NCBI GenBank assembly: GCA_019096065.1
Contig: JAGUCH010000008.1
Coordinates: 3,229,001-3,293,000, forward strand
Length of the DNA stretch: 64,000 nt
Direction: 5' to 3'
DNA from: Paracyclopina nana
Lineage: Eukaryota; Arthropoda; Copepoda; Cyclopoida; Cyclopettidae
Shown here: one piece after another, positions 1 to 64,000 of the stretch
Layout of the letters: each line of letters begins with the position of its first letter
Position numbering within the stretch: the stretch's first letter is position 1
Notes under the pieces: model-generated
What the model saw: only the letters and a program-made list of their open reading frames with translations
Database searches by the model: none
Told to the model about the DNA's origin: nothing
Position numbers and translations under genes: made by a program

Positions 1-3000
1 CAATAATTCCATCTCCAAGTGGAATAGTACCACACCACTGCAGAGCTCTTCTCCCAGATTCTGCCATCTCAGGCATGAAATGGAACAGCTCCTTTTGAAA
101 TTGAAGTCCTCCTAAAAATGGCTTGGAACTTGACACACACACACACTGTGGAGCCATGATGCTCCAGCTGGGATTGGAAGGGTCAAACGATGATTTCTCC
201 ACCAGGCCAAGCGCCCAAAGCTTTCGGTTTATTCATACCCTTTATTCTCAAGTGACTTAAGAAAGCTGGAAAAGGTGAAAAATAAATAATTGGAGCTCAC
301 CCCACAGTGCAATTTATAGGCAAAAAGCTGGATCTGGTGCAATTTCTGAAAATAAAAGGATTGGAGCCCTTTTATGATATCTGACTGCATCGTAAAATCT
401 TCCGTTTTGGTTCGATGCCAAACTGACTTTTGTATGATTTCCTACCCTCCGAATCATGCATTGATTGAGACCACCCTTGGCTTCGAAGGCATCAAAATTT
501 CGCCATTTGTATGCCATTCGAATAATCATAGAGATATCATTAATATCACGTATAAGTCTCAGACTGGTTGGGACTCATCATCAATCTTCGTGGCCGCGCA
601 TTTATCGACGAAGACAGACCTGAAAATTTCCCAGCTCGAAGCTTTTCATAGGCCAAGGCCCCCTGCGTGGTGGCATAGGATTCCTGGTCAACAGTAGTCA
701 TAACTCACTACTACAACAGGGGAACTTTCACTTATATATTCCATCTATCGGAAAATTGAAGTAGCAGCTGCTTCCACAAACGAATAATTGGAATCCAGAC
801 ACTTTTAGCCGCTTTGGGTCAGCAAAGTACCGCTAATAACAGAGTCTGTCCTACATAGATTATCCCCCAGCCATTTCAGACGGAAATACTACTACTGCAG
901 CGCGAGCTTGTAGGTTCTTCTGTGCCAACCACAATAATAGTTCAAAGTTGTAATGTATATTCTAGTGTTTTTGGTGGTGCTCGACGATATAATCCGGGTA
1001 GCAGGCTCGCGAAGGTATTTTCAGGAAAACAGCCAGGGTATTTAGCCAGTCACCAAGACACAATGGGATCGTCCTTGAAGGCAGAATAACAAATCGGTGA
1101 CATGACTACTTCTGACATGCCTGAGAATCCCTGCTTTTTTGCCTGGGATCCTTTTTTGGCATCCATGAACATTCTTGCAAGAGTGGGGCCAGTACTCTCA
1201 ATTTCCAAACTGGGAGAAAATGTAAACAGAAAGGGACGTATACCAGCTTTACTGCTATATGAGTTGGCAGGAAATCAGACTTTTTGCTGATCCAGCAAGA
1301 CGTGATGAGCCTTTTGATTGCTCTTGATTGGAGCTCTCTTCTTTTAAAATGGGCGGAAAGAATGCAGAGATCGAACGAATTTTCAAATTACCAACCTCCA
1401 TTGAATGTGATAATTTTTCCTGGCTCTTCCGATCAAAGCCTGCAATTACTCTCACATCACCAAAGTGCTTTTGGAGCCTTGATTCTCGCTGCTGCATCAA
1501 TTTTTATTACACCTAATCCAGCCGTTTTTTCTTGACTATTTTTCACGGCTGCTGCTACTGCACCACTTGAGTTTTTAGTGGTTGTAGTAGTAGTGTAGTG
1601 CACTTTCTTATCTATATTTTTTTAAAGTGCACAAGTCCTCTGCTATAAGGACTTCAAAGCCTTAGCAGAAATGTGGATTTAGGAGGAATCGCAGCGATAT
1701 CCATGTGCAGTTCCACAAAATCATGAGTGGATTCAGAAAAAGGAAGACGTGATCGTCGCAGTTGCACGAGGCAAATGCAGAATGAAGAATGCACAAGTGC
1801 AAAAATGGACATTCATGGGTGTTTTTCTCCCAAGGATTTTTGCCCTTTTCAGGAGCCTCACATCATCATCATTATTACTACAACCATGGGCTTGCACAAT
1901 GATGATGCTACTTTTGCCATCCGACACCATGAAGCCTCGTGTAAGGAGTTTTGCATCAACTTATGGTGTTGGTGGCCTCTAGATGCACTTCTTTCAGACC
2001 AAATTATCTACTTGGCCAAGTTACATCTTTAAAAGCCTGCACAGCAAAAAATTGCTGCCAACAACAGCAGCAGAGTTTCCTTTTTTGAAAACTGGTTGCC
2101 ATTATATGCTTCACACAATTAGCCATGAATTTTTCCACAGTGTGCTGAGACGAAGGGGAAGGGCGCTTGATAAATGGGCGATGCTTTATGTACATATGCA
2201 AAACTCTAATTGAATTTCATTTCGGCGTGAAGGAAGCTAGGAGAAGACCTACGGTGCTTTTTCACCCTAGTAGCTCACCGCGAGCTGGGAACCATATGAT
2301 GGATTATGCATTCAAAATGAAGCTGCTAGCTGCTAGTGAAGGCTGGTGAGTTACGTATTTTTTGAGCACCTCAACAATGGGCTCAGTAATTATTCTCTGC
2401 ACCAATGCTAAAATGAGGGGATCAATCGAGACTGGTATCAAGAAAAAAGGCAATTTTGTTCGAAAGTTGTTGCCCTCCCAGTGCTTTTTCAAGGGGGTGC
2501 TCCTCTGTATATCTCACCCCCTTTGCTCTGTTGGCAGACAATCTCAGGGGAAAGTGCTGAGGACTTTTTGAGCCGAACTTTTTAATATCGGCGGCAGAGT
2601 TTCGTCTTCTTGTTTCAGTGCATCATTCGACCCTCGTTTCAGCGAGAGTTTTTTTCCAGATTATTTGGATGGGTGATGAAAAAACGGCCTGACCCTCTCA
2701 GCGTGAGCCAATGTCGGGGTGTTTGTTATTCCACAGGGGTGGTGAGCCAAGCTTTAAAATGCTGGCACAAGAAATGTGTCACTGCTCTATAGAAGAGGAG
2801 TTACATACTGTACTGCTATTGCATTCACAATGCAATTGTCGACGCGAAGAGTGAGCGCGACGAAAGGAATTTACTATATGTACCAAATGAAATGAGCCTA
2901 TGTATTTTTTGACTAGCCCGAGCCTGCGAGGACGGTAATGCTACGAAGGTTTTATAGGTTGTTCTGCTGCTAAAATTGATGTGATAACTCATTTATGGGC

Positions 3001-4168
3001 CAAATCCAACGACTCGCCAAGAATTCGCATCGATCAAAAAACTATAGGAAGGCGTAGTCAGTGGCTATCCACGTCTCATCCAAAGGAGTCATCCATGACA
3101 ACCTTGATGAATTGGCTACGATGCCGGAACGATTGGGATCAAATGTCGCCGGCTGGCCGGTCTCGTTTCCCCACCTCTTTTTTTGCAGAACGGACCTTTT
3201 GTTCTGAAAAATGTGTCGTCGCGCGAGCTCGCGGCCTCCATAAAGAGAAATGCCGTCATGCGCTGCATGCCTACACAGAAAAACTTCAAACTCCGCAGGT
3301 TGAGACCCATTGTTCGGGGATGCACTTTTTATTTGAACGCTGCAAGCACCGCAGTTGTTTCATGCGAGAAATGCGAGCTGGGACCTAATCTGATCGACTT
3401 AATTTGTGAGCTTTTAAGATAGCGCGATATTGAGGTCTCCATCTCCTTGATAAGAACGCGCGTGGTTATTATTAATGACCAGCCTAAAGTAGAAACATTC
3501 ATGAAAATCCTCTAGTTTCTCATGATGGGCTGAGTTTCAAGCTGGAGGTCTCAACGATCATATGCATCATTTTTTTTCAAAAAAAATGAGTGTCACTTTA
3601 AAAAAAACTAGCGAAACAAAGACTGGGTTTTTCCTGCCAAACTCCTGAATGGAATCGATCAAGCTTTCCAAAATGAATTAATTTAATAAGTTTTATAAGT
3701 TTGATATCCCTTGACTTATCATTAACGCTGATTTTCTCAGTCAAACGCAGCCAAAGTGGTGTGGGAAATCTGGGTTTTATTGATCGATTGGAATTAGCGA
3801 TTGATCTTTGTCATTTCACACATGTTCTCGTTAACCATTTACTATAGCAGCAGCAGCAGTGCTATGGCAACGAGCGAACGCAGAAAAAGGGTTTTTGCGC
3901 GTGGTGTTGTTGTCGTTGCTGCTGGTGCGCTGCAACTCAGCGCGGCGGGCGAACGCGGCGCGGCGCGCGGTTCAGCATTCTGCAAGCGTAGCGCGCTAAC
4001 TCAGTCAGTTGTCGAGAAACCAAACTGCGAGAAACACGTGGACTATCCAAAAATATTTTTTCCGCTCAATGACGACAACCGAAATTAGCAGTGCAGTGCT
4101 CCTTTTCAAGCCATGATGTGGAGGAGGTCGTCGTCGTAAAGGGAACCGAGTGATCTTCTTCCGCCAAA
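1..4168. other. Upstream intergenic DNA
   Basis: I see no supportable gene here. Open frames at about 374-697 (+) and 2981-3388 (+) have no recognisable domain, no codon bias like the real exons, and no matching splice partners. The last 300 bases become CpG-rich and are treated separately as a likely promoter or 5' UTR. Confidence 0.5.
3850..4168 (+). promoter_or_regulatory. CpG-rich promoter/5' UTR of the latrophilin-like gene
   Basis: The sequence directly upstream of the signal-peptide exon turns abruptly GC- and CpG-rich (cggcgcggcgcgcgg near 3956-3970), unlike the AT-rich flanks. It contains arthropod initiator-like TCAGT at 4001-4005 and again in the overlapping CAGTCAGTT. I found no convincing TATA box or downstream promoter element. 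The start site is inferred, not shown. Confidence 0.35.
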
Positions 4169-7100
4169 ATGTGCTTGGTGTTGCTGCTGTTGCCGCTGTT
4201 GTTGTTTTTGTCGTCCCCGGTGACAAGCGACCCTGAAGCGTGGTCGTCGTCGCTACCCCGGGGCCAGCAAATCACCAACGCTCAGCAAGGAGGTGGTCTT
4301 CTCCCCTTTCCAGAAGGTAAGCAAAACCTTTGTTTCTTGCCAATTAGCAATGTCCCATCAATTCTGATCTCGGGGAGGAAATTAACTTCGTGATGACGAG
4401 GAGCAAAAAAAGCCACCTTTTCACACTAGGCAAAAAGGTCTTGAACTTGTCCGTTTCGATACGCATTTTTCCTCGCTTTTCCCCAGCTGAGAATTGCGGA
4501 GGGCTTGGTCGCGCGATGCTGACAGCTTCATTTAGGAGATAAGGCTGAGTCTCATTTAGGGCGCGAGTTGTAATTATATTTCGAAAACCGCAAAGATACC
4601 AACGAGACGCAGGTGAAAACGGGTAAACAAAACAGTCATTGGAAACAATAATCGTCGCCATGCAAACATCCTCACTTGCGGACGAGTGACAGCGTTTACG
4701 ATTCTGGGAACAAACCATAATAACTATTACCATCGTGGATGTCCAAACTGGAAAATTATGGCTCGTCTGGTCGCCCGAGGCTTCCGCAGACGTAGAAGAG
4801 AATCCCTGTCATTACAAACAACTTTTGCTGAAAAGCACAATGATCATTATTTTGCCATCTCCTGTCTCTCACCGGGAGTCAATTTCTTCCTGTGATTATC
4901 ATTTTTCGAGAAGGAAAAGATCGCGTTGGAAGAGGTCAACAACGTCTGTGACCAATTTATGCACGCGCGTGTACATCGATCTGCGACCTCTGGCTCTCGC
5001 TGCAAAATTGCCTCAGTTGAGCAGTGTGAGAAACAATTCCATAAGATAGTGCAATTGTTCTCAAAACCACAGAGCGAGAAGAATTCTTTGCCATTCACCG
5101 AAAACTGATTGCTGTTGGCCATTTCCACCCTGCCCATCCCACTATTGTTGGACAAATGAGTGTCAGCTGAATTATTCAGCATGCTGGTCACACGCAGCAG
5201 CAGCAGCAGCAGCCTGGCTGGGCCGGTCAATCAATCCAACTGCCCGCAGGTGTCTTGTTGTCCTCGCTAATCCCTTGTCTTCACACAATGATAATTGTTG
5301 GATGGTGGTACAATATTTTTTTCCCTCAGCCATCTACCCAAATCCTGACAGAAGTCATAATAATCTTGATCCTATCTCCAGATTGAGTCATTTTTAGGAG
5401 GGCCAGGAAATCCATTCAATTTCGGAAGGATGAGTGTTTCCCAAATCCGGAATAAATGCAGATAAAAGAGTTTTAGCTGCAGCGCTATTCAATTCTGCTA
5501 CTAAAGTTGGCAGTTATAAATACCTTCCCCGTCATCATCAGTGTGGTCAGTTTTAAATAGGATCACAGTGTACTACTAAGCTTTTTGTCGCAATTTTACC
5601 CCTTCTATTCACTGCGTAACGTAGGCAAGTCTCCCTAATCTCTGGCCACATCTTTCTGAAGTCATCTGCATGACATAGGCATCTATAAAGCCACCGCAGA
5701 TCCACTCTGGGAATGTGCTCCCATAAAAAAGAGCCCCAAATGGGGAACCGACTGTTCAGAGCTAAAACGACACCAAATGGCGAGGTTGTTGTTTCGCATA
5801 TTTTGTGAGTGTGTTTGTGCTCGAAATCCCTCAGTGTGCTGAAAGGTCTCATGGACAAGCTCATAGAGCAATGCTGGTACTGTGTCACTGTCACAAACCC
5901 TTTGAGAAACTTCTGCTCTTGCCAATTGTGCGCGGGGACTCGCATCATTTCATTGTATTTCGAATACACCGCAAATGAAGCAACTTTCTGCTGCCTCCAA
6001 CTCCAATGGAGATTTATAGTCAAAATGTTAAGATGAATGGGCTTGAACTCACTTTCCAGACTGCTGATAAGAAAGCTGGAAAAAAAGAAGCAGTGTTTCA
6101 CTCCTCCTTCTTGCGCTATCTGATGATGTTTTGTTCGCAGTTACCAAGCCTTTATAAGCCTTGTAGCTGTGTACACCTTTTTCTCGCTGCCCATCGTGAC
6201 ATCTCTCGTGAAAAAGGGAGATTTGCATGGAGGAATGAGAAGATGTCCAAAACGATTATTGTCAGCATCAGAAAAAAGCCTTTGCGCTCTTATCAGCAGT
6301 AGTAGATCTTTTGTTGCGAAAAACGAGGACATCTTGGTAGAAGCCATTAAAGAGGATCTTGTTGATGTTCCAAGTGCATATATGCTATGCAACAGCATCA
6401 ATGATGCAAAGGCCAGCACGTACCACTCTTGGTCAAAATAAAATAGCGGCCCTAAGAGGTAGTCTTGATTTTATGGCAGATATTATCATCCAATATTATT
6501 ATGTGCCCCTTTGAAATGCATGTTTTGAGGGGAGAAGAAGCCCAGTGTGCACCAGATCAGCTGGTGAGCGTTGCACATGTTGTGCTATTATTAAATTACA
6601 CCTTAGTATTATGCTGCTTCTGATGATGGAGGGAGTTCCATACTTTGTTCTCTCGCCATTCTCCTTTTTCGCCGCTGCTGCTGCTGCTGCTGTTGCATGC
6701 GCACGTGTGTTTTTCTCTAATGTGCGATCGATAGAAGACAATCAGCATAAACAAAGAAGGGATCGCATGGTTAGCCACAATTGAACGCAAGCTGGCGCTG
6801 CCAGAGACGACACGACCAAAAATGAATTTCTGCTTCGTAATCCCTTTGAACAAGCATTGCTGCTATGTAGCAGTGGAAGGAGCAAAAAGTTACATTTATG
6901 GCCAGACAGTAGTCGGCCATTTATACATATTTTTATTGCTCAGTAGGAGCATACGCGAGTTAATAACGCAAAATGCAAGATTCCCTATTTTGCAATAAGG
7001 GAATTTCTTTATTTTTGGTCCGATTTGGGCGTCGCGGGTAATGCTCAAAAGTTGCTTGTTTTTAGCGCTCTCTGTCATTAAGAGTGGAAGAAACCGAAAC

Positions 7101-10100
7101 GAATTTTCGACACCTTCCAGCCACCCACATCGTCGTCGTCGTCGTAATTCTCCATTTTGAGCGAGTCGTTCGCCATGATGTTTGGCCACCACCGGTGAAT
7201 TGCTGGTGTCTCTTCTGCTATATAGTAGAAGGTGGTGCAACTGCGCCGCGCGTTCTGCGGAAATGGGCCATTCCATTAGCATTCTTTGGCGAACATAAAA
7301 CGAAACAAATGTTGCCTCTTTAGCTATAAATTAAGCGAACCCTAGCAAACACAAGTTTTAAAGCTCAATTTATTGACCTGTTAGGGTGGCATAAAAATTG
7401 AAGGCTTTTTACATGGAGTAGCAGAGCTAAATTGGAGCTGACACTCATTTTTCTTCTCTTCTCGCACTTGGTGAATTATGGTGCTTGATGAACAGAAAAG
7501 GGGGGATGACACAGTGGGGGCCACAAGTGCCGAAAAAGGGCTAATGTTGTGACCAGTGGGGATCGATATGAAGTGAAAAAGTTTGCTATATACCACTCTC
7601 TTCGTTGAGTGGTGCGGGGCTCGAAATTAAATACTTCCAGTGTGGCACCAGTCCTCTACTTTTGGAAGTGCTTTGTGAACACTTGAACCCTGCTAACCAA
7701 AGGTACTCATTACACCATTTTCGTCTTTGCTTTGGTGGGTGGTGAATTGCTTCGATTTTTTCCCACCGCCATGTTCCACACGGACACACAGGGAGTAATT
7801 CTGCTTGAAAAACGACACAAAGCCTCAAATCATAGTGTACCCCTGTGTGAGCGCCATTTTCTGTGCGTGTGAGCTTGTGAAAAAAGGAAACTTCATTCAC
7901 GCCCTTGGTAATTGGGTAAATTGGTCGGAGGAGTGAATTTTGAAATTCCAAGATGGCGATGATGATGAAGAAGAAGATTCTTGCAGAAAGTGCATTTTCC
8001 TGACTACCCCTTCGAACTTTGAAAGCAGCCGACAGCAGAAGCGGCAGACAAATCAAATTGTGGCTTTGATGAAGCACAGAGATAACATTTTCCGCGAAAT
8101 CTTGTTAAATCATGACATGCATGGCAACAAAGTTACAACAACTCTGATTGTGTATAGAACTACCAAAAGCACAACGGGGCCAAGTAATGAAGCAAGAGCC
8201 CAGGTTTTTCCTATTAAAAAAATATAAGTGTGCTCTAGAACTCTCTAATAAACTAGGTCGTCATATATCTAGGCAAAAAAAAGTTAACCTCCTTGGCGCA
8301 AATCCTCAATCAAGGGAGCCTTCGCAGCGTTGGCTTTGACGTTGCGAAAGCACAGTGGGGCAAAAATGCGGCAATCTCCTCATTGGACTCCACTTCCTGC
8401 GACCTTTTCCATCCAGGCTCTCATTGTGACGTTTGTAGCATAGAGATCAAGTTTTGCGGAAAAGAGCACAAATCCTGGAAGATCTACCGAGCTTCAATCT
8501 TCTTGAGTGCTCAGTTTACTTTCATGCACATCAAAGGAGGAGAAAACTTGACGACGATCTAGTAGCACTTTTGGTCACGAATCCGCCATATATTCTTTAA
8601 AAATGCACGACTTTTTGCCTCCACGCAGCTATGGGGTGAATTTCCCTTTTAAAGCACAGTAATAATTGTAGCATGCGAGTTCCCAATCAAAGCTGGTTTT
8701 TGCTCGATTTAATTGGCCTTCTAATATAATATAACTCCGTCGTGGGGCCCTAATTTAGTGCTTAATCACCCTGCTCGATCTTTATAGCCTTAATTTTACT
8801 TGAATTGCAGGTCGTGGTCCTGATGGCACCCTTTACAAGACGGACTACCGCTGCGAAGGGGAAAACATGACCGTTTCGTGCCTCGATAGCGATGGTCCCG
8901 GCCTTCACGGAACCATCCAAGTGGTGAGGGGCAACTTTGGCCGATTCTCCATCGCGATTTGCAACAGGCATGGCCAAACTGATTGGAGTGTCAACTGCAT
9001 GGCCCCGCAAACCACTCGAGTTCTCCAGCAGCAGTAAGTGAATTTTCAGCAACGGCCGAAAAAAGGCCTAATTAGAGCTGATTGATGTGAGTTGGCTCAG
9101 CAGTTGGGAGAAACTTCGTTTGCCCCAATCGAGAGCCGACTAAATGGCTCTTTTGTGCAAACTTCAGCCTCGCATGAAAAGCAGTCATTTTTGCGAAGAA
9201 GACCCTTTAATCAAGCTGATGTTTGAAGCAGCAGCTCCTGTCATTTTATGACGAAAAGGCTCCTCCTGGCCAAATTATTGCTGGCCATAAAGCACACTGG
9301 GCTCAACTATTCAAACCCTCGCAAAAATACCTATTTTTGCTGCAATATTTCTGCGTAATTTTGCATTTTTGCATTTTGGTGTTTTGGGCGGTATTTTACC
9401 CCAGTGTGCCTGTGTGCAAGATTGTTGTTGTTGCATGTTGCTGGCAAGGACTGGAACAACTGTAGAAACAGAGACGTTAACGTAGGTAATCTCCTTAAAG
9501 ACTGAGAAGTCCAGCAGCAGCAGCAGTCGACAACAACAAGTGCTCGTCGAGAGAGATTGGAAAAAGGAGATGTCTAAGAGGGTTAGTTAGGGTTTTGTTG
9601 CTCCACTCCAACTCCTGTAAGGTGACACCCCCTTTACTGCATCAGTAATACTCTTCATGGGAGCACATTAGGGATGAAATGACAAACATATTGCCAGAAA
9701 TCCAGACTTTATGGGAGCAATATCCACGCTGTAGCAGCAGCCACTCGTACTTGTTGTTTACGAAATGTAGCTACAAATTCTTGTACAATTAACTTTTAAC
9801 TCCCAGCTCAGCTGACCTTGCTGTATGAATTGCTCATGTCACCTTTCCGCATAACTTTTAACTGATTTCACGACTCTGCACGAGAGCAATGCCACGTAGT
9901 ATATGCCAGAAGTGGGCTGTTAAAGCAGGCTGATTTCTGAGACCTTTTCATGGTTTCATTTATACACTAAACTGAGTGGAATAATGCAGAAAGTAGGAGC
10001 TAGGGGCTGAACGTTTTGTCACGCTAACTAACGAGGGCTAAATTGTTTTTGCCAATGTAAACTTGTTGACATTCTGCCCTGAAAAGAAGACTGGCGAGGG

Positions 10101-13100
10101 TCACTATTATCACCGTCTCAAATCTCTTTCTCTCTCTTTAATTTAGGTGCGACGGGTCCAAACACTGCGTTGTTCCCGTGAATTCCGAGCTCTTTCACGA
10201 CGCCTGTCCAGGCACTCACAAATATCTCGAGATCCATTATGCATGTCTCACCTCCGCCAGTCCCATGGGCGCGCATCAGGGAGGCCAAAATGGCCGCAAG
10301 GCCCCGGCCTTGCCACCCTGGATGTTTGAGCTGCAGGAGGCCAGTCCCACAAACAGCAAAGTTAATACGGCTGTCGTGAACAACAATATCAGCGCTAATA
10401 ACAAAGAAACCGCTGACCAAAGCCTCGCCGAGTCCGCAGCGGCCATTTCGGCCTCTGCTTCGGCCTCCGCTGAGGACGAGGCCAGCGCAAGCAAAAATGT
10501 CAGAAAGCCCATTCTAGTCACGGAAAAGGTGGAGCTGGAGAGGCGGGTGCCCATCACCACGCCCAGGCCGACCACGCCCTCGACAACGACTCGGGCCTCC
10601 ACCACGACCTCGACCACGAGAGCCTCGACCACGACCTCGCGTGTCCCCCTGAACAAGAGCCAAAAAGTGCTGGTTTCCTCGGCGAAATCCACCCTGGCCG
10701 CTGCTGGGCCCGCAAGCTCCGATCTCGATCAAGGTAGGCGCTTTTGAAAGTTTTCCAATATCTTGAGCTCTGGCTTTTTGAATCTCGAAGGGATCGTAAA
10801 ATTGAAACCATGGCTTCTGGAGATAAAGGCTGGCTGCTGGGGAAACATTTGCGGTATCTTGGGGCTCGACTCAGATCTAGGTCATATCCTACCTGTATTT
10901 CAGCTTTTTTTTGGTAGTGCTCGAACTTGATATAGATAATTCTTGCCCACTTGTCACAAAGCCAGCTGAAGTAGTGAGTTGTTGAAAAGGCATCAATTTT
11001 CAGCCTTAATCTGCTGCAGCTGAGGATTAGTCGGCGGTGAAATTAGAGCGAGCACAATTGTAAGCACTTGAAGGCGGAATACCTTGAAATATTGAATATT
11101 TTCTGTAGTGGCTGGTGGCCAAATCCCCCATATAGAGGGAAGAAGTGGATTTGCAGAATCCATGCTGCAGGTCACACCGTAGAAGTACACGCATATATTG
11201 CAGAAGCATTGAAGATCTTCTTCAGTTTGATGCCAGATTGTGCACCAGCTCCGCTCTTTTATGGCTTTGCTTGGCTCAATTTTGCATTTGAGCTGAAAAA
11301 AGTTCACACCAAGAACAAGGCTCGTATGACACGCGCCATCTGCTTTCTAATAAGAAACTTTATGGTGGGAATGCCATAAAAAGTGATTCATGGCTCAAAG
11401 GGGGGATGTAGTAGGTAGAATTGTCGTCAGAGCTTTTTTCTCCCATTTCCACAGATGAAAGCGCTTTAAGCGTATGTATTGACGAGAGGCAAACTAGGCG
11501 CAATTTTCTGCTCCGTAGATCAAAACAGATTGCTTTTTCATGCCTATATAGAGGCAGCAGTATTTACTGCAGTTGTATTATTGGTAGATTTTCCGCAGTT
11601 GCCTACTTTCGCACGCTATTGTAGCGACGGCGAAAAAAAAATGGTGCACAAAAGCGCGTCAATGGATATAAAGAGAAAAAGCCAGCTGAAAATGTCGACA
11701 CGAACAGATGATCTGTGTGGCAAACTGACTGCAATCTTTTTGGAAAAGTGCCTCCATTCAAAGGTTTGTTACTCTGGTGATGTACGAGTCCTTGGGAATG
11801 TTGCAAAGAATCGTAAAAGCACGGAAAAATAGAGGCAAAACTTTTTTCAGCTTCCTACTTGCCAAAAGAGGAAAGCATAAGCTTGTAGCAGTGGCCCTTC
11901 ACTTTTATGCCAAAGTGTCGACAATCTAGAGTGTCATTCTTCGATTTCGTGCGGGAAATGCTAAAGGATTTTTTTTGTGCGGCTGTCCTTCCATCTGAGC
12001 AAATCTTCATATTCCATTTCGAAGCGAGGGCTTTTCGGCCCCGATTTGGCGTCAAATTGGACCAACAGCTTTCCCAGCAACCTTCTCTGCACAAGGTTAA
12101 TTTGTTCTCGTTAGAGAGTTGCTGCAGTCTAACATTTTGGGACTCTAGCTCACGTTCGCGTTTCACAATTACTAGACGTCGAAGTTTGCTGTAATGGCCA
12201 AGAACGCACACTGAGCTTGCAACACAATAAAGCAGCCAGGGCTAAGATAACTCTCCTCCTCCTCCAGCTTGAATACAAAAATTCTGCAATCCCACTTAAA
12301 ATGGGATCAAGAAAGGACCGGGAATTCCATTCATTCCCGAGGTGGAAAGCTTTCTCGTAGACAAAGAGAAATTGGCCAATAGGCCAATGATTTATAGCCT
12401 ATTTTCTTCTCAGCCTTCGCCGCGCAGCCCTTTTAGAGACCATGGCTGAATTCAGATAAGGGAGACAAATGACCTCGAGGCGCATAATAATCGTGTAATT
12501 TCACCCTGCAACAGCTGAGCACACTTCTATGATTTTGATTCAATTTGCAGACAAGCCGCTAAACACGCCGATGGATGTGTACGTCACGCCCATGACGGGC
12601 GCACCGGCGTGCCAGCCCGTGACCGCGCGTCAGCTGCAGTGGAACTGGACGCCGGCGGGCCAGGTCGCCTTGCAGCCCTGCCCTATAGGCGCTACTGGGC
12701 TGGCGCGCTGGTACTGCCAGGACAGCCCCGACCAGCCCACGTGGCAGGGCGACGCACCTGACATGAGTGACTGCAAGTCGGTGGCCATGACCAATTTGGA
12801 GTCTCAGGTTCGTCAAGAGGACCCCGAAAATGTCCTCGTGTCCTCCTTGGCATACTTGACGCGCACCAAGTCCCTTTATGGCGGAGATCTCGAGGCCGCT
12901 GTGGCCATCATGAGGACGGTGGCCTCTCGAATTCAATACCGACTTCAATCCTCGTCGAGCTTTCACGACAAGGTCAATCACATCCGCCAAGTCCTGCTGA
13001 ATGTGCTCCGCTCTGCGGCCAACATTCTGGAGGCCGGGCCCAATCGCGAGGCCTGGCTGGACCTCAGCGCCGACCGGCAAATGAAGGCTGCCACCTCACT

Positions 13101-16100
13101 CATGCTGGCCTTGGAGGAGAACGCGTTCCTCCTCGCAGGAGTCACCAAAACGCCCGAGGAGATCCTTGAAACCTATGAAACATTGAGTAAGTCCTCCCTT
13201 TTTTTCGGATTATTGTAACAGCAGCCTCGTGCTGAGGCTGGTGCTCACAGAGCCGTAAGTAAGCGAAGAAAGCCATTCCTCACAAATTGGGCACGATATT
13301 GACAGGCCCCCGACGTCGAGTAGTAGAAATATTACCAAAAATATGTTAAATTGGCCTTTTTTTCCAGCCATGACCATCAAGGTCCTGCGTGTGGGACATC
13401 AAGCCGAGGCCGAAGTGACGTTCCCCGCAAAACCGCTGCTGTACGTGGACGATAAGATCTCATTAGCAGCCTCAGATCTCGAGGACAACTCTCAAGGCGG
13501 CCTCGGCGAGGCCGTTTTCTTCTCGTATCGCGGCCTCCATGAAATCCTCTCGGGGGCCAAGACTCACTTGTCCTTCGAGGACGAGGACAGCCCAGTCGAT
13601 GCAGGCAAATCCTGGAGGCTCAATTCTCGCATCATTTCGGCCTCGCTCGGCCGAGGCCGGCACATCGAGCTGCATAGGCCGGTCACGATAGAGCTGAGAC
13701 ATATCAACACCGAGGCCGGAGTTTTGCAGGAGCCAGTGTGCGTTTTTTGGGACTACGAGGTGCACGGGTGGTCGGACAGCGGCTGCCAATTGATTGAGAC
13801 CAATCAGACCTTCAGTGTGTGCCAGTGTGATCATCTCACGAATTTCGCCCTTTTGATGAGGCCAATCACGGCCTCGCCTCTTCTCACGAACGTGAGGCTG
13901 GACATTGTGGCCTACGCGGTGACCTCAGTGGTTCTGCTCGCCCTCCTGATCATCCTGTTCAAGGTAAGTGTCGTGTAATTGTGTCATGATATATGGGCAA
14001 ATATTGACTGTGCTACCTGAAGCAGTAGCAGCCTGAAAGCCCTTTATATTTACCAGTGGAGTGCTTCGCTTTATTTCAAAGCTTTGAGAAAATCTTCCGG
14101 AGGAACTTTTCACAGGGGATATTATTAAACTAAAAGGTTCCCTCCTCGTTGCTTCAGTATTTTCTTAAGCAAACAAAGTGCAGCTAAACACACCGAGGCA
14201 AACAGTTTTTTTTCTATGTGTAGCAGCCAAATTAAGCTTCGCGTAATATTAAAATATGGGGTCACATTTGTCTGTGCTCAGCTCTCACTATTACAATGAA
14301 TGGCACATTACCTCTAATAGGCACTATGGGGGCTGGCTTTTTTCAAGGTCTCCCCTCTTAAGTGGGACACTTTCTAAATTGGTTGGGGTTTAGCCCAGTG
14401 TGGCATGTTGCTCCTGGCAAATATTTGTAGCATATAGTGGAGCGGCTGCCTTTTGAGCTGAGGTGAGTGGTGGAAATGGAATGGTAAACTCAAATGGCTC
14501 TTTGAGTTGACATTTCATGGTTGCTTTACTCAATGCAAAGTAAGTTGGTAGGCAAACAGAAAACAGAAAATAAAGCGCAAGGAGTCGAAACAAACGACCC
14601 TTTCAGCTACACAGTAAACCCTCCCTTTTTTCCGAGCTCATCACGCTGAAAATGCCGCAAAAAGCCTTCGTGAAAGACAAACATTTGCTTTAGCAGTTTG
14701 CTTGCTCAAAACAGAGCGAAAAAGCCCTCCTTTGATACAGAAGTGTGTTCACCTAAAAACACAATTATTGGAGCTGCAGCAGTAAGGAAAATCTTCTCAG
14801 TTACTTGGAAGTAGAGAAAGGCTTTTTTGCTCGTGGATAGCCATCGAAACCGCCTTTAATCAGCTTTTCTCTGGCCTTGTTCAATTAGTCACACGCGAGT
14901 GACACAAAACGTAGGTGTGCCAACAAATACACATAACAGCTAGGCATTTTCACCAGTAACTCTACTTTTTAGCTCTATATCAGCACGTAATAAGGGAAAA
15001 AACTATTGAAGTAAAGTGAGAGCTTTTTTCTGTCAGTGGCAGAAATATTTTCTAATATCGTTGTTTTTCCATAGATGCGGAGTCGAGTGAAGAGCTGGTG
15101 CCAAGGCTGCCACTGCTGTTGTTCCGTCTCCATGAGCGACAAAGAACGACGGACGATGGGGCATTTGGAGAAGTGCCAGAGCTTTTACACTGGTTTGTCT
15201 CAGGGTCCACCCTCGGGACCAAACGGGCCTGGAGCCCTAATGAGTGGATCTGCCAAAAAAGCCCGAACTTTGGGAGGGCCCCACGGCATCCTAACTTCAG
15301 GCCTCACGGGAGCCAACTTTGCTGCCAATACCACCTCCAGGGTAATTATTTTTTCACTAGCTTCTTCATGATGTCAGAGCAAGTCATTCCTTGAGAGATA
15401 TCATCAGCCAAAACAAACACTTTATAGCATGATGCTGCCAGCAGCTATTAGGATGGCCTTGGGCTCTGCGATGTAGATTACCATGCATGTGGCACAAAGA
15501 TGTAATGATCAATTACACGCGTATATTGAGGGCGACATAGAGTTTTAATTTCTTTTTAATTTTCGGGCATATTTTGAGGCTTGCCTAATTTTGACGTATT
15601 TGCTTGTGGGCAAATAGCAGAGGAGGGCGGCTTGTTTTTCGTAGAGCGTAAACTAATCAGTCAAAGTGCGATGTCAAAACTTTTTCATCCTCCTTGAGAA
15701 AAAAATGGTCTTTAATCATCATTGTGTAGAAGTTTAATACCTTATCTTCTCGCCAAAGGGCCTGCCTGCTAATTTATCTTGTAACAGATGCTTCGCAGCC
15801 CTTTTTCGGGCAAATGACTTCGCAGCAGGCATTTAAAGCCCCCCTTTTTCAAATATAAAGCATAAATTAAACATGGCTGGGGATGGTATCTTACTCTATA
15901 AGTGTTTTCCTGGTCTCTCTCACAGTGGAAGGAAAACTTATGATGGAAAGTAGGCAAAACTGTATTTGGGCCAACTTGAGACCTGTCAACGTGGGAAAAC
16001 AGGCTGAAAAGGAGCTTAGCAGCTAGAGCGCGCCTACTTTGCATAAGAGTTAGAGACTTGAATGTTTAGCTCGGTAAACTGGTAAAATCGTACGTTGCTG

Positions 16101-17217
16101 TGTGTATACAGTCTGAAAAGCGGGCTCAATCGACCTCGAGAACGACCTCAACTTTTTCTAGTAATGTGACATCAGCAGAGTGCCAAGGAAACTTTTCCCA
16201 AAAGAAGTAGAAGACGACTCCACCACCACCACCGCGCAAACTTTCTTCAGTAAAATATGACCAATTCCCCCTCTTTTATTGCAGGTTCCTGGCACCTCTC
16301 AATATATTGACCAAGGAGGATTTAGAACGCTGAGCTCCACACCCTTGATGATGATGACCAAGCCGCGGCCTCACATCACGCTGAATCCATACAGCACGCA
16401 ATTGGTGGACAACTTGAACATGATGATGCCGAGCAGCAGCAGCAACAACAATTCCACCAATTCCAATTCGAGTGCCTCCACCAACTCAACCAGCCTTGGC
16501 ACTCCTCTCACCCAAAGTCAGCTCATGAGCCCTCAGCTCATGAACCTGACCAACACGCTGAGGAGGCCGAACCACCCAGCAGCTCAGCATAATAACGAGG
16601 TTGTTTATCGCGCTGTGAGTCCTCACGGACACGTCTACTGGGAAATAGACCCTGCACAAGTCTACGGTACGCACGGTATCAACAACAATGAGGAAAACGT
16701 GGCTCTCCTCGCTCAGCAGCAGCAACATCATCATCATGCTCAGCAGCAGCCTGTCTCGCGACCTTACTTAACCAGTCGCCACGGGCAGCTGACAGAGGAA
16801 GATTTGCTGCTACAGCAGCATTTATTGGCCTCAGACCCCGCTGTGACCAATGGACTGCACGACTCCATTAATGGGCTGCAGCATGTGGAAACCTTCCAGC
16901 CTGGCATGGTCATGATGGCGAGCTCGTCCTCTTCTTCCAATGGAAATAACAACGCGGGCTCATTTGTGCGGACGGGGGCGAACCGGTTCACCCGAAAGCA
17001 GCAGTCTTCTCAGCAAGCTCAGCAAGCTCAGCCTCAGCAGCAGACTGTGGCCACCGTGTCGACCTCGCAAGCCTCCAACGTGCCCGAGCAGCTCCAGACT
17101 CAGGTGCAAATCAGAGATATTCGGCCCATTCAGGTGTCAGTGAAAAGCAGTGAATACATCGAGGCTAAAATTCGCACGTTGCGACGAGGCGGCAACAACA
17201 ATCATAGTGATTCGTGA
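4169..17217 (+). CDS. Latrophilin-like adhesion receptor with a single transmembrane helix (SUEL lectin-HormR-GAIN/GPS-1TM)
   Basis: Exons 4169-4316, 8811-9033, 10147-10733, 12551-13186, 13368-13963, 15075-15341 and 16285-17217 join in phase (1,2,1,1,0,0) to encode 1129 residues. The start gccaaaATG opens a signal peptide (about 1-20). Residues about 55-160 form a SUEL/galactose-binding lectin domain with paired cysteines (C64, C73, C125, C131, C144, C157), followed by a Ser/Thr/Ala-rich stalk. Residues 340-395 are a hormone-receptor motif (WYC, PDMSDC). The GAIN domain ends in a complete GPS: C656, W659, W666, C671, C683, C685 and HL|T at 687-689, predicted to self-cleave. One helix follows at about 709-729, then a Cys cluster (WCQGCHCCC) and a 400-residue Ser/Asn/Gln-rich tail. 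Latrophilins normally carry seven helices; no frame for TM2-7 is seen in introns 5 or 6. Membership of the latrophilin/Cirl group is well supported; the 1TM form is read from the sequence, its function inferred. Confidence 0.88.
4317..8810 (+). other. Intron 1 of the latrophilin-like gene (4.5 kb)
   Basis: It begins gtaagc and ends ttgcag, separating the signal-peptide exon from the first lectin exon. It holds a CAG run at about 5196-5215, a GCTGCT run near 6673-6692, and long antisense open frames (5553-6101 and 7586-8077) that show no domain and no splice structure. Nothing else is supportable. A first intron this long may hold enhancers, but I see no direct evidence of one. Confidence 0.6.
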
Positions 17218-17524
17218 AAAGGCATTATTAATTATGTTAATCATTACTGAGTGTGTCTTCGAGGATTTTCCAATAGTGAGATTGGAATTATATACATTAG
17301 TATATACATATATACTGGCTGTGATGCTATAATTATTATTATTCGAATTTACGTCTCCGTGTGCTTTTAGGCTCTTTTTTTTCGTTGTTGGCACCCCCAT
17401 TTAAAACACACACACAATGAAATATACAGAAGTTCAACATGTGTTGCTCAACCAACTCGCCATTTTTTGCTCGCAGTCATTCTTCGGTTTATCAAGATTA
17501 GCCTATTGTCACTATCGTATTTAA

Positions 17525-17530
17525 ATTAAA
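17525..17530 (+). terminator. Candidate poly(A) signal of the latrophilin-like gene
   Basis: ATTAAA lies about 310 bp after the stop codon in AT-rich sequence. It is a common AATAAA variant, and the cleavage site was not identified. Confidence 0.3.
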
Positions 17531-20500
17531 GACTCCATATTATTTGGTGCTATCATAGCATAGCAGATAGCAGCTTCCCACGTTTTCATAGCTTCTGCTA
17601 ATGTTGCTCTAAGCAACAGGACAGACGGAAAATGCTACCCATTGGTTTCCACAGACTCATCCATTATTTTCGAGCCGCTATATAATACGGATACCCATTG
17701 ATTGCGAAAAAATCAATAGTCAACAAAAAGCGTTGAAACGCGCGCAGATGGCGAGATCTGCGGCCACCACATCCATTTGACATCAAGCGCGTAGGAGCAA
17801 AAACTGATATGATTTCTGACTGACAGCTTATTTGAGCATATGTGTGGCTTCTTTATTTGGAAATGTGGCAAAAAATCGCCCCTCACCTTCATTTTCATTG
17901 AGATGTTATTAAAAACCACAAATAAGTTAGTGTGGTCATTTTTTGTTGTGGTGGTGTGAATAAGAGCTCGCGATCCCACGCACACGTGGCCTTTTAAGCC
18001 CCATGATCATCTTTGGAGCTGTGATAATGGCTAAAAGTTTCCTTTTATCTTCTCTGCGAGGCTGGACACATATAGAGAAGAGAGGTGACGCAGCACTCTG
18101 TCCATTCCATCCCAAAATATCCATCTATTATGGAGTGTTTTCAATTTTGACATTTTTCCCTTTTCCTGCTAAATCAACAACGAACATGGAGGGGAAGCAG
18201 TCGAAGATTTTTATGTCCCACAGAGTTTCACTCCACTTTGCAGCTGTTGAATTTAATTTTGGCCTCTTCTGCCATCAGCATAAATTGGAACGACGATCGA
18301 GCGGCTTTATTGGTTTTCTGCAAAGTCTTGCTACGATAGGTGAGCAAAACAACTGTTAAACAGATAATGGGCGGTGGGTCTTGAATTCCTAATTTGACGG
18401 GCATTCCAGCTCACAATAATCATTTTTCTTATACCCTAGCATGAAAACCAATGATTTTGAGTGCAGTGATGATCACAGCAAAAAGCTCCAAATCGACCTT
18501 TTTCCAATGCCTAATGGAACTGTTTTTTTCAGGGAAACCCTGATGGCATCAGCTGTGGTTTTTGCTCAAGACTACGTCATCCTTTGGAGAGATTCATGAA
18601 TATGCATGCATTTAATGGCCGAACATATGTAGTTCAATGGGCAATTTAGCACCTAAAAAAAGCTGACACCACTTTTGCGCGCATTTATTGCTCCCATTCG
18701 TAGTTGTGCTTTGTTGCTTTGTCAGGCCTTGAAAAAACACTTTTCTAGTGTGTTCACCAGAGGTGGGTTAAACCTACTACATTTTATGGACTTTAGTATG
18801 GTCCCAAATAAGGTGGTGGAAAAAGTTAAAAGCCGACTTCTTGGTGCAGTGCACTGTATATCAAGAAAAGGTGGAGCCCTTTTTTTGAGCTCTTTATATA
18901 GAGAGAGTGCATTAACAGTATGGGGTCAAAGGGATTTGTGAGACAGCCACGATGTAGCAAGGAGCAATATCCGAAATTGCGACACAAAAAAGTTCACACC
19001 GAAGAAAATGCTTTGCAGATAGAACGCTAAGAGGCAAAATGAGCTCTTTTGAAAAGTAGCCATAGGAATTTAGTGCTGCTGTGACAATAAAGTTTGATTG
19101 AACGCGAATGAATGATGTTTGCCTTTAGGAACCCCAATTTTCTATCTCAGAGTCACTAAAAGGGAGGAGAAGAACTTCTGTTATATATGTGTGTGTGTGT
19201 GGAGACTATAGCAGGAAGATTTCTCGTTACAAAGCTGAAAAAGTGATGTTTTGTCAGAGCAAACAGCAGTCAAAATCGAATCGCGAGTCTCCACAGCTGC
19301 TTTCAATGCGTCCGAGAGGAGCTGTGAAAATCATGGCTCAAAATATGATGTTTATAATAGCGCCCGCGATGAAGTTGCGGGCACGCACAATAAAATCGAC
19401 TACTCATCCCAGATATGAGATTGAGTGCATGCAAATTACTGACTTTTTGACTGGCACACTGAAAGCAACTTTGACCTTTTCATGCAAACTTGATTCGATG
19501 CTGCAAATATTCCATGCTCTCAAAACAATGAGCCAAAATGAATTTTTTTTACCCGAGTGAACGAGGCTTCTTCTCAACGTTCTTTCTCGATATATCTCGC
19601 AAGGCCCGAAAATTAGGTATGGGAATTCAATTTGTCGTTCATTTCTCCCCGTCTGTGCCTTGAAGCGTATCGCCTCAGACAATAAATCTAGTTCATCCAT
19701 ATTTTGCTCTGCATATAATTGTATGCCATTTATTGATGCGGCGACTTCCTGTCGATGCAATCAGCGCGTGCCCCAGTACAAAAAGCTCATCACGGCTCGC
19801 GCGATGAAATAAGCGTTTAGCGTGATGATGCCACATATGGGATATAACTAATGATATATGGACGACATGATCATAAAATCGATTTTCACCGGCGACGTGG
19901 TCCAAAGTGTTCTATTGAGCATTTTTAAATCGAAGCATCCATCATTTGTTCACGCAGCTGATGCATGGAAAAACAATCATTACATTATAGAACATCTTTC
20001 GAGAATGGAATTCCTCACGACTCGCTCGCAGAAAACCATCTATTGATTCGTGACCCACGAATCCTTTCACAAAAATTACTGGCGAAATTGTCATGCATAG
20101 CATATATCGTGAACCTGAGAAAAAGTGGGCGTGCATTTTACACCCATTTTTCGACAAGGATCTCGACAAGGGTGTGGCCCGCGCGAAAAAGATCTACTGG
20201 GAATTTTTCCTTATCAAAGTGCTATCTGTATAGCATGGCAGTTGGCACATTTTGTGAATTGCTCCTTCATATTCAAGAGGTGTAGTTTTAATGCTTGGAT
20301 GGGTGGGCCTCACCAAGAGAAAAACTAATGGGGGCAAAATATGGCTCCACTTCATTTGAACGCGCGAGCAAATGGAATTTCGCAGTGTGTCCAACAAGAA
20401 TAAGAAGATGAGAGAAAAGGCCAAAAGTATGCCACTTCTCCCCTTTATTCTCGCAGCAGTCACTTCTTTAGCGCCATAAGACGTCATATTGTGGGTGAAG

Positions 20501-22845
20501 GGGGCTGCTGCTGGTCACCAAAGAAATTTGTATTAAATGGGGGTGTCATTCTTTCTCTGGTGATGGATGGGGGCTTTTATCGATCCATTTTCGAGCGGCT
20601 GTATGGTGCTTATCTAAGAAGCTCGAAAATAGCCCCTTGAGCTCTTCAGCGCATTGGTAATATGATGGAAAACATGGCCATGTTTTGTCTAGACAACATG
20701 CAACATCAGAATATTAGAAAACGCATTGCTGAGAGAGATTTTCTGATATTTTACTTCCGAAAGGAAGCCAAAAGTTACACGTACTATTAGAGAGAAGTGC
20801 TTTGCCCGGGAAAGGGAAAAGCTTGGGGTTTAAATTGCCCCTAGTGTTGCGTGAGATCTTCCACTTAAAAGATGGTCCAGTAGTCATTATTAATGACCCG
20901 TTTCATCTGAACTAGGCCAAAAGGTTCAGCACACAGAAAGGCTCCATTTTCTTTAAAAATATGCATCGTATCCTGCAAGGAGTCTATTAAATTCCTGGCT
21001 TTAATGAAATTGAATTTTTAGCTCAGCAGCCCGGAAATTGTCTCAGTGTTTCCTCGTTTTGATGAAATTTCCTCATTTATTTATGCTAATTCAGTAATTC
21101 TCCTCTCAAGATGAGCTCACTTCCCCCCCAAACAAAATAATAACAATGTTTGTAGCTGGGATGCATTGTAGCCTGTCGTAATGAAGTCTCCTCCTCCTTT
21201 TCATCATCAAAAGTAGTAACATGAGAACAACGTTGCTTTTTCCTCCCCTTACTTCGAGATTAGGACAATTTGCACTTCATTACGCATAACAATTGAGAGG
21301 ATCTGTTTTTCTTGGATTGCCAGCTCAGATCTCTGATCCAACGAGGCAGTACTTTGAAGCAAGGTGATATTGAGAAATTTGGGGGAGAATTCCTGCTTAC
21401 AATCTCCCTTATTATTCCCTGAAAAATAACAGACAAAAAATAAGGGAAGGGGTGAGGAGTGGAGATAGCACGAGAAATATACTACTATGTAAGGGAAATT
21501 GTCTCAAAATGCCATGTCACGAGCACATACACACAGGAGAGTAGTTGTATGCAAAAATTCCATCCTATTTCTGGATACGAAACACGTGCCGGCCACACGG
21601 CTTCCCTTGATTAATCTAGCTGTAGTGGTGGTGGTCTTTGCATTGGATTCATCTTCGATTTTGGAATACAACAGGGCGTTCTCATATCGCATTTTAGTTA
21701 AACCAAAACTGATACTGGTTAGACCAAACTGACTTTTGTCCGGACAAAAGTCAGCATTCTTGTAGCGTTTAGTTTAACCAGAATCAGCGTGGTTTAACTA
21801 AAATCAGTTTTGGTTAGACCAAACTGCGATATGAGAACGCCCTAACAACTACAAAAGAGGACGAGATGAGATCGTCAACTGCAAGGGAACGACGTGCCAT
21901 TCGCCATTTTCCGAAATCCTATTATAAAATGGGACGAACTCTATTAATGCACCATAGGAATTATTGTGACTTGTTCTGGCAAAAATGGCTGCCTTCGAGG
22001 GGAAGAAAAAACGTGCCTAATGATGCTGCAATTACCCTGAGATAAGAGAGACGTAATTCTTTAAAGAATGCATTGCAGCAGAGGTCGTGACAGAAAATGA
22101 ACTTCCTTTGGTGGGTCGTCATTTGAATTATGCAATTATTTAACAATGGCATGGCTATCAAGGACGTGTAATAACATTGCGCAGGTGGATTTTGAAAATA
22201 TTATGCTGCAGCAAAACAATAAAAGACCCGAAGCATCCAGAGGAATTTTCATTCGAAATTCCTATTCCGTCTGAACAACAGTATTGAACAACCCTGATGT
22301 GGTGATGTTATTGACCCGCCAAGTGCCAAATCCGCAAACAAGGGCGAGGGTGGCTCGAATCCTGACACTAAATAAAAGCTAGCCTGAAGCTAGCAACGCC
22401 AGCCTGTTTATGAAAAACTCTTGAATTGAAGCAGGACAATTAGTTTTTGGTGGTCAACACACAAAGTTGCTGCTGCTGCTGCTGCACTTGAGAAATTCCT
22501 CAATTTTCACAGAAAAATGTGCTTGCTCCAGCTCGGCAAGATGGATCGTTTTGGGCCGACAATATTGATCAGCCATGATAATGAAGGGGAAAAACAATGC
22601 CAGGTTTTCTGCTCCGATTCACAAATAAAGCAACCCCTCTTCTGCTTCTTTGTAGTAGCAGCTTTTACCCTATTTTCCTTGCTACAGAGATTTTCCAACC
22701 CATTTTCTGTTCCTCTCGTACTTTGCGTCTTTATCAAGCTGAAAAGAGAGCTTTGGCTACTTAGTAGCAGGAGGAGATAAGACTTTTGTCATAATCGTGA
22801 TTATTACAAAAGTAGGCACTTAGTTCACCGGTGAGTTCAAAGAGC
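17531..22845. other. Intergenic DNA, mostly featureless
   Basis: No gene is supportable. It contains a short TG run near 19188-19200, overlapping palindromes around 20669-20700, the MITE at 21673-21843, and a TGC run near 22469-22483. Open frames here lack domains and compatible splice sites. Confidence 0.5.
21673..21843. mobile_element. MITE with about 41-bp terminal inverted repeats
   Basis: The left end AGGGCGTTCTCATATCGC is matched exactly, in reverse complement, by the right end GCGATATGAGAACGCCCT. Similarity continues to about 41 bp with roughly six mismatches. The 171-bp interior has no coding capacity, contains repeated GGTTAGACCAAACTG-type words in both orientations, and has a perfect 26-bp palindrome at 21729-21754. 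The AGGG terminus suggests a DNA transposon derivative. No clean target duplication was found, so the superfamily is open. Confidence 0.85.
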
Positions 22846-23359
22846 ATGAACGACTTATCAAGAGCGTTTCTCCTTGCCACGATAGGCCTGCTATTTTTCC
22901 TGGCTTTTGTGTACTGCTACAAGAAGGGATGGATTTGTGCCAACCATGTAAGTTTTCAGCTACCCCTTTCTTTTGTTGGCAAGAAAAAGCAGGCACGAGA
23001 TGTCGACATATCATGAAAGTAGCATGCATCAAGCGTGTCCCAAAGCAGTGATTTCTGCACTCACTCCAGAGCTTTATGTGCGAGCTTACTTTGTCGTGAT
23101 GAATCCCCCTTTAATGCAGAAAGACGACGAGATATTTGATGTGGAGGAAGTCACCAATCACTTGCCACTCAGAAGTGAAAGTTTGCATTCGGTGAGGCCA
23201 CGACCCAAGCCCAGAATTGCTACCATATCATTTGAAAATGAGGAGCCTCCCCCGCCAAACTACGAGGAATTATTTCCTTCACCATCCTATTACGAAGGGT
23301 GTCAAAATGATTCCATTTCAAACAATGAAGGAAGAAGTGTCACAGTTGCAAAATATTAG
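22846..23359 (+). CDS. Small single-pass membrane protein with a PPxY motif
   Basis: Exons 22846-22947 and 23120-23359 join in phase 0 over a 172-bp intron (gtaagt...atgcag) to give 113 residues. A six-residue N-terminus is followed by a hydrophobic segment at about 7-26, then Lys-Lys, so the C-terminal part is probably cytoplasmic. The tail is acidic, then proline-rich, and holds PPPPNYEELFPSPSY: a PPNY motif of the kind bound by NEDD4-type ubiquitin-ligase WW domains. AATAAA at 23546-23551 is a plausible poly(A) signal. The layout (short lumenal end, one helix, PY-type tail) is that of trafficking adaptors such as Commissureless or Ndfip, but I see no overall similarity that would justify naming it. 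Coding status is supported by the splice phase, strong donor and coherent motif. Confidence 0.6.
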
Positions 23360-23545
23360 CAGGTGTCAAAATGTTTTCTATGAAAATTCTGTATTTACTT
23401 TTATGCTCTCTCTCCCAAATCGGATTACAATTTTAGTATAGTGCACAGCTAGAAGTAGGATCTTCTGCTGTTGACATTATTATCAGTACAGACGAAATCT
23501 GCATATATTATTGCCCTTATTTTCTCCTAGGTTGAGGTGCCAGGC

Positions 23546-23551
23546 AATAAA
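23546..23551 (+). terminator. Candidate poly(A) signal of the PPxY gene
   Basis: A canonical AATAAA lies about 190 bp after the stop codon of the small PPxY protein. Confidence 0.4.
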
Positions 23552-26500
23552 GTACATATATAGCTATTTTAGCATACATAATTATTGGATTCCAATTTGC
23601 TCCTGGCTCCATCGCTAATGAGGCGAAAGTTTGCAATTAGCATCTTGACACGACAGAAGCATATGTGCTGCATATAGGGAAAACATTAGCAACGGTTTGC
23701 ACGTATCACACTGGGGCAGCAGCAAAACTGGATTGGCAAAACCAAAGTAGAAGCCATCATTTATCAAACATTGATTAGCTGACATGGATATAATTGCACT
23801 CAGCTATATAATCTGAATGAAAAAGTTGGTGGGTTTTTTTTGCGTCTCTTGGTCGCAGGTTCCTTTTGATTTATGGTTCATCAGCTAAATGCAAAGCAAT
23901 CAGAGCTCTCTGAGAGCTTACTAATAACTCTCACACATCATCAGCGAAGGGGGCATGGCATTGTAACCCCGACACTCTGGTGTGCACAACCCTGTAATTA
24001 TTTGGAACAGCCCCAATGCCCATCTAGATCATGAAACGTTCACGGTGGGGTCGAGCTAGACGAGCGGAAAAAGCTTTGGATGGAATGCGAAATTAGTATC
24101 AATATTCTCCAAAACGGCAATATCCGGGGCTGAAGAGTCATTGCAGTAAAAATACGTATCATTTTACCATGGTATTCGTATATCAGCTGTAGACACTGGT
24201 ATTGTTATTTCCTTCTCAGTTTTCATGCTATCAAAACAGATAGCAGCCCAGAAAATAACAAATTATACATATAGTATCTGTTTGCTTTGCCAGATACAAA
24301 AATAATCCCAAATGGAGGCTGAGGATTAGAATTGATTTGTAGGATTTTAAAATGAGCCAAGGCAGCAGCTCTTGGTGGTGGCATGATAAATGAATCCCAG
24401 TTATTAGATGCTGACTAAGCTGGCTGAGAGTGAGTTTTCTTATCAAGATGAAAGTTAATAGGCAAAAGAACAATTCATTGTATACATTAGGGGCTCATCC
24501 TTTTTTCCCTGCATTCACATGAACCCACCGTGTTTTCATAACTGCTCTGTGCCCTCCTCATGCAACATTCACATATGCAAGTCCATTAGTTGTGCTGACA
24601 AGCAAAAAGTGGGACCATTAATCTACTGCTCTTCCTACTACTAGCCCAATATTTTCATAGAGCTCACACCTTTGTACGAAACCTAATTGATCAGCGATGG
24701 AAACCGAAGAATGACTCATGGTGTGCCCCAAAATGAATGGCTACAGCAACAGCAGCAGATGGTCCAGAAAAGCTTCTGGAAGTGCGATTAATTTTTCAAG
24801 AGAGAGAGAGAGTGAGTGAGTGCCAATCTTTCTCCTCCAGTGAAAAGAAGTATAGAAAAAGCTTTGACAAAGGGAAGGTGACAAAAAGGTTTGACCATCC
24901 TTCTTAATAATACTGCTATGAAGTAGTAGTTGCAATGGAATGTCCAATTATCTTTTTGAATAGGACTGAAATCCCCTCAGTTGACTCTAATCCAAATCTC
25001 TCTTGGCAAGCTGACTTTTTGATATTTTTGCAAGTGTTGAAAAACCACAGTGGGATGCACGCCATACTCATCATCCAGGAATGTGCCAATTTTCACAGCC
25101 AGAAGAATTGAAGTGCAATTTCCTGTGCTGAACATGCTGGCCAATTTTCAATGAAATTACGCGGAACTTACGCTGTGATTAACTATGGATAAAAAATGCT
25201 AATGGTACAATTATAGCCATCTACGTACCCTCATTTTTTGCTGCTGCATAATTATGCTACGTTGGATTACGAGTTGACATATCCAAGTGAATGATGGTGG
25301 CAAAACACGTCGAATAGGCTCTTCCTCAAGAGACTACTCGATCAGACATGGATCATAATTGCTTTTACCACACGCGCGCGTGCGGACTGGCTATTCCATA
25401 TTATTATAGTAAAATCTAGGGCTGTCTGCCCGAGAAAAAATAGCAACAAGGCTTTTCTCGCGCTTTATCAATCGCTAATGGATGCAGCAGCCTTTGGGGA
25501 AAAGCAACTCCATTAGGTGGTTTTTGCCCATTTTTCCAGGCATAAAACAACAACGCAACAAGCGCCTTATTTTCACGTAGCGTAGGCTAAATAATTGAAT
25601 CTCACTCTTTTTCCCGGTGTGCACACCCTACTTTCCTTTTGCTCAAGCGTGACCACGGAGAGCTATAGTAGCATACTCGTGGATTCCCAAAGGGATTTGG
25701 TGCGAATTTTTTTATGTGCATGACTCACATGCACATTTCAAAAACTCCCCACAACGTAAATGGGAAAGGAGCCAGCTGCACTTTGGGATATTGTTATTTT
25801 GGTGGTGGTTGACAGCTCGAAACACTTGTTTTGGACATTGTAAATTACCATTGCGACCAGAAGGTTGAAAGAGACGACAGAAGTAAGCAAACAGAATTGC
25901 ATGTTAATTATGACCTCCCTTGGCTCAGGAGGACAAAATGGTTATTGTGTGATTACTGACTGACATGGCATGCTGTCCTCTGCAAAAATAACCCTTTCCC
26001 AACCTTGTGGGATACATCGAAAATATAAGCTTTGAACCGCTTCGATTATATCCAGAATTATTGGTTCATTAAGGTGGTAGGGCTCTAACAAATTGCTCTT
26101 TAATACCATATACCACTTCAATTAGTATTAATGAAGTTTACATGATTAATCCACTAAATTGGGCCTGCATAATCCATCAAAAGGTAGTTACCAACTTGCA
26201 ACAATGCATTATAATGCTACAATGCAAGCACAGAATCGATCATAGTCTTTTTTAGGCTATAAAAGCAGATTCTGCATTTATTTGCTCACGCTACATAAGT
26301 AATAATCAGTGAGGTACGAGCAGAATAATGCTGTTCAATACAAGGTGGAAGAACGCATATATGAGCAAATGCTTCATCAGGATTGAAAGGCCAAAGAATC
26401 CAGCCCAGGGCCATGTTTGCCAATAACCCTTGGCCTTTATAAAGTTATGCAGGAATACCCAGCCAAAAGCTAGCGTAAAACTATTCAATACAGCCTCAAG

Positions 26501-27249
26501 TTGGGCCACCAAACTACTATATAGTAGCTCAGCCAAAAAAGAAAAGGTCGAGGAAATCCAAGAATTTAGCATCACAATAACAAGATTAGAAGATGTTCCT
26601 TTTCATCTGGAAAAACTGCCATATGTTTGTCATGGGATCAAGGAGAGAGAGCAGTGAGTGGTAATCTATTTTTCAGCATTGGCTAAATATTTGGGCTGGA
26701 AATCCTATTTAAGGCTATATACTCAAGCTCTTCTTTAGATAGAAATCGTAAACACGTAAAAAGGGGAGGTAAAAACTCCCATCATGGCGAGCACCAAATA
26801 AAAGCTGAAAGGATTTGAAAGGAGTTCCTCAGAGGAAATTGGTGGCTCCTTGCGAAAATATTGGTTTTTCTGATCGATGCAGGCTCGTGCAAAAGATTGC
26901 TAATCCGATTTTCTTCCTTCTTCACTGTTGACAAGAGGGATTTTGCATCAACCTATTTGGTCTACTAAATAAACTCAATAGCCAGAGAGATCAAAGAGAT
27001 AGGATGCATTACTCATCATAGTATACATACTTGGAGATCATTATCTTGCCAAAGATTACCATCAGTAATAACTAAATTAACATTTTGGTAGTTGCGCTCG
27101 CGAACTTCAAAGAAAATCGGAAAGTTGTCTGTGCTCATCACGCAACCTTTCTATAAGGATTTTTTTAGTGGTTATCATAGGAAAAAAATCTTCGTTGTGC
27201 ATTTTTATTGACTGGGCTCGCTTTGAAAAAAGTCAGTTATTAATTAACA
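23552..27249. other. Intergenic DNA, no firm gene
   Basis: The stretch is featureless apart from a GA run near 24802-24812 and a CG-alternating run near 25372-25382. A TATA-like CTATAAAAG near 26259 and an open frame ending at a strong donor (26427-26653) hint at an exon. I could not join it in phase to the gene that follows. Confidence 0.4.
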
Positions 27250-27778
27250 ATGTGTGCAGCAGTTGTGGCTTCTTCAACATTCAGGCAATCAAATAAAAAA
27301 TTGCCAAAAGATGACTCTAAATCACTTGTTGGACATGCCCCGGGATTGCATGCATGGAGCAAAGTGTGGATTCAACTGAACGCCCAGCTTTTCCAAAGCA
27401 GAAAAAAATTAAATGGAAAACGTCAAGTTAGTGAGCCAATTCTGCCAATTGATGCCCCCATTGAGGCAAAGCCTGAGCAGAGCAATCATCGTAAAAAAGT
27501 ACTATGATCTGTTCTGATTTTCATAATATTCTTATAAATTAATTAAGGTGCGGCCTAAAGTTAAGAAAGCTGAGAAAGTGACATGGGAGCCTCAGAAGAC
27601 GAAACCCTCAAAAAGGATTTTAGCTTGTGCCATCCTTGTTCTCATCATGTTTTTCATGGCTACAATTTTCGGCTTTATTATAGTGATTAATGGGTACGAA
27701 CTATTTTGTATATCATTTTTCGAGAGCAAAACCTTCAGGGAATTTGCGAAGAATGACTCGCGATGCAATCCGGAATGA
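27250..27778 (+). CDS. Putative orphan single-pass membrane protein
   Basis: Exons 27250-27498 and 27548-27778 join in phase 0 across a 49-bp intron (gtacta...aattaag), giving 159 residues. I do not recognise the family. The N-terminal 105 residues are Lys/Ser/Pro-rich with several basic clusters and no signal peptide. A 25-residue hydrophobic helix (about 107-131) is preceded by Lys-Pro-Ser-Lys-Arg, so the predicted orientation is N-terminus inside. The last 28 residues carry two cysteines. The intron is at the short end of the range seen in neighbouring genes and its acceptor lacks a strong pyrimidine tract. The model could be partial, with more exons upstream, or not a gene. Confidence 0.4.
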
Positions 27779-29191
27779 AAATCCGGATTCCTAAGCACTT
27801 CTTAAATGTGAAATACAACGTTCATTTTTCAAGATACATTTATACATGCTAATATGTCGAAAAGGCTTTTGGAATTTGAGAGCATTCGGTTACACTAACT
27901 TTCTAATCACTATCAAGATCCTTTGTAGGAGCACTAAAACTCATTTTAATCCCAGAGTTGTCATCCACATCCCCTTGAATATAAAACCATCGTGTCGCAA
28001 CTTACAAACACAAGCAGACTTATGTCCAATGGTTTTCTACATTAAGTACAAAAATGTGAAAATTCAAGCTTGATTCCATTGACGTGAGAAAGTAAAAAGA
28101 AAAAGTTAAAAACTGGAAGGCTGTCATAAGTGAATAGAATGCTAAAAAAAAATCCATAAATGTCTTATTGTCACCACGGACAACACCCTCTTTGTCTTTC
28201 ATGGTAAAGAAAAAGAAAGGCTTCCTGTAACAGCCAGTTATATGGGAAGCAGGGTAGAAGTAGCTAGGTCAATTTATGGCTCGAGTCCATTTTGAAAATT
28301 GGTTCTCACGTAGCTACTGCTATGGCAGTCGTAGTTCCAACAGAATTTTGCCAAGCAGAGCTTCTCCTGCTTTCATATGCAAGCCAGATTTGCATGGCTT
28401 GCCATATAATACAAGGAAAATGCGCATCTACTTGAGAGTGGACTAAATTGCATCAAGATGGAAATTCATTGCAAAAAAGCCATAAAATTAGCTATTTGGT
28501 TTCAGTGATTGCCCCTCATTAAAGTCACCTAGACCATGTAAGTTTTGACTTGTTCATGCCTAAAAAAAGAGCATGGATTTTTTTTCTTTTGCTCCTTTTA
28601 GAAGATGGTGGATTTTTTTCTTATGCTCCTTCTGGAAGATGGTGGATTTTGATGGTAAAAACTTGTGAAAGTTCAATTGAGTGCACTTCACCCATTAAAG
28701 ATTCCCTCTAGGAATATGGCTTTTACCCTTGCTCTCCTCCTTATTCTGTGAATTTTCTTTTTATCGACATAAGACTTTCCGAAAGGATAATGGCGCCGTA
28801 AAACTAACTGGGCAGAAAAAGTGCCTGCTGCCATTTTGCATTTCATGTTTCCAATTTGCGCGCGAGCTGACTGATGACAAAATAGCATATCTTGATATAC
28901 TGGAATTTTCATTAACGCAAGCAATGACCGCACTCCGGCTATCTTTTCAAAAGCTTGCAGCAGTTTTTGCAGTTTTGTGAAAATCTGGAATTTTACATGA
29001 TAGTAGGGCTGGCTCGCACATGGGTCACGCGCAGTGTCGGTGTCACTCTCAGCAGCTTCAGCTACCTGAGGGCTGAGAGACTGTATAGAGCTAAGACGCG
29101 ACCTGGCTGTTGACCGACGCGCTCCTTAATTGGCCTCAGCAGACAGCAGCTAACAAACATTTCTCACACAAGAAAACTCTCAATACGGGAT
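27779..29191. other. Intergenic DNA
   Basis: No gene is supportable. The only structure I see is a short tandem repeat of 35-bp units at 28574-28655. Confidence 0.5.
28574..28655. repeat. Short tandem repeat, 34-35 bp unit
   Basis: Two imperfect copies of a unit beginning TGGATTTTTTT, passing through GCTCCTT and ending GAAGATGG, are followed by the start of a third (TGGATTTT). The copies differ at a few positions. Confidence 0.7.
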
Positions 29192-30748
29192 ATGGAGGAG
29201 CCCACCGTTTTTCAATTGGACTACGAGCTGCCGAAGGACTCTATCAAGAACTGGCTTGACAGAAACTCAACCAACCCTCCAAACCTATCTGTCTTCCACT
29301 ATGAGTACTTCAGCGTTTCCCTCCAGCCCAAGAAGGGCGACCCTCTCAACATTCATAAGGATAGAGTGCCAGTTTTGGTGGTAAGCAATTCCACGATGGT
29401 GCCACGAGGCCAGAGTGTTTGCTTACGATCCTATGATGAATATGTCCAAATGTCCTCGTTCCTCAGACCCTTCATCAGACAAAATCAGTTTCCCTCCATT
29501 CCCAAGATGAAGAGAAGTGAGCAAGAGGAGAGCATTTTGGCCTTTCTCAAGTGGTGCGGATCCTACGGGGCAATTATACAAAACGTGGAGGTCCAGCTTT
29601 TTATCTTCACCCTCAAGCCAGTTGAGGAGATCATCAAGTGTTTCAATGGCGCCGACAAGAGAAGACGAGCACCTAGCAGAAGTGAGGTTTTTAATTCGAT
29701 GCCAAAGACAATGCTGCCACACGAGGAGCCATATTTGGTGGACATGAGCCTGCGGCAAATGTTTGACCATTCCAGCCTTGGCATGACTGTGGAAATGGGA
29801 GTCGATCCTCTGCAGGATGGAGTTTCGTTGGAAGATGATGGCATTGATTACCGTCATTTCAAGGAAACTTATCTCGCGAAATGTGCTCCAACAATCATCA
29901 TTCATCCAGAAGACCAAGAGCTGTAAGCATTTTCTGCCATAAAAGTACTTTAGAAAGCATTGAATTTTTTCCTCTCCAGATTCCCTCGAAGAACTGCGAG
30001 GTCCATCAAGATGAGCCATGTGGAGGTTCATTTTGCTCAGATGATCAACAACATGGTCATTGCTCCAATGCTGGAAACTCCAGAAGAGTCCGTGCCAGCT
30101 TGGGAATGGGGCGGATGCAATGATGGCTCATCTTGCCCTCTTCATTCCATGAATGAAGGCCTCATCAGAAGCTACAGGGAGAAAGCACTCAACAAATTTC
30201 ACCAAGGCATCTTCAGTGATGATTCAGACTCACCAAATGAACTCTTGAAGCATTTGCCTGCTTTCCCACTGAACCTCATTTTCACTCAAATCAGGAGAAA
30301 AGGTAATCATTGGCAGTATTTCATTAATTGATTGTTGCTAATTTGAGGCTTTCTCATTGCAGTTGTGAAAAAGCCAAAGAAACCGGTCATCAGAAAGTGC
30401 AAGCTGCATGCTGATGTTTCAAGACAAACCATCAGCCCTCATGCTAATACAGCTCGGTCAAGAGCTCAGAAAGAAGAATCAATTGAAGTTCTTGATGTGG
30501 AAGAAGTTCACTGCTCAGAAGATGGCAGAAATTCACCAAGCTCCAGCTCACTTTCGTCATCAATGGCAGTCCTGACCAAGGAGGACTCAATCAGGGCGGT
30601 TGCCGCAGTGGTGACGTCAGATGACAGATCGTCTTTCGCGTCCATCTCCGAACTTCCTGAGCTCGAATCAACCCGAAAGGATGACGGTGAGGACTCGAGC
30701 AGCTTTGGTACGGTATCATCTGGCGAGGAGAAAAAATTTGCAAGCTAA
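29192..30748 (+). CDS. Orphan 479-residue protein, probably soluble
   Basis: Exons 29192-29922, 29980-30302 and 30363-30748 join in phases 2 and 1 over 57- and 60-bp introns with good GT...cag sites, giving 479 residues. I do not recognise the family. There is no signal peptide or membrane segment. Residues about 1-350 look globular with many aromatics (FHYEYFSVSL near 35, AWEWGGC near 285). Next comes a basic stretch (KKPKKPVIRKCK, about 354-365) that could act as a nuclear signal. The acidic, serine-rich C-terminus contains SIEVLDVEEV, which fits the hydrophobic-then-acidic pattern of a SUMO-interacting motif (inference). The long first exon, splice-phase agreement and even codon use make this a confident gene with unknown function. 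Confidence 0.8.
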
Positions 30749-33700
30749 GGAATTCGTTCCTTGCCGAAAAAATGAGACACCCAAATGTTCTTTCTTTTAT
30801 TTGTTTTGAAAAAAAACTGAACCAGTCCTGGTTGAATTGACGCACTTTTTGAGGCGCATTAGTTAAAAATGAGGCCTGTGTGGCGTTGTTTATGATTGCC
30901 TTTGGAACACATTTGGCAAGCTCCTTTCCTTCTTTTGTGTAATTGAAAAAAAGATTAGTGGGCACGGAGCTGTGTGTGAGACCCCACTTTTCAGTTTTAT
31001 GACAATGAATGGGGCAGTGAAAGTCCGAGACGTTTTTCTTGTGTGGTCTCTGCTAAAGAGTTTTGAGACGAAGAAAATCATGAAAATTCAACCCACGTCG
31101 TAAGCCAAAGGAGGACATAACAGTTTTCTCATGCTTATGCTTTGAAACTTGGCAGTGGACTCAGCCTCCAAGAATGAGAATGGCTCAATTTGCTGCTTTC
31201 TCTCCGCTTACAAAATTATTTCGAGACTTTTCATTAGAGCCTCGTAAAAAGAGCAGAAATCTTGCGCAGGAGAAGGAAGGAAGAGCAAACTATGATAATG
31301 TGTTTGATCGTCTTATGTGTACAATGTTTGCGCACCCTTTTGACGGTTGTTGACATTTTGCTTCCAAATCCAATCGAGATCATCTTGAGCTAGAAAGTCA
31401 AGCTTGCTTAGGCTCCTCCAAGTTTGCTCTCATAACTTTCTTTCACTGGCTTAGTACATGGTACCAAGGCTCAAAATGGTAATTAGACCTAAAACAAGCA
31501 AGACTTATCCAATCTTTCACCTCGTTCTTTTTGAGCTATTTTTCTCCCCTCAAACATCTCAACAGCTTGCTTTTTTATGGCTAATTGCTTGTAGCAAGTA
31601 TAGCCAAAGGATGTACATGCCTACAAGAACATTTTTCTAGTTCTTCTATGCAAATCTGGCAAAACAATTAGCATTTAAAGCGCAGCACTTCTTTTGAAAG
31701 TAGTTGGCTTTCTGGTATGAGTTGTCACAACATTCTCAAGCCAGTACATTTTTAGCTCGGCTTATGCTGCTAAATCCACATTTTTTCAGGAGGAGGAGGA
31801 AAGCTTCTGGCAAAACTGTACTTGAGCCTGCGCTCTTCTTTTATTGGCCTTTTCTCTCTTCCTTTAATGGCTCCATTGTAGATTAGTTATCGGTGCAATC
31901 ATTCATCATCAAAGCCTGACGCGAGATTAGTCGTCTTTTCTGGATCCTGTGCCACCAGTACAAGAAGCCCAAGCACGTGGCAGAATCACTTCACGTCCAA
32001 TTGATCAAATTATCCATCTCTATGATAATTGTCCTTGCTTACTTAAAAAGTAGACATTTTCTAGCCGGGCAACATGCAGCATTACTTTATTAGGCCTTGG
32101 AATACTCTGTAGCCTAGTCATGTTGTAACTTTTTACTCGGGAATGGAAGGTTTGCTTTTTGTGCATTTTTCCAGTAGCAGCAGAAACAACAACAGTGCAT
32201 GCAGCTAGCTAGGTGTGTTAGTGGAAAGAATTGGGAAATTAGTTTAGGTCCTAACTGGTTAATGGGTGGGTCCAAAGATATGTGTGTGACCTCAAAGCTA
32301 GCTGAATTATTGTGGGACTTTTCCCAATGAGAAGCATATCTTCTAGAGTAGAGCAACAGTACTTTTTTAAGAAGGAATGTGTGTATTTTCCAGGGTCTGC
32401 TGATGATGATATCGTATATAATCGTTTTAAATAAGCGCAATCATCTCACAATTTAGCAATACATTGAGTTATATAGCATGGCAGATATGGAGAACGTAAT
32501 GTTAGCAGAGAGTGAGGTTCTCTTGTCTTGAGATCCAGGAACTGAGGGGTTGTTTTGTAGTGGAAGTGGTAACATATGTGTTGACTATTATAGAGTATTA
32601 TATTGCAACTTGACGCAAGCACAAACTGATTTGTGCCACGATTTGGTAAATAGTCTCTCTCTAGTTTTTTCCTCAGCTTTCTTCATATGGCCAAGACAAT
32701 GGTCAGAAGGAGATCAAACAGCAGCAGGGCTGTCAAAGCTGTTAGCCTCCATCCATCTGGAAGAGACAAGAGATTTTAAACAATATTTGCAAGTGGCAGT
32801 TTCTACTGCTCCACTGAATCTCAACTGCTGCTGCTGCCCTAGTACAACTTGTCATTCCAGAAATTGTGCTGACTGGGCCGAAAAAAATATTTAAGTAGTA
32901 CTGAGTTTATTCTCTTGATTCTCCTTTTCCCCTCCACTGTTGCAATTACTGCTATGAAATTGCCTTGCAGTTTTTGCTCAAGAGGTTTCAAGAGTGGAAA
33001 AAATCGTGATACAATTTGACGGGTGGCGCTATTCTACCTACCTTGAAAACCTACAAATATACAAACTCGACCCCAATTGACCCTGAGGTGCGAATTCAAA
33101 CCTTTGTGAAAGTTTGTATTTTAAAATTAATAAAGTACAAACTCAGTTTAGTGGTGCCCATCAATTTATAGAATGCAAACTTGAGAGCAGTTGACCCCTA
33201 AGTGTGAATTCACACTTGTAAATGTGTTTAAAAAATAGTTCTAGCTGCATCAAATTGAGTAAATAAACAGGCAGAGTTGGAGAATTTGTTTTTTCTTCTG
33301 ATTCTACTGATTTTCATTGTTGGTTTATGTGCTGCTACTTATTTTCTAAAGGATTTTGGGGCATCCAAGCTTATTAGTCAACAAAGAAGTACTCATCTAA
33401 GTATCATCCAATTTCAGCCTAAAATGAAAGCTAACCTGATCATTGAATTGGCTAAAAATGCTCTTTTTGCGAATTATTAATATTACAATGCTTTCACATA
33501 AAAAATTGTTATAGATTACTTTAAATGACCTTTTGAATGAACCTTTAAGAAGTTGCTAAAAATACACCCATCTGCAGCCAAATTGAGAATTTGATCTGTC
33601 TAGTTTGTGACAAAGGTGTGAGCTCACAAATTGGATCAAGTTTGCATTTTATTGATTATCCAGAGTTTGTATAATACTAAATTATAATTGGCAAACTCAC

Positions 33701-34322
33701 GCTAAGGTGTGAATTTTTGATTAAGCATCAGATTGTGATAAGTTTGTATGTTAGTAGATTTTCAAGGTGGCTATAGTATAGCCGCCGCAATTTGACACCT
33801 GAATGCAAACAGTCTGACGCGTGCTCTATATAATAAAAAAGCCTCTCTGGAGGGTGTTTCTGCAAAAAATGTTTACTTTGTTGGAGGAGGTGTTCAAGAA
33901 GCAATCTAATAAAAGCCTGGAACTTTGGTTTCGACTATGTACACAATATAGATGATTCGACCCATAAATCTCGCGAATTCGCGAGAGGAAAAAGGGGTAT
34001 ATGGTATATATATTTAGTGGATGTACCACCCGCGGAGTAAATAAATTCAGAGTTGCTCGACGGCCTAATATCGCCCTCCCAGCATGGCCATGGGTATAAG
34101 CATTTTGCTATGCGGTAAACTGTAAACGTTGCGACACACGAAATAATACTGAGCAAGGTGTAGCACACCAACTCCTAGATTTCAATTTGCTTTCCTCCTT
34201 GTGATATGATGTCTTAGATCATCATGAAAACTGGTGTGTCCTGCATTGCGGCTACCCTTGATTTCAGATTGCTTTGCCACTTTTATGTACCAGCAGAGTC
34301 TGGACGCAATAAAAGCAATGGA
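30749..34322. other. Intergenic DNA containing a Mutator-like element
   Basis: Apart from the transposon at 33012-33796 I see no feature. Open frames at 32550-32894 and 32114-32440 have no domain or splice partner. Confidence 0.5.
33012..33796. mobile_element. Non-autonomous Mutator-like (MULE) element with 9-bp target duplication
   Basis: CAATTTGAC occurs as a direct repeat at 33012-33020 and 33788-33796. It flanks a 767-bp segment whose ends are inverted: left GGTGGCGCTATTCTACCTAC, continuing CTTGAAAACCTAC and ATACAAACT; right, in reverse complement, GGCGGCTATACTATAGCCAC, then CTTGAAAATCTAC and ATACAAACTT. A 9-bp duplication is typical of Mutator-like transposons. The interior is AT-rich and holds diverged repeated units with CAAACT and GTGTGAATTC words, including an 18-bp palindrome at 33200-33217. 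There is no transposase, so it would depend on a copy elsewhere. Confidence 0.85.
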
Positions 34323-37300
34323 CTACACTGGCCACGCCAGAAATAAAAGCCACGAGACAAAAAAGCTAGCCAAGGGAAAATTCCAAGATTTGATACCGTT
34401 CGTTCTCCGGCTTTCTAGGGCTTTTTCTCCTAGCCCCAATCCAGGGTAGATGGCTGACGTCGAGGTGAAGTACTCTGAGTAAATACTGGCGGTACACTTG
34501 AGTGACACGTGGCCTTGCACGAAATGCTGTCGTTTCAGCTGAAACCTCAGCCTTAGCCTGGCGGTGTAGAGGTCGCCAGCCTCCTCTTGGGGTGGGATCA
34601 GTGTGACGTAGCTATTGGTGGGCCTCTCGTCGTTGATGTACCATTTGAGCATGGCTGGCGGCTTCGACCTCAGCGAGGTGCAGTTCACATCGAGCCATTC
34701 GCCGACTCTGTAGCCCACTTCGTTGGCCCCAGAGATGATGGGGCGATCGTCAGGTAAGTCAATAACCTGAAAAAAGGATTCAATAGATTACAGTGGAATA
34801 TTAAGTATCAAAAATGGCTGAAACGCACTGTCATTTCTCCTGCACCAGTTGAGGTCTTGAATCTCGGGGCCTCGGAGCTGACCTCGCAAGCGTAGACGCC
34901 CGAGGCTCCCAAGGTGAGGCTGTTTAATGCGACCACCCTGTGATTTGACAGCCTTTGCTGAAAATGCAAAGAGAATTGATTACTTTCTGCCTGAAATCCT
35001 AATGAGCTCTCCGCGCGCTGCTTCTTACATCCACGGTGATCCATGGCACCTTGAAGACCTGCGATGGCGGATTATCCTTGGGAACGTATCTAGATGGATG
35101 AATGATATATTCTGAGATGACGAAGCTCCTTTTAATTATTTCCCCCCATATTCCCCCCCAAATATGCAAAATATCAACTTTCAGATGAAAACAAACATTA
35201 AGCTTTCTAAAAGAGCTCATACTTGGCTTTCTAAAAATTAAGTATATGCTTACCTGTAGAACTCGTGGCCATCTTTGTACCATTTGACCGAGTACAGCTT
35301 CTCCTCGACTCCATTTTTGCTCTTCTCTAGCTCGTAGTTGCATACTAGGTCCGCTCTTCCACCCACGACAGGATATCGGGGCACTTCAACGCGAGCTATC
35401 GTTATCGACCAAGAAGGCTCTGAAAAAGCAAACAGCAAAAAGGTCAGCTCTCCTATTTAAAACATCTGGTGGTCTGGCCAAGAAGCTGCATCATTAGCGG
35501 GGAAAACTTTTGATGCTTGGCAGCTCTGAGTTGGCTGATATGCTGCGATTACGCAGAGTTTTCATAAAACGCAGGCGATTAGATTACTTCTTGTGTTGCA
35601 CAAACGACGACAGCTCAAATGAGAAGTGCAATGAATGCAATATGGGGGCGAGAGAGAAAAAAGCGGGCGTTAAATCTTTTTCTTCGCCTATGTGCTGACA
35701 TTGCGCAGATCCCCGAAACTACAAACACAATGGAGCTACATAGCCTATGCTATAGTAGACTGGCTGTCACCCCCTTATCATCATCGCATTATGCTCAAGT
35801 ACAGTATAAAAGCCATATATAGCTGCATGGCAAGGCAAAGGAAACAGATTCGAAAACATGAAATGAAGCTGCTCGAAAAAAAAGGAAACGACTGCGATCG
35901 AGAGATCGTTTGCAGCCACGGATATGCTAATTGCTCTTTTATGACCAATGCACATGCACACTCGCTTATAAGAGCATTTATAATTGCCAGCTGCTGCCAA
36001 TGACCTTTCAGAGTACCTTTCACTTATTGCTGACCAGGTAATTGACAAGTAATTATGAAAATACAATTCGCATTTTACAAAAGGTGCAATTGGAGTGAGT
36101 TAACGCGAAATCGATTGATTTCGGCCAATTTCTGACTTATTATCGTGTCTGAATATGTGCTTAACTGACAGCCGAAATTGCGGGCTGCACATCTGGATAA
36201 ATTCCCATTGTTGCTAAAAGGAGTTAATAGTAGTAGTGGAGAGCAGCTTGATCAATAGTTTGAATGGCTGCATCATCTCGACAAAAGGCTATCTATTACC
36301 ATTCGTAGTCGATAAGTTTTGCAGGTTGCTCATGTCGTCAGGGTCTCATCATTGCTTTGATCAAACATGAGCGACGGCAAAAAGTTTTCTGTTTGCCCTA
36401 GAAATTGCTAGGAGCAAAACTTTCCAATCACATTTGATCAATGGGAAGCAACGACGAAAAAAGACGAAGAATATCATAAACAAATCACAAAGATTTCTCT
36501 GTATATTCACCGTTCAGCTTCGTTGGCCACCAACAACCACCACTACTTTTACTGCTACCCCTTTTGCATAATGGCTGGCGCGTGCACAGCGGGGAAAGCT
36601 GGCCTTTAAAAACTCCTGTCACTAAGGCTGATCAATCCCTTTTATCTGCTGTCACTAATAGCCATTGACAGGCGATCATCGAGTATTTTTTGCGCGAGGT
36701 TGACATTTTTGAACGAAATTTGCCAACAGTAGAGGCGAGGCTTACTTTTGAGTGACCTGGGATCTCGTTCAGATTGATCACGCATGAAGCAAGGATTTCC
36801 GACTGTCATTCACTTCGCACGAGACTCGATAATGACGACAATTTCGCAGTCCTTACTCAATTCATCAATCATTCAAAAAGCCGAATCACGCACGTATTTC
36901 TGCTTTTTTAATCAAATTCCACTTCCGCGAGACAATTGCAGCAGAAAAAATTAGAAAGCTCTTCAATGAAGCACTTTGTGACATTTTTCAAGTTTTGATG
37001 TGTGCTTTGTTGCCTAATAATGTGAGTCATATCATATAAAAGTGTGCTACTATATGCACAAAGGCGTTGGCTTTTGCCACCAAATAAAGGCAGAGGCGTC
37101 GCGTGATTCACAGTAGTGTATTTAGACTAATAGAAAAAAGAATGAAAGCTCCTTAACCATATATACTACTATGATATGACGAAAGAAAGCTAAAGACAGA
37201 CTAGGGAGGACTCTTGACAAATTGATTGTTCAGCAATGCTACTTTTCTACCATTCTACTATGATTAATGTAGGCTAAGCCGAAGAAAAGCAGCTCCAAGT

Positions 37301-39146
37301 TTCAATCATCTAATTGCTGAGAGTTGCTTCTTTTGTAGTAACTGCATCCAGATTGATCAGCTTTTTTAAGCAGCTGTTAATGGTTCTTTGCTCAGCTAAA
37401 CGACCCAGATAGTGGACAACAAAAGACAATTCGCTGCTGCAACAAAGCACCATACTAATATAACTGCCGCAGCAAAAAATGGTCAATCCGCCCATTGAGA
37501 AAATTAGCAGAGATGTACCAGTATCTTGAGATTTTATGATGGCTTCTGATACGAAATGTGGAGAGCATTGTCTAGACGCAAATAAATGCAAAAGCTTGCA
37601 GAAATTTCATCTCCTGCAAAAAAGTCTTCACCCAGCAATAAGCAAAGCATTATTCATGATCTCAATCGAAGCATCATATTTTGCTAAAAAAATATTAAGT
37701 CTTTTTGGTGCTAAGAACAAATGCAGTTGTATCAAGTACTCAGCTTTGCTTTTACCATATCCCAGGAGTTTGTAAACTTTTACAGACTGCCATATAACCA
37801 GCAGCAGTTGCAGCTAGCTATAATCGTTGATTAGCTTAAAGGTGATCCGAAAGCAATCCTCATAAAAGCAAATAAGACCTTACACAGCTAGCTAGTAGAG
37901 TGCATTAAAAGTTGCGTGTACTTGCAAGTATACCTATAGTGCTGAAGTATATTATATACAGCAAACAATAATAATCATAATGTCTCCTCGCTTTGAGTCT
38001 TTCAGAAAAGCTGGAAAATGTGCTTTGTATGGTGAACGAGAATTTACGAGGGACAGACATGCCATTGGCCAACAACCACCCCAGAACTGAGCTGAACTGA
38101 AAACTTTTTCGTCCAATATTTACTTTCTAACAGCAGCAGGCAGCGAGTACTACAATAAGCCTTGCTTCAGAGTGATTTTGCATGCGGAGGAGGAGGATCA
38201 ATGATTTAATACAGCGGAACAAATTGCCCCAGCGAGGATTTCTTGTTTTTTCAACTCAGCAGCTCACTAAAAAGATGAAGGGTTCGATGCCAGATGTGAC
38301 GGGGTCAGCTAGAGAGTTTTTACTTCATTTAATGTCTGCCAAAAGCAAGCATCACCCATCCAATCTCTCCTAAGAAAACAAAGGATACCCGGCCGCCATA
38401 TTTCGAGTACACTTAGCTGCAGCTCGCGCTGCTCAAAGGGGGTGAAAATGCCGACAAAAAGAAGAGTTGTTGAGGGGAAGACTTCGATGTCAATTTGTTT
38501 ACAAAGCTAATCTCTGCCATTAAAGAAGCTTCTTGATGGCCCCAATAAAATAGCAATTCATCCACTTTTTTCACTGCCTGTCATACTGCGGCTGGGAACA
38601 CGAGACTCTTAATTTGGAGCATTTGTTGTGAAAATTGGCTCGGATTAAAACTGGATCTGCTGGACGCCGATTTCCGGCCTTTACTACTACTGCGCTAAGA
38701 TATATATTAACGAACCGATAAAAAGGGGCAATTTTGTGATAACAAGGAGGAGCATCGAGTTAGGATAGTTATTGTTGTTGTTCTTAATTGGCCAAAAAAC
38801 AGCTAGCAGCAGCGGCGCACTACAAGTATATAATAATATCTTCATTTTATGGCTCGCGCAAGCAGAACGTAAAAAATCAGTGAATCACTCCTAGCCAAAC
38901 TCAGCAACAACAACAAAGAGCAGCAGCAACGAGTGTGCAAAAAATTGCCCTCATCCCGCAAATAGCATATTTTATGTCAAAGCTGTAAATTATATGACCC
39001 TAGCTGCAGCAGGACAGAGGGTAATGGGCCAACTTTTGCCAAGAAAGGCAATGAATAGAAACGATGGAATTGACCATATTCGTCTTACCTGGTAGACTAC
39101 TGAAGAAGGTGAGGAGCAGCACGTGCCACAGAGAAGAAGAAGCCAT
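34323..39146 (-). CDS. Beaten-path (beat) family immunoglobulin protein, probably GPI-anchored
   Basis: In transcription order the exons are 39146-39089, 35419-35254, 35089-35029, 34957-34829 and 34766-34323. All phases agree (1,2,0,0), giving 285 residues. Residues 1-19 are a signal peptide. Ig domain 1 has C46, W66 and C119 and the beat-type run YSVKWYKDGHEFYRYVPKDN. Ig domain 2 has C167 (in an NCT glycosylation sequon), W180 and C229, with the family pattern of LDVNCTS, RSKPP and WYIND. Residues about 269-285 are hydrophobic to the end with no cytoplasmic tail, which fits a GPI signal. Beat proteins act as axon-guidance and adhesion ligands, with Side-family receptors as partners in Drosophila. 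Intron 1 is 3.7 kb; the rest are 62-164 bp. The family is clear; the paralogue cannot be told. Confidence 0.9.
35420..39088 (-). other. Intron 1 of the beat-family gene (3.7 kb)
   Basis: It separates the signal-peptide exon from the first Ig exon, with GTAAG at its 5' end and TTTTTCAG at its 3' end on the minus strand. No other gene or element is visible inside it; open frames on both strands lack domains. Confidence 0.7.
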
Positions 39147-42100
39147 TTTAGATCGATTTCCAACGATTAATTTTAGCGTCCCAGTTTTCTATGGCAGCAC
39201 CAACAAACAAACTTTAGCAGCAAGGCTCATAATAATCTCCTTAGCAGCTTCAAAATCAACTTTCCGTCGTCGTAGTCATCAAGCTTCGGTTGGCTGAAAA
39301 AGGAAAACAAAAACTTTTAGTTGCCAGCCGTGGCTGATATGCGTAACAGGTCATGAAATGGCAGGCAACACTTGGTTTAGAAAGCCCTACCAAAATTGCT
39401 GAGCTGAAAATAAGCCAAATTGGGGCCAAATTCATATTTTGTGTTTGCAACTACAAATATTATCCAATAAAGGATTAGAAAGCAGCTAGGCAAAGTACCA
39501 CAAGACGTCTTCCTACCATTTTCACCCCTTTTTACTGGAAGCAAAGCAAGTGCTTTTTTAAAGGAGTAGGATCTGGATCTATTTTTGAAAGTTGATTGAC
39601 GTACCTTCTTGCATGATGTCGGTATAATGGTATAGGCTACTCCTTTTCTTTGCATCGAAGTCTGACACCTCCACTACTCGAGAGAGAAAAAATTCCACTA
39701 AAGTTGTATTTGTGGCAGCTTGCTGCTCTGGCTCATGACTAGAGCGTTTCCGTCGTCGGACTTTCGATATCTTCGTCGATCGCCGTCGGCCTTTGGAAAG
39801 GCCGCAACGCAAATGCGGCTTGCAACTCTCGAAGCAGCCGCGAAGAAAGCCGCGCTCACTCCAACGGCGTTTTGACGCGCAAGCCTCCGTTATGAGAGTA
39901 GCAGCAGTATGTCATTAGCTTGATTTTCCTCCCTTCTCCTCTTTTTCCCTTGCTTTACTTTTTTCAGCTTTGTATGGACAGTCAGTACACGGCCAATTGA
40001 ATTTTAGCACTGCATTCACATCAAAGGAGATCTTGGTGGATGGAACGAACAACTGGTTTCTCTAGGGTATTTATGCGAGCAGCAACTGGGGGCTTTACTT
40101 TCTTCAAAAAGCTGGGAGAGAACTACTCTCGCAAAGATGTTTGGATTGAATAATTACGAGTTGGAACTGATGATGTCTTGTCTTGTCAAAACTTATCTTA
40201 TCGGCCGAAAGTGTTTAGCGCAAGTGGGTGAAACATCGTTAACATTTCGCCTACCTAGCCTCGCCATTTTCTGCTACTCTCCCGTACACATCAACCTGAG
40301 GGCTACTGTAACCCAGAAAAAATTGCCCACCCAAAATATGTACATATTCTGAAAGCTTTTGCTATGGGGGTTTGTTTGGCGGTAATTATAAAATCCTGGC
40401 CTAGCGCTTCCCATTACATAAAATTTTAAAAAACTTCTAGCGCCAAAAGCATTGACTTGGTCGAATTTTTCCTGTTAAAATACCCCCACTAAAATGGCAA
40501 GATCTATCTTTCTTTACTTCATAAGAAAATCGCTAGGATGCCCTGGAATCGAGATATATTGGTCAGATCGGCCGCTGATGAAGAGATATTGAATTCATGC
40601 CATTTGACAATAAAGAGAACTGCCACCGCTATATCTCGATTCCAGGGCATCCTAGCGATTTTCTTATGAAGTAAAGAAAGATAGATCTTGCCATTTTAGT
40701 GGGGGTACTTAAAGATGTAAAATCTGACTAAGTCCATACTTTCGGCGCTAGAAGTTTTTTAAAATTTTATGTTATGGGAAGCGCTAGGCCAGGATTTTAA
40801 AATTACCGCCAAACAAACCCCCATAGCATAAGCTTTCAGAATATGTATATATTTTGGGTGGGCAATTTTTTCTGGGTTACAGTAGCCCTCAGGTTGATGT
40901 GCGTATGTATATGACTATCCAATCTCGAAGATTGGGCCGAGGTCCATTTCACAGTCAAGTGATTGTCCGCGCTCATGATCTATTTTCACTTTAACCTGTT
41001 TACAAACACGCACAAGTACTGAACTGACAGAGCAAAAACTCAGCTAAGAGCTGCTGTGAGACGAGCAGCGAGCGTTCAAAATTAAGGCTTTAAAAACACG
41101 TGCTCAGCCCTTCGCGTTCCCACTTCATTATTTTTCGAGTGATCGCAGATCGTGGAGACAAACAGCTGCTCAACATCTAATGGTTTCCAAGGGTAAATGA
41201 ACAGCTTGTCTGGGGTCAGAAATAGCAGAAAGGCTGCTGAATAGTGGTAGCCGCCTCCATTTCGAGTTTTACTCAGCAGCTAGCTAACCACAACAACAAC
41301 AACATATGTGGAGGTGGTATTGAAGTCTACAAATCATTCTTACCCTGGCTGAAAGGTTCCCCTCCCACCCCATCCACCTCATCAAAACTTTCGAGCCTCA
41401 ATTACGAAGCTTCCAATTTTTCCACTTCATACGCGTACTACGTATAACAACTCCATTATTATTCCTATCGAGATTTAGGTTAGAGCTGATAGCCCTGTTG
41501 AGAAGGCACAAAACCTTGCGTCTTGCAATTTTTTGCTCGATAAGCACTCAGGGGCTTTCTGACGCGAAAAAAACCCTCGCTCGAAATGGATACACAGCTG
41601 CTCATCAATTGCTGTAAAGTGATTGCTAAAAAGCTCTCTAGCCTTTTTGTCTTGGTTGGCTTCTCCACTGCTCACATCATCATACGGCAGTTGACTTAAA
41701 TAAAAAAGGGGCAAGGGAGCTTTTACAAGCTTTCACCCCCTTCACTTTTGGTTTATTGCTCTCAAATTCCAGGCTGGTGGTATATATACATTTATATTGC
41801 TTAGGAAGAAGAACTAGTCCCCTCACGGCCGTAATTTGCCATAGACCACCAAAATAACAAAGGTAGACAAAACAGAGAAGACTAATTGCTAAAAAAAAGT
41901 TTCGCATTGACAGCAGCTGTAGTAGCCCTTGAGAGTGAACATGGTTAGTTGTCGAGAGGAAAGAGTAAATGATATTTATTGGAAACCGATTGACTAAACA
42001 AAAACACATGTCCCTTGGGAAGGAGGACATTGCTGCATATAAGCAAGGGATTAGTACACCTACTACATATATTCTCTTTTACAACAGCAAAATGACAGCA

Positions 42101-45100
42101 CAGTGAGAAAAAGCATTTTATTTTCTTGCAATTTGGGAAAAAAGGTGTTTGCACACACCTTTCAAGGCAAAACAATACTTGCATGTCATTCAGCTTTTTC
42201 TCGGCTTGCTCTCTTTTTATGGCCTGTTTTCCACTGTGCACAATTTTTTATTACTTTATGCATCGTCACTTGAGCAAACAAGTAATGTAAGGGGTGAATG
42301 CGCGCCAGCTTACGTATAAAACCCGTAAATGCAAAAGAGTAACGTGCGCGAGTTTTATTATAAGGATGCAAAAATTCTAAAAGTCACGAGGGAGCTAAAC
42401 TCGATGTGTGTGTAGCTTGCAAGAGACTTCAAATGTATTTGACGAACTGTATCAGAAAAAAAACTTGAAATAACAAGCTGAAAAGATTTCTTATGGGCGT
42501 CCGCTATGCGCTGGCATCAATCGCAAATGTGGATGTCCATCAATTTGAGCTGGACCTGATTTTGACGTTCACTCAACTGAAAAGAACTCCCTGCTTTAAA
42601 AATGCATCACATCACAAAGTGCGCTTTTTTGCCATTCCTAGTAAATATCCAAGCAAGTTTCTTTGTCTGAATTCGAAAATCGAGCTTTTAGTAGCATACC
42701 GAAAATTGCAGGGCAGGGCTGGCCAAAAATCATAGCCAGCTTGTCAAGTTTTTTGCCAAGCCAAGCAAAAAAGCTGCCCAAGTTTTGTGCACCACCACAG
42801 ATATTGGCAACAACAGAAAATACAAATTAGGGTCACCCCGACGCCATCATCATCATTCTTGGTCCGGAAATTGGTGCTTTCACATCATTTGACTCTCTGA
42901 CCACGTTTCCACGCACGTATAGCATTATAGCAGTACTGGAAAGCAAAAAGTGAAAGGAGAAGAGGCCTAACTTTATTTCATGATCCAAGAAATAAAGCCA
43001 ATTTCCGGCAAACTTTATGGCTCAGATAGACAGGCTACTGCAACTTTCACAACCAATATCAAATCTGTTATGATCAATTTCCCTGTTTGTGCTACTGATG
43101 ACAGCTCAATGCAGCACCAATAAAGCTGCTCATTTTACCATGTTCTAGTCCAGCTATATAGCAGTTTTTGCCCTACGTAGCATTGAGCTATTTTCTTTTA
43201 TTCCTATTGAGCTCGTAGTATAATTTTCCAGATGCACAATTTAGTAAGCAGCAATTTCTATCTAGCTTTGAAATTACGTACTCCTGGGTTTAGGCTAAGG
43301 AGTAAAAAATGCTCCTGCATGGAAAAGGCGACGGATCTTTTCAATTTGCTTTCATGGCCGGAAAGCCCCAAGAGAGGTTTTGTTCTCCTTTTCTTTCCAC
43401 CACTGTACTTACAGCCTGCCCATGCCCAATAAACATAACAGTAAAATAGCCACGAAAATTGGAAACTGTTGTGGCAGCTAAAAATGCCCCCATATTGGCG
43501 GCCTCTTCCAACAACCTTCGCTTTTCACCATTTGAGCGCCATCCAAAAGCCAATTTGGCCCACTAATTTTTCGTGTGTCATGTCAGTAAGGATGGCCTTT
43601 AAAGAGAAATTATTGGATTTTAGAGAACATTTAGCCAATCTTCATGCTCTGGTCCCATCCCCATTATGCGGATATTCCTGGGCCTGGGAGAGTTTTGTGG
43701 TTGAGGGGCGCACTAATTATGTATACTAGCTACGTCTGTCCGCCCTCACCTCGGGTAATTTAGCAGCTAAAAAATTATCAAAAAGTAATCTTTTTCAAGC
43801 CCTCAAGCCACATAAGCTTGGACTACAGAAAAGTTAAGATTATGTAATTAAACTACAATGTTGTAACACAGTTGGGATCATAGTATGATTGATTATGGGA
43901 CCAGAAACCTGTTTTGCCACTGCCGCACTAATTTTGTCCCTAGTTGATGTTAAATGAAAGCTCCTTTTGGGCTTTGAGAGTAGTAGCCGGCCTTGATGTC
44001 CATACAATTGAACAAGGAGGAAGACCATTTCTTTTCGTGGTAGTATATATTCTGTTCAACTTTTCAAATGGGCCAGCTCTTTTCGGCGGCTGAGTTTGTA
44101 CTCCATAACTGCCAAAGGTTGAACTTGCATGGCTGAAGTGTCGTAAAGGTGCCCCAATTCGAGCTGCTCATGTTCTCGAAAGCTCTACTATGCCTGGCCA
44201 ACTCCTTTTTGACACAACACATTTTTTAATTAGATCAAGATAGACTGCATTTTCATGGCTCATTTCACATGCTACCAAAATGGCACGCACTGGAATTTGC
44301 GGTCTAGCTTCATATTCAATTGCGAATATAATAGCAGATGAGTTGTCTCCTTCCACCATTGGGGTATTCGTGCTCTGCTACAGTTAGAGCCATTCTTAGG
44401 CTATCAAAGCTGGAAGCTAGGCAAGCTGCCCTAAAAAGTTGTGCAAAGTCATTTAGCGTCGTTATCTCTGGGCCGAATCAACTTTTCATTCTCGTGTCGG
44501 AGGTCGACTCTCCCTTGGTGGCGGTTTCCCGACTATTTCATGCACTAACCACACAGAAAATGAAATTAAGCCTGCTCTCATGGTCGTCACCAGAATGTGG
44601 GAAAAGAAAGCCGACCGAAAAGTTAATCTGGCCAACAAGCAACGTACGAGAAACAAACATGTGACCTCAGAGACCGAATTGCAATAGAGCCACCAAACTA
44701 GCTCATGTTGCTACTACATAATTGGTATCTTTGTCAAAGAGTAGTTCATCAGAGTTAATTGGAATTCCTGGTCAATTTGGTGTATCGTAACAAATCTGAT
44801 GTCTGCATGCTGCTTTGCAACATGGATAAGGCTTTTTTTGAGCCCACCATATCAGCCACTCAATCTTTGCACTTATAATGCAATATCATGCTGATGGAGA
44901 AGAAAAAGGGGAAAGGCTAGTTTTTGGTCAGTGAGATGCTACATGGTCTATTAACCACACAGTGGTCAATTGATGATCCAAACCTCTACACTCAACCATG
45001 AGGCTTTTTTTTGGCTGCTGCTTTCAAAAATGTGGCAAAAACCTCTAATGGTGATGAGAGGCTAATTGAAAAGTAGTTGAGAAGGAGAAGAAGTTTGCTC

Positions 45101-47071
45101 GCTGCCATGCAAACTTATTATGTTAATGAGCGTTTTTTGAAAACCCTTTAAGCAAGATCGAGTGTATACGAAAAGCATCTGGCTTGGCTATCTTTTTTTG
45201 ATAAGAGGGGGAGTGTCGTCATCGTCGTAGTCGTCGTTGGAGTCTCCTCTCCATCTGGGATCTTCCATAATCATCTATCTTCTCACAATGGAGAAATGAT
45301 TGCTCTCAGCTCACTGGTATATGGGATATTCGAGCTCCGGTTATACGCGCGCGCGTGTGGCTAGGTATATCGATAACCGCAAACGCGAAACTGCTGTCTG
45401 GATGTTGGCGACCCCTTTGCGTGAAAGCATTGCAATTATTCCCTCAAACCTCCCCATTTTCCAAGAGTAATTAGAGCTTTTTTCATAGATTAGCATCTAT
45501 CAGTGAAAATGGAAAAACTGGCGGCGCATAGTGCAATTTTCAGGATAATAAATGCCCAGCTAAATCTTTATGAAAGTAGGCCCTCAGTGCAATAGTTAAG
45601 GTTGGCAGGTGGCCATAACTTCTACGGTCGGCCTTGTTCATTAAATGCGGTTTTTCATGCAATGCTGCCGTACTACTTTGGATACACTCGTCAGAGCCAG
45701 CTGGAAATGGTATACGATTTTCATATGGTTGCTCGCTGCTCAGGATGCGTGTAATCTGAGGGTAAGATTCAATCAAAGATCATCATGAAAGCAAGAAGCT
45801 GCACGAGTCGCGAAGGGGAGAGAAAAGAAGGAAGCTGTTGCAGTTCCAGAGGGTGAGTGATGCAGCGAAAATGCCCCACAAACTGGTAATCTGCTTTTCC
45901 TTAGATGAGCACTGATGTTCAGATGGCTCTTGAGACCATTTTCTACTATGGTAGTATAAGGGGTTGATAACCATCTGAGAAACTGGAAGCTAGTGGCTTA
46001 ACGGTGTAGCTTTCCCCCTGTGACATCGTTTCGTATCCAGTAAAATGTTTCATTTATCAATGAGCATGTGTGTACTTTACACCAATCCAATGAGGGGAGT
46101 TCCTGTGAAAAAGTTTTCAGACTTTCGTAGCATATAATTAATCTTGGACAAATATCCCAAAAAAACAAGAGCTAATGAGAAAAGGTATAGTACATAAAAC
46201 CGTGTCACTCTGTGTTAAAGTACTACAATGTTGGAGGGTGAAAAAATCTATCTACACTCCCTTTTGTGGCCAGGGGTGAAATTGGTATTCTGTGGGTAAA
46301 AAACGCCCTGCCAAATCGAATTTAGCCTTTGGTGACATCGACAGCCAACATCAAGATAGTCGTACTTGAGACACTCTATAGTTGTTCTCCTGTGACAATG
46401 ACCTCTGATGATGTTCAAAGGGATACGAAACGATGAGTCTGCATTATTATATTCGAGTCAAAGCCTCATTTCTGGCTCAGAGGAAAGGAGGAATTCTAGA
46501 GAGCTTTTTATGACAGCCAAGCATGTAAAGTCATGGATGGTTAGACCTATAAGTCTAGACAGTTGTAAACCTGTTCTTTGGTGTTGGGTGAACTTTTATG
46601 ACCCTCCCTTGTACTACGTTCATAGAACTGGTAGCCGTCATTCCCCTTGGAAAATGGTTGAGCACAACTTATATATTCCGTGAGAGAAAGCACTGAATAA
46701 TAATTGCTTGCCATCACCATTCCATACTATATTTCAACGAAAGTACCTTTAGTTATGGTGCAAAACCACTAATGGGGGCCACATTAATTGTTGAGCAAAA
46801 TCCCCAGATTTTCACCTTCTAAAAGTAGTCCAAAAATGTGAACTTTTCATGAGATCAATAGCAAAAATCGGTTCTCAATTAAAAAGAAAGCAATTTAAGA
46901 GTATTCAATTCAGCTCAATTACAGATTTTCAATAGCTCAACTTTTAGACCCATAATGAGATCAGAAAATTAATTTTAAAAAATCAGTATTACACTTAAAA
47001 TTCTTGCTAATTAGAATAGGTTTTGTGAGAATGTCAATAAAGTTGCGCTCCATAGAAAGCCTTTAATCTAA
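39147..47071. other. Long intergenic stretch with one foldback element
   Basis: I see no supportable gene in these 7.9 kb. The only clear structure is the long inverted repeat at 40284-40905. Open frames such as 42493-42735 and 44338-44664 have no domain. A GTCGTC-rich patch lies near 45214-45237 and a CG-alternating run near 45347-45356. Confidence 0.5.
40284..40905. mobile_element. Foldback / long-terminal-inverted-repeat element
   Basis: The left arm, about 40284-40558, is the reverse complement of the right arm, about 40630-40905, around a 71-bp spacer. The inner 90 bases are nearly perfect (through GGAATCGAGATATA / TATATCTCGATTCC). The outer parts (CACATCAACCTGAGGGCTAC and its complement) are also near-perfect, while a block of about 45 bases at 40440-40485 has diverged. 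There is no coding capacity and no clear target duplication. Transcription would give a hairpin of about 275 bp. Confidence 0.85.
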
Positions 47072-48475
47072 TCAAATGCTCATGCTGACAATGTTGTACT
47101 TGGATTTTTTGTACTGCTCGTAGCGTCTGATGCCATAGCCCAAAACGTCAAAATCATGGGAAATGCCCTTGTTTGCGTTGCAATCTTCCACCTTGATGAG
47201 TGACCAGATAATCTCTTGCAGCATGAACACGAGAGCAAACTTTTGTACCAGCAGAAACAGGCTTTCAATTTCGTGCTTTTCCACCTGATTGAATTTGAGT
47301 ACATTTTTATAAAATTATTTTAAACATCGTGGAATCACCTGTGTAAATGAGGTATCATTGTATGCAGCCAAGTAGTGATGGCACCATCGTTTCTGGAATT
47401 CTGGTGCAGGAACGTAATCAGCACACCCAACTTTAGCCAAATCGGATCCACTTAAAGTGTAGAAATGCCTCGCCAGCTCAAATCCTTGGAAATTGAAGTC
47501 TGCATAGTCCAAATGGATGAGGGTGACATTTCGAGTGACTGCATCATAAATAATATTTTGAGGACTCAGGTCATTATGACAAAACACTAGTTTGGGATCC
47601 ACGAATTTCATCTGGAAGTTGCCAGTTGGAGATGGTGGGAAATGCAAAATTCGTAACTGGAGCGAAAAAACTAGTTTCCTTAATCGTATGTATTATTATT
47701 CAAGTTTTCATACTTCAAGCTCGTCCAATTCGTTGACTAGAGTTGCTTTGGAGGGCATTTCTGAGATCATTCTTTGGTGGTTGGTCGGATCAGCCAGCCG
47801 CATTGGCACCAACATCAGCCAATTTCTCAAGGTTGCAAAGACATGGTGAGAGGCATGCGTCGTCGGATTCATTTGACCGGCAAATTGGCTCATTAATCTG
47901 TGCATAACTCCGACCTTCTTGGCAATCAGAGGGTACACATTTTTGTCCACTGCAATGGCATAATCCATGCTGATGCCCGGAGTGTACTCGTAAGCCACCC
48001 CATTTTCAAATGAGGCATATACGCGAGACCCGAGATGACAATGCGCAAATAGTCTCATTAGGCTCACCTCATCAGCCTACGACTATTAGAGTGACTTATC
48101 TGGTTAGATCCTCGTAGAGAAAATATACCTTTGAGGAAGGGTCAAAATTGTCTCCAAAAACTTTGATGAGGACCATTTGAGATTTGTCATCGGTGTAGCC
48201 ACCCAACAAAACGTTGTCTGTGGAACTCAACTTTTCTCCATGAGAAAGGCTCACTAAAATTATGTCTGCTCTTGGCCAATCTGATGTTGCAAAATGGCAA
48301 TTCAAAAAGATGTACCAATAATTTCAATGGGATTCTCACCTGGCCGCACTTTGCGAATCATCTTGAGAACTCCGGATTCGAGAAATTTTCGGCTATTCCG
48401 GTCAATCCGGAAGCTCGGAAACTCCAGTATTTTTGGCAGGCCAATAAGATACTCGCCAGATGCATCATCAGACAT
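47072..48475 (-). CDS. Divergent ethanolamine kinase-like protein (choline/ethanolamine kinase family)
   Basis: In transcription order the exons are 48475-48340, 48280-48129, 48076-47714, 47656-47339 and 47284-47072. Introns are 52-59 bp and phases agree (1,0,0,0), giving 393 residues; an in-frame ATG at 48538 could add 21. Ethanolamine kinases phosphorylate ethanolamine with ATP in the first cytosolic step of the CDP-ethanolamine route to phosphatidylethanolamine. The N-lobe is recognisable (VLIKVFGDN, then FENGVAYEYTPG). The Brenner catalytic motif is intact: CHNDLSPQNII with H244, D246 and N251. The C-terminal pattern SHDFDVLGYGIRRYEQYKK is family-typical. The metal-binding motif, normally IDxEY, reads LDYAD: D267 is kept but the Glu is Ala269. 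The TDGITN-type N-lobe signature is also altered. It may be weakly active, altered in substrate, or a pseudokinase. Confidence 0.85.
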
Positions 48476-50677
48476 TGTTGTTGAGCCTTCACTGATTTCT
48501 GGGTCACTAAAAACAATTAACTGCACCTTTTCATGCACCCACTGAGTTTCACAGAAATCTGATCACTTTTGAGGGTAAAGTCAGGTATTGATGATTTGCT
48601 GCCCCTCGTACGATAATTCCCAATTTGGGTCTGCGACTATTTAAGTTGGGCTCGGCGTTCACTTATATCTTATCTTTTGTGCTAAGCTTTACCAAGCATG
48701 ACTCGTTTGTTTCAGCAAACAAATATGATTGAGTCAAGTGTTGCAGCTCGCTTATTTTATCAAAAATTCTGCAAACCTACTCCGCAACTACTACGTAGTA
48801 TAACATATACGCGTGTATGCGTATGCTATACCTTTGAAATGCTGCAGCAAATAAGCAGCTCACCGATCGAGGAGCCAAAATTGCACTTGCGATTTTTTCG
48901 CAAATCCAGATTGGACCGTGCGCGTCCTTGAACAGAATGAACAACGTCAGGCAAATTTTTCTGCCACTTCGGATTCATTATGGCAGGAAATGACCACGAC
49001 AAACTTGATGGGCCTTCTTCAACTCAAAATAATCATAGCAGATTGTACGTGGAAAATCATGCACATTCCCACTTTAGTCTTGCTTTAAAATCCCCAGGCA
49101 TTTTTCGCAAGATTGCTATATTGCTCACACTGAGAGGCAATTGTGACGTCGTGAGTTGATTGCAGTTTACAATCAGCATGTGAAACAGTAGCACTCATTG
49201 TTAATTAAGTCATGTAACATTTGAGAGAGTAAATGCCATTTAAAAGAGCTACGTGCAGAATATAGGTACATCTCCTTGGCCTGGATTTCTGGCATTTCAA
49301 AGTTCAAATCTATTGTCAAAAAAACTTGATCTCCACACAAATTCACTATAATTTCTTAAAAAGTGTGAACATGCATTAAATATAGCAATGTACTTTATGC
49401 ATATATCTTATCACGACAGCGCAGAAAGACATGCGGCAAATTCTCATAAAGGGAGATGCCATATGTGCTGTAATTAATAATTAGTGCCGTAAAAATTGCA
49501 AAAAGACCAAATAGGAAGGTTTGCCAATTACAAAATATTTTGGAGCAAATATTTGCAGAGTGGGGAAAAAAGTAGAGTATCCCTGTCTGCAAGCATTCTG
49601 GTAGAAAGTTTCCCCCAGAGCCATCTAGCGTTCAAACTGGCCAAAAAACTCCTGAGCATTTATGCGCCCTAAAGCCATATAGCATGCCATATAATTAATG
49701 CCTGGAAAAATGCTGAGTAACCCAAGTCCACATTTCTCTGCTAAAGAGAGGCCTAAAGTTATAGCTTTGAAACCTATAAAAAACGTGAATACGTGATCAT
49801 TTCGCCGGCTGCCAGGACTGAGAGCAAATGCAAGCTTACTTGCTCTCTACCACACATCACAGTGGGGATTACGGCTCATGTAAACCACCCGCGCCAAGTT
49901 TTTCAATTTTGCCAGAGTGGCATAATTTCTGTGTGCTAGAAGTTTCACATCACTTAAAGAACGAAGTTGGAATAAATATTTTCTTTACTGGGAATTCCCC
50001 ATTGTGCTATAACTGAGGGGAAAATGGTTGAGTAACAGCTGCATCAGCATCACATCAGCAGCTCAATATATCTATGCTAGTGGGCTATATAATAGTCCTG
50101 GCGGCAAAATAATTTCTCTGCTCCACTGTTGCTAGTCAGGTGAGCTTGGCATCAACCTTTTGGCAGCAAAACGTTGGTGAGTACAATTAAAAGAAGGCAA
50201 GAGAGCTAAATGAAGGGCTTTTGCCTGGAAAATTGCCTGTATAAATGAAAAGGAAGCTAGGTTGAATTTTAAGCTCCTTTCTTAACGTTTTCATTCATAT
50301 CTACGTAGTAATTGCTCTTTTACTTAATCCCTCATCTTTTGTAATATTTTTTTTCCGTTCACTCAAAGCAAGTATATAACGATACTCCTGAGGACAGGAT
50401 CATTTTTCTTTAATCCCTGGACAATGTTGACTTGTCTCCTAGTCTTCCGTTATTAGCTCTGTTGAAACTTTAACCAGCTCAAGAGTGCGTACATAGCATT
50501 TTCTCCTTCCAGTTTAAGGCCACGTGGAACTAAAAGTTATCAGTCAGACAATCAGCTGGAGGAGCTGATAACATGCACAAACTCAAAGGAACTATTTGAG
50601 CAAGAACTACGCTAAGCTACGACCCCATCCCAATTAAAAAGGCCAAGAAAATTCTAATTTAAAAGGCTGTGTTCAAC
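48476..50677. other. Intergenic DNA between divergent genes
   Basis: This holds the upstream regions of the kinase-like gene (minus strand) and the SnoaL-like gene (plus strand). I see no further gene and no clear core promoter element. Confidence 0.5.
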
Positions 50678-51454
50678 ATGGGAGTGAAGAAGCTCATTTT
50701 CTACGCAGTCAACGGCCCTCTGTTCATTTGGGGCCTCCTTATGCTCCATGTGGGCTATCACGTAAGATATTGTTTTGTTGCCATGTGGCTTCGCCCTGCA
50801 ATTATCCTAATTAATCTGTAATGACAGCATGGATTTCGAACGCCCGGTCCCATGCCAAAAGCCTATTGGCCTGAACACGTCAAGGATGACATGAAAGCTG
50901 CCATCATTGCCAATCGCAAGTTCATCATCGACGACCTCAAAAGTATGTTCAACGCGAAGCTGGATTACAAGAAATTCCTGCAAACTCGCGCCACTGAAGA
51001 CATAGTCTTTGAAGATCCTCTGGAGAGATTTGAGGGCATGGAGAGCGTCGGACACTTTTTCTCCATGGTCAAGTACTTTGATAATTTCCAGTTCAAAATC
51101 CACGACGAGGTGCATTCCGCTCACGAGGCTCTACTCGACTGGGAATTGCAGGTAAACCTTTTTTCACGAAATGCTGCAGGGATTCTAAGCCTTTTTTTCA
51201 CTCTCAAGTTTGGATTCAAATTCTGGCCTACATTCCGGATTAACCTGCCCATGCGAACGCACTTGTTGTTCGAGCCTCCGGAAAAGGGTGGCAGTGCCGA
51301 GAAGATATTCCGGATTGCCGAGGATTGGTTCGGTAACGAGCAGTTAACGGAGAAAACGGTGAGATTTTTTCCACCCTTGGGAAAAGTCCACCAGAGCTTA
51401 CGAAACTTTATGGGCACAGTTGTTGTTTGGCCGGTGAAGAATGGCTATTTGTAA
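50678..51454 (+). CDS. Membrane-anchored protein with a probable NTF2/SnoaL-like domain
   Basis: Exons 50678-50761, 50828-51151 and 51209-51454 join in phase 0, giving 217 residues. Residues about 5-25 are an uncleaved hydrophobic anchor (LIFYAVNGPLFIWGLLML). The rest resembles the cone-shaped NTF2-like fold seen in SnoaL and DUF2358-type proteins: a helix with a D-Y-x-x-F step, VFEDPLERFEGMESV, then alternating strands (FQFKIHDEV, LLDWELQ, RTHLLFE) and a closing helix. The ligand or reaction is unknown; many relatives bind small hydrophobic molecules. The second intron (57 bp) is a multiple of three and free of stops, so its retention would add 19 residues. AATAAA lies only 20 bp after the stop. 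The gene model is firm; the fold assignment is moderate. Confidence 0.65.
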
Positions 51455-51474
51455 AATGCTACAGGAATTACTAC

Positions 51475-51480
51475 AATAAA
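51475..51480 (+). terminator. Candidate poly(A) signal of the SnoaL-like gene
   Basis: A canonical AATAAA lies 20 bp after the stop codon, implying a very short 3' UTR. Confidence 0.45.
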
Positions 51481-54247
51481 TAGATCCGACAATTAAACGT
51501 CTGACGTCTCCCTTTGGCTACTGGGCTGAGCCCCAAGCCAAAAACCATAGCTATAGTATACTTCTGTGAAAGTAGATAAAGCTGGTTCACCTGCGAGGCT
51601 CGAGGCTCGATTCCTCGTGGAGATGGAGCTAAAATAGATATATACTATTCTCGTAGTTGGCTAGACTGGAAGCTTTCCCTCTTAATTAAGAGCGATGGCT
51701 TATCCAGTTCAATTCTGATACGTCAAAAGAAAGCTGCTACAACTCTTTCTCTGTTTAATCGGATCAAAAAGATGATCAATCTTGAAGCAGGGGCAAAGTG
51801 CGAGCTCTCTTCGATCATGCCGTGTTTGACATTTCGATTATATTGCCTTCTTTGGTATATTTTCTAGGAATATGTAGTATGCCTTGAACGCTACTAGCAT
51901 GCCATAGAGGCCTATACCATATTGTAATTTACTGCAACAATTTCAGACGTCATGGCTTTAATGTACCACATATAAGCGACCATAAGTGAGGGTTATTAAT
52001 TTGCACGCGCGCCTTTTAAATTGGGCTTGCTTCTCAGATTTACAATGGTACGTACATAGTTAAGTGCCTCCAACCACTCGGTTTTCTCTCTTGAGAGTCT
52101 GAAAGCAAGACAAACAAGTCGTTCAAAAAGCGGCAAAGGTCGCTCTATTCTACATTGTGGATCTTTTTGCACTCTCTGTTTGCAAAAGTCTCTCTCGTTC
52201 ATCCGGAGAAATGTGCTCCTGCTTGCTTCAGTATGTATACCAATTTTCCCCTGCACATATAGCATATAGTGTGGTATAAGGTGGCACGGATCAAAGAGCT
52301 AGGAGCCAGGTTAGCAAACATGAGCAGTATTCAGCAGTTGACTACTGAGGGCAAACAATAGGCATACCACCATTACTGCTATATAACCATTGAAGTCTTC
52401 TTCACCACGCCACGCAAGAAACTGGTGTACATAGTATAACCTGCTATATGGTGTGCGACAACGCAGGCAATCGTGGTACCATAGGCCTTTCAGGAGCCTA
52501 AAGAGGAAGTTGCTTGTAGTGTACACCACGGTAGTCGCAGAAGTAGTCAGACCACCACTACAGCGTTGTCGTCGTCGACGGCTGCTTTCACTTCTTCTTC
52601 TCCGCCACCGTCAAAGTAAAGCAGCAGTCTGCTTAAGCTCTCCAAGGTGAAGGTTACACTTCTTCTTCTATAGGTAATTTGTAACAGGGGAATGACTGCA
52701 AAAATACACAGCAATTAATGGCAATATTTATGACGGGCATTTTGACGAAGACAAAAGGATATATACGATCTGACATGTATTTTCCTCGTGTGCTTGCAGG
52801 TTTTTTATAGTATGAGGACTGCTTGGAAGTACGGATTCAGCTAACAATCGGGGAGCGTTCAGCCTGGATCGAAAACGCTCCAAGTTTTCTTCGATTGGAT
52901 TCATTCAGGTATGAAGTTTGCGGAAGCAAAATGAGGGCCTTTTCTTGGAGAAAGTAGGATCGAGGAGTATCTTTGCTGCTGGCTTGCTTAATATTGCATG
53001 ATGCGATTACTTTGAGCTTTGGGCCTTGCTCGTGCGAGGGGCATAAATAAAAGCCTAATGAACAAGGCGCTGGATTTTAAACGGCAACGCATTCATTATG
53101 CTAATCCAACGAATCCAGGCAGAAAAAAGGGGCTCGAAAAAACTGTCCATTCTTCCTGATGAATCGCGTGAATTGGAGGTGTAATTTAGAGTGCATTCTC
53201 ATTTGTTATCATGCAAACTTACCAAAGCTAAGCCAAGCATGAACAAACTTCTGTTTGAACAGCAGATAAACTATTTGCATCAAACAAAGGCTTTAAAGCT
53301 CTCTAGCCTTGATGGCACTAATGCGCATAGTAGCACAGCTCTAATAGGAGAGATTGAAGGCCGATTCTATTTTGGGCATATAGCGCCCAACTTTGGCTAC
53401 AACTGATCACAGATGGTACCACTTGGTAGTAATGCAATGTAACTGCAATAGTTGTAGGGTAATTAAAGGCCTGACAGATTGCTGCAAATAACACAAGAGG
53501 TTGACAACTCTTCGTAACTGATAGAACTTGAACTTTTCGTAATTTATCTATACGAGCTGCTTTGCTGATATAATGATCGTATACCATGCTATGCTTTACG
53601 CATTTTGAGGCCATAAATTGTCTGCATATATACGTACTACACTCGCGAGTAGATAGTAATGTAGCCACTATATGCAACATACTACAATGCTTGTAGCATG
53701 AAGGGAAAAAGGCGTTGCGTTGCAAGGTTTGTGAAAACAATTTATCATTCGCCCAAAAAACAAAATGAACTTCACGAGAGTAAAAAAAGGTGAAGCAACA
53801 AACAAGCTCAGTGCTTTGATATTTGCTCACGTACAGGTCTGCGAAAATGGTATACTATATAGTGCGAGTTGTTGCTGCATGCTGCAATGAGACATGCTAT
53901 GCTCGTCAGAAGAGGAGAAGGCAAAAAGTGGAGAGAAAGAGAAGTTTGTGAAAAATGGCAACCATAAAAATATGTGAAAGTTGTGAGCAGTGGGCGAGAG
54001 CCACAGGCAGAATGCTAGAGCATAAATTAACACCTTAGCAGAGCTCTATTCTATATGGAAGTAGCCATGATACCGCAAAGTAACTGCAAAATTTCCTGCC
54101 CTATAATAATAATATAATAAAAGTGCAAAGAGGATGAGCTATCTTCAGTTGCTGGTATGTTCCAGGAAAATGCAATCGGAAAATCATTCTGTTCCCATTT
54201 CTTCCAGAATGCCTTACTTCCATCATTTCGTGGCAGAATCCTCAACC
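51481..54247. other. Intergenic DNA
   Basis: No gene is supportable. A possible non-coding 5' exon of the PH-domain gene (about 52801-52908, between ttgcag and gtatga) is conceivable but has no independent support. The 170-codon antisense frame at 53318-53830 shows no domain. Confidence 0.4.
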
Positions 54248-57200
54248 ATGAATAACAAATGTTGTACCGTTGCCCAAGGAAACAATAATGGTGAGTGTGA
54301 AATGCTGCAACAATTCTGCTACTACTATGGCACTTCATTTCCTACAAGGAAAACCCTTGACATAATTGATTTTTATTTGATATAAGAGAAAGCCCCGATT
54401 TTCAACCACAGCAAAAATAAGGTTCATTTTTTAGGTGCTTTCATTTTCTTTGCAACATAACGAGCTTATGTGATTACGTTCAGAGTTTAACTTAATTAGG
54501 AGCAGCCAAGTTAGGTAAAGTTCTCTTCACCTGGCCTTCTGGTCTTTATTTCTTGCACTGGAGCTATCTAGAGGGAAGTGAAAGCAGCGCAGCTCAAAAG
54601 AAACAATTCCCTCCGTTGGCCATTGATGGCACGCCAGTCTGAGTCAACAATAGAGAGAGAGTCCAAGTTTTTAAAGCCAGCATGGAGCTGTGGAAGAAGG
54701 ACGAAGGCAGAAGTAGTGTATAGGGCTACCTTTTGACAAGTTGCATGCCTCTTTCACACAGACATCTCTGCTAGCTGCTAAAATGAAGAGGTCGCGCTGC
54801 TTGCTGCTGAAAAGGAAGTTTTCCCAGCTAGCTTCTCGAGAAAAACTTGGCTTCTCCTTTGGCCAAAGTGTCCCAAATTTCTACCCCCATTGTGCAAGTG
54901 GTTCCACTCCTTTGGTCATTTCCACAATGAGGCCACGTCCTCAACCATCCAAAGCAGTTGAAGCTATTTTCTGTTTTGCTTCCCTTGAGAAAGTACTCTA
55001 TTGGTTTTCTCGCTTGACTGAGATTTCAAGGCCTACTTGACAGAGGCCTAATGCAACAACACAAAGTTTCCCATGCACTTTTCAACTTGCTTTTCCTTGA
55101 AGAGACAAAATAATTCCAGGGTAAAAGGAGTGGCTGGGCTCTTTTCTTCCTAGTTTCTGAGGGGGAAAGAAGACTCTGGCCATGAATCCTAGAAAGCAGT
55201 ATATAGTAGCAGTATTCCACAGCAAAGCTCTTCTCCATAAATTGAATTTGTAGTCCCTCTTATTCCCATCATGCAGCTTCCTCAAAGCACAGCTATAGAA
55301 ATGGTAGCAATAATACAGTAGCAGCTCCTGGGATCCTGGAAGGAGACACATGTCTTTGACAGCTCCACTGATGCCATAATATTCTTCCAAGCCTGTCGCA
55401 CAACTGCTTTACTAATTGAATAGATGGCCCCTGGCTGCTTCAAAACCTCCAATTTCTGCTATATACCAGAACTAACACAACTTTCTACTCTTATCCAGAG
55501 GATAAACTATACAATGCGCTACTATGGTGAACTAGATATTATACTCGGAAAAAGATAATAACAAAGCTGTCGGAGCTCAGGCCTGCTGTGTGCACAGAAT
55601 TGATTCCCATAATTAACTGCTGTCTAGCATGGTGGTGACAGTTTCATTTGTGCTACTAGCTGCGATTTTTGCTACCATAGCCAACCTTTGACAAGATCGG
55701 AGAGCAGGAAAACACGAAATTGACTCAGATCGACTAAATCAGTTATCTAGGGAGATGAACGAGGCTTGACACACACTGAGAGAGAGCACTTTGGCTTAAG
55801 TGGATAACGAGGGGAGCAAAAAGGGCCTTGGATGCATATCAATTCTTGTAGTTAAGCCGATACTACGTACTACTATATACCACATATTACACAAAGGAAG
55901 GTGCTCGCAATAATTATACGTATGCGTCTTTCTTAATGGGAAGATTGGCTCACTGCAGACAAAAGGAAGTTTAGCCACGTGGTATATTGCAGTGGCAGCC
56001 AGCTATATATAGTAGGCCTACTCTTTTTCTTGAGCAAACATCATCATCCCCATTAACTCAAGAGCCCCTAAGAACTTTCATTAGGGAAAAAATTTGCTTT
56101 CCCCATTTCTTTTGTCCTTCTCTTCCACCTGAAAGTAGGCCTAACACTGCAACTAAAAGAAAAAACAAAGCCTTTCTACTCATAAACGTAGCATTATGAG
56201 CCTTTTGGCTATAATAGGGGGAAGACCCATTATGCTGAAAATTCGTGAAACCCTCTTCACACTACATTAATATGAGGACATATAAAAAAGTTCCAGGTCA
56301 TTAAGGCCGCAATTTTCAATCGTCGTTTTTTGCTACGGAGGCTGGTGCAGCTTTCGCACGACTGCAAACGTCGTGCAGCGAATGAAGAAATTATCATTCG
56401 AGAATTTCTTTTTCACCAGCATCAACTTTATACCATTGCTGCTGCGGATGAAAAACGAGGTTTTGCTAGTTCCAGCTAGCTTTCTTTGTGTTTGATCTTG
56501 CCTTTGAAGCTCGATCTCTCGAGGTGACCACACGCTACACTAGCATAAAATATCCTACTTTTATCTGAGGGTTTCCATCATCAACCAAAGCCAACTTTTT
56601 CCTTTCAGGTGGCGTGATCAAGACGGTGAAGACCGGTTATCTGTTGCATTTCAAGAGTAAGAGTTATGGCCTAATTTTACGGGCCTTCAGATCGCGTATA
56701 TCTCTCATATTTTGCAGAGCGTCTCTTCGGCAAAGCTTGGAGGGAGGAATTTGTCGTGCTTTACGAGGACAGTTCGCTCATCTGGTTCAGAGATCGAGAT
56801 CGACTCGACCCAGAAGGTGGCATTTTTCTCAAAGATGCGCCTGAAATGCTGGCAGCTGGGCAGGTGAATATTTTTTTTTGAATGTTACGCTTAGATTTAC
56901 TATATTGCATTAATGTAGTGGACCAGCCGAGTGCCAGCTCACCCAGAATTTCCCAATGGTTGCACTTTCCACCACTCCATCGCAATCGGATCGAGGCAAA
57001 GAAGGGATAAAGTCCACTGGTTCCTTTGCAAGTCCGACTCAGATCTTGTGTAAGCAAGCTATCACGTAATCATTAGCAGCATAATTATGAGTGTGCCCTC
57101 TTTCTCAGCGATTGGATGTCCGCCATCAGCCATACAGTAAGCTTAATATTTTTAAATCTTATTTTTGTGGGGCTGATAGTCAGGAGGGTCTCGTAAGTGA

Positions 57201-60200
57201 GTTCTTGACGCAAGTTTTGCATGCTAAAATTACCAAATCTGTTTGTCTAAGCCTAGGTGGCGCTAGTAGTTACATAGCGCGTGAGCTCAGTCATTGAAGC
57301 AAGCGGGCTAATCTCACGCGTCTTCAACAGAGCTCCTAGATAAAGTTCTGTCTTTTTTTTTTTTAAAAAAAAAGTATGCAATTTGGGCACTTTTTGATAA
57401 TTTAAGGCAGGTTATGGTTTTGGAAGTGAAATCCACAGAATTCTATTGAAATTTTTTGAAGCCAACCACACCCCACAAAACAAATCCGCAAACCATACCG
57501 ATTTGATCCTAATTTAGTACGTATTTTTGATCAGTATTCTTGTTACAAGAATATACCTAAAAGCGTAACGCAACCGTTTCATAAAATTTTTGCGAAATCC
57601 TGATCTCTAAAACTTATCGCTATCAACTTAATTTCATTTTTATTTTATCCTATGGTATGCATGTGTGAAAATAATACATGAATTTTTTTGTTTCATAAGT
57701 TATTATAGATAGTATTAATAATTTAATTTATAAATTAACAGTATTGAATCTGTTTTAAAAGTGTTTTCATCTAATAAAAGACTTATTTAAAAATAAATTT
57801 TTATTTTGACAAATTTCGAATCTGCTATGCCTATTTTATAGGTATTTATTGTAAATTTTTCTTGTTTTCTAGGTATGTACTATACTTTTAAAAAAATTAA
57901 CAAGTACATTAAATCAAAGGGGAATGATGTTTTTATCTGGCATTGTGAATTCTGATGTCAATTTCATCCCAATTCTTTGTCAATTTTTATGATAAAAATG
58001 TGATTTCTTTATTACCTTTTTTCCCCACTTTTATGTATTACAAATACATTAAAGGGGGATATAAGACTGATTTTAATTCACAACTAATTAACAAGATACA
58101 ATGCATAAAAATTCTGAAAATAAACTATGTTACATAATGTTTATGAATTTTTATGTGAGCCTGAAATTTGCAGGCTCTCTCCACTCTAATGACCCATTTC
58201 ATGTGTAAGTCTTTAGACATAGAAAGTTCTGATTTTGAAAAAATAGAGTGGACTAAAGTGATTGTGGTACATGTAAAAAAATATTGAAATATTCTAAAAA
58301 TCTCAGTTTTTTGTATAAAAACTGAGGTTCATGATACTTTCTAACTCAGTTTTCATGCTGTTCTAAACAACATCTATTAATGATGATTTTTGAAATCTCA
58401 AAACCATTAAAAGTTATTGATAAGAACAATTTCACAAATTATTGAATTGCAAGCAGAGCCATCTCTGAACAGTTTACTAAGTTCAATTTAAGAAAACAGA
58501 TAAAATACAGATTTTCTACCCACTTATTAAATCTGTAGAATCTACATTTACACCCGACTTAGTATACTTGTAGATAGCAGCACCAAAAGTAAGAGGATGA
58601 GACTCAGTGTAGAGTCCTAAGTGTATTTAGGTGTGATTAAGAACATGCAATTTTTTTAATAGCAAAATGATGTCAATCTACATTTTGTACCAACCTACTT
58701 ATTCCAGTAAATATACTTTAAAACTTGACTTAGTATACTTGTTGACAGTATAGCTGAATAGTAGCGGATGATTCTCAGAGTAGAGTCGTTACTGCATTTA
58801 GGTGTGATTAAGAACATGCAATTTTTTTAATAGCAAAATGATGTCAATCTACATTTAGTACCAACCTACTTATTCCAGTAAATATACTTTAAAAATTGAC
58901 TTAGTATACTTGTTGACAGCATAGCTGAATAGTAGCGGATGATTCTCAGTGTGCAGTTGTAACTGCATTTAGGTGTGATTAAGAACATGCAATTTTTTTA
59001 ATAGCAAAATGATGTCAATCTACATTTTGTACCAACCTACTTATTCCAGTAAATATACTTTAAAACTTGACTTAGTATACTTGTTGACAGTATAGCTGAA
59101 TAGTAGCGGATGATTCTCAGAGTAGAGTCGTTACTGCATTTAGGTGTGATTAAGAACATGCAATTTTTTTAATAGCAAAATGATGTCAATCTACATTTAG
59201 TACCAACCTACTTATTCCAGTAAATATACTTTAAAAATTGACTTAGTATACTTGTTGACAGCATAGCTGAATAGTAGCGGATGATTCTCAGTGTGCAGTT
59301 GTAACTGCATTTAGGTGTGATTAAGAACATGCAATTTTTTTAATAGCAAAATGAGGTCAATATACATTTAGAACTAACCTAGTTAATTAGAAGAGTGGGG
59401 ATTTAAAAGAGATAAAATATAGAAAAAAACATAAATAAAGTAATATTGATTTTGTTAAAAAATTCACACCTAAAATTATATACTATTTGGCATTAGTATA
59501 TATTTCATTTAAACAAATATCATTAATAATGAAGCAAATCAGTAGGGATAAAAATTAGTGTAAACTTTGTTACAATTAAATCAAATAAATAGGTGATTAA
59601 TATACTTAAAATAGGGACATTGATTTTTAGGTTTATTAAAAAAAAGTTAATGATGAATGACTTAGTTATATGCTATAAAATTCATATCAATTCGAAAATT
59701 AAAGAATAATGAAAGTATTTTAAAGACTTTAAGTAGGTCATTTTGTCGCCATTTCAAATCTTTTAAAATTGAATATCTTAAAGACTAATTATGATAGAGT
59801 GAAAAAATAACATGCGAGTAATCTATGGATATAGATGAATTGATGTATATCAAAATTAATCAATTTGGACACTATTGATTTTCCAACTGGCTTTACTACA
59901 GATTTACTATAGACTTTTTGTTTTGTGGGGCAGCTCAGTCAGACTGTGTGCTATAGTACAGCAGCGTCAAGAACTCACCTTATTTTGTAGATATCATCTT
60001 GGGGCTGATTAAAAGTTTTTTTGTTTTTTTTGCGTAGCTGCCCCCTCCTCCTCCTCCACCTGAAGAGCTTCGAAATTCGAGGCGAAACCTGGCCAAATTA
60101 GACATGAGCCTCACGCCTCCGCCGAGGCAGCCATTGCCCTTGGGCGACAAGAGGTTCACAATGCTAAAGCACCAGCCATCCTCCCCAGACGTGCTCATGG

Positions 60201-60760
60201 GGAAAAGTGGACGAATTCACCTGGTGGGCAATGGGCCCGCCGCCATCTTGGAGCAGCAGCCGCAAATGAGGCACCCTGGCCAACTCTCTGAGAAAAACCG
60301 GAGCTACTCCACGGGCCGAATGAACCACGTGGATCCAAAGGCCAAAATCAACTTCCGCGAAGATGTCTTGGCAGGCGTCATGATGGCCGGGGCTTTGACT
60401 CAGTGGAACGCGGCCACGTACGCCTCTGGGCTGCTCAGTGGGGCGTTTTTTGGCGGGGGCGGGCCCAGTGGAGCCCTGAATAATGGATCCGTGCCCTGGG
60501 ACTGGGGAATGGGCTGGGGCTGGGCAGGGTGGACCCCGGAGGGCTCTTTCGGCTCTGGAGCTGTCGCGAGCACCTTTTGCGGCTCGTGTGCTTTGGAGCA
60601 GCACCAAGCTGCTCTGGCAGCCTCTGGCGCGAGTAATAATTACTCGTCGGGCTCGTCCGGTCGGGATTTCAGTAGCTTTGACGACGACCACGAGTTGGGC
60701 GAATTGGGCGAAGCCACTGACGTTGGATGCGACTTTGGAGGAGACTTTGGGGGCTTTTGA
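54248..60760 (+). CDS. PH-domain protein with a proline-rich linker and Gly/Trp-rich tail
   Basis: Exons 54248-54290, 56609-56656, 56718-56863, 56919-57049, 57109-57136 and 60038-60760 join in phase (1,1,0,2,0), giving 372 residues. The first exon is short (14 codons) and chosen by its strong gtgagt donor and exact phase; it is the least certain part. Residues about 18-134 form a pleckstrin-homology domain: KTGYLLHFKKRLFGKAWREE at the start, FVVLYEDSSLIWF, and a closing helix with the invariant Trp (DWMSAI, W125). Such domains usually bind phosphoinositides or proteins at membranes. A polyproline run (seven Pro at about 134-140) follows, then a low-complexity tail rich in Gly and Trp ending in CDFGGDFGGF. 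I recognise no family for the tail. The last intron is 2.9 kb and carries an AT-rich satellite island. Confidence 0.75.
57340..59950. repeat. AT-rich island in the last intron of the PH-domain gene
   Basis: Composition shifts sharply from the surrounding DNA at a T-run/A-run junction near 57351-57374 and stays strongly AT-rich until about 59930. The GAGCTC/CAGCAG-type words common elsewhere in the window largely vanish. It contains the 171-bp satellite but no coding potential. It looks like inserted or satellite-derived DNA; I could not define ends, inverted repeats or a target duplication. Confidence 0.55.
58631..59314. repeat. 171-bp satellite in a 342-bp two-monomer arrangement
   Basis: The word GTGTGATTAAGAACATGCAA recurs at 58631, 58802, 58973, 59144 and 59315, exactly 171 bp apart. 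Monomers alternate between two types. Type B reads ATTTTGTACC, GACAGTATAGC and GAGTAGAGTCGTT; type A reads ATTTAGTACC, GACAGCATAGC and GTGTGCAGTTGTAA. The order is B-A-B-A, so 58631-58972 and 58973-59314 are near-identical 342-bp copies. A diverged partial monomer lies upstream (about 58540-58630), and a fifth decays after about 59365. Confidence 0.95.
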
Positions 60761-60935
60761 AACGAAAACGTCCCATTTTTGCTGGGATTTCCTCGTTGAC
60801 GACTTCATTTCTCCCGAGGCATTGCCATATGTTTAGCTTGCTTCACAGCATAACAAATTGATGTTTGCGTGAGTGTGTTACTACTGCTAGGTTCCCTACT
60901 GCAGCCGAAGAAGATATAGGAGATAAAAAAAACTT

Positions 60936-60966
60936 ATAGTATATTGCGCGTCGTGCAATATACTAT
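60936..60966. promoter_or_regulatory. 3' UTR hairpin just upstream of the poly(A) signal
   Basis: Perfect 12-bp arms ATAGTATATTGC and GCAATATACTAT enclose a 7-base loop (GCGTCGT). It lies in the predicted 3' UTR of the PH-domain gene, five bases before AATAAA at 60972-60977. A role in mRNA processing or stability is inference from position alone. Confidence 0.5.
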
Positions 60967-60971
60967 GAAAA

Positions 60972-60977
60972 AATAAA
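60972..60977 (+). terminator. Candidate poly(A) signal of the PH-domain gene
   Basis: A canonical AATAAA lies 212 bp after the stop codon, directly downstream of a perfect 12-bp-arm hairpin. Confidence 0.45.
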
Positions 60978-63900
60978 GGAGCACGAGTCATGTTCAAAAA
61001 ATTATCAGAAGAAATAAGTTGAAACCTTTGTTGCCAGTGAGTCGATGTGCGAGAGAATTTCTGTATTTTTGTGTGTAGTACTGTTGCCACGAGGAGCAAA
61101 AATTGCTGCAATTCGGACTCTTTCATGCGACTCTGGTAGTTGTACTGCAACTTCCATGATATGCCCACCACCATGCACCCACTGTATGTATCACAAAAGC
61201 TTTTTCTTCTGCTATATTTGCGCTCAAACTAGCTGCTCTAGCTGCGGCTCGTGATCGTCGTGAAAAAATGCCATGACTACTTTTGGCCAGATTTGTATCT
61301 CTGGCGCACCCACTACTGCATGTGCTAGTTTAGTATGATGATATGGCTCCTAAATCCCTGCTCTGAGCTCGGTGGTTGAGTTGCAGTCAAAGCAAAAAAT
61401 TCCCTGTCTGGAGCCATGATTGCATCACGCAAGAGAAACAGCTAGAAATCGTGTGCCATCCATCAGCAACGAGAATTGTGGCAAATCTTATTATTGAAAG
61501 AGTTTCTATTGTATACGTGAAATTGCATTGTCACCCACTCCATCATTATTTATGCACTTTCTAAACGAAAATCTCTCCTTTTTGGCCAAAACACACCTCC
61601 TTATTGCTACTATGTTGTTGCCTCCTAGAATTTGAGTGACCTGCGTACCAAAAATAAATACCTAGAAGGGAAAAAAGAGCAAATAATATATCATGTGTCT
61701 GAAACGAGATTACAGCAATGCAGTACTTCCTTACTACCATGATTTGTGCTCCATTATCCCATGTGTGTATTTTCTTGGGCTAGATATAATCATTGCAAAA
61801 CTACAGCTTGGATTTTTCATCGACAAATAAGATTGATGAGCTTAGTACATGAGATAAGTTGGCCTCCATAATGCAGTATAAAGATAATAGTTGTCGGAAA
61901 GGATGACTTGGCCCATAGTCTCGAAGAGCCATGAATAATTCATGGATTGATGGTTTTCTTCCTGCAAGCCCTTGTATATACCTATTCTCGTAGCGTAAGC
62001 ACATTCATGCTTAGAAAGCAGTGATTGAGCAACTCGGTATCTGTAGCTAATAAATAGCACGAGTGGAATGCGGTAAGAGTTAACGCGCTGAGACTGTTGC
62101 TAAATAAATTCGTTTATAGGTATTGAAAAGATACCTAAGCATCGATCAATATTTGAGCGTTCGAAGGAAAAACATTTTGCACTTTTGCAAAAATAACCAC
62201 TATGCATAAATTCGCAGACATTCACCCGATGGTTGTTCTCCTCTTGAGGACAAAGTTAGCTTTTCGACCTGTTTAAACATTCAGAGAATTTCCCCTTTTA
62301 AACTGAGCCAGAATGGAGACTGAGATGGAGTTGTAAAAAGCCCGCTATGTAAGCACGAATATGTCAGTCAATTCAGGCAAATGCCAGTATTACTCTAAGC
62401 TTCGAGGGCAAATGCCGTGGTTGCACGCTTGTTCTTCTTAAACAATGAATTACAGCCGTTTTCCAGGAATCTTGGAAAACTTCCAGCTGCTGCTGTAGAA
62501 GAATACTCTGCTTCGAAACTTCGATTTTCGTATCAGCATGAAAAAGACGAAGTCAACCTCGAGCACACTTTTCTAGAATAACGCCTTTTGGTTATACAAT
62601 GCATGAAAAACGTCGGAAAATAATCGATATGTACCATGTATACCATATAATGAACAATTGAATCTTGAAAGGCCCAAGTAGGAGTATGCAAGCATGCATA
62701 GCGACGCACTTTTTGCCAATCGTCCGCCCAGTGTGCTCAGCTGTCGTTGTCTTGGCAACTTTTTCTGGCAACCAAAAAGTGTTGTAGTAAAAGCCAGCAG
62801 AAGAAGTTAGGAAAAGGCCTGACTTTGGCACTGAAGCAGCTGCTATTTTCTTTGAACGCAACCTTGATCTCTTCTCTTGAAAATAACAAAACAAAGAAAG
62901 GTTGTCTCACCAACTAGCCATTAATTTTGTTAAACTACTACTGCTTAGAGAGAGAGTGAGGCTAGCTGGTGGAACATGCTTTAGAGGCTCCAGGCTGATT
63001 TATTAAATATCAGCTTTCTCCAATTTTCTTGGAAGTTCTGGGAAAAATAAGGACCATTCATTCATTCAAACTTGCTCATGTCTTATTTAGACATGCACAG
63101 TGTTTCATGGCTTTGAATGACCAATCCCAATTCAATTTGCGCTGCAAGCTTAGATTTAGCTAGGTCTGAAAGCATCAACTCTTCTTGATAAAGAACTTTT
63201 TCCTCCCGTTGCACCAAAGCTCCTCTAGTATACTGGGCCTTGTTAAGAAACAAATTTTCGTTGGCTAAAAGTTCCAAGTGGAAGAAGAACTTTTATCATC
63301 TCAGCTTTTGGTGGCCTTATCTTGAGAAAAATAATTGTCCCAGCTATGCTAGGGAGGCAAAAAAGGAAGGCAAACAAACAATATAAAAACAAAAGTGCTT
63401 TTTTCACCCTAATGCAGAATTGTTGCTTTGATCTTTGGGCACCTTCCTGATTACGTCACAGGGACTTTTTTCATGCTTGCTTCTTGGCTACGAGCTAAGC
63501 TAGCTTGCCATTTTTTGCTACAGGGAGAAAAGTTCGTGAGTTCTGAGAAAGACGTCGTAGTTTCGCCCACATGTTCCTGCGAAGGCTAATTTGTGGGTTT
63601 TAAAGAATTTTGTAAGTATAGGCTAATTTAAATATCAAGCACCAATTAGGTTTTGGTACGTCATAAAAGTGCGACTTTGTGCCAATTTTGGTGTACTTCC
63701 AAATATCTACTGCATATCTTCTGAAACGCAATTTCGGAGTGGCTTGACGACTTGAGGAATAAGACAGCATTCAAGGCTCATTCTCTTCTTTGGATTTTAA
63801 ATATATGGGAAACAAAAATGCTCCTAAAACTTGTTTGAAAAGTTACAAATGGCTTTTCATAAAGGAGGTTCATCAGCTACTTGTATGAAATAAAAAATTG

Positions 63901-64000
63901 GCCACTTTCAGCTCAGAGACTGAGCCAAATCAATGATCCCAAAAGAGCCATTTCAGCAACACGTAGACGCATGTTGAGCCTACAAAATGGGCTAAATTCA
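60978..64000. other. Downstream intergenic DNA
   Basis: I see no supportable gene, repeat or element. Open frames on both strands are short and have no recognisable domain. Confidence 0.5.

Follow-up and report, generated by a model that had tools for sequence, protein, structure and literature searches.

A copepod latrophilin gene encoding a single transmembrane helix and its probable origin by loss of the GPCR core

Latrophilins (ADGRL/Cirl) are studied as G-protein-coupled receptors (GPCRs) and as adhesion molecules, and which half of the protein does the work is hard to tell. In Drosophila, Cirl forms with a single transmembrane helix (1TM) are described as arising by intron retention in a gene that yields the seven-helix (7TM) receptor as well (Bormann et al. 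2025, Cell Rep 44:115078, via PMC13197933 and PMC11043342). Both forms appear to pair through their ectodomain and to signal via G-alpha-o, as summarized in a review (PMC13197933). While such known 1TM forms are splice products serving the 7TM receptor of their own gene, the copepod 1TM proteins described here either stand alone or need a different receptor. The N-terminus-only variants of Caenorhabditis elegans LAT-1 offer a 7TM-independent latrophilin function similar to the one we propose below, but are reported as minor transcripts (about 1.5%) that mostly lack a membrane anchor (PMC11540312). For a 1TM truncation of human ADGRE2, formation of the cleaved fragment and arrival at the surface are reported, with the extent of cleavage not quantifiable (PMC12488864). 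Among the matches listed from the open-licence literature, there was no earlier report of a gene-level 1TM latrophilin in copepods.

The window analysed here, a stretch of 64,000 nucleotides from Paracyclopina nana, contains a seven-exon gene (4169-17217, forward strand) for a single-TM latrophilin of 1129 aa (Table 1). The first-pass annotation had placed this gene at 13368-17217; the exons it named are right, but the gene is longer and begins at 4169 with a signal-peptide exon. The encoded protein comprises a signal peptide, a SUEL lectin domain, a hormone-receptor motif (HRM), a GAIN domain, a GPS (HL↓T), one TM helix and a tail of about 400 aa. Exons 1 and 2 join in phase (FPE-G-RGPDGT, with FPEGQAHDGT as the counterpart in Tigriopus P0003), and exon 2 matches P0003 at 65% over 75 aa. 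Pfam cut-offs were exceeded by the GPS (58.3 vs 22.5 bits) and both GAIN parts (53.8 and 30.4 vs 26.5 bits), while the HRM fell narrowly below its own (25.0 vs 26.2 bits). The lectin, the HRM-GAIN-GPS module and common descent with Cirl place the gene in the latrophilin family, and the best PDB match of its GAIN domain is latrophilin-1. For the relative P0001, the AlphaFold model is mostly confident in the HRM-GAIN region and predicts one membrane helix; the best PDB match of this model is the HormR-GAIN structure of latrophilin-1 (4dlq, target TM-score 0.86). HLT fits the canonical GPS cleavage motif HxS/T given in PMC13062082, and the GAIN domain would be expected to self-cleave at HL↓T.

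Table 1. Features of the single-TM latrophilin gene in the window
Feature	Position	Strand	Evidence
Exon 1: start codon and signal peptide (MCLVLLLLPLLLFLSSPVTS...)	4169..4316	+	donor GT at 4317
Exon 2: SUEL/rhamnose-binding lectin domain, first half	8811..9033	+	PF02140 E 0.014, 16.2 bits (half domain alone)
Exon 3: lectin domain, second half, then Ser/Thr-rich stalk	10147..10733	+	PF02140 33.2 bits, cut-off 31.4
Exon 4: HRM and GAIN subdomain A	12551..13186	+	HRM 25.0 bits, GAIN 53.8 bits
Exon 5: GAIN subdomain B, GPS, TM1	13368..13963	+	GPS 58.3 bits, GAIN 30.4 bits
GPS cleavage motif H-L-T	13832..13840	+	read from sequence; scissile bond expected between codons 13835-13837 and 13838-13840
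Sole transmembrane helix, TM1 equivalent (LDIVAYAVTSVVLLALLIILF)	13898..13960	+	hydropathy; one membrane helix in AlphaFold model of relative P0001
Exon 6: juxtamembrane, basic and Cys-rich (MRSRVKSWCQGCHCCC), then proximal tail	15075..15341	+	in phase; aligns with P0001 tail
Exon 7: distal tail and stop codon (TGA 17215-17217)	16285..17217	+	read from sequence, in phase
Tail block HITLNPYSTQLVDNLNMMMP	16372..16431	+	similar stretch in P0001, P0002, P0003, P0004, P0008 and P0009
Tail block VVYRAVSPHGHVYWEIDP	16600..16653	+	counterpart of RSxSPWNHTYxEI in 7TM Cirl tails
C-terminal block VPEQLQTQVQIRDIRPIQVSVKSSEYIEAKIRTLRR	17080..17187	+	88.6% over 35 aa to L. salmonis P0004

The transition from helix to tail is as first annotated. 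Exons 5 to 7 show AG/GT splice boundaries, the reading frame is kept across the junctions downstream of TM1 (IVAYAVTSVVLLALLIILF, hydropathy 2.88), and the tail is hydrophilic, its best 19-residue stretch reaching only 0.61. That the last two exons belong to another gene is ruled out by P0001, which carries GAIN and an equivalent tail in one protein (51% over 443 alignment columns).

We searched the whole genome for the missing helices. A six-frame search with the seven-helix profile of adhesion (class B2) GPCRs (PF00002) gave 35 matches, with 46 of 46 candidates scored, and none of them lay on C8, the contig holding the window, or on C6; the window gene, and hence introns 5 and 6, are without a match. 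A damselfly query restricted to the 7TM region likewise had none of its 22 matches on C8 or C6. With a Penaeus 7TM latrophilin as query (32 matches; 34 of 39 candidates scored), both contigs were matched only to query residue 691, that is, through TM1. The plus strand holds no frame of at least 60 codons in introns 5 or 6, as had been claimed, the longest stop-free runs being 56 and 51 aa. Together, the short open runs and the PF00002 and damselfly searches rule out overlooked TM2-7 exons in these introns.

Could the gene nevertheless be an ordinary 7TM latrophilin with TM2-7 exons missed or misassembled, and its 1TM reading an isoform? The Drosophila isoforms (PMC13197933, PMC11043342) and the existence of dipteran-type 1TM records provide a precedent. 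We consider this hardly credible, as the window sequence contains no N, C8 and C6 lack any 7tm_2 match, named relatives share the architecture, and seven genes would have to be affected alike at once, two of them intronless at the junction. Another contig of this genome carries six more lectin-type latrophilin genes, giving seven with the window gene, and the GPS-bearing frame of all six contains one hydrophobic segment after the GPS. Genes A and B run from GPS through helix to tail in a single open frame, so that no splicing choice is involved. A frame adjoining gene D, probably intronic, contains an additional weak hydrophobic stretch (1.78).

The same architecture was present in Tigriopus californicus (three proteins) and Lepeophtheirus salmonis (two), and one helix after the GPS was counted in 25 of 25 copepod-type relatives, including P0188 and P0193, in which no GPS pattern was found and the helix is the only one in the whole protein. 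Among the matches listed, 12 records combining lectin and 7TM were checked, and none had a copepod-type best match in its ectodomain. P0012 bears a TRINITY transcript name, and P0001, with 867 aa encoded on a 2753-base contig, is probably a cDNA; both may be taken as a hint of the 1TM form at the RNA level. Conservation of the 1TM architecture across arthropods, raised in the first-pass annotation, thus extends to Tigriopus and Lepeophtheirus, whereas 7TM Cirl records exist for insects, Artemia, Penaeus, Hyalella and Limulus. The suggestion that the 1TM design lies here in the gene, whereas in the fly it belongs to isoforms of a 7TM gene, is borne out by the whole-genome searches, the paralogues, the named relatives and the tree described below. 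To it we add that there are seven such genes, that their tail is inherited from a 7TM latrophilin and that Tigriopus and Lepeophtheirus have the architecture in common.

Drosophila 1TM Cirl and the window protein are alike in carrying a latrophilin ectodomain on one helix. However, the fly gene is reported to encode TM2-7 as well, whereas the searches revealed no 7TM alternative for the window gene, whose tail is of 7TM type. Eight dipteran-type 1TM records (six from mosquitoes or sand flies, none from D. melanogaster) had tails of 18 to 404 aa; in P0028 (Anopheles), two touching hydrophobic stretches counted by the program were taken as one helix. The tail motif SPxxHxYxEI occurred in 23 of 25 copepod-type and 53 of 190 7TM-type records, but in none of the eight dipteran-type ones. 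The two copepod-type exceptions are P0188, which has a close variant, and P0193. Profile comparison confirmed that copepod-type 1TM proteins and 7TM Cirl have homologous tails (E 7e-9 to 9e-18). Against 13 7TM tails (17 records had been chosen, four of which gave no tail by the extraction pattern), hhalign scores were 134 for the B type, 121 for the A type and 71 for the window type, while controls were negative (12.5-16.8 for reversed profiles, 25.6 for the best of 40 column shuffles). Motif and homology rule out that the window gene is a Diptera-like isoform. They also indicate that TM2-7 were lost between TM1 and the tail.

Compared with arthropod 7TM latrophilins, the window gene shares the lectin-HRM-GAIN-GPS-TM1 order, HL↓T at the GPS, the position in the tree and the tail motifs, and differs by having no match to TM2-TM7 and by its seven copies in this genome. 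In the tree, the arthropod Cirl clade, the remaining members of which are mostly 7TM, took in five of the seven genes and their copepod relatives (support 100/99); left out were genes E and G, with incomplete GAIN models, and 8 of the 25 copepod-type records. We judge it highly probable that the window gene is a gene-level single-pass Cirl orthologue from which TM2-7 were lost in an ancestor that it shares with Tigriopus and Lepeophtheirus, with duplication thereafter; its product would most likely be an adhesion receptor signalling through its tail. By a mechanism that we infer, a lectin-bearing 7TM latrophilin in this ancestor would have lost the DNA for TM2 to TM7, TM1 would then have led directly into the old cytoplasmic tail, and the resulting 1TM gene would have been duplicated into a family. 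With good, if slightly lower, confidence we extend this to the copepod lineage: the GPCR core would have left the genome before Tigriopus, Lepeophtheirus and P. nana split, and the receptor would live on as a family of six or seven single-pass members in which the self-cleavage module and the tail of the 7TM form are retained, while a 7TM latrophilin with a lectin domain would no longer exist.

The tree also bears on the number of losses. Copepod-type genes occupy two clades, well-supported branches force two changes, and a single change to 1TM occurred in only 3% of 200 bootstrap trees, as expected of two separate origins, one in the window-gene clade and one in that of genes A and B. We regard two origins as possible, though somewhat doubtful: a constraint uniting both clades was not rejected (AU p 0.155), TM1 is followed by a 7TM-type tail in both, and the long branch (0.92) leading to the window clade can pull it basally.

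The copepod lineage resembles a natural deletion of the GPCR half of latrophilin. That the family keeps the outer domains together with the inner tail suggests that these do a job without G-protein machinery; the retention of tail motifs after loss of the seven-helix core likewise means that the tail probably functions without G-protein coupling through the same protein. Most likely, the window protein is an adhesion receptor that signals through its tail. The ectodomain would be displayed on the cell, the GAIN domain of the window copy would self-cleave at HL↓T, and the N-terminal fragment would bind a partner on another cell. Binding or pull would then be relayed to the tail, which would act by recruiting other proteins and not by coupling to G proteins; copies in which HLT has been lost would function in uncleaved form. 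A protein that merely competes for latrophilin ligands, with an inert tail, would also explain an intact lectin-HRM-GAIN ectodomain without a G-protein-coupling core, and the N-terminus-only functions reported for LAT-1 (PMC11540312) fit such a ligand sink. Yet, of the three roles offered in the first-pass annotation (decoy, partner of a 7TM receptor, adhesion molecule with its own signalling tail), that of a pure decoy is very improbable in view of the long conserved tail blocks, such as that covering the 35 C-terminal residues (Table 1), and of tails homologous to 7TM Cirl kept in two clades.

If our reading for the copepod lineage is right, a GPCR subfamily has turned into single-pass receptors. 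Perhaps the window protein is additionally a partner of a 7TM receptor, and a candidate exists: C1 carries a 7TM latrophilin-like gene with an HRM-GAIN-GPS module, a separate paralogue near which no lectin match was found. Its GAIN and the window protein share 24% identity across 195 residues and 36% across the 88 that surround the GPS. Its 7TM region was rejected from the group of pancrustacean and millipede Cirl 7TM (AU p 1.6e-6), which rules out that it is the lost half of the window gene. Relatives of this lectin-less ADGRL-like type occur in L. salmonis (P0033), Daphnia (P0037) and spiders, with GPS and 7tm_2; they differ from the window gene by seven helices, the missing lectin match and a separate clade. 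Obligate pairing of copepod 1TM Cirl with this receptor would parallel the Drosophila 7TM-1TM heterodimers described in the review (PMC13197933), and such a receptor is present both here and in L. salmonis. We nevertheless consider it unlikely, as the fly pair stems from one gene with a common ectodomain, while the C1 gene has no lectin match nearby and a distant GAIN, and as a pure partner would not need the conserved tail. Since the copepod 1TM proteins act either alone or with a different receptor, the question can be tested in Tigriopus and the salmon louse.

A second 7TM fragment of latrophilin type lies at C1:6590675-6591985; it matches damselfly Cirl at 35-46%, has no lectin or GPS match nearby and may be a detached Cirl 7TM. 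P0086 of Penaeus monodon was dropped from the lectin-less receptors; it clusters with Penaeus Cirl in the tree and is probably a partial Cirl record.

The window gene reads through as a single latrophilin (Cirl)-type receptor with one transmembrane helix (1TM). Its last three exons join after TM1 in phase and with standard splice signals, as the first-pass annotation had proposed, and use of an acceptor at 8811 brings in the exons upstream as well, so that the gene encodes a 1129-aa protein. In order, this comprises a signal peptide, a lectin domain split over two exons, a Ser/Thr-rich stalk, HRM, GAIN, a GPS with the cleavage motif HLT (HL/T), one helix and a tail of ~400 residues. Pfam cut-offs were exceeded by the GPS, by both parts of GAIN and by the second half of the lectin domain, but not by the lectin domain's first half (16.2 bits) or the HRM (25.0 versus 26.2). 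Among solved structures, latrophilin-1 was the best match of the GAIN region. The tail is hydrophilic as described, without a second hydrophobic stretch (best hydropathy window 0.61). Just past the helix lies a Cys-rich stretch (CQGCHCCC; CCTKACCCC and CCCCC in the copepod-type relatives P0001 and P0003), possibly palmitoylated in these three; it is weaker in the clade of genes A and B.

Helices TM2-TM7 were sought in the introns and genome-wide. Introns 5 and 6, said to lack long plus-strand frames, contain no N and no stop-free plus-strand run above 56 aa. Genome-wide and in all six frames, the seven-helix profile PF00002 (7tm_2) matched 35 times; a damselfly Cirl 7TM-only query gave 22 matches, and none of either set lay on the window's contig C8 or on contig C6. 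A complete 7TM latrophilin from Penaeus, used as query, produced 32 matches (34 of 39 candidates scored); those located on C8 and C6 stopped by query residue 691 and thus cover the ectodomain and TM1 alone.

Lectin, GPS and Penaeus-latrophilin searches of the genome uncovered six more such genes, every one of them on C6 (A to E and G; see table). All six have a single hydrophobic segment after the GPS in the GPS-bearing frame. Since in A and B one frame spans GPS, helix and tail, the 1TM form there is independent of the splice model. For C, D, E and G, the presumed tail frames held no additional hydrophobic segment; a probably intronic frame beside D held a weak one (1.78). Pfam found lectin and HRM in the frames of G, and neither GAIN nor GPS. 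A to D, four of the seven 1TM genes, lie within ~145 kb (C6:4557765-4702591), as if produced by local duplication. HLT is present in the window gene, B, C and D, and replaced by RLA, SLA and GLS in A, E and G; the Lepeophtheirus salmonis relatives P0011 and P0012 have RFS. Such degenerate motifs suggest that self-cleavage may have been lost repeatedly in the copepod 1TM family.

Features of the latrophilin genes and the window (window: bases 3,229,001-3,293,000 of contig C8; genome 92 Mb, 10 contigs)
Feature	Contig	Position	Strand	Frame, model or locus
Window gene	C8 (window)	4169-17217	+	seven exons
Exons 5-7	C8 (window)	13368-13963, 15075-15341, 16285-17217	+	
Cys-rich stretch	C8 (window)	15075-15125		
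Gene A	C6	~4.558-4.561 Mb	+	mid-lectin to tail, single 837-aa frame; L029/L030
Gene B	C6	~4.604-4.608 Mb	+	GAIN through helix and tail, single 576-aa frame
Gene C	C6	lectin 4.647 Mb, GPS 4.641 Mb	minus	
Gene D	C6	lectin 4.703 Mb, GPS 4.694 Mb	minus	
Gene E	C6	~3.237-3.240 Mb		L044, 6027-6710
Gene G	C6	~1.392-1.397 Mb		L049, 2962-3858 minus
7TM gene	C1	5,902,215-5,907,045	minus	730-aa model
7TM fragment	C1	6,590,675-6,591,985	+	
Open frame	C8 (window)	50825-51451	+	209 aa
Open frame	C8 (window)	29114-29923	+	270 aa

Conservation of the architecture across arthropods, which the first-pass annotation had raised, held for the copepods Tigriopus californicus and L. salmonis, but beetle, damselfly and Artemia have the 7TM form. 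Both copepods were named among the best 12 of 32 matches to the window protein, all without 7tm_2; the first named match with 7TM was the beetle. Among the 120 of 333 matches listed for gene B, 7tm_2 was absent from the best nine, one of them a third protein of T. californicus (TCAL_12812), and present in match ten (a damselfly Cirl); the Artemia Cirl was 7TM. One helix followed the GPS in 25 of 25 copepod-type records (five with species named, two labelled Tk, presumably Tigriopus kingsejongensis, and 18 assigned by similarity), and 19 retained HLT. None of 12 lectin plus 7tm_2 records without species name, among the matches listed, was closest to the copepod-type set in its ectodomain. Taken with the grouping of the C1 7TM gene with L. 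salmonis, these matches point to a copepod host. With no TM2-7 match on C8, and with paralogues and named copepod relatives likewise 1TM, the proposal that the gene itself is built as 1TM stands.

The tails point to a seven-helix ancestry. Matched to 13 tails of arthropod 7TM Cirl, tail profiles scored 134 (B-type, E 9e-18), 121 (A-type, 7e-17) and 71 (window-type, 7e-9), against 12.5-16.8 for the reversed alignment and at most 25.6 for 40 column shuffles. By eye, A and B types preserve the motif order SP-NH-Y-EI, DPVYE, SDxSDED, SRQSS, RPLI, the window type less completely; A-type genes also show resemblance to the stretch directly following TM7 (LYKFISSGHIPCLKCSD versus YRKFIRRHSWLPKCLRCSK). 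The exact tail motif occurred in 23 of 25 copepod-type records, in 53 of 190 7TM-type records (those with at least five hydrophobic segments past the GPS, many of them with short or other tails) and in none of eight dipteran-type 1TM records, some with tails too short for it. The simplest reading of these sequences would be that TM2-TM7 were removed and TM1 and the tail retained. We consider it quite probable that the window gene is a gene-level single-pass latrophilin (Cirl) orthologue that lost TM2-TM7, kept a 7TM-type tail and was duplicated into a family.

Descent was examined in a tree built from 51 HRM-GAIN-GPS sequences (383 columns). Its 22 copepod-type rows, of which the P. nana genome contributed five, formed a window clade (100/100) and an A/B clade (99/98), both nested in an arthropod lectin-Cirl clade (100/99). 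Lectin-less 7TM receptors fell outside the latter, except the Penaeus monodon record P0086, probably a partial Cirl. The well-supported branches force two changes, and one change sufficed in 3% of 200 bootstrap trees, as if the 1TM form had arisen by separate losses in the two clades; but constraining all 22 rows together cost 4.5 log units (p-AU 0.155). On these figures a single loss for both clades is possible, and two separate losses, which we hold somewhat doubtful, are a serious alternative.

A separate 7TM latrophilin was also sought. The best genomic 7TM match is a gene on contig C1 (HRM-GAIN-GPS-7TM), with no lectin match nearby in the genome's lectin search. It was matched best by lectin-less records from L. 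salmonis and Daphnia, and ADGRL3 is closest to its 7TM among solved structures. In a 7TM-only tree (32 rows) it joined L. salmonis (92/79) within a set of lectin-less receptors (81/83); grouping with pancrustacean and millipede Cirl was rejected (p 1.6e-6). C1 also carries a second latrophilin-like 7TM fragment, 35-46% identical to three damselfly Cirl 7TM stretches; neither a lectin nor a GPS match lies close to it. It might represent a detached Cirl 7TM, which is our principal reservation.

An AlphaFold model of P0001 (15 sequences, mean pLDDT 59.7) was mostly confident in HRM-GAIN, with one long helix (434-475) and a tail mostly below 50; its top Foldseek match was latrophilin-1 HormR-GAIN (target TM-score 0.86). 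The genome holds two loci with Tox-GHH, which we take to be a teneurin domain. Proof of latrophilin-teneurin interaction in invertebrates is lacking, according to PMC6422961. Because a 1TM truncation of ADGRE2 reportedly yields a cleaved fragment and reaches the surface (PMC12488864), GPS cleavage of a 1TM latrophilin would by analogy be plausible. The most likely role, which we give about half of our confidence, is a putative adhesion receptor signalling through its tail; a putative partnership with another 7TM receptor comes next. According to PMC13197933, the 1TM and 7TM forms of Drosophila Cirl seem to form pairs and to signal through G-alpha-o; 1TM splicing of Cirl also figures in PMC11043342. 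Latrophilin products with 1TM are known as splice forms; the open-licence literature searched yielded no report of a latrophilin orthologue that is fixed as 1TM in the genome, has a 7TM-type tail, exists in several copies and occurs in named copepods.

Elsewhere in the window, one open frame of 209 aa weakly matched SnoaL-like and DUF2358 domains, below the Pfam cut-offs, and another of 270 aa is without Pfam match.
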